Shown here one piece after another: positions 1 through 46,190 of a stretch of DNA of 46,190 nucleotides; positions within the stretch are counted from its first letter, which is position 1; each line of letters starts with the position of its first letter. The stretch is from a virus, in IMG/VR virus record IMGVR_UViG_3300025168_000154, positions 1 through 46,190 of that record. One strand, given 5' to 3'. The position numbers were made by a program, and so were the translations under genes. The notes under the pieces were generated by a model. The model searched no databases. It saw only the letters and a list, made by a program, of their open reading frames with translations, and was not told the DNA's origin.

Positions 1-123
1 TAATCTAATTATCATCTTCATGTTATGCCTTTACTTTTGTTTGACCGGAGTTGCTGATAGTACAAGGGCCGCCAACGCTATCTGTTATTATCGCATTTTC
101 GTTTAATACCAAGCTAATTGCAT
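1..123. repeat. Left copy of the terminal overlap (circular closure)
   Basis: Bases 1-100 are identical to 46068-46167, and 101-123 match 46168-46190 except at five positions. This shows a circular or circularly permuted molecule with a unit length of 46,067 bp. The overlap covers the 3' end of spike gene gp45 and the 5' end of the exported-protein gene downstream of it. Confidence 0.95.
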
Positions 124-571
124 CACCAAGCTTAACTTCTGGGGCATCAGCTTTAACTTCGGTAGTGCCTTCTAGTTTAATTTCTGGAGCTGTTATTTTA
201 GCCTCAGCTGTAGCAGTTAATTCAATATTTGCTAGAGTGGTAGCTAGTAAATCTTTAGCACCGGTAATTTCTATATCACCGTTAGCCTTAAAAACCAATT
301 TACCACCTTGATTAAAGTTACCAACAGCAACCTCACTACTTTCAAGATCCGGCTGCACCTCTTGATTTATAGGTATAACAGCAGGATTTGATCTATCACC
401 ATGTAAAAACAATAACAAACCCAGACTATTATCATTTATCAAAATATTTGAGGCGTAACCGTATGGCATTAATAATTTTACATTCGTAAATAGAGAATTA
501 TTAGCACCAGTGACATCAGCAACTTTACCATTGCATTTTGTTATTATCGCTCTTTCAAAATATCCTTTCAT
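23..571 (-). CDS. Baseplate spike protein, Mu gp45-like
   Basis: This 182-residue protein resembles the Mu gp45/P2 gpV baseplate spike group. An N-terminal OB-like part, with a run of short beta strands around residues 25-60, is followed by repetitive strands rich in Ala, Glu and Lys (about residues 90-150), as expected for a trimeric beta-helical needle. The spike sits at the tip of the contractile tail and punctures the outer membrane. Its neighbours across the closed circle are gp44 on one side and gp46 on the other, where Mu keeps gp45, but here the gene is on the opposite strand. It is the first gene of a two-gene minus-strand unit. Its stop lies one base before the ATG of the exported-protein gene. 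Family assignment rests on size, composition and synteny. Confidence 0.75.
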   Translation of the reverse strand: MKGYFERAIITKCNGKVADVTGANNSLFTNVKLLMPYGYASNILINDNSLGLLLFLHGDRSNPAVIPINQEVQPDLESSEVAVGNFNQGGKLVFKANGDIEITGAKDLLATTLANIELTATAEAKITAPEIKLEGTTEVKADAPEVKLGDAISLVLNENAIITDSVGGPCTISNSGQTKVKA

Positions 572-623
572 AAAAAATCTACATTTTATTTATAACTCAT
601 AATCATATTATAACAAATATAAT
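572..623 (+). promoter_or_regulatory. Candidate late promoter for the gp46 operon
   Basis: AAAAAATCTACA (572-583), an 8-nt gap, ATAACT (592-597), a 20-nt gap, then TATAAT at 618-623. The same arrangement occurs upstream of portal and of gp38. No good -35 box stands 17 nt before the -10, which suggests an activator-dependent late promoter (inference). Confidence 0.5.
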
Positions 624-635
624 TTTTAAATTCAA
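607..635 (-). promoter_or_regulatory. Sigma70-like promoter for the inverted gp45 unit
   Basis: Read on the minus strand: TTGAAT (635-630), a 17-nt spacer and TATAAT (612-607), about 35 nt before the gp45 ATG. It overlaps the oppositely directed candidate late promoter, so gp45 and gp46 would be transcribed divergently from a space of only 72 bp. Confidence 0.5.
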
Positions 636-643
636 GAAATTCA

Positions 644-1090
644 ATGGCGATAGATTTTAAGTTTAAACAAGATGAGCTTGGTAAATGGGATATTGATTTT
701 GCTGGTGGCGATATAGAGACCACGCAAGGCCTCGATAGTGCTATCTATTTATCTATCTTGTCTGAAAATAGAGCCTCAGCATCGCAAATAAAAGATGCCA
801 GACTGCGCAGAGGTCATTTTACTAATGAATTTAATAATATACAAAATAGCGAAGTAGGATCATTGGTCTGGTATTATTCAGGTCAAGTAGTAAATACTCA
901 ATCAAATGCAAGTTTGATTCAAGATGCAATTGCAGATTCTTTATCTTGGATATTAGATCAAGGTATAGCCTCGGATTTAGAGGTGAGTGTTGAAAAAAAA
1001 GGTAGCGGGTTAAATATCGATATTGAATTGATAAGTGAACTAACGCCTGAAAATCAATATTATAATTTATTTTTTAATACAGTTAATTAA
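644..1090 (+). CDS. Baseplate wedge protein, Mu gp46 family
   Basis: This is a 148-residue phage GP46-family protein. The N-terminal pattern of a native-protein start (DFKFKQDELGKWDIDF), then 'GGDIETTQGLDSAIYLSILSENRA' in outline, is the family signature, corresponding to the short T4 gp25-like wedge subunit. It is expected to link the sheath base to the wedges. It is followed directly by gp47 and gp48 in the Mu order, and its stop overlaps the gp47 start (TAATG), indicating translational coupling. The start has no Shine-Dalgarno, only an A/T-rich leader. Confidence 0.85.
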   Translation: MAIDFKFKQDELGKWDIDFAGGDIETTQGLDSAIYLSILSENRASASQIKDARLRRGHFTNEFNNIQNSEVGSLVWYYSGQVVNTQSNASLIQDAIADSLSWILDQGIASDLEVSVEKKGSGLNIDIELISELTPENQYYNLFFNTVN

Positions 1091-2457
1091 TGGCTTTAAC
1101 GTACCCGACACAAGCAGATATTCAAAATACTTTAGTCAATGCCTTAGTTGAGTCTGTAAATACTGGCCAAACTGACACTACTAAGCAAATTGACCCAACA
1201 CTTGACAATAGTATTGTTAAGGGACTAGTTGAGTCAACAACAGCTGGTATTTCAGATAATTACAATCTTGTTAAGGCTTTAGAAGTTCAACTTTTTCCAC
1301 AAACTGCAACAGGTGCTTTTTTAGATAGATGGTTAGCAACTTTTGGTATTACAAAGGCACCGGCCACTAAGGCGGACGGTAGCGTTGTTTTTACCGGTAC
1401 GGCACTAACCACAATTCCAGCTGCTACCAATGTTCAAAAAACTGACGGCACCTTATTTGAAACTTTAAGCGATACGCCAATTACAACAGAATCAATAGTT
1501 GTTAGCTCAATTACTAGGCTTGGCTCTGTAGCTACCGTTACCACGCTAAACGCACATAATTTAGCCACTGGAGTGTCGGCCACAATAAGCGGTGCAGATC
1601 AAGCTGATTACAACGTTACAGCTACCATTTCAGTTACTGGAACTAATAGCTTCACTTATACGGTAGCTAATAATCCAGCAACGCCAGCGACCGGCACTAT
1701 TTTAACAAGTGCCACTTTTGCACACGTTGCGGTTAGGGCTGTAGAATTTGGCAGCTCATCAAATACTGGCGCAGCTTCACAATTAAGTCTAGTTGCTGCA
1801 ATACCTAACGTTGATAATATAGCGACCGTTGATTTTAGCGGTATAAGAGGTGGACTAAATGCAGAAAGTGACGAGTCGGCAAGAGCAAGGTTATTGACAA
1901 GAACAGCTAATATGACAAGCGCCTTTGCTAGTGCTGGTATTATTTCTTTTATTAAAAATGCTTATCCGACAATTACGAGAGTTTGGGTGCAAGATGCGAC
2001 GCCATCAGCTGGCTATGTAACGATTTATTTTACAGAAGATTCAGAAACAAATATTATACCAACAGGGGCGCAAGCTAACTTAGTTAAAAACACAATAATT
2101 GATCCAGCAACTGGCATCAAGCCAGCTAACACGCCAGATAGTTATGTTTTGGTATCCGGGCCAACGCCAGTAACACAAAACTTTGAATTTAGTGCATTAT
2201 CGCCAAACACTCAAGATATGCGCGATAATATAACAGAAGCCTTAAAAGATTATTTTAGATCTGCGTCAGTTAATGTTGAAACAAATGTAAATGCAAATCA
2301 ATATAATTCTGTAATATCCAATGTAATTGATTCAAGTGGAAATACGCCAACATATACCTTGACCACGCCAGCGGGTGATATCGCAGTTGGCACTGGTGAA
2401 TTAGCAATTTTAGGAACTATAACGTATCCGGGCGGGATAACAATACTAATACCATAA
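1090..2457 (+). CDS. Baseplate protein J, Mu gp47 family
   Basis: A 455-residue baseplate J-like wedge protein. Typical features are the N-terminal 'FPQTATGAFLDRWLATFGI' region, the central 'GGLNAESDESARARLL' segment and the C-terminal domain ending in a repeated Gly/Ile strand. Residues about 136-205 hold an inserted beta domain with the pattern HNL..G...ISGA...DYN...FTYTV...PATGT. The same kind of insertion is present in the gp37-like protein at 37937. J proteins polymerise around the hub and carry the fibre-linking subunit; the next gene (gp48) is its usual partner. Confidence 0.92.
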   Translation: MALTYPTQADIQNTLVNALVESVNTGQTDTTKQIDPTLDNSIVKGLVESTTAGISDNYNLVKALEVQLFPQTATGAFLDRWLATFGITKAPATKADGSVVFTGTALTTIPAATNVQKTDGTLFETLSDTPITTESIVVSSITRLGSVATVTTLNAHNLATGVSATISGADQADYNVTATISVTGTNSFTYTVANNPATPATGTILTSATFAHVAVRAVEFGSSSNTGAASQLSLVAAIPNVDNIATVDFSGIRGGLNAESDESARARLLTRTANMTSAFASAGIISFIKNAYPTITRVWVQDATPSAGYVTIYFTEDSETNIIPTGAQANLVKNTIIDPATGIKPANTPDSYVLVSGPTPVTQNFEFSALSPNTQDMRDNITEALKDYFRSASVNVETNVNANQYNSVISNVIDSSGNTPTYTLTTPAGDIAVGTGELAILGTITYPGGITILIP

Positions 2458-3044
2458 TGAGCTTAATACAAGAACGCACATTGCAAGAAGAAGCTGGGGT
2501 GTTAAGACAGTATTTGCCTGCAAACCCGCTTTATAGCGGCGATAATTTAAAAAAGGTTTTAGTAGGTCTTGCGGCTTCGTGGTTAGATTATCGTGCGTTT
2601 ATTAATAGATTAGGTGATGAATATAACATAAACACCACAGAAGATTTAATATCTTCATGGGAAGGTTTTGTTGGAATACCTGATTCTTGCTTTAACATTG
2701 CATCTACAATAGAAGAGCGGCGTCAAAATGTATTATTGAAAATTGCTGGCTTAAATGTAGCGACCGCAAGACAATTTGAAAATATAGCGCAGATTTTAGG
2801 CTTTTCAATTCAAGTAACTTCTGGCATTGAAGAGGCGACTTTCCCAATGGCCTTTCCTATCACTTTATTAAGTGCTGGAGATTTAGGATTTACAATATTA
2901 GTAAGAATTGATTCAAGCTTAAAGCCATCAGGATTTCCCTTGACTTTTCCTTTTGAATTTACAGGGGACGCTCCAGACATTTTACAATGTTTATTCAATA
3001 AAATTAAACCCGCAAATACACAAGTAATTTTTAAATATATATAA
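2457..3044 (+). CDS. Baseplate wedge protein gp48 (DUF2313/YmfQ-like)
   Basis: A 195-residue protein of the Mu gp48/YmfQ type, the tail protein I-like wedge component that ends the baseplate arm and receives the fibres. The N-terminal 'LRQYLPANPLYSG..LKKVL.GLA' and the 'WE...GIPDSCF....T..ERR..VL.K..G' segment are characteristic of the family. Its start overlaps the gp47 stop (ATGA). Two related motifs near the C terminus (FPMAFPITLLSAG and FPLTFPFEFTG) suggest a small internal repeat. Confidence 0.85.
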   Translation: MSLIQERTLQEEAGVLRQYLPANPLYSGDNLKKVLVGLAASWLDYRAFINRLGDEYNINTTEDLISSWEGFVGIPDSCFNIASTIEERRQNVLLKIAGLNVATARQFENIAQILGFSIQVTSGIEEATFPMAFPITLLSAGDLGFTILVRIDSSLKPSGFPLTFPFEFTGDAPDILQCLFNKIKPANTQVIFKYI

Positions 3045-3045
3045 T

Positions 3046-4245
3046 ATGGCAAATTTTTCAGCAAATAAAAACACAGGCGACACATTAACAGCCGCAGAAT
3101 GGAACCAGACAGGATCGTTAAATAATTTTATTCAATCAACTGGTCAAACTTTGTCAACTGCCGATTTAAATCAGTCGGCAAAGGCAGCGGCGCAATATGG
3201 CTCCGGTAACTATTTTACTGATTCAGGTGTTGCTAATGCTTACCTATTATCCCCAATTGGCTCAATGCAATCAGCGGCTGCTTATTTTGATGGGATGGAG
3301 ATAAGATTTAGAGCTGCAAATGCAAGTAGTGGAGCTTCAACTATTAATGTTAATTCTTTAGGCGCAAAGGCTATTAAGCAAGCAAACGGCGTTACTGATA
3401 TTACAACTGAAATATCAACGACCGCTGATTCAATTTTAAGATTTGACAATGCTAATGATTGCTTTATTTATGATACAGGAATTAGCGCCGCAACTACTAC
3501 CGCTGCCGGATTATCTCTTTTATCTTCTCCAATTACATTGCAAAATAATGCTACAGACCCCAATAATGATATAGATTTTGGTGCTGGCGTGATGCAATTT
3601 GATGATGGCACAGGTCGGGCTGCTGTTACAGCAACCACAAAGCAGCTTGATACTAATTTTGTGGCTGGAACAAATCAAGGCGGTCTTGATACCGGCACAA
3701 AAGCAGTCGATACTTGGTATTATTGCTATGCTATTTACAATCCAACAACTGGAGCAACTGATGCTTTATTTACAGCTACTTATGGCGCACCAACAATGCC
3801 TGCTGGTTTTACAAAAAAAGCCTATGTAGGGGCATTGTTAACAGGAGCAGCCGGAAATATTTTGGTTGGCAGTTATCAATATAAAAGAGACGGATCTTAT
3901 AGATTTTTATTTTCAGAACAAATTACTGATTATACTACCTCAGTGCCTTCAATTTCAACAGCAATAGCCATTACTGCACCAATCAATTCAGACGCAATAT
4001 TAAATGTAACTTATCTTGATAATGATAGTGTCTCAGGTGATATTATTTTGAATGAAGAAGGGCAGACTGATATATCGCCAAACTATGCTACAGCCACAGT
4101 TATAGCGAGTATTAATTATTATGGTAAAAATGCAAATTTTATAATGAATGTCGGAATCAATCAAAGAATTTTTGCGAGATCTAATGATTCAATCAGCACT
4201 TTTTTTACAATCCTGAGTAGAGGATTTATTGATAACAACTATTAA
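3046..4245 (+). CDS. Tail appendage or fibre protein
   Basis: A 399-residue protein directly after gp48, where short fibre or collar proteins are encoded. The first ~130 residues (ANFSANKNTGDTLTAAEWN start, then an 'ASSGASTINVNSLGAKAIKQ' type stretch) resemble the N-terminal domains of phage and prophage tail proteins. The middle is rich in Thr, Ala and Gly. The C-terminal ~150 residues look like a compact beta-rich receptor-binding or trimerisation domain. No membrane segment or enzymatic motif was seen. Its role in adsorption is inferred from position and composition. Confidence 0.6.
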   Translation: MANFSANKNTGDTLTAAEWNQTGSLNNFIQSTGQTLSTADLNQSAKAAAQYGSGNYFTDSGVANAYLLSPIGSMQSAAAYFDGMEIRFRAANASSGASTINVNSLGAKAIKQANGVTDITTEISTTADSILRFDNANDCFIYDTGISAATTTAAGLSLLSSPITLQNNATDPNNDIDFGAGVMQFDDGTGRAAVTATTKQLDTNFVAGTNQGGLDTGTKAVDTWYYCYAIYNPTTGATDALFTATYGAPTMPAGFTKKAYVGALLTGAAGNILVGSYQYKRDGSYRFLFSEQITDYTTSVPSISTAIAITAPINSDAILNVTYLDNDSVSGDIILNEEGQTDISPNYATATVIASINYYGKNANFIMNVGINQRIFARSNDSISTFFTILSRGFIDNNY

Positions 4246-4255
4246 CTAAAACACA

Positions 4256-4759
4256 ATGACTTTATATTTTAAAAATAATATAACTAACCACGTTCAAGCG
4301 TATAATGTTGACAGTTTAAGTCGCCTAGGCGCTGCATTAAGAACTGATCCATGGGAGCAAATTGAGGAACCAAAAGAAGTAGCTTTGAAATCATTAAAAG
4401 ATGAGAGAAAGCAATATTTATCTAAATCGGTATCTGCAGAGATGGTCAAGCCGCTTTTTTGCAAAACTATAGATGGCGAAGATTGTTATATTTCAACAGA
4501 CAAAACAAATAAATTTTTAGGTTACTTTGCGTTATCGGATATCTCAAGTGTATTTAGATATTTTAGAGCTGTAAGTAAAGAGGGCGCACGCCTTAGTCAC
4601 GACTTGAAATTAAATAAAACTGAATTAAAAGAGTTAGCTTTGCACTATGAGCAAAGAGAAGATCAGCTTGAAGAAATTGAAAATAAATATATTGATTTGA
4701 TCGATGCCGCAAAAAGTAAAACAGTATTAAATAATATTAAATTTGAAGAACTGGAATAA
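4256..4759 (+). CDS. Possible tail-fibre partner or chaperone (DUF4376-like)
   Basis: A 167-residue protein lying between two fibre genes. An N-terminal beta-like part is followed by 'DPWEQIEEPKEVALKSLKDERKQYLSK', the kind of W/E-rich segment and helix seen in DUF4376-type fibre-associated proteins. The C terminus (about residues 115-165) is a strongly charged coiled coil. A fibre assembly chaperone or a subunit that attaches to the fibre fits the position. The family match is from pattern memory and could be wrong. Confidence 0.4.
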   Translation: MTLYFKNNITNHVQAYNVDSLSRLGAALRTDPWEQIEEPKEVALKSLKDERKQYLSKSVSAEMVKPLFCKTIDGEDCYISTDKTNKFLGYFALSDISSVFRYFRAVSKEGARLSHDLKLNKTELKELALHYEQREDQLEEIENKYIDLIDAAKSKTVLNNIKFEELE

Positions 4760-4761
4760 AT

Positions 4762-4833
4762 ATGTCGATAGTTTCGAGCTTATCAGAGCCTATTATTATA
4801 AAATTAATTAACAACATCAATATAACTGAATAA
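4762..4833 (+). CDS. Possible 23-residue peptide before the long fibre gene
   Basis: A short open frame (MSIVSSLSEPIIIK... ending NITE) fills the gap between two fibre-module genes, with its stop two bases before the fibre ATG. Its start loosely resembles that of the fibre (MSLIPSIVSES). It may be a remnant of a duplicated fibre start or a leader peptide that couples translation. No independent evidence of expression. Confidence 0.2.
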   Translation: MSIVSSLSEPIIIKLINNINITE

Positions 4834-4835
4834 TT

Positions 4836-7800
4836 ATGTCATTAATACCTTCAATCGTATCAGAAAGTAGCGGAGCTAACAATGGTCAATTTAAAGGCAC
4901 TTGGAACGCTGCAACAAACACGCCCACTTTACCAAATCCACCGACAACGCCAGATTTTAATATTGGTGATTATTACCGTGTGACGAACGCGGGTAGTCAA
5001 TTTGGCTTTACCTTTGAGGTTGGCGATTCAATAATAGCGGTTAGTGCAGGTGGTGGAGTTTTAGCATGGGATCAAGATACAAATATTGCAGTGCCGATAA
5101 GAGTTCAAGACGGAGGAACTGGCGCTACTACAGCTGGAGCTGCGAGGGTTAATTTAGGTCTAGGCGCACTATCTACTCAAAATAGTTTAGCAAGTACGGA
5201 TTTAAGCGATGTATCAGCTACAGCGCCTACGGATGAGCAAGTTTTAAGATACAATAATGCAACTAGCGAGTATGAGCCAGTTACATTGCCAGCAGCGAGT
5301 GGTGGAACAGTAACCAATGTAGCGGCTGGAGTTGGTTTAAGCGGGGGCCCAATAACCACCACAGGAACAATTGATTTAGCTAATACTGCTGTTACTGCTG
5401 GCGTATACACTAACGCTGATATAACTATAGATCCTCAAGGTAGAATTACTACAGCTGCAAATGGAACAATAAGTGGAGGCGATGTCACAGGCCCAGCGAG
5501 CTCAACAGATAGCAACGTTGCTTTATTTGACGGAACGACTGGCAAAATTATTAAAGATGGTGGGGCTTTGGGTGCTTTAGCAGCATTAAATAGCGTTACC
5601 GCTGCTGAAATTGATTCAGGCGCTGTAAATACTGATGAACTTGCAAGCAATGCAGTAACAACGCCAAAAATTACTGATGGAGATGTTACCGATGCAAAAT
5701 TAGGAACAGGTATTAATGCTAACAAAATCGGTGTAGGAAACGTTAGTGTGATTGAATTTGGTTTTTTAAGTGGCGCAAGCACGAACTTGCAAACTCAAAT
5801 TAGTGCAAATGCAAGCAATATATCAACCAACACCACAAATATAGCAGCCAAGGCTGGAAGTGGCGCAAACTCGGATATAACTAGTATTTCTGGACTTACA
5901 ACTGCTTTATCCGTTGCTCAAGGTGGTACTGGTGGCACTACAGCGACCGATGCAAGATCTAATTTAGGACTGGGTAGTTTAGCAACTCAATCAAGCGTTA
6001 CTGATACTGATATTGCCGCTGGGGTAAATGCGGACAAAATTGCCAACGGCACAGTTTCAAATACAGAATTTGAGTATATCAATAGCTTAACCTCAAATGC
6101 ACAAACTCAATTAGATGCAAAAGCACCACTTGCATCACCTGCATTAACTGGCTCACCTACTGCACCCACGCAAGCGGACGGTGATAACTCAACCAAGATA
6201 GCAACTACTGCTTATGTTGACGGTCAAACTTCTCCTAACAATAAAGGATTTTATGCAACCCCAACAGCTTTAAGGACTGCTTATCCTACAGGACAAGATG
6301 GTTGGTATGCTATTGTCGGATCAACTGACACATTTTGGTTATGGGACACTACAACCACAGATTGGAAAGATAGTGACACAAATTCTCAAGGCACAGTTAC
6401 CTCTATTGGAATTACTGGCGGAACTGGTGTTACATCTTCGGGTGGTCCAGTTACAACTTCTGGTAGTATAACTATAGATCTCGATTCTGCAACTCAAACA
6501 AGTTTAGCACAAGTTGCAACCAATACAACTGATATTGCCAACAACACAAGCTCAATTTCAACTAATGCAACTAATATAGCAGCTAATGTAACTGCTATAG
6601 GTACTAAAATTACTGCTAGTTCGAGCGACACATTAACAAATAAATCAATTGATGTTGATAATAATACATTAAGCAATGTGGAAGTTGATAACTTAAAAGC
6701 AGGTGTTCTTGATACTGATTTAGCAACAGTTTCGGCTAGTGATGATACTTTGGCTTCTGCAAAAGCGATTAAAACTTATGTTGACGCTACGGCTGGTGGA
6801 ACTGGAACAGTTACTTCGGTAGATGTTAGTGCTGGAACAGGCATTGCATCTTCTGGCGGTCCAGTCACAACTAGTGGAGCTATAACAGTTGGTTTAGACT
6901 CTGCGACTCAAACTAGCCTTGCTCAAGTATCAATAAATACTACTGATATTGCTAGTAAAATTTCAGCATCTTCAACTGATACCTTAACAAATAAAACTAT
7001 CGATGCGGAAGGTGTAGGAAACAGTATAACTAATATTATAAATGCTAATATCAAGGCTGCTGCTGCAATCGATGCAACAAAATTAGCGGATGGAACGATA
7101 ACAAATACTGAATTACAATATATTAATTCTTTAACTTCCAACGCACAAACACAACTAGACGCTAAGGCTGCTTTAGCATCTCCTGCGTTGACTGGCTCAC
7201 CTACTGCACCAACACAAACAGATGGGGATAATTCTACTAAAATTGCTACTACTGCCTATGTCGATGGTCAAGTTTCACCAAATAACAAGGGGTTTTATGC
7301 TACTCCTGCTGCACTTAGAACAGCTTATCCAACTGGTCAAGATGGTTGGTATGCTATTGTGGGTTCAACAGATACTTTCTGGGTCTGGGACACTACAACG
7401 ACTGATTGGAAAGATACTGACTCCAACTCCCTCGGAACTGTTACCTCTATAGGAATTACTGCTGGTACAGGTATAACTTCGGCAGGTGGACCAGTTACAA
7501 CAAGTGGTTCAATTACAGTTGGTCTTGATTCTGCTACACAAGCTAGCCTTGCACAAGTAGCACCTAACACTACAGCTATTGCAACTCACACTTCTGACAT
7601 AGGCACAAATACAACTGATATTGCGACAAATGTGGCTGCGATAGCTACTAAAATATCAGCCAGCTCCACCGACACATTAACAAATAAATCAATTGATGTT
7701 GATGGAACTGGAAATAGCATTACAAATATTGCTAACGCTAATATTAAAGCTGCTGCTGCAATCGATTATTCAAAATTGAATTTAAGTGGTTCAATCATGA

Positions 7801-9020
7801 ACGGCGATATTAATGCTGGAGCCTTGATTGATGCAACTAAGATTGCTGATGGGTCGGTTACAAATACTGAATTACAGTATATTAATACTTTAAGTTCCAA
7901 TGCTCAAACTCAATTAGATTCGATTTTAGCCACGGCTTCGACCAATACTGTTAATATTAGTAACAATGGTACAGCAATAGCTTTAAAAGCTGCACTAGCT
8001 TCTCCAACCTTCACAGGCACAGTAACAATTCCAACTTTATCTGCAACAAATACTCAAACAACTAATTTTCAGCTTGGCACTTCTGCAACTGCTGGTTATG
8101 TCATGAAGGCTGATGCTAGTGGTAATGGTACTTGGCAAGCAGATAGCGGCGGCGGCGGAACAGTAACATCAATCACCGCAGGCGATGGTTTGTCTGGCGG
8201 AACAATAACTGGATCTGGAACGATAGGACTTGATTTTATGCAAGAAGTTACTGGTTCAGGATCGGTAACTGCTCCTGCAAATGCAAAATATGTCAAAGTT
8301 ATCGCTCATGGCGGTGGCGGTGGCGGTGGCGGTTCTGGATTTTCTTTTAGTGACCCTACTAGTGGCTATAGTGGCGCTGGTGGCGGAGGTGGAGGTGCTG
8401 GCGAGCAAGATGAAGATCAAATTACGGTTAAGGGGGGAACTTCGGTTCTTTATTATACTTGTGGGAGTGGTGGAACTGGTGGTTCTGGTCAAACTGCTAG
8501 CAGCTCTTCCTTTGATGGATCTTCTGGAGGGTTGACATCGGTTACTTTAGATTCGGGTGGCGTGAATATTTTAGCGTCTGCTGCAGGGGGTCTTGGCGGA
8601 GGCTCTGCGACTATAGGAACTTCGAGCGGTGTTGAAGAAAATGCAGGTTCGGGCGGAGCAGGTGGTATTGGAGGCGGTGGTGGTCAAAGAGGAAGCTTTC
8701 AAACAGGAGGAATAACAACCTATGGCACCAATGGTGCTCTCGGTCTTGGTACAGTTCGGGGATCTGCTGGTACAAATACAGCATCGGGTGATGGTGGTTT
8801 CAATCCAAGCTCTGGCAGAACTTCGACATCTTCGCCTGGTGGCGGTGGCGGTGGTTCTGAGGGTGGTACAGGTGGTTTACAAGCGAATGGCTCAAACGCC
8901 AGTCGTGGCGGTGGCGGTGGTGCTGCTGGTAGTCCATCGGGCGCTTTTGGTTTTGCCAACGGTAACACAGGTGGCGATGGTGGCGATGGTTACGTAATCT
9001 TTACTTGGTACTTTGCTTAA
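4836..9020 (+). CDS. Long tail fibre with repeats and glycine-rich tip
   Basis: This 1394-residue protein is the largest in the genome. The shaft is built from short phage-fibre motifs: 'VTSI..G.G..SSGGPVTTSG.I...LDSATQTSLAQV', 'LTNKSIDVDG.GNSITNI' and 'TELQYINSLTSNAQTQLDAKA'. A ~140-residue block near residues 421-560 is repeated near 769-908. From about residue 1150 to the end the protein is dominated by Gly runs separated by short variable segments rich in Ser, Thr, Asn and Gln. This resembles the glycine-rich receptor-binding tips of adhesins such as phage S16 gp38, which form polyglycine type II helices. Host recognition is therefore the likely role. No cleavage or chaperone domain was noted. 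Confidence 0.85.
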   Translation: MSLIPSIVSESSGANNGQFKGTWNAATNTPTLPNPPTTPDFNIGDYYRVTNAGSQFGFTFEVGDSIIAVSAGGGVLAWDQDTNIAVPIRVQDGGTGATTAGAARVNLGLGALSTQNSLASTDLSDVSATAPTDEQVLRYNNATSEYEPVTLPAASGGTVTNVAAGVGLSGGPITTTGTIDLANTAVTAGVYTNADITIDPQGRITTAANGTISGGDVTGPASSTDSNVALFDGTTGKIIKDGGALGALAALNSVTAAEIDSGAVNTDELASNAVTTPKITDGDVTDAKLGTGINANKIGVGNVSVIEFGFLSGASTNLQTQISANASNISTNTTNIAAKAGSGANSDITSISGLTTALSVAQGGTGGTTATDARSNLGLGSLATQSSVTDTDIAAGVNADKIANGTVSNTEFEYINSLTSNAQTQLDAKAPLASPALTGSPTAPTQADGDNSTKIATTAYVDGQTSPNNKGFYATPTALRTAYPTGQDGWYAIVGSTDTFWLWDTTTTDWKDSDTNSQGTVTSIGITGGTGVTSSGGPVTTSGSITIDLDSATQTSLAQVATNTTDIANNTSSISTNATNIAANVTAIGTKITASSSDTLTNKSIDVDNNTLSNVEVDNLKAGVLDTDLATVSASDDTLASAKAIKTYVDATAGGTGTVTSVDVSAGTGIASSGGPVTTSGAITVGLDSATQTSLAQVSINTTDIASKISASSTDTLTNKTIDAEGVGNSITNIINANIKAAAAIDATKLADGTITNTELQYINSLTSNAQTQLDAKAALASPALTGSPTAPTQTDGDNSTKIATTAYVDGQVSPNNKGFYATPAALRTAYPTGQDGWYAIVGSTDTFWVWDTTTTDWKDTDSNSLGTVTSIGITAGTGITSAGGPVTTSGSITVGLDSATQASLAQVAPNTTAIATHTSDIGTNTTDIATNVAAIATKISASSTDTLTNKSIDVDGTGNSITNIANANIKAAAAIDYSKLNLSGSIMNGDINAGALIDATKIADGSVTNTELQYINTLSSNAQTQLDSILATASTNTVNISNNGTAIALKAALASPTFTGTVTIPTLSATNTQTTNFQLGTSATAGYVMKADASGNGTWQADSGGGGTVTSITAGDGLSGGTITGSGTIGLDFMQEVTGSGSVTAPANAKYVKVIAHGGGGGGGGSGFSFSDPTSGYSGAGGGGGGAGEQDEDQITVKGGTSVLYYTCGSGGTGGSGQTASSSSFDGSSGGLTSVTLDSGGVNILASAAGGLGGGSATIGTSSGVEENAGSGGAGGIGGGGGQRGSFQTGGITTYGTNGALGLGTVRGSAGTNTASGDGGFNPSSGRTSTSSPGGGGGGSEGGTGGLQANGSNASRGGGGGAAGSPSGAFGFANGNTGGDGGDGYVIFTWYFA
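6100..6520 (+). repeat. Fibre-internal repeat, copy 1
   Basis: This segment encodes 'ASPALTGSPTAPTQ', then 'GFYATPTALRTAYPTGQDGW' and 'FWLWDTTTTDWKD', and recurs 1044 bp (348 codons) downstream at 7144-7564. The two copies differ mostly at codon third positions. Confidence 0.8.
7144..7564 (+). repeat. Fibre-internal repeat, copy 2
   Basis: Second copy of the block at 6100-6520, in the same frame and direction. Amino-acid identity is high while many synonymous bases differ, so the duplication is old and kept by selection on the protein, or the copies are deliberately kept diverged at DNA level. Confidence 0.8.
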
Positions 9021-9022
9021 TT

Positions 9023-9385
9023 ATGGAAAAAACACTTAATTTTTTTAGTGATATAGGGGTAGCTGCGTATAGCGCTATAATACTGTGCCTTGGCTACTCC
9101 ATTCGTTGGATTTTGTTAAAATTAAAATCTTTAATCGTTCAAGATGTCTGGAAAAAAGTTGACGAAAGGATCGAGTCCCAAATGAAGCCTATAACTGATC
9201 TTGCAAAAGAAAACTCGTCAGAATTAAAATTATTAAAGACTAAGCAGGATGATATATTTACAAAATTGCGAGAAACCAAACATGCAATAAAAAATAATGT
9301 TGAAAGTTCAATTAATCACCAAGTTCTTGACTCTCTCCAGCAGCTTCAAGATTTTATTAATAAATCAAACAAAAATGACAAGTGA
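9023..9385 (+). CDS. Small membrane protein with coiled-coil tail (lysis region)
   Basis: A 120-residue protein starting 2 nt after the fibre stop; the ATG at 9023 is preferred over an upstream TTG inside the fibre gene. One membrane segment lies at residues 11-32, followed by a Lys-rich stretch and a long charged helix predicted to coil (about residues 45-118). It opens the lysis cluster and could be a holin-like or holin-modulating protein, or a tail-chaperone-like membrane protein. No family recognised. Its 3' end overlaps the next gene by 11 bp. Confidence 0.6.
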   Translation: MEKTLNFFSDIGVAAYSAIILCLGYSIRWILLKLKSLIVQDVWKKVDERIESQMKPITDLAKENSSELKLLKTKQDDIFTKLRETKHAIKNNVESSINHQVLDSLQQLQDFINKSNKNDK

Positions 9386-9587
9386 AAAATTAAAGTTTTT
9401 AGGATCGACGATTTCAAAATTATTTCGTTATTTAAATAAAAATGTAATTCAAGCTAGGATATTTATCTTATGTTTTAGTCTGTCAATGTTGATGGTGGCG
9501 GGAGCTGCTGCACTTAGTATTGTATTATATGCTGGGTCGATGACCTTTTTAGATTTTTTAAATATTATCAATGACATAATATCATAA
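9375..9587 (+). CDS. Candidate holin
   Basis: A 70-residue protein with a basic N terminus (residues 1-28, six Lys/Arg) and one strong hydrophobic segment at about 29-53, rich in Ala, Leu and Met. It lies within a tight cluster of lysis genes upstream of the spanins and endolysin. Small size, one TM segment and position make it the best holin candidate; the proteins at 9023 and 9587 are the alternatives. The ATG at 9375 fits better than upstream starts because it overlaps the preceding stop. Confidence 0.5.
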   Translation: MTSEKLKFLGSTISKLFRYLNKNVIQARIFILCFSLSMLMVAGAAALSIVLYAGSMTFLDFLNIINDIIS

Positions 9588-9808
9588 TGGAAGAACTAAC
9601 AAAATATTTAGGCAGTTTAGCTGGCATTGGGGCATTATTTTTAATATTTTTTAAAATAATATTCAATCTTGGTAAAAAAGATCAAGAAATTACAATTAAA
9701 AACAGAAATAATAAAATAAAAAATGATTTTATTAAAGCTTATCGAAAAGCAAAAAAGAAAATTTCTAACCTTAGTGATGATGAGCTTGATAAACTCTTGC
9801 GCAAGTAA
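9587..9808 (+). CDS. Candidate inner-membrane spanin subunit (Rz-like)
   Basis: A 73-residue protein with an N-terminal membrane segment (residues 8-27) followed by a Lys-rich helical region and the ending 'LSDDELDKLLRK', a motif like the C termini of many Rz-type i-spanins. It overlaps the upstream gene by one base (TAATG). The o-spanin candidate starts inside it in another frame, the classic Rz/Rz1 arrangement. It would sit in the inner membrane and span the periplasm with its partner to fuse the membranes at lysis. It is short for Rz, so assignment leans on the overlapping partner. Confidence 0.55.
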   Translation: MEELTKYLGSLAGIGALFLIFFKIIFNLGKKDQEITIKNRNNKIKNDFIKAYRKAKKKISNLSDDELDKLLRK

Positions 9809-9965
9809 GATTGAGTTTGTTCCACTAGATTCATTTTGTGATCAAGCTGATATAATTTACTTGTCACCCGGTGAGAGACTAAATCGTCGCAATAGAGAAA
9901 AACTGGCATTGTATAACTGTTTGTGCGTTAAAGATCAATTAACTTGTAAAGCTTATGATTTATAA
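9723..9965 (+). CDS. Outer-membrane spanin lipoprotein (Rz1-like), overlapping frame
   Basis: An 80-residue protein whose ATG lies inside the preceding gene in a different frame and which runs 157 bp past that gene's end. The N terminus is basic (KLIEKQKRK), then hydrophobic (FLTLVMMSLI) and then NSC, giving a plausible lipobox with the lipidated Cys at residue 26. The mature part has the pattern 'FCDQADIIYLSPGE....N...LALYN..C', a known arrangement in small phage o-spanins. The i-spanin would bind it across the periplasm. Confidence comes from the combination of overlap, lipobox and Cys pattern. Confidence 0.65.
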   Translation: MILLKLIEKQKRKFLTLVMMSLINSCASKIEFVPLDSFCDQADIIYLSPGERLNRRNREKLALYNCLCVKDQLTCKAYDL

Positions 9966-10440
9966 ATTGTCAGACTTAAATAGAAAAAATTTCAAGGCTA
10001 TTGAATTTTATAGATCCAGCATAGCCACTTCAAGCAACGTTGATAACGTTCCAAAAGAGCAATCAACGCTTGAAAATCTTGACATGCTAGCTGATAAAAT
10101 GCAAGAGGTGAGGGACGTTTTAAATACGCCAGTTAATATTACAAGTGGTTTTCGATGTTTAGAATTAAATCAAAAATTAACCAATTCATCAAAAGACTCA
10201 TTTCATATGTACGGATTGGCGGCTGATTTTGTGGTAAAAGATAAAGACCCAGCGCAAATTGCTAAAATATTACTTGATCATGTCAATGTTGATAAGCTTA
10301 TCGCCTCATATATTGATAAAAATGACAAAAGAACTTGCTGGACTCACTTACAAATTCAATCAGACCCTTTCAAAAATCGAAATATATTTATCAAAGAAGA
10401 AATTAATGATCGCGGTATTAGTTATAAAAAGTTATTTTAA
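9955..10440 (+). CDS. Endolysin, M15A zinc peptidase
   Basis: A 161-residue peptidase of the M15 (D-Ala-D-Ala carboxypeptidase/endopeptidase) group, expected to cut peptide stems of peptidoglycan. Zinc ligands are visible as H84 and D91 in 'SFHMYGLAADF' and H131 in 'WTHLQI'. The 'R..LNTPVNITSGFRCLELN' segment is the usual entry to the fold. There is no signal peptide or cell-wall-binding domain, so it would need the holin for release. It overlaps the o-spanin gene by 11 bp and meets a minus-strand gene tail to tail with 4 bp overlap. Confidence 0.9.
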   Translation: MIYKLSDLNRKNFKAIEFYRSSIATSSNVDNVPKEQSTLENLDMLADKMQEVRDVLNTPVNITSGFRCLELNQKLTNSSKDSFHMYGLAADFVVKDKDPAQIAKILLDHVNVDKLIASYIDKNDKRTCWTHLQIQSDPFKNRNIFIKEEINDRGISYKKLF

Positions 10441-10832
10441 TAAAAAGCTTTTTCTAAATAACTAGCTGCGTCAATATTAATTTTTTTGTAGGCCTGCTTG
10501 AGAGTTTCAATGTCCCTTTCTTTAAACTTTAAAGGTCGAAAATCAAAATAATATAAATCATCAAGAGATTCAAGAAAGATTATTATATTATGATGAAACA
10601 TTCTTTTTTCTATAGCCTTAATATCACCAGTAACGCTATTACGATATCCTCGCCGGGCTTTTAAGGTCATTACAGCTTTTTTATTATTTAAAGTATTGTA
10701 AGATCGGCTAATACCATATACGTGCCAAAATATTTCTAAATTGTTTGGTTTTTTGACCTCAATATTGTTTAAGGGCAAAACTGATGGAGATAAATTTATT
10801 ACAGGGTTATCAACTACAATATTATTTTTCAT
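10437..10832 (-). CDS. Unknown early protein, end of the recombination operon
   Basis: A 131-residue protein not recognised. The first ~30 residues look disordered (Asn, Pro, Val). The rest is predicted mixed alpha/beta, with a basic central part (residues about 50-75, 'KKAVMTLKARRGYRNS') and an aromatic strand 'DDLYYFDFRPLKF'. No signal peptide or membrane segment. It is the last gene of the leftward operon that starts with recT, and it overlaps the 3' end of the preceding Cys-rich gene by 11 bp. Confidence 0.6.
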   Translation of the reverse strand: MKNNIVVDNPVINLSPSVLPLNNIEVKKPNNLEIFWHVYGISRSYNTLNNKKAVMTLKARRGYRNSVTGDIKAIEKRMFHHNIIIFLESLDDLYYFDFRPLKFKERDIETLKQAYKKINIDAASYLEKAFY

Positions 10833-11202
10833 AATTATAAATTTTATTAAGTGAATATTTTGGAAAATTAAAAATTAAATTATTGCTATTAAACCACTTT
10901 TTTGTGGTATCGTAATCATTGCGGGAAAGGTAATAGATTTTGCAACTATCTACATTGCAAGGAGCTATTGATTTAGGATCGTATCTATTGCCAAGTTTAT
11001 CAGCTATATAGTATTGATTGCAGTTGCCGCAATTGTTTAGGGTGAGGGGGCAATCAACATCATTTAAATTTAATTGATTTACAGAAATTGAATCAGGGTA
11101 ATAAATATCAATTATAGTATCACATTTATCATTTTCAAATAGATATTTATAATCCCAGATAAAATAACCTAAAAAAAGACCTACGATTGATGAAATAAGC
11201 AT
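10822..11202 (-). CDS. Cys-rich membrane-anchored or exported protein, copy B
   Basis: A 126-residue protein with an N-terminal hydrophobic segment (residues 1-17, MLISSIVGLFLGYFIWD) that could be a signal anchor, followed by a domain with seven Cys. It shares the core pattern DIYYPD...D.DCP.T...NC.NC..Y with the upstream neighbour at 11202, so the two are tandem paralogues of different length. The even spacing of Cys suggests disulfides in the periplasm. The ATG overlaps the preceding stop (TAATG). No known family recognised. A superinfection-exclusion or envelope role is only a guess from export and operon-distal position. Confidence 0.6.
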   Translation of the reverse strand: MLISSIVGLFLGYFIWDYKYLFENDKCDTIIDIYYPDSISVNQLNLNDVDCPLTLNNCGNCNQYYIADKLGNRYDPKSIAPCNVDSCKIYYLSRNDYDTTKKWFNSNNLIFNFPKYSLNKIYNYEK

Positions 11203-11510
11203 TAATTCAATGTTTTTGGTTGGTAAACGCTAGAAATATCATGTCTTTGCGGAAAAGGAGGTTTCATTCCAAGATCCGTATAACCTTTGGCAAATTTATG
11301 ATATTGCGATCTGCGAACAAAATACATAGAGCAGTTATTGCAATTGATTATGGTTTTTGTGTAAGGACAATCATCATCGTAAGCTATATGAGATTTGTTA
11401 TCCGGATAATATATATCAACAATATCATTATTGCAAAAATCCATTGTTTCCCAAACGGCCCAGAAATTAAAATTTACCATTGCTAAAAATAAAACAACTA
11501 CAAATTCCAT
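11202..11510 (-). CDS. Cys-rich membrane-anchored or exported protein, copy A
   Basis: A 102-residue protein with a hydrophobic N terminus (residues 1-20, ending ...FWAVWE), then a domain with Cys at CNND, DDCPY, INCNNCS. It is paralogous to the next gene downstream (shared DIYYPD, DCP.T, NC.NC and following aromatic strand). It is coupled to the VRR-NUC gene by a TAATG overlap. No family recognised. Export is inferred from the N terminus and paired Cys; there is no clear signal-peptidase site. Confidence 0.6.
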   Translation of the reverse strand: MEFVVVLFLAMVNFNFWAVWETMDFCNNDIVDIYYPDNKSHIAYDDDCPYTKTIINCNNCSMYFVRRSQYHKFAKGYTDLGMKPPFPQRHDISSVYQPKTLN

Positions 11511-11968
11511 TATATACCAAAAAATCTTTTACAAATTACTTTTTCAAAATATACCGTGTTATTACATAAATAAACTACTTTTCCTGCGTTTAAAAGTTGT
11601 TTATGGATATTTTCTTGGTGTTTACTCATTTTGGTAATTCCAAGCTTCTTAAACTCAATGAAAATCGATTTTTCGCAATTCTTGCTAAATTTCCATAAGG
11701 TGACGTCAGGCCAGCCAGATATAGTGCCTTGCGCTGCTTTTAGTTTCTTTGTTGCAATATTGCTATAACCGCCATTGTCATTTTGCTGAAAATAATATTG
11801 ATATTTTGAGTTAATAGCTGCTAAACTGTCAAATGTTCGTTTACAATTAATCTGCAATTGCTGCTCTTTAAAAGATTCTTGTTGCAGCAACTGCAATTCA
11901 TCACCAGTAAGGTTATCCTTCTTTTTTATTACTGTAATATCTTTTGCAGAAATTAAGTTTTTAATCAT
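11510..11968 (-). CDS. VRR-NUC domain nuclease
   Basis: A 152-residue PD-(D/E)XK enzyme of the VRR-NUC group. The catalytic pattern is visible: 'GWPDVTLW' (Asp), then 'IFIEFKK' (E-x-K), then 'SKHQENIHKQLLNAGKVVYLC', the family's conserved Gln helix and final strand. The N-terminal ~60 residues are helical and Gln-rich. Stand-alone phage VRR-NUC proteins are thought to act on branched or flapped DNA. Its place directly after the exonuclease/RecT pair suggests it processes recombination or replication intermediates. Starts in TAATG overlap with the 30-residue peptide upstream. Confidence 0.8.
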   Translation of the reverse strand: MIKNLISAKDITVIKKKDNLTGDELQLLQQESFKEQQLQINCKRTFDSLAAINSKYQYYFQQNDNGGYSNIATKKLKAAQGTISGWPDVTLWKFSKNCEKSIFIEFKKLGITKMSKHQENIHKQLLNAGKVVYLCNNTVYFEKVICKRFFGI

Positions 11969-12060
11969 TAGAATCGGGGTTGCGTAAAGTAGTCAGCTGG
12001 CAAGTAACAAGTTAATATTATAAGTAAAATAACTTGTATTTGTAAAATTCTATATCCCAT
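11968..12060 (-). CDS. Tiny membrane peptide, 30 residues
   Basis: An open frame of 30 codons begins 3 nt after the exonuclease stop and ends in a TAATG overlap with the VRR-NUC start. The peptide is MGYRILQIQVILLIILTCY followed by a short polar tail, so one membrane-spanning segment is likely. The Cys after IILT might be a weak lipobox. The tight coupling on both sides argues that it is translated. Function unknown. Confidence 0.45.
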   Translation of the reverse strand: MGYRILQIQVILLIILTCYLPADYFTQPRF

Positions 12061-12063
12061 AAT

Positions 12064-13179
12064 TTATTTAATTTTAGTAAATATTGGTGAGCCTTTTGTA
12101 GAATAAGAAACTTTATTTTCAGTGCCTATAACTTTAGAATACTTAGCTTTAGTGCGCTTCATAATCTCAGCTTCAATTTCTTTTTTAGCATCTGTATTTT
12201 TAGCAATCAAGGCTTGAGCCTCTTGCCTATCATTTATCAATTGATCTAGCTCGTCAGTTTCTTTAAGCTCTAAAACATCAAACCCCTCAGGTCTTATCTG
12301 CCTCATCATTTCACGAACTCGAGCAGTTGCGGCGTAATCATCGTGCACAGTAGGCACATTGTTATTATCAATATCTTCTTTAAATAACTTGAGACTTTTG
12401 TTAATAATATCTTGGTATTGCTGGTAAATTGGATGCGCGAAGGTGATTAATTCATAATACTGATATAAATACTCAAATTCATCATGAAGCATTGCTTGCA
12501 TCATCGAACCCTTAACAAATGGATCATCAGAAGGAAATTCGTGGCCTTCAATCTCAATATTTTTCTCTCTAGGAAGTAAAATTGATATGACACCCCACTT
12601 TTTACCCAAAACCATCATCTGGTATTGGTTTTGCAACATATATTTAGCCGGCGCGCCAACATTTTCATCAAGAAGACCCTGCAAGGCATCGTGGCGTGCT
12701 GTTTTTAATTCTAATGCACCTCGACCCATTTCTTTTGTAATTGAGTAGTCAGGCAAGCCTCTAACTTGCAACGATCTATCATCAACTAAATCTATGTAGC
12801 CGTCCGGAGAACAGCAAGCATAGTCGTGCATTTCTTTATTAACTACAAAATCATGCTTTTGCTCTAATTTTATTTGCTTATTATCATAGCCAGTATTTAA
12901 CTCGCCCTGCAATCGCTTGAATACGTAGCCCTCCATTGCATTACCAAAGGCCAGCAAAGACTTCATTGCCGCTGTATCTTTGCGAGCTAAATCAAAACCA
13001 AATTTTACTTTTAAGAATAATTCTTGAGCGCTTGTGAATGGCCTTTCCTTATATAAATCAATACCAATGGCCTCTAACTCATTTTTGCAATAATGATGTG
13101 CTAGTCCATAAATTTCGGAACCGCCTATATATTGTTTTTTAGCAGCTAGCCATTCATCAGTGCCTTGCTTAATTGTCAT
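12064..13179 (-). CDS. YqaJ-type recombination exonuclease (lambda Exo-like)
   Basis: A 371-residue PD-(D/E)XK nuclease of the YqaJ/lambda exonuclease group. Signature elements in order: 'QGTDEWLAAKKQYIGGSEI' near the N terminus, 'GNAMEGYVFKRL', 'CCSPDGYIDL' (Asp), 'ALELKTAR' (E-x-K) and 'LQNQYQMMVLGKKWGVI' (Gln motif). The C-terminal ~120 residues are a helical extension. It would degrade 5' strands from ends, leaving 3' tails for the RecT-like annealase two genes upstream. The ATG is 2 nt after the upstream stop. Confidence 0.9.
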   Translation of the reverse strand: MTIKQGTDEWLAAKKQYIGGSEIYGLAHHYCKNELEAIGIDLYKERPFTSAQELFLKVKFGFDLARKDTAAMKSLLAFGNAMEGYVFKRLQGELNTGYDNKQIKLEQKHDFVVNKEMHDYACCSPDGYIDLVDDRSLQVRGLPDYSITKEMGRGALELKTARHDALQGLLDENVGAPAKYMLQNQYQMMVLGKKWGVISILLPREKNIEIEGHEFPSDDPFVKGSMMQAMLHDEFEYLYQYYELITFAHPIYQQYQDIINKSLKLFKEDIDNNNVPTVHDDYAATARVREMMRQIRPEGFDVLELKETDELDQLINDRQEAQALIAKNTDAKKEIEAEIMKRTKAKYSKVIGTENKVSYSTKGSPIFTKIK

Positions 13180-13181
13180 TA

Positions 13182-13439
13182 TTAGTTTTTTTCAATTAAT
13201 TTTTCAATAATAGCACTAGATTCTTGTAGTTGCTTGCATAAAGACTCAATAGTAGTCTCGTTAGCTCGTAACAAATTATCTTTATATTCAATGCTTGCAT
13301 TTTTCTTTCTAACTATGGCCTTAAGAACATTGATCTTACTCAATTGTTTGGCAATAACGCAATCTTTGTCTTTTAAATCTTCTTCTAAAATATCAATTTC
13401 AGATGGTATATAATTATCAATAGAATTTGCTTTAGTCAT
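13182..13439 (-). CDS. Small coiled-coil protein between recT and exonuclease
   Basis: An 85-residue, strongly helical and charged protein with heptad-like spacing of Leu/Ile over most of its length (from about residue 15). It is sandwiched between RecT and the exonuclease and overlaps recT by 8 bp. It may tether or modulate the recombination complex, but no family is recognised. Confidence 0.6.
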   Translation of the reverse strand: MTKANSIDNYIPSEIDILEEDLKDKDCVIAKQLSKINVLKAIVRKKNASIEYKDNLLRANETTIESLCKQLQESSAIIEKLIEKN

Positions 13440-14277
13440 TTTTTAATAATTTAATTTTGGTAGAATATAACTCTTTAATTTCTTCTTTGTCAGCATCGCT
13501 CATGCCACTTTCAGCAATCTCTTGCCCTATTTTCACTAAAGATGTCTTGTTACTTGTTTTTTTAATTCTAATTCTGTAGTCATCAAGTAGCGAAGGAAAC
13601 ATCTCAATTTGATTTTCATCAACAACCACTGGCTCTTGCTTCGGTTCTTCTATTTGCTTCATTGCTGCATCCAGATCTGGTGCGCTATGGACAGGGGTCA
13701 GGGGGGTAACATCTTTAACCTCATTAACACCCTCCATTTCCTCAGCTGAATGAATACCTTTTAAAATATCAGCAAATGCTTCACGTAAAGCAAACGCCCT
13801 AGCTTTATATCCTAACATCTGTTTGGGGTGCGTTTTCCAAGTGCCACCTTTACCCCAAAGATTAGCAGCTTTAGCATCAGTAACTGAAAATTCTTTGACG
13901 ACTGGCTCACCCATGTCTTTTCTTTTTACTTCAAATTTCGCAGTCAAAGATCCATCTTCTATTTTGCCAGTATAGCTTGTTTTATGCCACTCGTAAGATC
14001 CGGATGATTGCACAATAGATAATTGAGCATCACCCCAAACTGTGGGCATACCATTAACAACAGCAATATTTTGTAGTGATGCTAGGGGAGGTAGCCCAAT
14101 TTCCATTCCATACATTACAGCAACAGCTGCATCAGCTTCTTTATTTCTGTAAACTTTAGGTACTAATTCTGTTTTAGTAACGATGCTAGCAAACTTAAGA
14201 ATCTCATCAAAGTTATTAAATGATAAAGCTTTTGGCCCTTGAAATTTTACTATTTTTGAATTTTTATCGTTTGTCAT
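13432..14277 (-). CDS. recT: RecT-family single-strand annealing protein
   Basis: A 281-residue member of the RecT/Bet annealase superfamily. Diagnostic stretches are 'AVMYGMEIGLPPLASLQNIAVVNG', 'WGDAQLSIVQSSG', 'FSVTDAKAANLWGKGGTWKTHPKQML' and 'RAFALREAFADILKGIHSAEE'. It anneals complementary single strands after resection by the downstream exonuclease. The C-terminal ~90 residues are an acidic/linker region and a helical end. It is first in the leftward operon. The ATG is some 94 nt after the -10 of a consensus promoter, with no Shine-Dalgarno. Confidence 0.9.
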   Translation of the reverse strand: MTNDKNSKIVKFQGPKALSFNNFDEILKFASIVTKTELVPKVYRNKEADAAVAVMYGMEIGLPPLASLQNIAVVNGMPTVWGDAQLSIVQSSGSYEWHKTSYTGKIEDGSLTAKFEVKRKDMGEPVVKEFSVTDAKAANLWGKGGTWKTHPKQMLGYKARAFALREAFADILKGIHSAEEMEGVNEVKDVTPLTPVHSAPDLDAAMKQIEEPKQEPVVVDENQIEMFPSLLDDYRIRIKKTSNKTSLVKIGQEIAESGMSDADKEEIKELYSTKIKLLKND

Positions 14278-14366
14278 AATTAGTTAATTAAGTTAGTATT
14301 AAAATTAATATATAATTTTATAAATGTAAAGATAAATAATTAAATATATTTATACTTAGTTAATAA

Positions 14367-14399
14367 ATAAATTATAAATTTATAATTTATAGATGTCAA
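14367..14399 (-). promoter_or_regulatory. Consensus promoter and 24-bp palindrome upstream of recT
   Basis: On the minus strand: TTGACA (14399-14394), 17-nt spacer, TATAAT (14376-14371), a perfect sigma70 match. A perfect 24-bp AT-only palindrome (14367-14390, half-site ATAAATTATAAA) covers the -10 and most of the spacer, as a repressor site would. A near copy precedes the gene at 19704. Confidence 0.8.
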
Positions 14400-14428
14400 C
14401 AACTAATTTAATATTTTTATAAAAAAAA

Positions 14429-14800
14429 TTAACTAAGTGATTTTAAGAGATGGGATAGGGCAGGATTGTTTTTAGAAAGCTTTTTTAGCTCTTGATCGAT
14501 CTTTTCTTCTACCATCGATCTTAGCAAGTCTTTAATGTTTGTATTAGTTTCGGACTTTAATAAATCAAGCTTGCGACAATAGTTTTTGTCGAGTAAAACG
14601 TGCTTTGGCTTTACGTCAGTTTTGTTAGCATATTTACGAGCCATTTCTAATTCAATTTCTTTTCGTAAATCGTCGCTATTGATAGCCTTTTCCTCAGCGG
14701 CTATCAAGTCTTTATATCGCTTTTCTTTGACATCAAGCGTTTCCGCGTTCGTTTGTTTTGCAAATTTAAATTTATTTTTATTATCAATTTTATTATTCAT
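14429..14800 (-). CDS. RHH-like DNA-binding partner of ParA (ParB/centromere-binding candidate)
   Basis: A 123-residue basic protein. Residues 1-65 are charged and helical. From about residue 66, 'KHVLLDKNYCRKLDLLKSETNTNIKDLLRSMVEEKI' looks like a ribbon-helix-helix fold: a short beta strand, then two helices separated by a turn. Gene order ParA then small RHH protein, with an ATGA overlap, is typical of type Ib partition operons, where the second protein binds the centromere and represses the operon. The centromere itself is not identified. The assignment is structural inference. Confidence 0.55.
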   Translation of the reverse strand: MNNKIDNKNKFKFAKQTNAETLDVKEKRYKDLIAAEEKAINSDDLRKEIELEMARKYANKTDVKPKHVLLDKNYCRKLDLLKSETNTNIKDLLRSMVEEKIDQELKKLSKNNPALSHLLKSLS

Positions 14801-15441
14801 TCTTGTAATTCCTTTATAAATTTAGTAAATTCTTTAGTTGCTTTTTTATCGATAGTGCTTGTTTCAAATATAGATAATCCATTATTAATTGAATTAGCAT
14901 ACATTGCTCTATTTTTTATTTCAGCATTCATAAATTTAAAATACTTAGTGGTGCATTTTTTCATCTGCTCAACATCATTGTTGAAATGATGAGTAGGTGT
15001 CATGTTAGCTAGAATCCTACAATCAGCATCAAAATTAGGTATTTTATCAATTACTTTTTCAACGTTATCTATTGTCTTGATTTCCAGCAGGGAAGGCTTG
15101 AGAGGCATAATTACTTGATTTGCATAGCTTATCGCCATTTTTAACTCTTTATCAATCCTACCGCCACATTCTAAAATTATTACATCATGATTATTTTTTT
15201 CTGCATCGTTAATAAACTTTATTGCATTCGATGCTGGCGTATTAATTACATCTTTAATATAGTCATCATTTTTTACTATCTGCCTAATTTTAGCAATTTC
15301 AAATGATGAAAATTGATTATCATCGCAATCGATTAACTTAACTTGCAATCCGTCATTTTTTAAGGCAATGAAAAGATTCCACGCAATTGTAGTCTTGCCA
15401 ATACCTCCTTTTTGACCTACAATCGAAATAATATGAGCCAC
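14797..15441 (-). CDS. parA: ParA-family partition ATPase
   Basis: A 214-residue Walker-type ATPase. The deviant Walker A 'QKGGIGKTTIAWNL' starts near residue 9 and carries the signature Lys of the ParA/MinD group. 'VKLIDCDDNQFSS' is the A' motif and 'DVIILECGGRIDKEL' the Walker B region. The length fits short plasmid ParA proteins without the extra N-terminal DNA-binding domain. It would segregate a low-copy circular molecule with its overlapping downstream partner. Such a gene in a phage usually means a plasmid-like prophage. Confidence 0.88.
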   Translation of the reverse strand: MAHIISIVGQKGGIGKTTIAWNLFIALKNDGLQVKLIDCDDNQFSSFEIAKIRQIVKNDDYIKDVINTPASNAIKFINDAEKNNHDVIILECGGRIDKELKMAISYANQVIMPLKPSLLEIKTIDNVEKVIDKIPNFDADCRILANMTPTHHFNNDVEQMKKCTTKYFKFMNAEIKNRAMYANSINNGLSIFETSTIDKKATKEFTKFIKELQE

Positions 15442-15830
15442 TATTTAAGTTTATTAAATTTTTGTATACCTAATTTTAAAGCAATGTAATGAGCCTCAAC
15501 GATCGTTGGTATATCGAGCTTGTCTTTAATTTCAATAAGGTTACCATTAACAATCTGGTTGATCGAATAAGATTTTGGATACATTTTTGCTTTATCTTCT
15601 TTTCTAAATTCCATCATCAACGCCATTAACTTTTCATCTTTAAGTTTTGTAAGTTCTTTAATGCCAAGGTCGAGAAGGGTAGAGTGCATAACGTAAAACT
15701 CAGCATCATTTACAACTTTAAGTTGCTCAATTTCCTTATCAAGATTATTTGGCATTTTGAAGCCGGTTTGTTTCCGACCGTTTTTTATGCAATCCAATTT
15801 TGATGAGGTGAGTAATTTTAGCTTATCCAT
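15441..15830 (-). CDS. Small probable DNA-binding protein of the par operon
   Basis: A 129-residue basic protein. Two segments, 'GFKMPNNLDKEIEQLKVVNDAEFYVMHSTLLDLGIKEL' and 'IKDKLDIPTIVEAHYIALKLGIQKF', each resemble a strand-helix-helix unit ending in a 'LGI' turn, so a double ribbon-helix-helix-like or HTH protein is possible. It is the first gene of the operon with parA and shares one base with the parA start. It may act as the operon's repressor or a second centromere-binding factor. No family confirmed. Confidence 0.5.
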   Translation of the reverse strand: MDKLKLLTSSKLDCIKNGRKQTGFKMPNNLDKEIEQLKVVNDAEFYVMHSTLLDLGIKELTKLKDEKLMALMMEFRKEDKAKMYPKSYSINQIVNGNLIEIKDKLDIPTIVEAHYIALKLGIQKFNKLK

Positions 15831-15859
15831 AAGTTATTTGGTAAATATTTTAAAAGTTT

Positions 15860-15888
15860 ATAATAAATTTATATTTTATAAAAGTCAA
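15860..15888 (-). promoter_or_regulatory. Promoter of the par operon
   Basis: Minus strand TTGACT (15888-15883), 17-nt spacer, TATTAT (15865-15860), about 30 nt before the ATG at 15830. The spacer and -10 region contain TATAAATTTAT, shared with the recT and 19704 promoters, which suggests a common regulator. Confidence 0.65.
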
Positions 15889-16065
15889 CTAATTTTTTAA
15901 AAATAATTTAATTACAATTTTTGTATTAAAATCAATAAACCTTGATAAAGTAAAGCAAATACGACTCATTATATCGCCTACAACAAGTGTAATCATGCTT
16001 AAAATAATCAATATTAATAATAAGGGAGAGTATATCAAAAAAAGCAAACGATATAAATTTTTCAT
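15889..16065 (-). CDS. Small hydrophobic membrane peptide, 58 residues
   Basis: This frame encodes MKNLYRLLFLIYS followed by a run of Leu/Ile and then a second, less hydrophobic half. One strong membrane segment (about residues 7-30) is followed by a basic tail. Its ATG overlaps the stop of the replication gene (ATGA), which supports real translation. It ends one base before the -35 box of the par promoter. Function unknown. Confidence 0.5.
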   Translation of the reverse strand: MKNLYRLLFLIYSPLLLILIILSMITLVVGDIMSRICFTLSRFIDFNTKIVIKLFLKN

Positions 16066-16919
16066 GATTTCTTTAAATTAATTTCTAAAGACTTTAGGAA
16101 GCTTCTATATTTCTGAATAAGGAAATTATCGTTATAATGATAAAAATAAGCGCCTCGATCAAGCTTGAGTGATTTAAAATCAATTTCAGATATATCAAAA
16201 CCAGTAACCTCCGGATTGCGAAACTCAAAAGATCCTTTTATTACCGCTATTTTACTTGCCAAAAGGTCGCTGTTTCGTTTTTCAGCGCATTCATGCTTAA
16301 TAATTTCTTGCTTATTAAAATTTTCAGGTTTTTTTGACCAACTAGTAAGCGCAACTTTCCAAGTAGTCTTAAGATTATCGCCTTGATCTTCCAACCACTG
16401 CAAAAAATTGTCAACCTTAAAACCCTTATCTAATTTTTCAAAATCCTCTCTTCTCTTAACTTCTTTTTTAATTTGATCTTTGAGAGAAGAGATATTTGTT
16501 CTTTCTTTTTTTGTTTCTTTCTTTCTTTGTAGACCCTGATTTACCGGTGCCGGTTTTACCGGACCCGGTTTTTCCCCTTCCGGTGGCGATTCAGTATTAT
16601 CAAGGGTTGGGCGATTTATAGTTCTAAAAATTTGAAAATTATAAGTCCCCCAGCGACCATTCTTTTCTCTTGTTTGAACCCTAGAAATTAAACCAAATTT
16701 TTCTAATTCTTTAAAGCAGTTTAATAATTTCTCTTCACCCATTTTAAAATGTTTAACAATTTCACAATTATAAAATTTCCAATCAACAGGCCTCATTCTT
16801 AAATACATCCAAATTACCTTGGCACTGCATGAAAGGGTAGGCTCCGTGATTATCTCGTTCGGCACCATTGTGAAAGGATCAACATCTTGCTGAATAATTC
16901 TATTTTGTATATTACTCAT
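16062..16919 (-). CDS. Replication initiator-like protein with N-terminal winged helix
   Basis: A 285-residue protein when started at the ATG at 16919, which has AAGGAGG five bases upstream; an ATG 15 bp earlier would put that Shine-Dalgarno inside the gene. The N-terminal ~95 residues ('VPNEIITEPTLSCSAKVIWMYLRMRP' through 'GRWGTYNFQIF') look like the winged-helix domain of phage replication proteins (lambda O/DnaD-type organisers). A Pro/Lys-rich linker with a repeated KPGPV/KPAPV follows. The helical C terminus ('FLQWLEDQGDNLKTTWKVALTSW') is typical of helicase-loading domains. The linker DNA has repeats and an A-rich tract, as in lambda ori. Confidence 0.65.
   Translation of the reverse strand: MSNIQNRIIQQDVDPFTMVPNEIITEPTLSCSAKVIWMYLRMRPVDWKFYNCEIVKHFKMGEEKLLNCFKELEKFGLISRVQTREKNGRWGTYNFQIFRTINRPTLDNTESPPEGEKPGPVKPAPVNQGLQRKKETKKERTNISSLKDQIKKEVKRREDFEKLDKGFKVDNFLQWLEDQGDNLKTTWKVALTSWSKKPENFNKQEIIKHECAEKRNSDLLASKIAVIKGSFEFRNPEVTGFDISEIDFKSLKLDRGAYFYHYNDNFLIQKYRSFLKSLEINLKKS
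16490..16590. other. Candidate replication origin inside the initiator gene
   Basis: Within the linker-coding part lie two imperfect tandem repeats with paired CCGG cores (16542-16573) and another CCGGT nearby, a GC-rich island in AT-rich DNA. Next to it (about 16490-16533) is a run of purines on the minus strand. Lambda has iterons beside a purine-rich AT tract in the same part of gene O. Only two clear repeats are present, so this is suggestive. Confidence 0.35.
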
Positions 16920-17376
16920 CTTGACCTCCTTCATTTTTTGCGATTAAAGCAATATTAAGCGTCGAGAAAAGCCTTTTTAGTTTTTTTATAGGGAAAGTAT
17001 TATTAAAATAATAAACTACTCTTGGCGATGAGTTTTTAGCATTTTTGATAGTCGTTAATAAAAGGTGAGGGTTGTTGTGAAAAAATTCAGCAATGTATTC
17101 ATCCTCAGATGATAATTTTTTTAATTTGTAATGAAGTCGAACAGATTTAAGATCAAGATATTCATCTTGACAACTCGCTGAGTATAACTCCAAGTCAGCG
17201 ACCGACAATAAATCATTGTCATTAGGTTTGAGTTGAAAATTAGCACGATTATCGCAAAATCGACAATGCGCAATCATTGTGTGTGGTGAATATGGGTCTT
17301 TTTTCATGGTGAACAGTAGTATAGCACTGCTTTTATTAAAAATCAAGCAATCCTGATTTTGAAAATAAGAATACAT
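16912..17376 (-). CDS. Unknown early protein upstream of the initiator
   Basis: A 154-residue protein, start supported by AGGAGG six bases before the ATG at 17376. It contains 'MIAHCRFCDNRANF', a CxxC pair that could be half of a zinc-binding site, and a later single Cys. The C-terminal half is basic ('FPIKKLKRLFSTL'). A second in-frame ATG at residue 24 (MKKDPYSPHT) is possible but has no ribosome site. It overlaps the initiator start, so the two are coupled. A role in replication is inferred only from position. Confidence 0.6.
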   Translation of the reverse strand: MYSYFQNQDCLIFNKSSAILLFTMKKDPYSPHTMIAHCRFCDNRANFQLKPNDNDLLSVADLELYSASCQDEYLDLKSVRLHYKLKKLSSEDEYIAEFFHNNPHLLLTTIKNAKNSSPRVVYYFNNTFPIKKLKRLFSTLNIALIAKNEGGQDE

Positions 17377-17401
17377 TTTGAACCTCCTATATTTAGTTTA
17401 C

Positions 17402-17441
17402 ATAATATACATGATCAGATTTTAGAACAAAATCCTGATCA
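17402..17441 (-). promoter_or_regulatory. Promoter with overlapping inverted repeat before 17376
   Basis: Minus strand TTGTTC (17430-17425), 17-nt spacer, TATTAT (17407-17402). An inverted repeat with TGATCAG (17412-17418) and CTGATCA (17435-17441), extended inward by A/T pairs, straddles the -35 and spacer. It may be an operator or a stem. Confidence 0.5.
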
Positions 17442-17586
17442 ATAAATAAGAAAAAATTAAATTAACTATTAAAAACTCAATCATAAAAAATATTAATTAA
17501 TAACAACTTAATTTTAGGACAAGTTTAAAATAATTGTAAAGCAATTAAAGCGATGATAAAAAAAAACGTTTTAAAATGCAACAATT

Positions 17587-17694
17587 TTAATCATCCAAAT
17601 CATCATCATTTTTAGAACCAGGATCTGATTCAATCAATAAACAAATTCCCAGAACACAGGAAAATGATATAAAATAGAATAAAAAATCATACAT
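17587..17694 (-). CDS. Possible 35-residue membrane peptide
   Basis: The frame starts MYDFLFYFISFSCVLGICLL and ends in an acidic tail (KNDDDLDD), so one membrane segment with a charged end is encoded. Upstream is a tandem 11-bp repeat (TTAACAGGTTA at 17696-17706 and 17707-17717) and no ribosome site. It is the only open frame in the 511-bp space between the genes at 17376 and 17888. Modest support. Confidence 0.3.
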   Translation of the reverse strand: MYDFLFYFISFSCVLGICLLIESDPGSKNDDDLDD

Positions 17695-17695
17695 A

Positions 17696-17717
17696 TTAAC
17701 AGGTTATTAACAGGTTA
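17696..17717. repeat. Tandem 11-bp repeat
   Basis: TTAACAGGTTA occurs twice head to tail. It lies 112 bp from the 12-bp iteron run, within the longest gene-poor stretch of the genome. Confidence 0.6.
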
Positions 17718-17829
17718 TTATTATAAATAAAGCAAATAAAATCAAGCGTCTTAATAGTTTTTTAAATAAAATTGATAATATTAAACATAATTCAATAAAT
17801 AAAAATAGTAAAAAATTAATGATCCTTTT

Positions 17830-17887
17830 TTTATATTTATGTTTATATTTATGTTTATATTTATGTTTATGTTTATATTTATGTTTA
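17830..17887. repeat. AT-rich 12-bp iterons, candidate origin
   Basis: TTTATATTTATG occurs at 17830-17841, 17842-17853, 17854-17865 and 17872-17883, with half-units between and after. The run abuts the stop of the gene at 17888 and a perfect 16-bp palindrome (17891-17906) that encodes that gene's last residues. Tandem iterons next to a replication gene are typical of plasmid and phage origins, but low-complexity slippage could also produce them. Confidence 0.5.
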
Positions 17888-18505
17888 TTAACAGTTAGCT
17901 AACTGTGGCTCAACTGTTCGCGTTCCAGTTAAAGAATCCGATTTATTTGGTACAATTTTAAATCTTGGCTTCTCATATAATCCGCAAGTTTTTAAAACTA
18001 ATTTGGTAAAATTTAAATCGTCAGGATTTATTAGTTTTCCAGATTTTTCTGCAAGCACTTTTTTGTAATCTAGCCTCGCATCATTTATTTTTTTCAAAAT
18101 GATTTCTCTATTTTCTTCGATGTAATCAACAAAATAATTTTGATTATGAACCGCTTCAAGCTCATTATCAAGAGTTTGTAAAACAATTAGTGGCCTACCG
18201 TTGCCAAAAGGTCTAAATTTATGGTAATTAATTATTCGCAAAGTGTGGGTTGATTTATCATAAGCGATAAGGTTATTGTCAACTAGCTTGTCTAGAGTAG
18301 GGTAGACTGGCGATCCTTTAACGTTATTATCAAAAACATGATAACCAATGCCATCTTGTACAGCTCCCGTCATTACTTCATATACTCCAGAAATTGATGT
18401 TAATTTATTACCTAAAAGCCATTGAAAAACTAGCTTCTCTCTTGCTTCAAGTTGATACGCCGCCGGACAACTCCAGCGACAATCATGTAACATTTTCATA
18501 GCCAT
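17888..18505 (-). CDS. Winged-helix-like replication/regulatory protein
   Basis: A 205-residue protein, start at 18505 with GGAG six bases upstream. The N-terminal ~120 residues ('EAREKLVFQWLLGNKLTSISGVYEVMTG', then 'LDKLVDNNLIAYDKSTHTLRIINYHKFRPFGNG') match the general pattern of DnaD-like or replisome-organiser winged helices in phages: a helix, a 'GVY' turn and an 'L..GLI.YD..T..I.V.....F' wing. The C terminus is helical and basic. It lies next to iterons, so initiation at that origin is plausible. Family not confirmed. Confidence 0.5.
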   Translation of the reverse strand: MAMKMLHDCRWSCPAAYQLEAREKLVFQWLLGNKLTSISGVYEVMTGAVQDGIGYHVFDNNVKGSPVYPTLDKLVDNNLIAYDKSTHTLRIINYHKFRPFGNGRPLIVLQTLDNELEAVHNQNYFVDYIEENREIILKKINDARLDYKKVLAEKSGKLINPDDLNFTKLVLKTCGLYEKPRFKIVPNKSDSLTGTRTVEPQLANC

Positions 18506-18530
18506 ATCTAACTCCTTTTTTTAATTAATA

Positions 18531-18815
18531 TTAAAAATCTTGCGGGTAAATCTTTTTTAGTTCGTCCAAAATTAGTACATTATTGTGACTATAGCGCCCA
18601 TCAGCACTATTTTTGCAATATTTTTTTAAATGATTAATGCAAAATTGACGATCATCTTTATCAATCCATGTGTTATTCTTAAAATCATAACCTTGCAAAA
18701 GCGAAATAATAACATTGTCATCGATATTGTTTTGATTTGAATAGAGAGCATAAGCTGCTATGTCGTCCGCAATGTCATATTTTACAAGATTACTGTAAAT
18801 TTTCTTAAGTTTCAT
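18531..18815 (-). CDS. Unknown small early protein, 94 residues
   Basis: An acidic to neutral, mostly helical protein with a charged N terminus (MKLKKIYSNLVKYDIADDIAAYAL) and two Cys in the middle. No membrane segment. It overlaps the next upstream gene by 11 bp and precedes the winged-helix gene by 25 bp, where that gene's GGAG lies. Not recognised. Confidence 0.55.
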   Translation of the reverse strand: MKLKKIYSNLVKYDIADDIAAYALYSNQNNIDDNVIISLLQGYDFKNNTWIDKDDRQFCINHLKKYCKNSADGRYSHNNVLILDELKKIYPQDF

Positions 18816-19032
18816 TTTTAATGTAATTTAGTTGATGTTGTAATTTTTTTATTTCTTGTTTATAGGTTGCAATTTTTAGAGATTTATTAAAAACCTCGCG
18901 CGAATACTGGTTTAAAAAGTAAATAATTTGAGAAACAAGCTCTTGATTTACTTGATGGTCGTTAATTTCTTCCAAAGCACCCTTTTTTAAATTAATATCA
19001 AACGATAACTTTTCAATATTTATATTTTTCAT
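18805..19032 (-). CDS. Unknown small early protein, 75 residues
   Basis: Starts at MKNINIEKLSFDINLKKG. The longer frame from 19092 would overlap a separate small open frame and has a poor start context, so the ATG at 19032 with an A-rich leader is preferred. The C-terminal half is helical and Lys/Gln-rich, possibly a coiled coil. Not recognised. Confidence 0.5.
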   Translation of the reverse strand: MKNINIEKLSFDINLKKGALEEINDHQVNQELVSQIIYFLNQYSREVFNKSLKIATYKQEIKKLQHQLNYIKNET

Positions 19033-19079
19033 TTTTTTGGATTTTATACTATTAATAAAAATTTTCAAGGTAATATTTA

Positions 19080-19190
19080 TTATACTGAACACCAGTAAAT
19101 AACCATAATCACAAAAAAACTACTTGTCAATATCGAAAAAATAATTTCATCAATTCTGTTAAATAGTTGTTGTGTTATAAAATTTATCAT
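19080..19190 (-). CDS. Possible 36-residue membrane peptide
   Basis: The frame gives a polar N-terminal helix (MINFITQQLFNRIDEI) followed by one hydrophobic segment (IFSILTSSFFVIMVIYW). It lies in the same leftward operon between two other small genes. No ribosome site is seen. Small single-span peptides recur in this operon. Confidence 0.35.
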   Translation of the reverse strand: MINFITQQLFNRIDEIIFSILTSSFFVIMVIYWCSV

Positions 19191-19217
19191 GTTAAAATAG
19201 TTTTAGTTTATATGCTA

Positions 19218-19245
19218 GTCCAGCAGAATTGAACCTCGGCTGGAC
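19218..19245 (-). other. GC-rich hairpin in the early leader region
   Basis: GTCCAGC (19218-19224) pairs with GCTGGAC (19239-19245) around a 14-nt loop, in a very AT-rich context just downstream of the stop at 19261. The minus-strand loop holds GGTTCAATTC, a tRNA T-loop-like string, but no tRNA can be folded. No T-run follows, so it is not a standard terminator. It may be an RNA-processing or attachment-type element. Confidence 0.4.
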
Positions 19246-19260
19246 GTTCCTTTTACTTCC

Positions 19261-19704
19261 TTACAATATTTCACTTTGACCGGTAGCGAGTTTATAAGAC
19301 TCAATTGATAGAGCCTTAAGGCAATCTGATAAAACTTCATCTGCAGCGTCATCAATTTGCGATTCAGTGCTTGGCGATGTGTAGTAATATTCTCCTTCAC
19401 TTGTAACGTCAACAGAATAATCACCCTCATTCAACGCGTAATCAATCGCAGAATTTTTAATTGAGTCTTTAGCAAAATTAAACTCTTGGTTGATAATTTC
19501 TTGAATTTCTTCTGCTAATTCAGCTTTTTTAAATTTGATAATGTTAGCAATTTTACTATCAATATCAAACAAAAAATCTTCTGCCAGCTCCTGCGAATAA
19601 TCATTTAAATTATTCGTAGTGCCATTAACTATCTTTAAATAATTGACTGCCTTTTGGTTTTGTAAGGGTAAATCTGGTAAAGCTTTTCTTTGTAAATTTT
19701 TCAT
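19261..19704 (-). CDS. Unknown acidic early protein, first gene of leftward operon
   Basis: A 147-residue acidic, helix-rich protein. A central segment (residues about 40-85) is heavily Glu/Lys with Ile/Leu at heptad-like spacing. A middle part 'GDYSVDVTSEGEYYYTSPSTES' looks like a beta hairpin or linker, and a final helix follows. It is the first gene after a consensus promoter and so is likely expressed early and strongly. Not recognised; early host-takeover proteins often look like this (inference). Confidence 0.55.
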   Translation of the reverse strand: MKNLQRKALPDLPLQNQKAVNYLKIVNGTTNNLNDYSQELAEDFLFDIDSKIANIIKFKKAELAEEIQEIINQEFNFAKDSIKNSAIDYALNEGDYSVDVTSEGEYYYTSPSTESQIDDAADEVLSDCLKALSIESYKLATGQSEIL

Positions 19705-19770
19705 TGCTTTTTGATTTTATTAATGTAATATATAATTAGTTAAGTAAATAATAATTTATCTACTTAATAA

Positions 19771-19803
19771 ATAAATTATAAATTTATTATTTATAGATGT
19801 CAA
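19771..19803 (-). promoter_or_regulatory. Consensus promoter and near-palindrome of the leftward replication operon
   Basis: Minus strand TTGACA (19803-19798), 17-nt spacer, TATAAT (19780-19775). The spacer/-10 region 19771-19794 matches the 24-bp palindrome of the recT promoter with one base changed. A second inverted repeat (TTAAGTA...TACTTAA, 19739-19766) lies just downstream. The adjacent rightward gene at 19835 is divergent, so this is a candidate control switch. Confidence 0.8.
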
Positions 19804-19834
19804 GAAGTTTTTTTAATAATTTTAAATAATTTTT

Positions 19835-20140
19835 ATGGGCATAAGATATCAAAGGGTTAGAGGATCAAGAAGAAAAAAAATTGAAAAAGCAGTTATTGAG
19901 GCTGGTTATATTTATCAATATTCGACAAACGATTATCAGGCTAAACTTAAAGTTCGTCAACAACCAAGAATTGACATGGTGAAGGTTGCTAAAGACATGA
20001 AGATTGATCGACTATCATTTACAAGAAATTTTACAAATCCGGAAGGTCTTTCACTATCGTTCGCAAAAGAAATTATCTCATTTTTGCAAAATACCCACAA
20101 TATCAATTTAAATATTAATTTTAGTGATTATAACTCATAA
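19835..20140 (+). CDS. Basic HTH-like protein (paralogue A)
   Basis: A 101-residue protein with a very basic N terminus (GIRYQRVRGSRRKKIEK) and a C-terminal helical region 'VKVAKDMKIDRLSFTRNFTNPEGLSLSFAKEIISFL'. This aligns with 'SRLARDTGIKSHATLTRAFKQGRALSEGVAKRLENHF' in the next gene, so the two are paralogues with an HTH-like unit. It is the first rightward gene, divergent from the early leftward operon, which is where phages place control proteins. No known family confirmed. Confidence 0.55.
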   Translation: MGIRYQRVRGSRRKKIEKAVIEAGYIYQYSTNDYQAKLKVRQQPRIDMVKVAKDMKIDRLSFTRNFTNPEGLSLSFAKEIISFLQNTHNINLNINFSDYNS

Positions 20141-20387
20141 AATTTCACCAAAAGAAAAACGTGAACTGTATCAAAAAATATTAATACACTACAGAGTTGA
20201 GCACAAAACTCATCGTGACTGCCTCAAAAAAAATGAAGTTAATTTTAGTAGATTAGCTAGAGACACAGGTATTAAGTCGCACGCCACGCTAACAAGAGCC
20301 TTCAAGCAAGGTAGGGCGCTGAGTGAGGGGGTTGCGAAGAGGTTAGAGAATCATTTTAATAATTTAGATGAAGGTATTTATGGTTGA
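20124..20387 (+). CDS. HTH-like protein (paralogue B)
   Basis: An 87-residue protein starting with GTG at 20124, overlapping the end of paralogue A by 17 bp. A basic N-terminal helix is followed by 'NFSRLARDTGIKSHATLTRAFKQGRALSEGVAKRLENHF', a helix-turn-helix-like region with the spacing of small transcription regulators. With paralogue A it forms a tandem pair that could act as a heterodimer or as opposing regulators. Start codon choice is uncertain because no ATG is available before the conserved region. Confidence 0.5.
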   Translation: MIITHKISPKEKRELYQKILIHYRVEHKTHRDCLKKNEVNFSRLARDTGIKSHATLTRAFKQGRALSEGVAKRLENHFNNLDEGIYG

Positions 20388-20802
20388 TCAAAAAGAGTTA
20401 GCGACAACAGAAGAAAGCAACGTGGGTAGGCCTAGGGAAATAACTGAAAGGGTTGTGCAGCAATTAGAAAAGTCATTTCAAGCTGGCTTGAATATTAGCG
20501 AGGCTTGCGTGGCAAACAATGTAGCAAGATCAACATTTTACGATTATTTAAAATTTAATCCGGATTTTTCGGACAGAATTAAGGTATTAAAGATAAAACC
20601 ACAAATTAAAGCCAAATATAATATCGCCAATGCTATCAATGAGGGGGATATATCAACTTCTAAATGGTACCTTGAAAAAACGTCTGATGAGTTCGCTAAT
20701 AAGAATAAACATGAAATTTCTGGTAGCGTTGAACATATTCAAATTAAGCAAGAAGAAGTTATGGCACAAGTGGAGAAAATGAAATTAGTGGGGGAATCAT
20801 GA
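20380..20802 (+). CDS. Terminase small subunit-like protein (phBC6A51-type HTH)
   Basis: A 140-residue protein. The ATG at 20380 is chosen because GAAGGT lies four bases before it; an ATG 12 bp upstream is also in frame. 'GRPREITERVVQQLEKSFQAGLNISEACVANNVARSTFYDYLKFNPDFSDRIKVLK' is the HTH of terminase small subunits of the phBC6A51 kind: a 'GRP' start, an HTH and the 'W/F.....P.F' turn. The C-terminal helix would oligomerise. The large terminase is 10 kb away on the other strand, so a transcriptional role is the alternative. Confidence 0.6.
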   Translation: MVDQKELATTEESNVGRPREITERVVQQLEKSFQAGLNISEACVANNVARSTFYDYLKFNPDFSDRIKVLKIKPQIKAKYNIANAINEGDISTSKWYLEKTSDEFANKNKHEISGSVEHIQIKQEEVMAQVEKMKLVGES

Positions 20803-21086
20803 CAAAGACAATAATTTTACAATTTGTAGCAGCAATAATTTTATACTTTGCGTGGTTGTGTATAAAGGATTATAGAATTAAGACTGTCGGGCAAGAGATT
20901 GCAAGAGAAGAAAAGTTAAATATTTGCACCAAGCAATCTAAAAAATATTACATAAACCTAAAATCAGATCGAGAAAAATACTACTCCTCTAAGGGTTTTA
21001 TATTTTTCGCTATAATTTATTATATCCTTTATTATATTCCTATCATGTATTATGTAATAAAACGCATAATTAAATCAATAATATAA
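20799..21086 (+). CDS. Small membrane protein 1 (two segments)
   Basis: A 95-residue protein with membrane segments at about residues 5-22 and 65-90 flanking a Lys-rich polar middle (residues 24-63). The start overlaps the TerS-like stop (ATGA), so the two are coupled. The C terminus is basic. It is the first in an array of six small membrane proteins running to 22875. Function unknown. Confidence 0.55.
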   Translation: MTKTIILQFVAAIILYFAWLCIKDYRIKTVGQEIAREEKLNICTKQSKKYYINLKSDREKYYSSKGFIFFAIIYYILYYIPIMYYVIKRIIKSII

Positions 21087-21107
21087 TGACTAAATTAAAA
21101 AACTATC

Positions 21108-21458
21108 ATGAAAACTACAGAAAAAGCGCATCAAAAACTTAAATCATTTATAAAATATGCTTTTAGCCAGGCCTTTAAGGTTTATCTGGCTATTAATGGG
21201 TTTTTAGGAAATGTTATTATAAAAAAAGTAGCAATCATCATTTTTGGAGCTAAGGAAGATGGTGGTTTTATAAGGTTGATGAATAATATCTATGTTGCTA
21301 ATTTATTTTATGTTTTAGCCTTAAATTTTTTAGCTGGATTTTTAGCATACCCATATTCAGCAGCCTGCTACTATTGGGCTATTTTTAATGTATTGGTTAT
21401 TTGCGGAAAGGCTCTAATGTGGGATTCTAAATCGAAAAAGATTTTAGAAGAAGATTAA
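21108..21458 (+). CDS. Small membrane protein 2
   Basis: A 116-residue protein with a Lys-rich, helical N terminus and two to three hydrophobic stretches: residues about 25-46 (weak), 63-83 and 86-104. The ending is 'WDSKSKKILEED'. It ends 6 nt before the tRNA. No family recognised. Confidence 0.55.
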   Translation: MKTTEKAHQKLKSFIKYAFSQAFKVYLAINGFLGNVIIKKVAIIIFGAKEDGGFIRLMNNIYVANLFYVLALNFLAGFLAYPYSAACYYWAIFNVLVICGKALMWDSKSKKILEED

Positions 21459-21464
21459 TATAAC

Positions 21465-21539
21465 GCCGATTTAGCTCAGTGGTAGAGCTACTGTCTTGTA
21501 AACAGTAGGTCGGGAGTTCGACTCTCTCAATCGGCACCA
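21465..21539 (+). tRNA. tRNA-Thr (anticodon TGT), CCA encoded
   Basis: A full cloverleaf can be drawn: acceptor GCCGATT/AATCGGC, D-arm GCTC/GAGC, anticodon stem ACTGT/ACAGT with loop CTTGTAA (anticodon TGT), T-arm GGGAG/CTCTC with loop TTCGACT and discriminator A followed by CCA. One G-T pair in the T stem is the only imperfection. Thr(UGU) reads the A-ending Thr codon common in AT-rich genes. It lies inside the membrane-protein array and was probably co-transcribed and processed. Confidence 0.97.
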
Positions 21540-21552
21540 TAAATAAAAAAAT

Positions 21553-21762
21553 ATGCATTTATTGATAATACTTATAATATTAATTTTTGTCAAGGATAAC
21601 AAGGTTGGTTGGATTATTGTTGTGACATTGTTAACGATAACAGTTCAACTTGATCGGATATGGTACGTTATGAAACCTAAAAATTACGATCAGGTACAGA
21701 CTGAAAAATTGAAGAAAGCTCTAAATCCGGACTATAAACAAGAAAACAAAACAAATGACTAA
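21553..21762 (+). CDS. Small membrane protein 3
   Basis: A 69-residue protein. Residues 1-14 (MHLLIILIILIFVK) and 19-42 are hydrophobic, and the tail is charged (KPKNYDQVQTEKLKKALN). The C terminus overlaps the next gene's start by 8 bp. It starts 13 nt after the tRNA, so the transcript would be cut there. Confidence 0.5.
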   Translation: MHLLIILIILIFVKDNKVGWIIVVTLLTITVQLDRIWYVMKPKNYDQVQTEKLKKALNPDYKQENKTND

Positions 21763-22108
21763 AGAAGAAATAACATTAAAATTATATATCGCAACTTTTT
21801 TTCTTACATTCTTTATTACCTACAGCATCTTTATTGGTTTTATTGTTTTTACGAATACCACCTATACGCAAGCTTGTTGGCTCGGTATATTAACTGGTTT
21901 CATAAATATTTTTATTTGGGATTGCGTGCGTAACAAGATAAACAAAATGTTTGAAATATGTAAAGCACAAAATTTAAAGCAGCAAATGATTACAATATTA
22001 AAGACACTAGACTATTTTAGTAACTTTACTATTTTTTATCATTGTTTTATTGCAGTATGTATTTTATGCTTATCAATAATTACTGTAGTAGAAGCATATT
22101 TAAATTAA
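21755..22108 (+). CDS. Small membrane protein 4 (three segments)
   Basis: A 117-residue protein starting MTKEEITLKLYIATFF, with hydrophobic segments near residues 10-33, 40-58 and 88-112. Its first codons and DNA resemble the start of the gene at 22570 (MTNEQITLYTK), so the pair probably arose by duplication of a cassette. Confidence 0.5.
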   Translation: MTKEEITLKLYIATFFLTFFITYSIFIGFIVFTNTTYTQACWLGILTGFINIFIWDCVRNKINKMFEICKAQNLKQQMITILKTLDYFSNFTIFYHCFIAVCILCLSIITVVEAYLN

Positions 22109-22117
22109 TTTTCTAAC

Positions 22118-22573
22118 ATGACTAAAACAAAAAGAATAAACAAATTTAAATCGGCCCGGGACATTGCTATTACTTTATTGCGTATATTTAATGTATTAAT
22201 CTCAATTGCTTTGATGTTTATGGTTTTTGCAAATATAAAAATCTCCCTTGAGTTGCAAGTTATAGCAGTAGCGATATTAGCTTATGGCTTCGAAGATTTT
22301 GAAAAGCTAACGAAAAAATTAAAAAAATTTGTTAAAATTCGATCCTGTATAAAAAAAGTAACGAAATTTGAACGTAAATTACTAGTTAAAGCATGGGATT
22401 ATCTTCGTGCAAATTTAGAAGCGGATGAGGTAGCAAAATATGAGAAAAAGTTCAAGCCCCCAATTCAACGAAACAGAAATATAGTATCTGATTTATGCTT
22501 CATAACATCGAGTTTATATTACATCGGATCACACGTGGCCATTGCCTTAATAATAATAAGACTTTTTACATGA
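22118..22573 (+). CDS. Small membrane protein 5
   Basis: A 151-residue protein with a very basic N terminus (MTKTKRINKFKSAR) and hydrophobic stretches at residues about 20-44, 46-56 and 128-150, with a highly charged middle. Its first 22 bases around the ATG (22116-22137) are identical to those at the methyltransferase start (22870-22891). Its last codons (IIRLFT) are shared with the next membrane protein. The gene looks assembled from repeated modules. Confidence 0.5.
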   Translation: MTKTKRINKFKSARDIAITLLRIFNVLISIALMFMVFANIKISLELQVIAVAILAYGFEDFEKLTKKLKKFVKIRSCIKKVTKFERKLLVKAWDYLRANLEADEVAKYEKKFKPPIQRNRNIVSDLCFITSSLYYIGSHVAIALIIIRLFT

Positions 22574-22576
22574 CTA
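22553..22576 (+). repeat. 24-bp direct repeat at gene junction, copy 1
   Basis: The sequence ATAATAAGACTTTTTACATG plus the next four bases recurs at 22855-22878, 302 bp away. Each copy covers the end of one membrane-protein gene and the start of the next gene. Recombination between the copies would delete exactly one cassette. Confidence 0.85.
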
Positions 22577-22875
22577 ACGAACAAATAACATTATACACTA
22601 AAGCCTTTTTGGGCGCCGGTCTTCTTTTATCAATGCTAACGATAATCGGCATTAGCTGCGCCATGATTTGGTCGGTATTTTTTGGAAATAAACCGCAAAA
22701 CTTCAATGAGCATATGGTATATGCACTAACAAATATTTTAGGTATATTATTTGCAAAATGGATATATACTTGGTTAATTAACTATGTTAACACAAATATT
22801 CAAATAGGTTTATTAGCTATCTTTATTGCGTATTGTGTCGCATCAGCTGCAACTATAATAAGACTTTTTACATGA
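22570..22875 (+). CDS. Small membrane protein 6
   Basis: A 101-residue protein starting at the ATG at 22570 that overlaps the upstream stop (ATGA), rather than at an in-frame ATG 75 bp earlier inside the previous gene. It has three likely membrane segments (residues about 10-35, 50-73, 77-100). The C terminus IIRLFT matches that of the preceding gene. The methyltransferase starts inside its stop (ATGA). Confidence 0.55.
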   Translation: MTNEQITLYTKAFLGAGLLLSMLTIIGISCAMIWSVFFGNKPQNFNEHMVYALTNILGILFAKWIYTWLINYVNTNIQIGLLAIFIAYCVASAATIIRLFT

Positions 22876-22878
22876 CTA
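22855..22878 (+). repeat. 24-bp direct repeat at gene junction, copy 2
   Basis: Second copy of the repeat at 22553-22576, covering the end of membrane protein 6 and the start of the methyltransferase. Confidence 0.85.
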
Positions 22879-24464
22879 AAACAAAAAGAATTACGTGGAC
22901 TGTAGAGAAAAGAAAGCTTGCAGACCTAAAAGAACACGCTAACAACCCCCGCCAGTTTACTGAAAAGGGCATGAAGGATCTTGAAAATAGTATTAACTCT
23001 ATAGGCTTTATGCAGCCTATTAACATTAATCAGGACGGCACTATCTTATCCGGTCACGCCAGAACCAAGAAATTAAAAGACATGGGAGAAGTTGAGGTTG
23101 ATGTTTACGTGCCTGACAGAGTGCTAACACCTAAACAAGAAGAAGAGGTGCTTGTAAGGGCTAACGCTAACACAGCGGGGCAATGGGACTTTGATATATT
23201 GGCTAATAACTTTGACTTAGAAGAAATAACCGACTGGGGGCTTGATGTGCCTGATATGGATTTGGATATAGAAGAAGAGCAAGAGGAAGTAAAAGAAGAC
23301 GAAGTGCCAGAACTTAAACATAAGTTCACTGTTAAAGGTGATTTATTCGAGTTAATAGATGAAGAGCAGGGCTTGACGCATAGGGTACTTTGCGGGGATT
23401 CGTTAAGTGAGTCTGATACAAGTAGGCTGATGAACGGGGGGCTGGCAACCTTAGCACATAACGACCCGCCCTATGGAATGAAAAAAGAAAAAGACGGCGT
23501 TAAAAATGATAATCTTAATTATGATGATTTACTAGAATTTAACAAAGATTGGATCAATTTACAATTTACCTATTTAACAGAAAATGGCTCTTGGTATTGC
23601 TGGGGAATTGATGAGCCTTTAATGGATATTTACAGCCATATTTTGAAGCCATTAATTAAAACGCAGAAAGCTACTTTTAGAAACCTTATTACTTGGAATA
23701 AAGGACATGGACAAGGGCAAAACTCTGAGCTAACAAGAAGTTATGCCGTAGCAGATGAAAAGTGCCTTTTTGCAATGTGCGGAGTACAAGGCTTTAATAA
23801 TAATGCAGATAATTATTTTGAGGGGTGGGAAAATATAAGACAATATTTTGAAACTGAAATAAAAAAAATTGACAAAAGTGATAAGCAAATTGCAAATGAT
23901 TTAGGTTTTAAAGACGGTAGAACAGTCAATCACTGGTGGGCAAAATCGCAATGGAGTTTTATCACAGAAGAAAACTATAAAAAACTACAAGACTATTGCC
24001 AGCAAAATAACATAGATGCATTTAAAAAAGAATATGATGAGCTTAAAAAAGAATATGATGAGCTTAAAAAAGAATATTACAGCACAAGGGCATATTTTAA
24101 CAATACTCATGACAATATCAATAATGTCTGGAATATCGAGAGAACCAGCAACGCAGAAAGGGATGGCGTAGGTAAGCACGCAACGCCAAAACCATTAAAA
24201 CTATGCGAGAGAGCTATAAAAAGCAGCAGCAGAGAAAAAGACCTAGTAATTGACTTCTTCCTCGGCTCTGGCTCAACCCTCATTGCCTGCCAACAAACTA
24301 AAAGAAACTGTTATGGTATAGAACTCGATGAGCATTATTGCGGCGTTATAGTTAAGAGGTGGTTAAACTATATGCAAAAAGAGAACAAGCCTTTCAAGAT
24401 CAAGAGAAACGATGAAGATTTTGATATCAAAGAAATAGATAAAGGCGGCGAATTTGCTAGTTAG
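22872..24464 (+). CDS. DNA methyltransferase with N-terminal ParB-like domain
   Basis: A 530-residue protein; the ATG at 22872 (MTKTKRITWTVEKRKL) is preferred because it overlaps the upstream stop. Residues 1-125 are a ParB/sulfiredoxin-like nuclease domain ('LKEHANNPRQFTEKGMKDLENSINSIGFMQPI', 'ILSGHAR'). The 'HNDPPYGM' motif IV comes before the SAM-binding 'DFFLGSGSTLIACQQT' motif I, the beta-class order of N6-adenine or N4-cytosine enzymes. Between them is an unusual insert with an HTH-like stretch and a three-fold 'KKEYDEL' coiled repeat. No restriction enzyme is adjacent, so it is probably an orphan anti-restriction or regulatory methylase. Confidence 0.88.
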   Translation: MTKTKRITWTVEKRKLADLKEHANNPRQFTEKGMKDLENSINSIGFMQPININQDGTILSGHARTKKLKDMGEVEVDVYVPDRVLTPKQEEEVLVRANANTAGQWDFDILANNFDLEEITDWGLDVPDMDLDIEEEQEEVKEDEVPELKHKFTVKGDLFELIDEEQGLTHRVLCGDSLSESDTSRLMNGGLATLAHNDPPYGMKKEKDGVKNDNLNYDDLLEFNKDWINLQFTYLTENGSWYCWGIDEPLMDIYSHILKPLIKTQKATFRNLITWNKGHGQGQNSELTRSYAVADEKCLFAMCGVQGFNNNADNYFEGWENIRQYFETEIKKIDKSDKQIANDLGFKDGRTVNHWWAKSQWSFITEENYKKLQDYCQQNNIDAFKKEYDELKKEYDELKKEYYSTRAYFNNTHDNINNVWNIERTSNAERDGVGKHATPKPLKLCERAIKSSSREKDLVIDFFLGSGSTLIACQQTKRNCYGIELDEHYCGVIVKRWLNYMQKENKPFKIKRNDEDFDIKEIDKGGEFAS

Positions 24465-24490
24465 TATTATAGTTAAAATAACCGCCTTTA
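24440..24490 (+). terminator. Weak terminator-like stem at the methyltransferase end
   Basis: TAAAGGCGG (24440-24448) can pair with CCGCCTTTA (24482-24490). The stem spans the stop codon and has a 33-nt loop with no clean T-run after it. It may stabilise or end the transcript before the cassette promoters. Low confidence as a terminator. Confidence 0.3.
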
Positions 24491-24603
24491 CTCTATTATA
24501 TCTCCACAAAATATAATTACAAGTTCGAAATTCATTAATACCGCCTAGGCAGTCAAGACTTCAACCCCCTGTAAAAAAACTTTAAAAAAAGTAAACTTTT
24601 TAG

Positions 24604-24632
24604 TTGACATAGTAAACTTAATAGTTTATAAT
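24604..24632 (+). promoter_or_regulatory. Consensus sigma70 promoter, accessory cassette 1
   Basis: TTGACA (24604-24609), a 17-nt spacer, TATAAT (24627-24632): an exact consensus. The spacer TAGTAAACTTAATAGTT contains near-inverted TAAAC/GTTTA. An almost identical copy is at 25370. Confidence 0.85.
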
Positions 24633-24663
24633 ATATATAGAAAGTAAATAATAATTAAAGTAA

Positions 24664-24891
24664 ATGAAAATGAAAAAAGTAAATTTAATCAAAAAGTTAA
24701 AATCAATAGGAATTGACTTTGATATTGAAAGCAGATCTTTTAAATTAGACACTAAATCAGAATTAGGAACAAAAAATATTGACGTTAGATTTCAAAATGA
24801 TGAAGTTTTGTTTTTTGCCTATGAAAATTACGGCGACGCAATTATTTTTGATACTTTAAATCAAGTGTTGAAGCATTGGAATTTAAAATAA
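24664..24891 (+). CDS. Accessory cassette protein 1
   Basis: A 75-residue protein with a Lys-rich N terminus and an alternating beta/alpha pattern. No known domain recognised. It has its own consensus promoter and a repeated leader (AATTAAAGTAAATGAAAATG), the sign of a self-contained moron-type cassette. Function unknown. Confidence 0.5.
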   Translation: MKMKKVNLIKKLKSIGIDFDIESRSFKLDTKSELGTKNIDVRFQNDEVLFFAYENYGDAIIFDTLNQVLKHWNLK

Positions 24892-24932
24892 TATACAGCA
24901 CGCCACCCAGCCCATAATATTAATTAAAGTAA

Positions 24933-25298
24933 ATGAAAATGAATAATATAGATATCAAAAGAATTGAATCAGAAACTAAAATCAGACTTCAAAAATGGTG
25001 CGAGTTTTTAAAAGAAAGCGGTGAAGAAGGTGTAAAAGGTAAAGTATCAATTGCCGCAGGGGATAAAAAAAATAACTCTCTTTTAACAGTTGATTTTTCA
25101 GAAAATGGAGTTAGTACAACTTGGAGCGCTACAATTTTTCATGATCAAAATTATGACTTAGATTATTTTTATGAATGCTGGATTGAGAAATATTTACAAA
25201 GTGACCCGCACGACATAGAAGAATGGAAAAAAACACTTAAATTCAACAAGGATAATAAAGACGAGTTAGTTTGGAACGGTCTAAGGCTAGCTAATTAA
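24933..25298 (+). CDS. Accessory cassette protein 2
   Basis: A 121-residue acidic protein: an N-terminal helix, a beta-rich middle ('GKVSIAAGDKKNNSLLTVDFSENGVSTTWSATIF') and an acidic helical end. It starts after the same leader as cassette 1. No domain recognised; compact size and acidity would fit an anti-host inhibitor, but this is speculation. Confidence 0.5.
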   Translation: MKMNNIDIKRIESETKIRLQKWCEFLKESGEEGVKGKVSIAAGDKKNNSLLTVDFSENGVSTTWSATIFHDQNYDLDYFYECWIEKYLQSDPHDIEEWKKTLKFNKDNKDELVWNGLRLAN

Positions 25299-25369
25299 TT
25301 AAAACCAACACACCACAAAGCCCACAATAACAATTTAATAAAAAACTTTAAAAAAAGTAATCTTTTTTG

Positions 25370-25398
25370 TTGACATAGTAAATTTAATAGTTTATAAT
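25370..25398 (+). promoter_or_regulatory. Consensus sigma70 promoter, accessory cassette 3
   Basis: TTGACA (25370-25375), 17-nt spacer TAGTAAATTTAATAGTT, TATAAT (25393-25398). It differs by one spacer base from the promoter at 24604 and is preceded by the same AAAAACTTTAAAAAAAGTAA string. Confidence 0.85.
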
Positions 25399-25434
25399 AG
25401 TAATAGGAAATAAATATTAATTAAAGTAAATGAA

Positions 25435-25623
25435 ATGATTATTAAAGCTCAACTTAATAAAAAAATTAAAATCAAAAATTATTCAACTAAAGAAGTTATT
25501 GAAGGTGTAGTTATAGCAATAAACAGAATAGGGCTTGATAAGTTAGTAAGAATTAAAACAAATAATTTTGAATTATCAATTAATGAAGATATATTAAATA
25601 CTTCATATTGCGAAGTTAAGTAA
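25435..25623 (+). CDS. Accessory cassette protein 3
   Basis: A 62-residue basic protein predicted as all beta (alternating Ile/Val and Lys), like a small OB- or SH3-type fold. The ATG at 25435 is used because an ATG five bases earlier runs straight into a stop. Upstream is the second copy of the cassette promoter. Confidence 0.5.
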   Translation: MIIKAQLNKKIKIKNYSTKEVIEGVVIAINRIGLDKLVRIKTNNFELSINEDILNTSYCEVK

Positions 25624-25669
25624 AACCACCACCACCACAAAGCCCACAATATAAACTTAATAAAACAAA

Positions 25670-25858
25670 ATGATATTACAAACACTTAAAAAACTACATC
25701 TAAAAGTTAAGGAGTTTTGCGAATTTGCCGGACTTTCTAAAACTCAATTCAACCACGCTGTTAAAAAAAACGATCCTATATATCAGCAGGGATTGCAAGT
25801 TAAGTTAAAAGAGTTTTTAAAATATAAAATTGAGCAAATAAAAAAGGAGATTAAATAA
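25670..25858 (+). CDS. Cro-like small DNA-binding protein
   Basis: A 62-residue basic protein. 'LKVKEFCEFAGLSKTQFNHAVKKNDPIYQQG' matches the size and pattern of a short HTH (helix, 'AGLS' turn, recognition helix), followed by a Lys-rich helix. Just downstream are two 15-bp direct repeats that could be its operators. It probably regulates the recombinase region. Confidence 0.5.
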   Translation: MILQTLKKLHLKVKEFCEFAGLSKTQFNHAVKKNDPIYQQGLQVKLKEFLKYKIEQIKKEIK

Positions 25859-25911
25859 TAGATACATTTTGCTAGCTACTTTTTCAAGTTGCTAGTGGTT
25901 TATAATTTATT

Positions 25912-25946
25912 ATCACTAGAGATGATACATCATCACTAGAGATGAT
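25912..25946. promoter_or_regulatory. Two 15-bp direct repeats, candidate operators
   Basis: ATCACTAGAGATGAT at 25912-25926 and again at 25932-25946, centres 20 bp apart, about two helical turns, so proteins would bind on the same face. The ends ATCA/TGAT are inverted. A TATAAT box lies just upstream at 25901-25906. Confidence 0.6.
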
Positions 25947-26018
25947 GTTGACTTTTAAAAAACAAGGGGACGTAAATTGTGCAAAAAACTTTTCCCCTAA
26001 AAAATATGTAAAAAAAGC

Positions 26019-26047
26019 TTGCATTATATTAAACGCTCGTTTAATAT
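26019..26047 (+). promoter_or_regulatory. Promoter with 22-bp palindrome before recombinase operon
   Basis: TTGCAT (26019-26024), 17-nt spacer, TAATAT (26042-26047). Almost all of the spacer and -10 is a perfect inverted repeat (26026-26047): 10-bp arms ATATTAAACG and CGTTTAATAT around the dinucleotide CT. It could be an operator or the crossover site of the serine recombinase encoded 400 bp downstream. Confidence 0.65.
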
Positions 26048-26084
26048 ATTACATATAATATAAATTTAATAAGAATAATGACAA

Positions 26085-26441
26085 ATGATTGATGATAAAC
26101 TTTTTATAATTATAATTTCAACGGTTATCTTTTGCACGATACCAATCATATATATGATATTAGATGTAAATCATATTTTTTCAAAAACTCATCCAACAAT
26201 CTTAAAACTAGCAGAAGAAATCAAAAAAGGAAATATTAAAGAAATAGAAGATGCAAAATCATTAGTTATAAATTTTGAAGACTACAAAATACGTTATTTT
26301 TTTATAATTGGTCGTGTTCAATTATTTAAAAATGAAATCAAAATATCAATCAATGCAAAAGAACACGCTGTCTTATATAAATCTATTCATTTTTTATTTA
26401 GATTACAGGAATCGCAATCAAGATCTTTACTAAATGACTAA
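26085..26441 (+). CDS. Membrane protein co-transcribed with recombinase
   Basis: A 118-residue protein with one strong N-terminal membrane segment (residues about 7-28) and a soluble helical C terminus. It overlaps the recombinase start by 8 bp. Not recognised. Confidence 0.5.
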   Translation: MIDDKLFIIIISTVIFCTIPIIYMILDVNHIFSKTHPTILKLAEEIKKGNIKEIEDAKSLVINFEDYKIRYFFIIGRVQLFKNEIKISINAKEHAVLYKSIHFLFRLQESQSRSLLND

Positions 26442-27105
26442 ATACGTCGCCTACGTTCGCGTATCCACAAATAAACAAGATCACGGCCTTGATGCTCAAT
26501 TAAATACTATTAATAATTGGATTGAGGCTAGAAGTGCTGAATTACTACTACCTATCTATAAAGAAAAGATGAGCGGTAAAAATGACGATAGGCCGGTGCT
26601 TATGGAAGCTATCGAGCAATGTAAGAAATATAATGCTACTTTACTTATTGCTAAACTGGATAGGCTTAGCAGAAACGTATCGTTTTTATTTGCGTTAAAA
26701 GATGCGGGCGTTGCAATAGCTTGCTGCGATTTGCCGGACTTAAACACTTTGACACTTGGTATTTTTGCCACAATGGCACAACATGAAAGAGAATTAATCT
26801 CTAAGCGAACCAAAGAAGGCTTGGCCGCTGCAAGAGCTAAAGGAAAAATAATAGGGCGGCCTAAAGGCTATCAACCTAATTATAATATTGAAGAAAGGAA
26901 TAAAAAAATTAGCGATACTAAATCCCTTAAAAACTTAGAAGCAAATAAAAGGTTATATAAGATAGCTACTTTTTTACGAGAGCAAGGAGCTAGCACTTAT
27001 AAAATAGCTAAGCAGATGAATGAGATGGGCTTGACTTCACCAACTGGCAAGAAAATTCACGCTAAAACAGTTTGGCTATTACTAAAAAACGATAAATTGA
27101 AATGA
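26434..27105 (+). CDS. Serine recombinase of the resolvase/invertase family
   Basis: A 223-residue protein. The N-terminal catalytic domain shows 'YVAYVRVSTNKQ' with nucleophile Ser11, then 'LLIAKLDRLSRNVSFLF' and 'GIFATMAQHERELISKRTKEGLAAARAKG', the standard resolvase order, followed by 'IIGRPKG' and a C-terminal HTH ('ASTYKIAKQMNEMGLTSPTGKKIHAKTVWLLL'). It is of small resolvase size, not a large integrase. With ParA it would serve to resolve multimers; DNA inversion is the alternative, though no second site was seen. Confidence 0.9.
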   Translation: MTKYVAYVRVSTNKQDHGLDAQLNTINNWIEARSAELLLPIYKEKMSGKNDDRPVLMEAIEQCKKYNATLLIAKLDRLSRNVSFLFALKDAGVAIACCDLPDLNTLTLGIFATMAQHERELISKRTKEGLAAARAKGKIIGRPKGYQPNYNIEERNKKISDTKSLKNLEANKRLYKIATFLREQGASTYKIAKQMNEMGLTSPTGKKIHAKTVWLLLKNDKLK

Positions 27106-27521
27106 AAGATATTTGCATTATAAGCACTGATTTTCACGCTAACACAAATGCATACTGGCGAAAAAAGACGCTAGAACATATACGACAAATGAAGGACTCG
27201 CAATATTTTAATCATAATACTATCCACATTGACGGCAGCGAAGATATAATTAACTTTAGCAATTTAAAGCAATGTAGGGTAAAAAAAATTAATTTACCTA
27301 AATTACTTGAGCATTGTAGAAGAGGTTCAAGAAGAGACTTAACATATCAAAAAACTAAATATATGCGATTTGACTACTATAATTATGAAAAGAAGGTCGG
27401 TAAACACGCTTGGAATTTACGATGTCGCTTAGGCTACTATAAAAAAAATATGTATCGACCACATAAAAGTATAAAATATCATATAAGCGTCAAGGGCTTT
27501 GCTTATACTAACAACAACTAA
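27102..27521 (+). CDS. Unknown basic protein after recombinase
   Basis: A 139-residue, strongly basic protein rich in His, Lys, Arg and Tyr with several Cys. The ATG overlaps the recombinase stop (ATGA). Its charge suggests nucleic-acid binding, but no motif is recognised. Confidence 0.5.
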   Translation: MKDICIISTDFHANTNAYWRKKTLEHIRQMKDSQYFNHNTIHIDGSEDIINFSNLKQCRVKKINLPKLLEHCRRGSRRDLTYQKTKYMRFDYYNYEKKVGKHAWNLRCRLGYYKKNMYRPHKSIKYHISVKGFAYTNNN

Positions 27522-27532
27522 ACTAAAACAAA

Positions 27533-28018
27533 ATGACTTACACTCTTGAAATTAATCGAAAACTTGAAGATCTAAACCGCACTGTAAAATCACAAAGCGA
27601 AATAATTGATTTTATCGTCTTTGATTTAATTGATAAACGAGGCTTCATGACCCTTAACGAAGCTCGAAGGTATGCCTATGACCTTAATAAGTATTGCGCT
27701 GGGGTTTATCGATATAGGATAGTAGATAAGACTCAATTTTTTGATAATTCTGCTGACCCAAACTCAAGAACGGAAGATTTAGGTTATACTTTAATTGAAG
27801 ACAAAAAAGTTCTTATCGAAGGTGTTAACAATTGCCAGTGGTATGAAAAAGGAGTTTATAGTTACGAGATAAAAGAAAAAGGCTGGGCTCTGGTTGAAAA
27901 TGGCAACGTGGTAATTAAAAATATTGATCACCTGACAAGGTATAAACAAGGTCATTATACTTATAAAGAGGAGGGAATTGAATTTGAAGTTAAAGACGGT
28001 GTTACAACTAAAATATAA
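27533..28018 (+). CDS. Unknown protein with repeated YxYxx...W/Y..LxExGxVxI motif
   Basis: A 161-residue protein. After a helical N terminus, the pattern 'aromatic-Y, L.E....V.I.G....Y..G.Y.Y' recurs about three times from residue 45. The final part 'GVYSYEIKEKGWALVENGNVVIKNIDHLTRYKQG' is related to a stretch of the minus-strand protein at 32293. The structure is probably a short beta-repeat array. Function unknown. It meets the minor head gene tail to tail, with only 3 bp between the stops. Confidence 0.5.
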   Translation: MTYTLEINRKLEDLNRTVKSQSEIIDFIVFDLIDKRGFMTLNEARRYAYDLNKYCAGVYRYRIVDKTQFFDNSADPNSRTEDLGYTLIEDKKVLIEGVNNCQWYEKGVYSYEIKEKGWALVENGNVVIKNIDHLTRYKQGHYTYKEEGIEFEVKDGVTTKI

Positions 28019-28021
28019 TAA

Positions 28022-29383
28022 TTAACCCTCAAACTCTCGTTTTTTTCTTTTCGCCCACGCTCTACCAACATCACCACCCCACAAATCCCAAGCGATGCGG
28101 CCATTGGACGGGAAGCCTTTTTCACCTTGTCTAAATCCTTCGGCTTTTTTATCCACCTCATGGCGTGCAAAAAATGAGATCATCCGGTTAATAGTTCGCT
28201 TCGACAATGATTTTCTATTTGATATATCTCTGCCTCTGGCAACGCCTACAGCCGTCCCGCCACGTCCAAATTCACGCCGCCACCCTAAAGCCCTTGACGC
28301 TACCTTAGCCATCTCACTTGTAGGGGTCGTATTAACGCTTTTAATTGATTTAGTTGGATTGCCAATAGTATCAACGCCATGTAGAGACATACAGCGACAA
28401 TTTGCTATATTAGACATTGAACCGCTTGGATCTCTTGGCATACTTAAAGCTTCACCGGCTACAATAAAAGACTCATTAACGCCAACGACTTGACCATCTG
28501 CCATCCGGTGCGGATCTCTTGTCTTTTCATCAAGTATAGTTACCCATTCTTTGGTTACGGTAATTAAAGCTCCAGCCGCCGTCAATAATTCAGCATCGTT
28601 AATTAACTCAGCTTCTGTTTGGCGCGCCCACGATTCGCCCAGCCCTACATTTTGAAATGCGATCAAATCGCTTCTTGCTCTAGCGCGGTCTTGTAAATTT
28701 ACTTGAATATTTCTAGCAACAATCTCATCTTGATTATCAATAGATCTTCTAAGTTGACTGGTAGCTGTTGCAATTTGTCTGTCAATTTGTCTTACATCCT
28801 CATCAAAGGCTTGTGAAATTCTTTCAGCTCTAGTTTGTTCTAGCGCTGATATATTTCTAGCCTGCCTCGCAACACTTTCATCAAAGGCGTTTTGCTCTTG
28901 CCTTACGGCTAAGTTCATCTCTTTAATGTTTGTGTTAGTGATGTAGTCAACTTGATTTTCTGACTGGTTGGCAATAAATAGGGCGGATAAGCCTAAATAT
29001 TCATTATTAATCTCATTTACTTTTTCATCAAGGTCTTCATCTTCTATGATCTCACTTTGCTTAATTTCTAAATCGTGCCATTTACTTTTATTCTCAGCAT
29101 CGAAAAATATAGCGTGCTTTTTTTCTATGTTATTTCTTAAGCTATAGCCATATTTCTTTATGCCACGTCTTAAGCTATCCCTAACTTGTTTTAAAAACTC
29201 CGGTCGGTAGTTATTAGCTATTTCAGCAGTTGAAAAGCCCTGACTCGATAAATAAAGGGCTCTAGCATCGCTTGCCATATCCCTAAAGATCTTTTCGATC
29301 TTTTTTGACTCAATCCCTTCATATCTTATTTTTTCAGCATTGATAGCAAATATATCATTTTTTTTATCGCTTCCTATTCTCAT
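28022..29383 (-). CDS. Minor head protein, SPP1 gp7/Mu F-like, with C-terminal XkdF-type domain
   Basis: A 453-residue protein just downstream of portal. The long charged helical middle is followed by the head-morphogenesis signature 'WVTILDEKTRDPHRMADGQVV....F.VAGE.L..PRDPSGS..NI.NCRC'. The last ~80 residues ('GTAVGVARGRDISNRKSLS...FARHEVDKKAEGF...FPSNGRIAWDLWGGDVGRAWAKRK') are a separate domain common in phage head proteins, often found fused to proteases or portals. It shares its ATG with the portal stop (1-bp overlap). The role is in procapsid assembly and possibly DNA ejection. Confidence 0.85.
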   Translation of the reverse strand: MRIGSDKKNDIFAINAEKIRYEGIESKKIEKIFRDMASDARALYLSSQGFSTAEIANNYRPEFLKQVRDSLRRGIKKYGYSLRNNIEKKHAIFFDAENKSKWHDLEIKQSEIIEDEDLDEKVNEINNEYLGLSALFIANQSENQVDYITNTNIKEMNLAVRQEQNAFDESVARQARNISALEQTRAERISQAFDEDVRQIDRQIATATSQLRRSIDNQDEIVARNIQVNLQDRARARSDLIAFQNVGLGESWARQTEAELINDAELLTAAGALITVTKEWVTILDEKTRDPHRMADGQVVGVNESFIVAGEALSMPRDPSGSMSNIANCRCMSLHGVDTIGNPTKSIKSVNTTPTSEMAKVASRALGWRREFGRGGTAVGVARGRDISNRKSLSKRTINRMISFFARHEVDKKAEGFRQGEKGFPSNGRIAWDLWGGDVGRAWAKRKKREFEG

Positions 29384-30807
29384 TATTTGAAAAGTTTAAC
29401 GACGTTATCTTTTAAATCCTCTTTGCTATAAATATCATTGCCTTGAGCGTCTTTGCATCTGTTCATTTTAGCTAACGCCTCAAGCTCATCTTCTTTAAAT
29501 GATTTAGCCTGAGTATCTTGCTGATTTTGTGTAGATATATCCGTGCCCGCCGGTACTTCATTAATAGGCTTGTAGACAACATCGCCGCCTTGCTCAAGGT
29601 GAGAATAGCCAATAGCGGTTCTAACTTCATTATCTGTCACCGCGTCAAGCTTGGAAAGGGTAAGGGCGTTTTCTATTTTGCGCGACTCAAGGGCTTGGAT
29701 GCCTGCAGGATCAAAACTGAACGTAAGACCTTTACTATCGTATCTTGATAATACTGAGTAATTAAGAAACGACAAATATTGTTTTAATAGTGGTAACACC
29801 GCGTTATCATAAAAAGCAAATTTTGAGCTATCCATATTTGAAAAAGTCATCGTTTCGCTTGATACCATTGGTAGCGGTATATTTAGGGCGTTGAATGTTG
29901 AGTTAAATGCTTGTTGTTTCAAAGTTGCAAAATCCATATCTTGCATCGTCTGGCTAAGTTGAGTAAACTTATAATCACCTGATAAGAATAGCGGCACGCC
30001 AGTATTATCCGGGCCTGTCAAGTTCTCTCTTATATTTTCCTTGATCTTTTGTAATTGGCTAGCAGCTCCCGGGCCGGTCTCACCGACATAAGTCAACATA
30101 CCACTTGGCCTTGCTTGATTTTTAAGTAGTGCCAAATTGTGTTGGTTAGCAGCTGAATATTGCAATATCTCACTTTCGACTGCGTCAAAAAAGGACAACC
30201 CCTCAAGGTCGCTATAATTGTAAAAAGGATTGACGTTTCTTAATTGAGTTAATTCATTACCAGTGCTATCCTCATAAAATCTTTTATTGACAGAGGCTCT
30301 TTTATAGTCGTTAGCATATTTGTTGCTATATTGGTAAGTCTCAGGGAAGCCATCGTAGTTATTAGCTTCAATATTTATATAGCGGGGCGACAAGCAATGT
30401 AATTCAACTGGCTCACTTCTAGTTTTTTGATCACCACCGATTATTTTTAAATAAGCGTTACCAGTGACAATATAGTTAAGAAGCATTGATTTTGTGAATA
30501 ACTCGCCGCTTTCAAAAGGGTTAGGATTTTTTAATAAATCAATTGCCTTATGATCATAAATATATTGATTTTCTTTTTTTTCAGCCTTGGTATCTAATAT
30601 TATAATATCAATAGAGCTAATTGCATCAAGAATTAGATTGGTTGGTGTATATACAATAGATTCACCTCTATAATAATCTAAAAATCTAGCTGCGGAACCG
30701 GCAGAAGAGCCACTATAAAGATCATCTAAGATAGTACCCGGGATATAAGCTGATTTTTGTTGCGACTGCTCTTGTTTTTGCTTTTTGCTGAAAAATTTCT
30801 TTAACAT
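29383..30807 (-). CDS. Portal protein, HK97 family
   Basis: A 474-residue HK97-type portal. Recognisable stretches: 'PTNLILDAISSIDIIILD', 'KNPNPFESGELFTKSMLLNYIVTGNAYLKI', 'YYRG' near the start, 'GLSFFDAVESEILQYSAANQHNLALLKNQARPSGMLTY' and 'NALNIPLPMVSSETMTFSNMDSSKFAFYDNAVLPLLKQY'. It forms the dodecameric ring at the unique vertex. It is on the minus strand, divergent from protease and capsid, an unusual arrangement. The candidate late promoter lies 44 nt upstream. Confidence 0.93.
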   Translation of the reverse strand: MLKKFFSKKQKQEQSQQKSAYIPGTILDDLYSGSSAGSAARFLDYYRGESIVYTPTNLILDAISSIDIIILDTKAEKKENQYIYDHKAIDLLKNPNPFESGELFTKSMLLNYIVTGNAYLKIIGGDQKTRSEPVELHCLSPRYINIEANNYDGFPETYQYSNKYANDYKRASVNKRFYEDSTGNELTQLRNVNPFYNYSDLEGLSFFDAVESEILQYSAANQHNLALLKNQARPSGMLTYVGETGPGAASQLQKIKENIRENLTGPDNTGVPLFLSGDYKFTQLSQTMQDMDFATLKQQAFNSTFNALNIPLPMVSSETMTFSNMDSSKFAFYDNAVLPLLKQYLSFLNYSVLSRYDSKGLTFSFDPAGIQALESRKIENALTLSKLDAVTDNEVRTAIGYSHLEQGGDVVYKPINEVPAGTDISTQNQQDTQAKSFKEDELEALAKMNRCKDAQGNDIYSKEDLKDNVVKLFK

Positions 30808-30825
30808 CTGATTGATTTAGTTAAA

Positions 30826-30876
30826 ATTATAATACAAAACTAGAGTATTTAGTTATAAAAAAAATGTAGATTTTTT
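30826..30876 (-). promoter_or_regulatory. Candidate late promoter for portal
   Basis: Minus strand AAAAAATCTACA (30876-30865), 8-nt gap, ATAACT (30856-30851), 19-nt gap, TATAAT (30831-30826). The upstream edge overlaps the terminase stop codon. Confidence 0.55.
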
Positions 30877-32296
30877 AAATCACACCAATATATTGACGAG
30901 GCTTATTAGCCCAATTCAAAAATTGATTATAGGTATCAACGATATCATCATGGTCACCGTCTGGAAACTGCCTAAATTCACTCATAAAATCATCAAGCCA
31001 ACCCGCTTGTCTAGGCAGATACACGCTAGAGGCTAGGGCGGCCGGTGCCGTTGCTCTTGTTACTTTATCGCTATCAACCTTGACTGGCAATAGTTTATTA
31101 TTTCCCACTTGCGTTAAATCTTGTATAAGTGATTGACCTGACGCCTTATCTTCAATTAAAATAATGTAAGGATTATATTTTTGCTGTAGCGCTATAAATT
31201 CTTGTCTTAGTTGCGGATATTCTAATTTTTTTCGCATAACGTCCAAAACATAATAATCATAACCAAATTGACTTTTAACAGCCGCCCAAGTACTACAAAC
31301 CGAGTAATCATTTTGAGCGCCTACTTTAAAAGCGGTGTCCCACGATTGAACTACATATTCTATATCTTGCGGTACTTCATCATAATATTTAAAATTATTA
31401 ACATCATATACCGCAAATTCAGATCTTTCAACTGGTGCCTGTTGGTATTGCGCAAAGAACTTAGATGGATTTTCTTTTTCAATTTTCTTAAGCTCTTTGA
31501 CAGGGTAGCGCTCCGGCCAAAAACTTTCGCCATCTTCTTTAAGTGCCGGAATCTCCAAAAACAACCAATCTTCTTTTTGATTCTTTTTTAAGTAACCTAT
31601 TAAATCATTTTTACAAAGTCGCTGCATTATAACGATTGACGGCGTTGTTGGCGTCCTTCGTCTTGTTGCTAACTTATCATCATAAATTCTAATAACTTCA
31701 TCTAGTTTAACTTGCGAATTGATGTCGCCCGCATCCATTGGATCATCTAAGATAACTGCGCCACTATATCCTTGCGTTGCTGGGTTGCCACTATCAGCAC
31801 CAGTTGAGCCCGAGCCGGTGGTTGTAGCAACTAGCCCAGTTCTATTTAATGAGTTTTCAAATGACCAGTTAATTTTACTTTTTTCATCATCTTTTAATTT
31901 TAAGTCAAAAAGTGCTATAATAAAAGGATGTTCAAATATTGACTTGACTTCTCTTGATAATTTTAAAATATTCGTGCGTGAGTGGGACGTGTAAAGGTAG
32001 GCTAGATTAATACTTCTGCAAAACGTCCACGCCACAAAATACTCAACAATGAGAGATTTACCAGCGCCAACAGGAACTGAAATACCTAAATTTCTTTTCG
32101 TGTTTTTTCCTAGAGCTATATCTTGTAAGGCCTTAATTATATCCTCATGAAATGGCTTAAAAGTGAAATTAACTTTATTAATGGCAAAATGAGTATATTT
32201 GATAAATAACTTTAAATCGCTCGCTAGTGCAATTGCTGACAACATAGCTTCTTTTTTATCCTCAAGGATTTGTTCAATATGCTGCTCTAGATTCAT
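30875..32296 (-). CDS. terL: Terminase large subunit
   Basis: A 473-residue packaging motor. ATPase: 'NLGISVPVGAGKSLIVEYF' Walker A and 'SGAVILDDPMDAGD' Walker B region. Nuclease: 'YVVQSWDTAFKVGAQNDYSVCSTW' (Asp) and 'PYIILIEDKASGQSLIQDL' (Glu/Asp), with 'FPDGDHDDIVDTYNQFL' near the end supplying the last acidic residues. The start overlaps the preceding stop (ATGA). The packaging site and headful versus cos mode cannot be decided from the gene alone. Confidence 0.95.
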   Translation of the reverse strand: MNLEQHIEQILEDKKEAMLSAIALASDLKLFIKYTHFAINKVNFTFKPFHEDIIKALQDIALGKNTKRNLGISVPVGAGKSLIVEYFVAWTFCRSINLAYLYTSHSRTNILKLSREVKSIFEHPFIIALFDLKLKDDEKSKINWSFENSLNRTGLVATTTGSGSTGADSGNPATQGYSGAVILDDPMDAGDINSQVKLDEVIRIYDDKLATRRRTPTTPSIVIMQRLCKNDLIGYLKKNQKEDWLFLEIPALKEDGESFWPERYPVKELKKIEKENPSKFFAQYQQAPVERSEFAVYDVNNFKYYDEVPQDIEYVVQSWDTAFKVGAQNDYSVCSTWAAVKSQFGYDYYVLDVMRKKLEYPQLRQEFIALQQKYNPYIILIEDKASGQSLIQDLTQVGNNKLLPVKVDSDKVTRATAPAALASSVYLPRQAGWLDDFMSEFRQFPDGDHDDIVDTYNQFLNWANKPRQYIGVI

Positions 32297-32613
32297 AGAT
32301 CTATATCTGGTATTTTATTCTGATAGCCCTTATCCCAATTATTTCTATCCAATTCATGGTGAACGCCTTTTCTAAGATAACTAAAATAGCCCTCACGATG
32401 CCATTTTAGACAATCGATATTCTTATCACGCCATAAACACTTGCCATTTTCCATCAGCACCCAGTAGCCATTAAGGCAATAAGAATAAACATTTTTTGAA
32501 TAACACTTGATATGATCAGCTACAATATTGGCCTCTCGGAAAGTTAACAATTTTCTTTTAGAAAACTTTTTTAAAATTCTTCTTTTATTTAATTCTTTAA
32601 ATATTTTTTTCAT
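32293..32613 (-). CDS. Unknown protein sharing the repeat of 27533
   Basis: A 106-residue protein with a basic N terminus (KKIFKELNKRRILKKFSKRK). 'LTFREANIVADHIKCYSKNVYSYCLNGYWVLMENGKCLWRDKNIDCLKWHREGYFSYLRKGVHHEL' aligns with the repeat of the protein at 27533. It lies just upstream of terL, with coupling. A role in packaging or an accessory function are both possible. Confidence 0.5.
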   Translation of the reverse strand: MKKIFKELNKRRILKKFSKRKLLTFREANIVADHIKCYSKNVYSYCLNGYWVLMENGKCLWRDKNIDCLKWHREGYFSYLRKGVHHELDRNNWDKGYQNKIPDIDL

Positions 32614-32914
32614 CTTGCTGCAATTGTTTAAATTCTTCTTTTAATTCATGGAGTGTCATATAATCATCATCTGTAAATCTATTCATTAATCTTGCTATCA
32701 ATAAATCTTTATGCAAAAGCGCCCAAATCCTTGAAGGCACACCGTTTCGCGCCATATGATTTTGACGACCAGCAAGATACGAATATTCTTCTAGGCACTT
32801 AATATAAGATCCATTATACTCGCACAACTCATTTTTGTACTTTTTGACAATGTATTTAAAAAGATCATAACAACCTCCAAAATTTTTATAATTGATGTTT
32901 ATTTTGTTATTCAT
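32597..32914 (-). CDS. Unknown protein upstream of terL
   Basis: A 105-residue, mainly helical protein with Cys in the N-terminal half and an acidic C-terminal helix ('MTLHELKEEFKQLQQDEKNI'). It overlaps the next gene by 17 bp. Terminase small subunits often precede terL, so it is an alternative TerS candidate, but it has no obvious HTH. Confidence 0.5.
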   Translation of the reverse strand: MNNKININYKNFGGCYDLFKYIVKKYKNELCEYNGSYIKCLEEYSYLAGRQNHMARNGVPSRIWALLHKDLLIARLMNRFTDDDYMTLHELKEEFKQLQQDEKNI

Positions 32915-32937
32915 TTTTACAAAATTTTATTGCTAAT

Positions 32938-32963
32938 AAAAAATCTACATTGATTGTCCTTCT
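32938..32963 (+). promoter_or_regulatory. Partial late motif before the protease/capsid operon
   Basis: AAAAAATCTACATT is intact at 32938-32951, but the ATAACT half (here CCTTCT) and the -10 are poor. It is on the plus strand toward the protease gene, some 60 nt upstream. Confidence 0.35.
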
Positions 32964-33020
32964 GCATAAATCACAATACAAGCATTAATTTTATTTTTTT
33001 ATTAATAAAAATTTGCATTG

Positions 33021-34115
33021 ATGACAAATAAAGAAGTCAAATCTTTTGCTTTCGAAGTTAAAGAATTTGGAAATGACAATGAGTATTACACTTTTGAAGG
33101 ATACGCCTCAACCTTTGGCAATACTGACTTGGACGGTGATATTATTGACGCTGGAGCCTTTGATAAGTTTTTATCTACGAACAAACAAGTGCCTATATTA
33201 TGGTCTCATGAAATGAATATGCCGGTCGGCAAATCAACTCAATTAACTATTGATAGTAATGGTCTTTATATAAAGGCACGCATGCCTAAAGATGATGATT
33301 TTGTAAAGGGGCGCGTAATGCCACAGATGAAAGTAGGGTCAATTGAAGAAATGTCAATTGGCTTTTTTGTAAAAGATTATGACATTGAAAAAGGCACCAG
33401 GCACATTAAAGAAATAGATTTATTTGAGACTTCTTTGGTTGCGAAGGCTGCTAATCCTAAGGCCTTAATCTCTGGCTTTAAAGCATTTTCAGGCAAGACT
33501 AACTTACCACTAGCACCAAAGGACACACCGTGGGATTCGTCTATGGCCATAAAGCATATAAGGTTACTATCTGACTCTTTAGAAAGCCCGAGCCCTAGCT
33601 ATAAGAATTATTTTATGGTATATAACGCAGAAGAGCCAGAAAACTTTGGATCTTATAAACTACCTTTTGTTGATGTAGTTGGTGATAAGGCTGTTATAGT
33701 GCCAAGAGCTGTTTATGCTATTGCTGCAGCACTACAAGGCGCAAGAGGCGGCGTTGAATTATCCGATAGTGATAGAAGCAAAGTTGAATCTGTTGTAAAT
33801 AGACTTTATAAGAAAATGGCTGACGAGTTTAACGATGACAGCATCGTTTCGCCACTGTCTAAATATCATGATGAAGATGATGACAAAAAAGATTCTAGTA
33901 AATCGTTTGAAAGTCTAAAAGAAGTGGAGGCTGAGCTAAAAAGCAAAGGTTATTCACAGTCTGAGGCTAAGATGATGATTTCAAGGATACATGAATTAAA
34001 AGGATCAAATCAGCGTGAGGCTGACGAGAAGTGCCAGCGCGAGGCTGATACTACCGCTATTGAGTACACAAACGCTCTTAAAGAGCTGTTTTGTGAATTA
34101 CAAAAACTTAAATAA
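33021..34115 (+). CDS. Prohead protease (HK97 gp4-like) with C-terminal extension
   Basis: A 364-residue protein started at the ATG at 33021 (a TTG one codon earlier is less likely). The protease domain (about residues 20-150) shows 'FEGYASTFGNTDLDGDII', catalytic His63 in 'ILWSHE' and Ser112 in 'EEMSIGFF'. Residues about 165-270 hold a second domain ('FGSYKLPFVDVVGDKAVIVPRAVYAIAAALQGARGGVELS') that is often fused to phage proteases. A charged helical tail, possibly scaffold-like, follows. Confidence 0.92.
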   Translation: MTNKEVKSFAFEVKEFGNDNEYYTFEGYASTFGNTDLDGDIIDAGAFDKFLSTNKQVPILWSHEMNMPVGKSTQLTIDSNGLYIKARMPKDDDFVKGRVMPQMKVGSIEEMSIGFFVKDYDIEKGTRHIKEIDLFETSLVAKAANPKALISGFKAFSGKTNLPLAPKDTPWDSSMAIKHIRLLSDSLESPSPSYKNYFMVYNAEEPENFGSYKLPFVDVVGDKAVIVPRAVYAIAAALQGARGGVELSDSDRSKVESVVNRLYKKMADEFNDDSIVSPLSKYHDEDDDKKDSSKSFESLKEVEAELKSKGYSQSEAKMMISRIHELKGSNQREADEKCQREADTTAIEYTNALKELFCELQKLK

Positions 34116-34133
34116 TAATTAAATTAAATTAAA

Positions 34134-35327
34134 ATGGAAAATATAAATCTTGACGACATTAACAAGTTGACTCATGACCTTAGGCAGGCCAGCGAGCAAA
34201 AAAACAAAGAAGCTGAATCTCAGATCTTAGTTGAAATGAAATCAGTTGACGCTAAAATTGAAGCTCAAAACGCTGAAATTAAAGCTATGAAAGAATCTCT
34301 TGAAGCATCTGAAAAGAAAGCTTGCCAAGCAGAAGCTGATCTAAAAAGATCTAGCGGTTATCTTGCTGATGAGAAAAAAGAAGAAGCTAAAAAACACGTT
34401 GCAGCTTTTGAAACTTTCTTGAAAAAAGGTCATCATGAATTCTCTATGAGCAATCGTGAAGAGCTTAAATACTTAAGAACTGACAACAACGTTGATGGTG
34501 GTTTCTTGGCTCCAGAAGAGTACGCTAACGAAATTATCAAAAAAATTGTTCCTTTCTCACCAATGAGACAATACGCTAACATCGTTACTACTTCAAGATC
34601 AGCTTACGAGATCCCGAAAAGAGATACTTTAGTTGCTGGCTACTGGGTTGGCGAAGGTACGGCTGTTACTGCAAGCAACTCTCAATATGGTAAAATCACG
34701 ATTGCACCGGGTAAAATGGGCGCAAAAGTTTCTATCACAAGAGAAATGCTAACCGACGCAGTTTTCAACATGAGAGATCAAATTATTGATAACGTTGCTA
34801 CTCGTTTCAGAGCTCTTGAAGGCGCTGCTTACATCAACGGTAACGGAATCAATAAGCCAGAAGGGATCACTGTTGCAACTGGATTAGCTGAGGTAAACTC
34901 AGGTAATGCTGCTACAATTTCTGCTGATGCAATCATTGAAGCTAGAACTTCTGTAGAATTTGATTATGACAGAAACGGTGCATACATGATGAACCGTGAT
35001 ACTTTGGGTAAAGTAAGAACACTTAAAGATACTCAAAACAGATACCTTCTTAATGATGGTCTTAACGGCCCTGAAAGAGAAATGGAATTGAACGGTCGCC
35101 CAGTTGTTATTGCTGATGATCTACCAAACGAAGGAGCGAACGCTTTCCCTATCTTCTATGGTGATTTTAGAGCAGGTTACACAATCGTTGACAATGCAGG
35201 TCTTTACACTAAAGAAGATTCATCTACTTTGGCTGATCAAGACATGACTAGCTACCTATTCTTTAGAAGAACCGGCGGAAAAGTTGTATTGCCTGAGGCT
35301 CTTGTAAAAATCAAGTGTTCTGTATAA
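34134..35327 (+). CDS. Major capsid protein, HK97 fold
   Basis: A 397-residue capsid precursor. Residues 1-110 are a charged, helical scaffold (delta) domain that the upstream protease would remove. The HK97 body begins near 'LRTDNNVDGGFLAPEEYANEIIKKI' and continues through 'ANIVTTSRSAYEIPKRD', 'KITIAPGKMGAKVSITREML', 'GAAYINGNGINKPEGI' and 'VIADDLPNE..AFPIFYGDFRAGYTI'. Codon choice is more uniform than in neighbours, as expected for the most abundant protein. Confidence 0.97.
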   Translation: MENINLDDINKLTHDLRQASEQKNKEAESQILVEMKSVDAKIEAQNAEIKAMKESLEASEKKACQAEADLKRSSGYLADEKKEEAKKHVAAFETFLKKGHHEFSMSNREELKYLRTDNNVDGGFLAPEEYANEIIKKIVPFSPMRQYANIVTTSRSAYEIPKRDTLVAGYWVGEGTAVTASNSQYGKITIAPGKMGAKVSITREMLTDAVFNMRDQIIDNVATRFRALEGAAYINGNGINKPEGITVATGLAEVNSGNAATISADAIIEARTSVEFDYDRNGAYMMNRDTLGKVRTLKDTQNRYLLNDGLNGPEREMELNGRPVVIADDLPNEGANAFPIFYGDFRAGYTIVDNAGLYTKEDSSTLADQDMTSYLFFRRTGGKVVLPEALVKIKCSV

Positions 35328-35360
35328 TAACAAAAATATTAAATTTAAATTAAAAAAATT

Positions 35361-35759
35361 ATGGCTACAAAAGACATAAACACAATTATTAAAGTTAGTA
35401 ATGCAATCAACGCGACTGCTATTGCTGCTGATAGTGATACTGATGGCGAGTTTATCGATACTCAAGGCTTCTATAGTCTTTCATTTATCGCTAAATCTAC
35501 AGCCTATACCGATGGCACTTACACGCTAGCCATATATGAATCAGATACTGCTTCGGCTCTTGATTTTACCCTTGCTGCTGCTGATTTTGTTATTGGTGCA
35601 GGTGTAATCAGTGCAGTTGACACACCAGTTAAAATTGGTTATGTTGGCAAAAAAAGATATGCTAGATTAAGAATTATTGCAACTGGCGTGACTATTGGCG
35701 CTACCTTAACAGCTGACGCTATACAAGGTAATCCTGATGATGCACCAACTGCTGCATAG
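35361..35759 (+). CDS. Head decoration-like protein
   Basis: A 132-residue, beta-rich protein following the capsid gene. The pattern 'GEFIDTQGFYSLSFIAKSTAYTDGTYTLAIYESDTASALDF' and 'IGYVGKKRYARLRIIATG' is seen in a group of small virion proteins encoded just after HK97-type capsids. A decoration or head-fibre role is inferred from position and composition. Confidence 0.55.
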   Translation: MATKDINTIIKVSNAINATAIAADSDTDGEFIDTQGFYSLSFIAKSTAYTDGTYTLAIYESDTASALDFTLAAADFVIGAGVISAVDTPVKIGYVGKKRYARLRIIATGVTIGATLTADAIQGNPDDAPTAA

Positions 35760-35765
35760 CATAAA

Positions 35766-35808
35766 GAGTTGTTTCCTTGCGGCTTTTTCTAACTCCTTGG
35801 CCGCAAGG
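35766..35808 (+). other. GC-rich intercistronic hairpin, possible pseudoknot
   Basis: CCTTGCGGC (35775-35783) pairs perfectly with GCCGCAAGG (35800-35808). GAGTT (35766-35770) can pair with AACTC (35791-35795), and the two helices interlock in an H-type pseudoknot order. No T-run follows. It lies between the decoration gene and the next gene, in otherwise AT-rich DNA. Confidence 0.55.
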
Positions 35809-35831
35809 GGGCATAATTAAAATTATAATTT

Positions 35832-36092
35832 ATGAAAGTTCAAATTTTAAAAAAAGTATCATGCGCAACTAACGACCTCGGCAATGAAACTATTGCTTAC
35901 AACAAAGATGAGGTTGTTGAAATAATAGACAGCTTGGCAAAAATTTTGATTAATGCAGGTTATGCAATTGAAGTTAAAGATTTAAAAGAAGCTAAAATAC
36001 CTAAAGTTGCTGAAAAGGCAATTGAAAAAGCGCCAGAAAACAAGGCTTTAAAAACGAAGAAAAAGGAAACAAAGAGTAAAACTAAAAAATAA
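35832..36092 (+). CDS. Small head-region protein with Lys-rich tail
   Basis: An 86-residue protein. Its first half ('NKDEVVEIIDSLAKILINAGYAIEV') fits small phage head proteins that end in an 'aGyAe' motif; the tail is an Ala/Lys-rich disordered stretch (KKKETKSKTKK) that could touch DNA or RNA. Exact role unknown. Confidence 0.5.
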   Translation: MKVQILKKVSCATNDLGNETIAYNKDEVVEIIDSLAKILINAGYAIEVKDLKEAKIPKVAEKAIEKAPENKALKTKKKETKSKTKK

Positions 36093-36095
36093 ATT

Positions 36096-36452
36096 ATGAC
36101 TGCGATTACTACTCAATATCAAGATTCTAGATGCGATAACATCAAAGCAACCATTCTCAATACAGCCACTGAATCGGCTGCCATTGATATTTCTGGCACT
36201 ACCCTTGTGGGCTTTGTAATACCAGCCGCTTTTCAAGGAACGACAATAAGTTTCCAAGTATCAGTTGATGGGGCTACTTTTGCGACGCTAGACGATTATC
36301 AAGGTAATGTCGTAACAATATCAGGTATAACAGCTGGAAATGCTGTAAACTGGCAGCGCGGTGATCTTTCGCCGTGGCAGTATCTAAAGCTAGTTGCGGG
36401 ATCTGCACAAACATCTGACATTGAAATTCAATGTATAACTGAACCAGTATAA
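36096..36452 (+). CDS. Unknown virion-associated protein
   Basis: A 118-residue, beta-rich protein with no charged helices ('TLVGFVIPAAFQGTTISFQVSVDGATF', 'SPWQYLKLVAG'), typical of jelly-roll-like decoration or collar proteins. It lies between the head and connector genes and starts 3 nt after the upstream stop. Confidence 0.5.
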   Translation: MTAITTQYQDSRCDNIKATILNTATESAAIDISGTTLVGFVIPAAFQGTTISFQVSVDGATFATLDDYQGNVVTISGITAGNAVNWQRGDLSPWQYLKLVAGSAQTSDIEIQCITEPV

Positions 36453-36456
36453 AATT

Positions 36457-37065
36457 ATGAGCTACGCCTGCGTCACACCTACAAATTATATTTTAGTTAC
36501 CGATGCAGCCGTTGAGCCTATTACATTAAGCGAAATAAAAACTAATCTCAAAATCACCACAACAGACTACGACGATATTTTAACCCCAATGATCAAAACG
36601 GCCGTTGCAAAAGGTGAACAAATAACCGGCCGCGACTTTATTACTAAAAAATATAAAACGTTTATTGATTATTTTCCCGGCAATCAATTTGGTATCAAAA
36701 TTCTTAAATCCAAATTACAAGCTATTGACCACATTAAATATTACAAAGATGATGCTCTAATTACTTTAAGTGCTGCTGATTATTATATTACAGATGATGC
36801 TGACTATTCTTATATCTTTTTAAAGTCTGGAAAAAATTTTCCTAGGGATATTGACGATAGGGCACAAGCGGTGCAAATTATTTTTGATGCTGGTTACGGT
36901 GACACGGCCGCAGATGTGCCGCAGGGAATAAAGCAAGCTTTAATTGCTTATATCGCAATGCTTTACAATAACGCTGGCGATTGCCCGCTTGATGAGGCGG
37001 ATAATTTAGCATTTAACTTGCTATCGGGATATATTATAAGTGAATTACTATTTGATGTTATTTAA
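36457..37065 (+). CDS. Head-tail connector, gp6-like
   Basis: A 202-residue protein of the HK97 gp6-type connector group: 'EPITLSEIKTNLKITTTDYDDILTPMIKTAVAKGEQITGR' is the characteristic N-terminal helical pair, followed by a beta region and 'VPQGIKQALIAYIAMLYNNAGD'. It forms the adaptor ring below portal. Confidence 0.85.
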   Translation: MSYACVTPTNYILVTDAAVEPITLSEIKTNLKITTTDYDDILTPMIKTAVAKGEQITGRDFITKKYKTFIDYFPGNQFGIKILKSKLQAIDHIKYYKDDALITLSAADYYITDDADYSYIFLKSGKNFPRDIDDRAQAVQIIFDAGYGDTAADVPQGIKQALIAYIAMLYNNAGDCPLDEADNLAFNLLSGYIISELLFDVI

Positions 37066-37458
37066 ATGAAATGTCGCTCTTTAAAACCAGATTTGAACAA
37101 GGTTTGTATTGCAGATCTTAGTTCAAAAATAAAAATTCAAACTACCTCAGAAGCCTATAGCAATAATCCCGACACGGTACCAGTTGCGCAATTTGTCGAT
37201 ATTGTGGAGATGTGGGCTTTAATCAATACCGGAGAATCATTTAATTATATTGACGGCGTGCAGACTGGCAATGCTATCAATACTGATTTTACTATCATGT
37301 ATACCGCTGATATTGATTTTAAGCAGCGCTTATGGGTTGAATACGATAATAATAAATATAAGGTAATTTCAGTTAACAACATTAATCAGGCTGATAATTT
37401 TATTAGGTTAAGAACTATTGAAACGGGAGATAAAAATATAATTGCTAACTTAAGATGA
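37066..37458 (+). CDS. Head closure protein (head-tail adaptor)
   Basis: A 130-residue, beta-rich protein matching the phage head-tail adaptor group ('LSSKIKIQTTSEAY...FVDIVEMWALINTGESFNYIDG', 'DIDFKQRLWVEYDNNKYKVISVNNINQADNFIRLRT'). It follows the connector directly (adjacent codons) and overlaps the next gene by 4 bp. Confidence 0.8.
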   Translation: MKCRSLKPDLNKVCIADLSSKIKIQTTSEAYSNNPDTVPVAQFVDIVEMWALINTGESFNYIDGVQTGNAINTDFTIMYTADIDFKQRLWVEYDNNKYKVISVNNINQADNFIRLRTIETGDKNIIANLR

Positions 37459-37940
37459 TTGAATTTAAAAACAATAATCATAAATTTAATCGACAGTTTA
37501 AGAGGCAAGAAAGCGCAATTAAGCGCGGATTAAGACAAGGGGCCGCAATATCTGGTAAAGAGTTGGTTAGTAAACTTAAAAAAGATATGAAGCTGCCTAA
37601 GTCGGGACGCTTGTATAAAACTTCTATAGGCATGACTGGCAACCCTTTAAAATCAATGAGATCTTACAGAGCTTCATCACCAAATCAAGTGCCAGCTATT
37701 GTTACAGGTGAATTTAGAAGATCGCTAGGCTTTGAGGTGCAGGGATCTTCAAGATTAGTATTTGGCTCTGGTAAAGATGGCATTGCAAAATATGCAAAAT
37801 TTTTAGAAGAAGGCACTAGCCGCATGAAAGCTAGAAAGCCACTACAACGAACGGCTGAAAAAATGGATAATCAAGTTAATAAAAACCTTAATCGCAATAT
37901 TAAAAAACAACTTGCAAAAATAGGAGTAGATATAACATGA
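37455..37940 (+). CDS. HK97 gp10-like tail completion/neck protein
   Basis: A 161-residue basic protein. 'FRRSLGFEV', 'KYAKFLEEGTSRMKARKPLQRTAEKM' is the family signature of gp10/HK97 neck proteins: a 'Y...E.GT..M.A.PFL.PA' motif near the end. It overlaps both neighbours by 4 bp. Confidence 0.75.
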   Translation: MIEFKNNNHKFNRQFKRQESAIKRGLRQGAAISGKELVSKLKKDMKLPKSGRLYKTSIGMTGNPLKSMRSYRASSPNQVPAIVTGEFRRSLGFEVQGSSRLVFGSGKDGIAKYAKFLEEGTSRMKARKPLQRTAEKMDNQVNKNLNRNIKKQLAKIGVDIT

Positions 37941-39013
37941 AAGCATCAAGCATTGTAAATAGAATTAAAGCGGTTTTAGCCACTTACACAGAAGGCTTTT
38001 CTAATCTTATTGATATAAATACTTTAACTTGCGCTACTACTACAATTACAGCTAATACTATAAATCCCCACGGCCTTAATACTGGCGACTATGTCACTAT
38101 CAAAGGCGCTAAAGAGCCTATTACATTAACTACATTAACTAGAAGCGATAATATCGTAACAGCTGTAAGTGCCACCGATCATAAGCTTATTGATCCGTCG
38201 AAATATTCTGCTCAGTGGTTACCTATAATGGTTGAAATAAGCGGCGCTAATCCCGCTGAATATAATGGCAGCTTTAAATTACTAACCGTTGCCGATGATA
38301 ATACATTTACTTTTGAGATCACCACCACGCCAGCATCACCGGCAGTGGCAGCAGGTCAACTGCTATTAAAAGATGAAAGCGGCTACAATGGCTATAAACA
38401 AATAACAGTAACCACACCAAATGATTTTACTTACTCAACTTTACAAACTTTACAATCACCAGCAGCTGGTACTATAAAAATGTCGGTAGCAACTAAAGTT
38501 TCAGGAGTCGCATCGCCTAATAACATTGTTGAGTATTATAATAAAAATGGCGCTGGAGTCTTAGATGATAGAATATTTGTTTATATTGATGATGATGTTG
38601 TTTATCGCAACGACACAGTCGGCAATGACATATCTTCACAGCAAAATAGCAACCTTGATTATTTTTATCAATTACAAGAAAGTTTTTCAATATTTGTGGT
38701 TACTCCTGGTAAAGATAGCTTACAAGGTATACAAGCGGCGGACAGGGCGCGTTCTTATCGTGTGCCGTTATTAAAAGCAATAGCCAATTTTCAATTTGAA
38801 AGTGATTTGACTGATACAAATTACCAGCCTGCCTATTATACAGGATCATCAACAGATGATTATATTAAGGCTTTTTATGTTCAGCGCTTCGATTTTGGGG
38901 CTATTACTTATATACAAAATAGCGATGTTAACCAAGATAGCAATTCTTCACTGCTGAAAGAAATTGATGCTATTGAAATTGCAAAAGATTTAGAAATAAA
39001 AGTGGACTTTTAA
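37937..39013 (+). CDS. Mu gp37-like tail protein with inserted beta domain
   Basis: A 358-residue protein. The outer parts match Mu gp37-like tail-terminator proteins ('SIVNRIKAVLATYTEGFSNLIDI' start; 'GIQAADRARSYRVPLLKAIANFQFE...' through the end). Between about residues 30 and 155 lie inserted modules with the pattern 'NPHGLNTGDYVTIKGA...NIVTA...H.L' and 'ISGANPAEYNGSFKLLTVADDNTFTFEI...P', related to the insertion in gp47. The family itself is shorter, so the insertion is a fusion. Confidence 0.65.
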   Translation: MKASSIVNRIKAVLATYTEGFSNLIDINTLTCATTTITANTINPHGLNTGDYVTIKGAKEPITLTTLTRSDNIVTAVSATDHKLIDPSKYSAQWLPIMVEISGANPAEYNGSFKLLTVADDNTFTFEITTTPASPAVAAGQLLLKDESGYNGYKQITVTTPNDFTYSTLQTLQSPAAGTIKMSVATKVSGVASPNNIVEYYNKNGAGVLDDRIFVYIDDDVVYRNDTVGNDISSQQNSNLDYFYQLQESFSIFVVTPGKDSLQGIQAADRARSYRVPLLKAIANFQFESDLTDTNYQPAYYTGSSTDDYIKAFYVQRFDFGAITYIQNSDVNQDSNSSLLKEIDAIEIAKDLEIKVDF

Positions 39014-39020
39014 GATAAAT

Positions 39021-39071
39021 AAAAAATCTACATTTAAATTATAACTAATGAAATTATATTTATAGCATAAT
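39021..39071 (+). promoter_or_regulatory. Candidate late promoter before gp38/sheath operon
   Basis: AAAAAATCTACA (39021-39032), 8-nt gap, ATAACT (39041-39046), 19-nt gap, CATAAT (39066-39071). The ATG of gp38 is 13 nt further. Confidence 0.55.
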
Positions 39072-39083
39072 TAATAATTTTTT

Positions 39084-39281
39084 ATGAAAGAAATAGAAAT
39101 TAAAATAAATAAAGATTTAACATCACCTAGCGGAAAATATAGCTCCGGCACGCAGTTAATTCTATTTGTCGATAGTGAAGGTACGCCACTTGATCACTTC
39201 TGGCGCAGCAGGCTAAAAGATTCAGCAATCGATGATTGTATTGAAATTGTAAATAAATCAACTAAAAAATCTAAAAAATAA
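39084..39281 (+). CDS. Mu gp38-like protein (DUF2635)
   Basis: A 65-residue protein with the DUF2635 pattern 'SPSGKYSSGTQLILFVDSEGTPLDHFWRSRLKDSAIDDCIEI'. It always sits just before the sheath gene in Mu-type tails, as here, and overlaps the sheath ATG by one base. Function not known. Confidence 0.8.
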   Translation: MKEIEIKINKDLTSPSGKYSSGTQLILFVDSEGTPLDHFWRSRLKDSAIDDCIEIVNKSTKKSKK

Positions 39282-40828
39282 TGAGCAATCCACAAACAAC
39301 TATAAACTTATTAAGTGCTCAAACACCACAAAGACCCGATAACAGATCTATTCTTGTTATTGGTCAAAAAATTGCTGGTACTGCAACGGCAGGCGCTTTG
39401 GTAGAAGATATTATTTCAAAAGAACAAGCTGCTACATCGTTTGGCCAAGGTTCAATGGTTTACAAGGCTCTAGCCGCTGTATTAGATAAATGCTCAATAT
39501 CGCTAGTGCAACCAAAAATCGCAGCTATTTCTTTAGCTGATGCTGGCGGTGCAACTGCTGCAAGTGCAACTTTGACTTTTGCTGGAACTGCAACTAAGGC
39601 TGGTAAAATTGTTATTTACATTGATTCAATTCAAAGAAAATATGAACTTGATGTTGCAGTTGGTGCTTTAGCTGCTGATATTGCAGCAAGCTTTGTAGCT
39701 TTAATTAACGCTGACGGCGATAGAGCGGTACAAGCTGGAGTTGTTGGCGCTGTAATAACAATCACTGCTAGAAACGCAGGCACGCAAGGTAACACAATTG
39801 GAACTCAATTTGATCTTGGCTTGTCTGAGGGTGTTACACTAGTAACTACCGCAATGGCTGGTGGCGCTACTGATCCAGCTTTAACAGGCTTGTTTGACCC
39901 AATTGCAGGCAAAAGATTTACATCAATTGTTTATCCTGCAGAATATGGTATTGCAACGCTAACAACTGAAACAGAAGCAAGATTTAATGTTGATAATAAA
40001 GTTCTTGATGGCGTTGGTATTGTCGGCGTTACAGACACTTATGCTAATATTAACACTCAAGTTGACGCTCTAAATCAAAAGACTTTAGCTTACAGAGCTA
40101 ACAAACTCATTAACAATGCTGATTACCGAGGTGGTTCAGTTTTTGAATCTCCACTAGTTTTAGCAGCTAGAGCGGCATCAATTAGAGAATTAAGGCTAAC
40201 AGTTGACGCTAACACTTCTAGCTTGTCACCAAATGGCCAAGCTCAAGGCGGCTCGTTCTTTGGTGCTATACCTTACTTTAATACTCCAGAAGTTGGCTTG
40301 CCAGTTATTAAAAGTGGTAATGATTTCACTGACGTTGAGACAGAAGAGCTTAAAAATTCTGGTGCATGGTTGTTAAGTAACAACTCTAACAATACTACAT
40401 TAATTTATGACGAAGCGGTAACAACTTACAAAACCAATTCTTTAGGACAAGTTGATACAACTTATAAATACTTAAACTACGTTGATACTTTAACAATAGC
40501 CAGAGACTATATGTTTAAAAACATTAAAGCTGATTTCTCGCAGTCAATTTTGACAAGTGGTAAGTTAGTTGCAGGCCGTCCAATGGTTAACGCAAAAAGC
40601 TTTGAAGGGACTGTAGTTGGTTACTACGCAACTTTATCTGGATTTAATGGTGATAATAATTATGTTCTTCTAGTTAACTCAGAAGCTGCTAAAAATCAAT
40701 TTAGAGATGCAATTAGAAATAGCATTGTTGTTAACTTGGCAGAAGGTAAAATTACTACTGATATTTTGACTTCAATTAACACTCAGCTTAGAACAATTTT
40801 GATAAATATAACTCCAACCTTTGAATAA
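39281..40828 (+). CDS. Tail sheath protein (Mu L/gp39-like)
   Basis: A 515-residue contractile tail sheath. The N terminus ('LLSAQTPQRPDNRSILVIGQKIAGTA') and the C-terminal 'IARDYMFKNIKADFSQSILTSGKLVAGRPMVNAKSFEGTVVGYYATL' region are characteristic of the Mu sheath family, and it precedes the tube gene. The sheath contracts around the tube to drive the spike. Confidence 0.92.
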   Translation: MSNPQTTINLLSAQTPQRPDNRSILVIGQKIAGTATAGALVEDIISKEQAATSFGQGSMVYKALAAVLDKCSISLVQPKIAAISLADAGGATAASATLTFAGTATKAGKIVIYIDSIQRKYELDVAVGALAADIAASFVALINADGDRAVQAGVVGAVITITARNAGTQGNTIGTQFDLGLSEGVTLVTTAMAGGATDPALTGLFDPIAGKRFTSIVYPAEYGIATLTTETEARFNVDNKVLDGVGIVGVTDTYANINTQVDALNQKTLAYRANKLINNADYRGGSVFESPLVLAARAASIRELRLTVDANTSSLSPNGQAQGGSFFGAIPYFNTPEVGLPVIKSGNDFTDVETEELKNSGAWLLSNNSNNTTLIYDEAVTTYKTNSLGQVDTTYKYLNYVDTLTIARDYMFKNIKADFSQSILTSGKLVAGRPMVNAKSFEGTVVGYYATLSGFNGDNNYVLLVNSEAAKNQFRDAIRNSIVVNLAEGKITTDILTSINTQLRTILINITPTFE

Positions 40829-40835
40829 TTAAATT

Positions 40836-41183
40836 ATGGGAAATATAGTACAATTTGGCGATTTAGCAATTAACGGTCAACCAGTAGCATTAAATAGCGA
40901 ACCAACCTTGACTGATGGCGCTATTACTAGAATGAGCAACCCGCAAATTAACGGCGACACTATTATCACACAAGATATTTCAACTAATAAATCAACAATA
41001 TCTATACCGGTAATGTGTAACCCTGAAAATAATGAGTTGTTTGATACATTTTTTGCTAATGGTAACAATAACGTTATTACGTATGATGGGAAAAACTATT
41101 CAAGCGCAGTTTTAACAGTAAAACCAGAAAGAAAGAACATGGAAGAGGCGACTTATGTTTTTGAGTCAAATCCACCTGCATAA
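40836..41183 (+). CDS. Tail tube protein (Mu gp40-like)
   Basis: A 115-residue, beta-rich tube subunit. 'INGQPVALNSEPTLTDGAITRMSNPQINGDTII' and 'ISIPVMCNPENNELFDTFFANGNNNVITYDGKNY' fit the Mu-type tail tube family. Its place between sheath and chaperone is invariant in this tail class. Confidence 0.88.
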   Translation: MGNIVQFGDLAINGQPVALNSEPTLTDGAITRMSNPQINGDTIITQDISTNKSTISIPVMCNPENNELFDTFFANGNNNVITYDGKNYSSAVLTVKPERKNMEEATYVFESNPPA

Positions 41184-41201
41184 TAACTAAAATTTTATAA
41201 T

Positions 41202-41672
41202 ATGTCTAAGGAGTTAGAGATTAAATTGATTGAGCCAATCGAGAGTCATTATAATGACAATGGTAAAAATGAGGTAAAAATGATTGAGACGCTTTATTTT
41301 AAAGCGCCTAATTATAAGCACAGAGACTTGACTTTAAAATTAAGACAAGATTTTTTAGGTGCGATGATTGGATTGGCAAAGGGTAGTGAAAATACTAGCC
41401 AATCACAAGAGCAATCAGATGAGGATTTTGATTTAGATGCAAAATCAATTAGACATATTATAACCTTAGCAGGTAGCAATTTTGACGCTCCTTCTTTTTA
41501 TAACAGTTTTACGGCGCTTTTCCTTAAAGAAATTTGCTTTAAGGATGAAGAGAAGAAACAAAAGGTTTTAAACTCTGATTTGAACAAATTATCAGATAGT
41601 GACTTGGATCAGATTATAGTTAGATATATTGAGGTTTTTTTTGCGAATTCTTGGATGAGCGTACTAAAATAG
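41202..41672 (+). CDS. Tail assembly chaperone, short form (Mu gp41-like)
   Basis: A 156-residue Mu gp41-type chaperone, expected to bind the tape measure during assembly. 'MIETLYFKAPNYKHRDLTLKLRQDFLGAMIGLAKG' is the family's conserved start. Near the 3' end the codons GTT TTT TTT GCG make a run of eight T (41635-41642), a -1 slip site. This is the unshifted product, which ends at the TAG at 41670. Confidence 0.85.
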   Translation: MSKELEIKLIEPIESHYNDNGKNEVKMIETLYFKAPNYKHRDLTLKLRQDFLGAMIGLAKGSENTSQSQEQSDEDFDLDAKSIRHIITLAGSNFDAPSFYNSFTALFLKEICFKDEEKKQKVLNSDLNKLSDSDLDQIIVRYIEVFFANSWMSVLK

Positions 41673-41809
41673 ACGCTATCCTTTGTAATTTAGCGTATTT
41701 TTATAAAGGCGCGGCAAGCTTTGAATGGTTAGAAAATCAGCCGCTCTCAAGGCTTATTACATTAAATGAAGAAGCCTCAAAGATTGCCAAGGAATTAAAT
41801 AAAGAATAA
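41202..41809 (+). CDS. Tail assembly chaperone, -1 frameshift product
   Basis: A -1 shift on the T run (41635-41642) joins the upstream frame to an open frame that continues from 41642 to a TAA at 41807-41809, two bases before the tape measure ATG. The extension of 55 codons (CEFLDERTKIDAILCN... ending KIAKELNKE) has no other start, is in frame after -1 and looks like a gpT/E'-type extension. A small stem AGCGT/ACGCT (41658-41677) lies downstream. Frameshifted chaperones are conserved in this position in long-tailed phages, including Mu. Confidence 0.75.
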
Positions 41810-41811
41810 TT

Positions 41812-43233
41812 ATGGCAACATTTCAAAATGAATTCATATTTAAATTAATAGATAAGATCTCGCCTAAGCTTAAGAAAATTGAAAAGCAGATGGCGAAGAC
41901 TACTGACAAGATAAAGCGTCAAACTGCAAAAGCTGGTGAAAGTTTTAAGAAATTAGGTGATAAAATTGGTAATGTTGGCAAGAAAATGATGTCACTAGGC
42001 ACGCGTGGCTTGATCGCTGTTACAGCACCTCTTGCACTTTTAGGGCGTAAATTTATTAATGCAGCTTCGGATTATGAAGAAGCGGTAAATAAAGTTGATG
42101 TTGCTTTTGGTGGCGCTTCACAATCAGTAAAAGACTTTGCAAAAACAGCCGGTGAAAATTTTGGTATCGATAGGGGAAGGGCGCTAGATATGGCTGCTCT
42201 CTTTGGCGATATGGCAACTGCTATGGGTATTAATCAAGATAAAGCTGCGGGATTATCAAAACAGCTAGTTTCCTTATCTGGTGACATGGCTTCATTTAAA
42301 AACGTAAGTGTTGAAAGAGCCGCTACTGCTTTATCAGGGGTCTTTAATGGCGAGACAGAAGCACTTAAAAAGTTGGGGATTGTTATGACACAGGCCAATG
42401 TTGATGAGTTTGCAAGAAGTCGTGGAATAAAAAAGTCTATTAAAGATATGACGCAGGCTGAAAAAGTGATGACAAGATTTATGTTTGTTGTTGACAAAAG
42501 CAAAAACTCAATTGGTGATTTCAAAAGAACGCAGGATTCGTATGCTAACTCAGTAAGAAAAATGCAATCAAACTTTAAGGATCTATCTATTTCTTTTGGC
42601 CAAAGAATGCTGCCTACAGCCACAAAATTTGTTAATGTACTAGGTGACATATTCTTAAAAATAAATAAAATCAGCCCGCAAAATAAAGATTTAATAATTA
42701 AAATAGGCGCTCTAGTTGCTGCAATAGCACCTTTATTGATTGCCCTTGGCGGTCTAGCGGTCGCAATGAAGTTATTAATTATACCCGGTGCTATATTAGC
42801 AGTGAAGTTCGCAGCAATAGGAGGGGCGTTGTTTGGTGTTTATCAGATAATTAAGGTAGGTATAAATTTATTTACTGATTTTGATAATACAATAAATAAA
42901 ATTATAACCACGGTAACAAATTTACCTAGAATACTAAATGAAGCTAAAAACAATTTACTTCAATTTATTGGCATTGATCCGATGAAAGGAAAGTTTGATG
43001 AAATGGCCAGAAGACAGGAAGCTGCAGCGGCTAAGTTTAAGCTTGATCAAGCTGCTATGAACCAGTCATTTACATCTAACGCAATGATTAACTCAAGAAA
43101 TAAAACAGACGTAAGCGGTAATATTGCCGTTGAGATTCTAAGTGCTGAAAAAACAAAAACTAAAATGACGCCTGCAAAAAATAGCGCCATTGGCTTTACC
43201 GGTAAAAATACAATTATAGGAGGGGGCTATTAA
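41812..43233 (+). CDS. Tape measure protein (Mu gp42-like)
   Basis: A 473-residue tail length protein. N-terminal coiled segment (K/T-rich), 'LGRKFINAASDYEEAVNKVDVAFGGASQSVKDFAKTAGENFGI' and 'ALSGVFNGETEALKKLGIVMTQANVDEFARSRG', typical tape-measure features, then a hydrophobic stretch at about residues 298-345 that could enter the membrane. Its modest length implies a short tail. It follows the chaperone directly. Confidence 0.9.
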   Translation: MATFQNEFIFKLIDKISPKLKKIEKQMAKTTDKIKRQTAKAGESFKKLGDKIGNVGKKMMSLGTRGLIAVTAPLALLGRKFINAASDYEEAVNKVDVAFGGASQSVKDFAKTAGENFGIDRGRALDMAALFGDMATAMGINQDKAAGLSKQLVSLSGDMASFKNVSVERAATALSGVFNGETEALKKLGIVMTQANVDEFARSRGIKKSIKDMTQAEKVMTRFMFVVDKSKNSIGDFKRTQDSYANSVRKMQSNFKDLSISFGQRMLPTATKFVNVLGDIFLKINKISPQNKDLIIKIGALVAAIAPLLIALGGLAVAMKLLIIPGAILAVKFAAIGGALFGVYQIIKVGINLFTDFDNTINKIITTVTNLPRILNEAKNNLLQFIGIDPMKGKFDEMARRQEAAAAKFKLDQAAMNQSFTSNAMINSRNKTDVSGNIAVEILSAEKTKTKMTPAKNSAIGFTGKNTIIGGGY

Positions 43234-44423
43234 TGACAGTTCTTAGACTATCATCTTTACCACTAGCTGAACTAGGCGGGGTTGAATTTCATTATATAGA
43301 CGGCTCCTTTCAAGGGGGGCGCAAAACTGTAACGCATGAATATCCAAACTCAGACACTAGATATGTTGAAGATCTTGGTAGATTAGAAAATATTTACAAT
43401 ATTAATGCAAAAACTGACGATAACGTTAATAACAAGACCAGAGACGCATTAATTAAAGTTTTGAATAGATCGGGTATAATTACCTTAGTTCACCCACGCT
43501 ACGGTGAGAAAAACGTCGTTTGTAAGGGTTATACTGCCTCAGATGACATCACAGAGCTTGGTGTGACAAATTTTTCTATTACCTTAGAAATAGCTTCAAG
43601 AAATATTTTACCAGTTACGCAAAAGAAAAAAGGATTTTTAGCGGATCTTAAAAGTAAAATATTAGGCGAAAATGAGGCAGCTTTTGACGCTGGCGTTGAT
43701 TCAGTTAAAAATGCTAAAGATGAATTTGATAGATTTAACGCTACTGTTAAAAAAGCGGCTCGGCAAGTAAACAGATTAGCGGATCAAGTGCAGGGCATAG
43801 GTGATTCTTTTGCAGATTTTTCAACATCAATGAACGAGATTGTTAATTCATCAGCTAGGCTAGTGCAAGCCCCTTCAAAGTTGGCCGCGACATTTAGAAC
43901 TGCCTTTGATAATTTAGGCGTTGCTTATGAGACATCCAAGCAGCTTTTCGGTGTCACCTCTTCTTTTGCTGGTTTTGATGAGCGCGACCAAATAGCCCTT
44001 GGCAACTCAGCACGTCAAAAATCAATTAGGAATAACCAAGATCAAATTAATAATTATATTAACGTTGCAGCTCTTGCGACTGCCTTAGATGCAGCTGCTA
44101 ACATTGATTATGAGACGCTTGATGAGCTAAATCAAACCAGAGAAGATATTGCTAATAGCTTTGATAAATTGCCAGATAATATTGATCAAGATCTACTTGA
44201 TTCATTAAACGCTATGAGAAGAGCAGCAAATGGTGTTTTGGACAATATAGGCCTATCTCTACCTAGGGTAATTAATATTGATCAGGTGAATCCCTTACCG
44301 CTCCACATTTTAGTTTATTCGATGTATGGCAACCTTGACAGATTAGATCAAATAAGATTGTTAAATAATTTTGTTGATACGTCGCAAGTCTCCGGCTCAA
44401 TTAAATTACTAAGTAATGGTTAG
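43233..44423 (+). CDS. Mu gp43-like DNA circularisation N-domain protein
   Basis: A 396-residue protein. Residues 1-130 are the DNA_circ_N domain ('GSFQGGRKTVTHEYPNSDTRYVEDLGR', 'LVHPRYGEKNVVCKGY', 'ITELGVTNFSITLEIA'). The middle is a charged coiled coil. In contractile tails this protein belongs to the tail-end hub, the name notwithstanding. Its ATG shares one base with the tape measure stop. Confidence 0.85.
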   Translation: MTVLRLSSLPLAELGGVEFHYIDGSFQGGRKTVTHEYPNSDTRYVEDLGRLENIYNINAKTDDNVNNKTRDALIKVLNRSGIITLVHPRYGEKNVVCKGYTASDDITELGVTNFSITLEIASRNILPVTQKKKGFLADLKSKILGENEAAFDAGVDSVKNAKDEFDRFNATVKKAARQVNRLADQVQGIGDSFADFSTSMNEIVNSSARLVQAPSKLAATFRTAFDNLGVAYETSKQLFGVTSSFAGFDERDQIALGNSARQKSIRNNQDQINNYINVAALATALDAAANIDYETLDELNQTREDIANSFDKLPDNIDQDLLDSLNAMRRAANGVLDNIGLSLPRVINIDQVNPLPLHILVYSMYGNLDRLDQIRLLNNFVDTSQVSGSIKLLSNG

Positions 44424-45579
44424 TTTTCAGCAATTTAAAGGTGTCGATAATAACTTAGAAATAGATATCAATGGTCAAAGATTCACTGGCTTTACTTATG
44501 CAAGCGTTGCAAGATCGATGGACGCCCTATGTGGCACGTTCTTCTTTTCAACTACTGTAAAAGAGGATGCTGACGGCCTTATTGCTAACGGCCTAAAAAT
44601 GGATGACAAGGTGGAGATCTTTATTGATGATCAAAAAGTGATGACCGGTTATATTGAAGAATTATCTATCGATGCTGGAGTTAATAGCCATGAGCTTTCG
44701 TTTGGTGGTCGCGATATTACATCAGATATAATCGATAGCTCAATGCCAGAATTCTCTTATAATAATAGCAAAAACTTTAAAAATCTTATTGAGGGTGTTT
44801 TAAAAGAGGCGAGTATTGACGTTAAAGTTATAAACAATTTAACAAGTCAAGATTTAGATACGTTGAATTTTAATGCATTTGAAGGAGATGGAAAAGCTGC
44901 CAATCTCGATTCAACTATCTTTGATTTTTTTGATCATTTCGCTAAACAAAAACAAGTTTTATTGTTAACTAACGAGAAAGGTGATTTAGTTATCGCAAGA
45001 GAAGAATCTAAGATTAGCCCCGGAGCTTTAACTTGTAAAAAAAACAATAATAATAACAACATTATATCTTCAAGCGTTAATATAAATACTTATGAGCGAT
45101 TTGCTAAGGTTAATATTTCATCTCAAGACACTAATGCCGTAGATAAAAAATTAATTAATCAAGATGCTTTTGCCACAGATGCACAAATAAGAAAATCAAA
45201 ACAACAACGGATATTTTATCCAAATAAAACTACTGACCCCAACGCCTTACAAAACATGAGCCAATGGCACGTCAACATGTATAAAGCGAAGGGCACGCGA
45301 TATTCAACTGTAACGCAAGGTTATTATTCACAGCCTGTTAGTGAAATATTATGGGAAATCAATACTTTAGTTGACATTGAAGATGATTTGACTAATGTTA
45401 AAGGTCAATATTTAATTGAGGGTTTTAGCTTTACCAAGGATGCTGACAGTGGTAGCGTTACACGGTTAAATATAGTAAATAAAGGCTCTTATTCTGTAAA
45501 AAAAGAAATTGAAATAACAAAAGAGACTGGACTCAACAAATCAATCTTAGAAGAATTATTCAAAAAAGCAGGGATTTAA
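44416..45579 (+). CDS. Baseplate hub protein (Mu gp44-like)
   Basis: A 387-residue hub protein of the Mu gp44/P2 gpD type: 'FTYASVARSMDALCGTFFFST' and 'DDKVEIFIDDQKVMTGYIEELSIDAGVNSHELSFGGRDITSDIIDSS' fit the first domains of the group. The spike normally sits on this ring. In this genome it converges with an oppositely oriented gene, overlapping by 4 bp. Confidence 0.88.
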   Translation: MVSFQQFKGVDNNLEIDINGQRFTGFTYASVARSMDALCGTFFFSTTVKEDADGLIANGLKMDDKVEIFIDDQKVMTGYIEELSIDAGVNSHELSFGGRDITSDIIDSSMPEFSYNNSKNFKNLIEGVLKEASIDVKVINNLTSQDLDTLNFNAFEGDGKAANLDSTIFDFFDHFAKQKQVLLLTNEKGDLVIAREESKISPGALTCKKNNNNNNIISSSVNINTYERFAKVNISSQDTNAVDKKLINQDAFATDAQIRKSKQQRIFYPNKTTDPNALQNMSQWHVNMYKAKGTRYSTVTQGYYSQPVSEILWEINTLVDIEDDLTNVKGQYLIEGFSFTKDADSGSVTRLNIVNKGSYSVKKEIEITKETGLNKSILEELFKKAGI

Positions 45580-46088
45580 TTTGAGGCATAATCCTCTTGC
45601 AAATATGATTTTTTATACTGACTCATAATTCTATTAAAATATTCTTCGCCAAGCTTATTAACGCTAACTAGAGAATTTGCAGGAACTAGACCCCTTTGAC
45701 CATTAACGCCATGATATGCAACTATATTAGAATTTTTAAGTTGTTTAATAGATAATATGATACCGGGTTTTGAAGTATTAATATAATCACATCTAGCCTT
45801 CGCAAACCAAGATTTGTTGACAATAGCATCAACTTTTCTTAACATCTTATCGCATCTTTTAAATTGTTTCATGCTACTAGCTGTTAACGTGTACGGCTTG
45901 ATATAATAGTAATCTTCATATTTATAGTTTTTTATAACTCTTGCCATAATATCTCTAGTCTCTTGATGATTCATCGCTCGCCACCATTGATCATAGGCTT
46001 TATAAGTAGTAAAATCGTAATTTTTCGCAAAACTATTAACCGGAAATAAAACCACCAAAATTAAAACTAATCTAATTATCATCTTCAT
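45576..46088 (-). CDS. Exported protein in inverted spike unit
   Basis: A 170-residue protein with a signal peptide (residues 1-21, MKMIIRLVLILVVLFPVNSFA, cleavage after A21 likely), then an aromatic, basic mature domain ('YDQWWRAMNHQETRD', 'YYYIKPYTLT') with two Cys that may pair, and a Gly/Pro-containing 'AYHGVNGQRGLVP' near residue 125. It is the second gene in the minus-strand gp45 unit, with ATG 1 nt after the spike stop. No family recognised; a periplasmic role or lysis/immune function is possible. Confidence 0.55.
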   Translation of the reverse strand: MKMIIRLVLILVVLFPVNSFAKNYDFTTYKAYDQWWRAMNHQETRDIMARVIKNYKYEDYYYIKPYTLTASSMKQFKRCDKMLRKVDAIVNKSWFAKARCDYINTSKPGIILSIKQLKNSNIVAYHGVNGQRGLVPANSLVSVNKLGEEYFNRIMSQYKKSYLQEDYASN

Positions 46089-46190
46089 GTTATGCCTTTA
46101 CTTTTGTTTGACCGGAGTTGCTGATAGTACAAGGGCCGCCAACGCTATCTGTTATTATCGCATTTTCATTTAACACTAAACTTATTGCAT
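46068..46190. repeat. Right copy of the terminal overlap
   Basis: Repeats bases 1-123. After 100 identical bases it differs at 46168, 46174, 46177, 46180 and 46183. All five fall at codon third positions of the spike gene and none changes an amino acid. Confidence 0.95.
46090..46190 (-). CDS. Spike gene gp45, partial second copy (3' end)
   Basis: The last 33 codons of gp45 appear again at the right edge because the sequence overlaps itself. This is the same gene as at 23-571, seen in a slightly different allele, and is not a second gene. Confidence 0.9.
   Translation of the reverse strand, partial: AISLVLNENAIITDSVGGPCTISNSGQTKVKA

Follow-up and report, generated by a model that had tools for sequence, protein, structure and literature searches.

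One inversion of the spike gene and a cargo slot at the gp44/gp45 junction in a clade of Mu-tailed phages

Gene order around the inverted spike gene

The window analysed here is the complete 46,190-base virus record IMGVR_UViG_3300025168_000154, whose bases 46068-46190 repeat bases 1-123 at 96% identity. Despite this terminal repeat, the record is classed as linear in IMG/VR. The two record ends differ at five places in the last 30 bases, all of them synonymous in the minus-strand frame of the spike, and the spike codons recur at 46090-46190 with synonymous changes. This pattern suggests that the end derives from another strain of the phage, with purifying selection acting on the spike; alternatively, the overlapping ends may mark a circle that was not closed. 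On the closed circle the genes are ordered gp43(+), gp44(+), exported(-), gp45 spike(-), gp46(+), gp47(+) and gp48(+). The original prediction had described the order from gp44 to gp46 from a span (45576-46190) that is limited to the exported gene and the partial spike repeat, and this order was confirmed both on the circle and on a second IMG/VR contig (L006, 9017 bp). In L006, gp44, the exported gene, the spike and gp46 follow one another unbroken, the junction is crossed at 100% identity, and the spike and exported genes are identical to those of the window. Because this independent contig spans the junction, an assembly artefact was ruled out as the cause of the gene arrangement. Pfam and PHROGs name every gp43-gp48 gene at the locus, the exported protein being the exception. 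The features are as follows.

43233..44423, + strand: gp43-type tube initiator / DNA circularisation protein, upstream flank (PF07157, 1.3e-16; phrog_184, 1.1e-50)
44416..45579, + strand: gp44-type baseplate hub (PF21683, 1.5e-11; phrog_177, 1.8e-50)
45576..46088, - strand: exported protein, cargo gene, 170 aa (signal peptide; SH3_2, E=0.0016, below cutoff)
23..571, - strand: gp45-type spike, 182 aa, inverted relative to gp44 and gp46 (PF06890, Phage_Mu_Gp45, 3.2e-6)
572..597, + strand: late-promoter-like element AAAAAATCTACATTTNNNTTATAACT upstream of gp46, exact repeat
607..635, - strand: candidate sigma70-like promoter for the spike and the exported gene (TTGAAT-17-TATAAT, extended -10)
644..1090, + strand: gp46-type baseplate wedge protein (PF07409, 4.7e-11)
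1090..2457, + strand: gp47-type baseplate J protein (PF04865, 3.1e-34)
2457..3044, + strand: gp48-type wedge protein (PF10076, 2.1e-19)
30851-30876, - strand: late-promoter-like element AAAAAATCTACATTTNNNTTATAACT upstream of the portal gene, exact repeat
32936-32951, + strand: late-promoter-like element, partial copy
39021-39046, + strand: late-promoter-like element AAAAAATCTACATTTNNNTTATAACT upstream of the gene at 39084, exact repeat

The exported gene begins 1 bp past the spike stop codon (TAA-C-ATG) and its 3′ end overlaps that of gp44 by 4 bp; the cargo slot described below is bounded on its left by the gp44 stop codon. The 26-base element in the gp45-gp46 gap is found as three exact copies in the window against 0.00 expected, each pointing toward its gene, and looks like a late promoter of the phage. 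No copy in the window faces the spike. A separate sigma70-like promoter had also been proposed for the inverted pair, and of this claim the site itself stands: the candidate at 635-607 (5992-5964 in L039) matches 10/12 positions and has TG before the -10. Its score is only mildly better than chance for a short AT-rich gap (p about 0.045), which makes it a suggestive but weak candidate for the spike promoter. Across the clade, sigma70 scores facing the spike average 8.8 matches versus 8.25 and do not rise above chance, and a general clade-wide promoter of this kind was rejected; in the L045/L046 group an 11/12 site faces the spike. The proposed placement of the spike in its own divergent unit is supported; gp46 and the genes that follow would be driven by the late promoter in the gp45-gp46 gap, and the spike would be expressed separately.

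Orientation and inheritance of the spike across relatives

Relatives were gathered by searches with the spike, hub and wedge proteins, which yielded about 110 loci. When all reading frames were annotated with profiles, gp45 and gp46 were both present in 106 loci, of which 61 were inverted and many were overlapping copies; dereplication at 95% gp46 identity left 25 inverted and 29 same-strand lineages. Most of these loci are fragments from metagenomes that were retrieved through gp46 patterns, so the outgroup is unevenly sampled. The spike was inverted in all 25 lineages of one clade. The tree of gp44, gp46 and gp47 requires a single change of orientation, placed on a branch supported by UFBoot 100 and SH-aLRT 100, and one change was likewise recovered in 100% of 200 bootstrap trees. 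The sampled loci of Mu-type phages outside the clade carry all these genes on one strand, as do five named isolates that lie outside the tree (D108, Vibrio 1.028.O, Shewanella MuM16-2, the Silvanigrella phage and Bordetella PBb001). Since the change is single and well supported and every member of the clade is inverted, the inverted state is derived, old and fixed. The inversion of gp45 happened once, long ago, in the ancestor of the clade, where the gene would have turned between gp44 and gp46 and kept its orientation since.

The window shares with the gp43-gp48 operon of Mu and D108 the same genes in the same order, and the N-terminal domain of gp45, gp44 and gp46-gp48 are recognised by Pfam. 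However, the D108 genes all share one strand and their starts and stops overlap, whereas gp45 is inverted in the window and throughout its clade, which consequently departs from the Mu-type arrangement of gp44-gp48 on a single strand. Unlike in Mu and D108, a late promoter appears to serve gp46 of the window separately, and the H-x-H apex is missing from the spike tip. Neither an inverted gp45 nor a cargo slot between gp44 and gp45 was found in the titles and abstracts of the open literature, subscription journals being outside the scope of the search.

An inverted tail gene also recalls the invertible tail genes of the Mu G-segment type, in which case the spike segment would be flipped by site-specific recombination, and a gene of the serine recombinase type is indeed encoded in the window (26434-27102). 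This gene, however, lies ~19 kb from the spike round the circle and there is no invertase next to the module. The search for flanking inverted repeats returned no strong ones around the module, the best pairs (71-93% identity over 12-38 bases) being chance-like, and all clade contigs show one and the same orientation. An invertible DNA segment was therefore rejected, and we regard this explanation as hardly credible.

The N-terminal (OB) domain of the spike matches PF06890 with 27.4 bits against a curated cutoff of 24.1. In Mu, the spike apex is an H-x-H motif with Fe/Ca ions (PMC11915804), which is not part of the PF06890 definition. The window spike, which ends in ..LNENAIITDSVGGPCTISNSGQTKVKA, lacks this apex, and within the clade the motif is confined to the L067/L070/L025/L086 group; the clade spikes comprise three unrelated tip types, two of them without the metal-binding apex of Mu. 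Only two changes of tip type fall on the tree, and the spike has been passed on together with the adjacent genes. Identity of the spike N-terminal domain correlates positively with that of gp44, gp46 and gp47 (0.38-0.54); because this correlation is weaker than the one among those three proteins themselves (0.60-0.74), some recombination of the spike may have occurred. A swappable spike was rejected on the basis of the two tip-class changes.

The gp44/gp45 junction as a cargo slot

In most cases gp44, gp45 and gp46 of same-strand phages are adjoining or overlapping, whereas the inverted clade has gp44 and gp45 ending against each other, stop to stop, often with four shared bases. This is the sole stop-to-stop junction of the baseplate operon, and it was created by the inversion. 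More than 300 bp of extra sequence was present between gp44 and gp45 in 13/30 inverted loci versus 0/32 same-strand loci (Fisher 1.4e-5), and in 0/107 cases at the other four junctions of the inverted clade (Fisher 2.2e-10 versus gp44/gp45), the loci in both tests being not fully independent. Near-identical phages differ by 0.3-4.9 kb sited between the two stop codons. Thus, the gp44-gp45 gap is -4 bp in L041 and 684 bp in L040 (gp44 99%, gp46 99% identical), -4 bp in L115 and 4249 bp in L049 (gp45 99%), 0 bp in L074 and 326 bp in L072 (gp44 91%), and 24 bp in L053 and 4920 bp in L056 (gp45 96%). Both flanking proteins retain their ends in the close pairs, and the presence of cargo switches at least six times on the tree. 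These results identify the gp44/gp45 junction as a cargo hotspot of the inverted clade, and support the view of the original prediction that the locus is variable.

The cargo itself is diverse. The slot holds a GNAT acetyltransferase in L009 and L057; a homologue of the DNA polymerase III sliding clamp in L025, L116 and their relatives (L077, L079); and, at 3-1708 of L052, a nicotinamide phosphoribosyltransferase (NAMPT) together with a nucleotidyltransferase-like gene. One block of L049 (1368-4781) encodes an SNF2-type helicase, a ParB-like protein, an ectoine-synthase-like cupin and a DUF3440/PAPS reductase, and ORFs similar to this block occur in L054 and L056. Small family-less proteins are also found among the cargo. 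Most cargo genes lie on the spike strand; the position of the clamp and ankyrin genes on the gp44 strand is a point against the account of the slot given below. An exact TTGACA -35 precedes the cargo of L049, L050, L052, L054, L056 and L068; these sites match 10 to 11 of 12 positions overall, with individual p values of 0.002 to 0.14, the cargo of L050 and L052 showing 11/12 sigma70 matches. As side observations, the NAMPT and nucleotidyltransferase pair of L052 resembles NAD-restoring counter-defence pathways, and ankyrin-like repeats, identified by eye, stand beside the clamp in L077 and L079 and occur also in L069.

How such inserts are accommodated can be proposed from the geometry of the junction. 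The inversion would have exchanged the coupled starts and stops of gp44, gp45 and gp46 for one stop-to-stop junction, at which an insert would cut no transcript or ribosome-binding site. The slot may be tolerated because an insert disrupts neither coupled translation nor a start site, and hence morons could come and go. The cargo would presumably serve the phage in its host.

Like the morons of lambdoid phages, these inserts lie cleanly between genes that are adjacent in relatives and in several cases have a candidate sigma70 promoter of their own; unlike them, they occupy an inversion-made stop-to-stop junction in a baseplate operon, and no terminator was found. P2-like phages and P4-like satellites also have cargo hotspots (PMC9122126), where unrelated genes turn over at a fixed place in a conserved phage. 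Here, however, both the phage group and the place are others, and the cargo comprises NAD salvage, sliding clamp, GNAT and exported proteins. Even in a structural operon as highly conserved as this one, one rearrangement can thus become fixed throughout a clade and give accessory genes a safe site of entry, and the address between the gp44 and gp45 stops indicates where counter-defence and conversion genes can be sought. We consider it highly probable that the whole account holds, namely that a single inversion produced a stop-to-stop slot at which accessory cassettes turn over, the exported protein of the window among them.

The exported protein and the probable host

The exported protein carries the N-terminal signal peptide MKMIIRLVLILVVLFPVNSFA, a clear Sec signal as judged by eye from the sequence, and is probably periplasmic, which agrees with the earlier description of the spike's partner as an exported protein. 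Its one relative (L008:3029-3538) is 29% identical and shares two cysteines, C79 and C100. Between the window and L008, identity is 82% for the spike, 76% for gp47, 68% for gp44 and 62% for gp46. The exported gene was found in 2/25 lineages; both lineages of this subclade keep it beside the spike, while elsewhere its place is empty or holds unrelated genes. No empty-site sister was found for the subclade of the window and L008.

No named relative of the protein was found in phages, PADLOC returned no match, and a search of the PDB by sequence gave no convincing one. Among 344 genomes of one order, the three matches were sub-threshold and all lay in stop-containing reading frames. The C-terminal part matches SH3_2 below the cutoff. 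Structure models were weak (mean pLDDT 59.6 and 46.4), and their best Foldseek matches were SH3 domains with E values of 0.055 or worse; because of these low-confidence models and E values, we treat an SH3-like C-terminal part as a lead only.

In L008, the spike and the exported gene are separated by an 87-base gap containing TTGACA-17-TATAAT, a 12/12 sigma70 match (p=0.0005) that is the sole 12/12 site in that locus. In the window, a scan revealed neither a promoter nor a terminator of its own for the exported gene, and no terminator-like site was found in L039 4700-6200, which covers the locus of the window. The exported gene of the window is most likely on the transcript of the spike, and the protein would be expressed with the spike or independently of it.

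The tight spacing bears on what the two genes are to each other. The original prediction saw in them a swappable spike with a protective partner, that is, a matched and exchangeable pair whose periplasmic protein would shield the lysogen against same-type spikes. The 1-bp spacing in the window could mean a functional pair, and as such counts against the cassette reading; the genes are adjacent in L008 as well, and the partner carries a signal peptide and diverges fast. However, an effector and its immunity protein are expected to co-occur and co-vary, and here the partner is restricted to 2/25 lineages, spikes of the same tip class occur without it, and 82% conservation of the spike stands against 29% for the partner. 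Moreover, the tree shows only two changes of spike tip; the outcome named beforehand as refuting the prediction, one strand arrangement shared by the whole family, is the one observed, with the inversion fixed in all 25 lineages of the clade and of single origin; no lysogeny repressor was seen among the ORFs scanned; and in related genomes it is the inverted spike, rather than the complete gp44-[exported]-gp45-gp46 order, that proved clade-wide. We therefore judge the pair very unlikely; for the subclade of the window and L008 alone, paired protection is possible but not needed.

The same coupling to the spike, together with window-type tips that lack the metal-binding apex, would fit an accessory of the tail spike or of lysis, such as a spike chaperone, a tip cap or an envelope-lysis helper. 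Against this, the gene is absent from all other lineages, including those of the same tip class, it has a candidate promoter of its own in L008, and a separate M15 peptidase, likely the endolysin, is encoded elsewhere in the window; we regard this role as quite unlikely. Rather, a moron whose product is a periplasmic protein is the best reading of the exported gene, and insertion between genes that are adjacent in close relatives is indeed what near-identical phages show at the slot. It is possible, if doubtful, that the protein alters the host envelope to the advantage of the phage, most plausibly through superinfection exclusion or another surface change.

Two inverted-spike contigs (L115, L116) come from two metagenome-assembled Rickettsiales genomes, one of which also contains a same-strand relative (L131). 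The host assignment rests on binning, since the contigs from these bins show only phage genes where examined. Almost all knowledge of the phages concerned comes from metagenomes, and some of them possibly infect intracellular bacteria with few known phages. A bolder proposal, which we consider unlikely, is that in a Mu-tailed clade, probably of Rickettsiales or related intracellular bacteria, the inverted spike serves as a docking site for host-manipulation and counter-defence cassettes, with the exported SH3-like protein acting as a periplasmic superinfection-exclusion or surface-modifying factor. Because no MuA-type transposase was present among the window ORFs scanned, the phage appears Mu-like in its tail more than in its replication. 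Elsewhere, the window encodes YqaJ, RecT, ParA and the serine recombinase (12067-15441 and 26434-27102), and it also carries a terminase.
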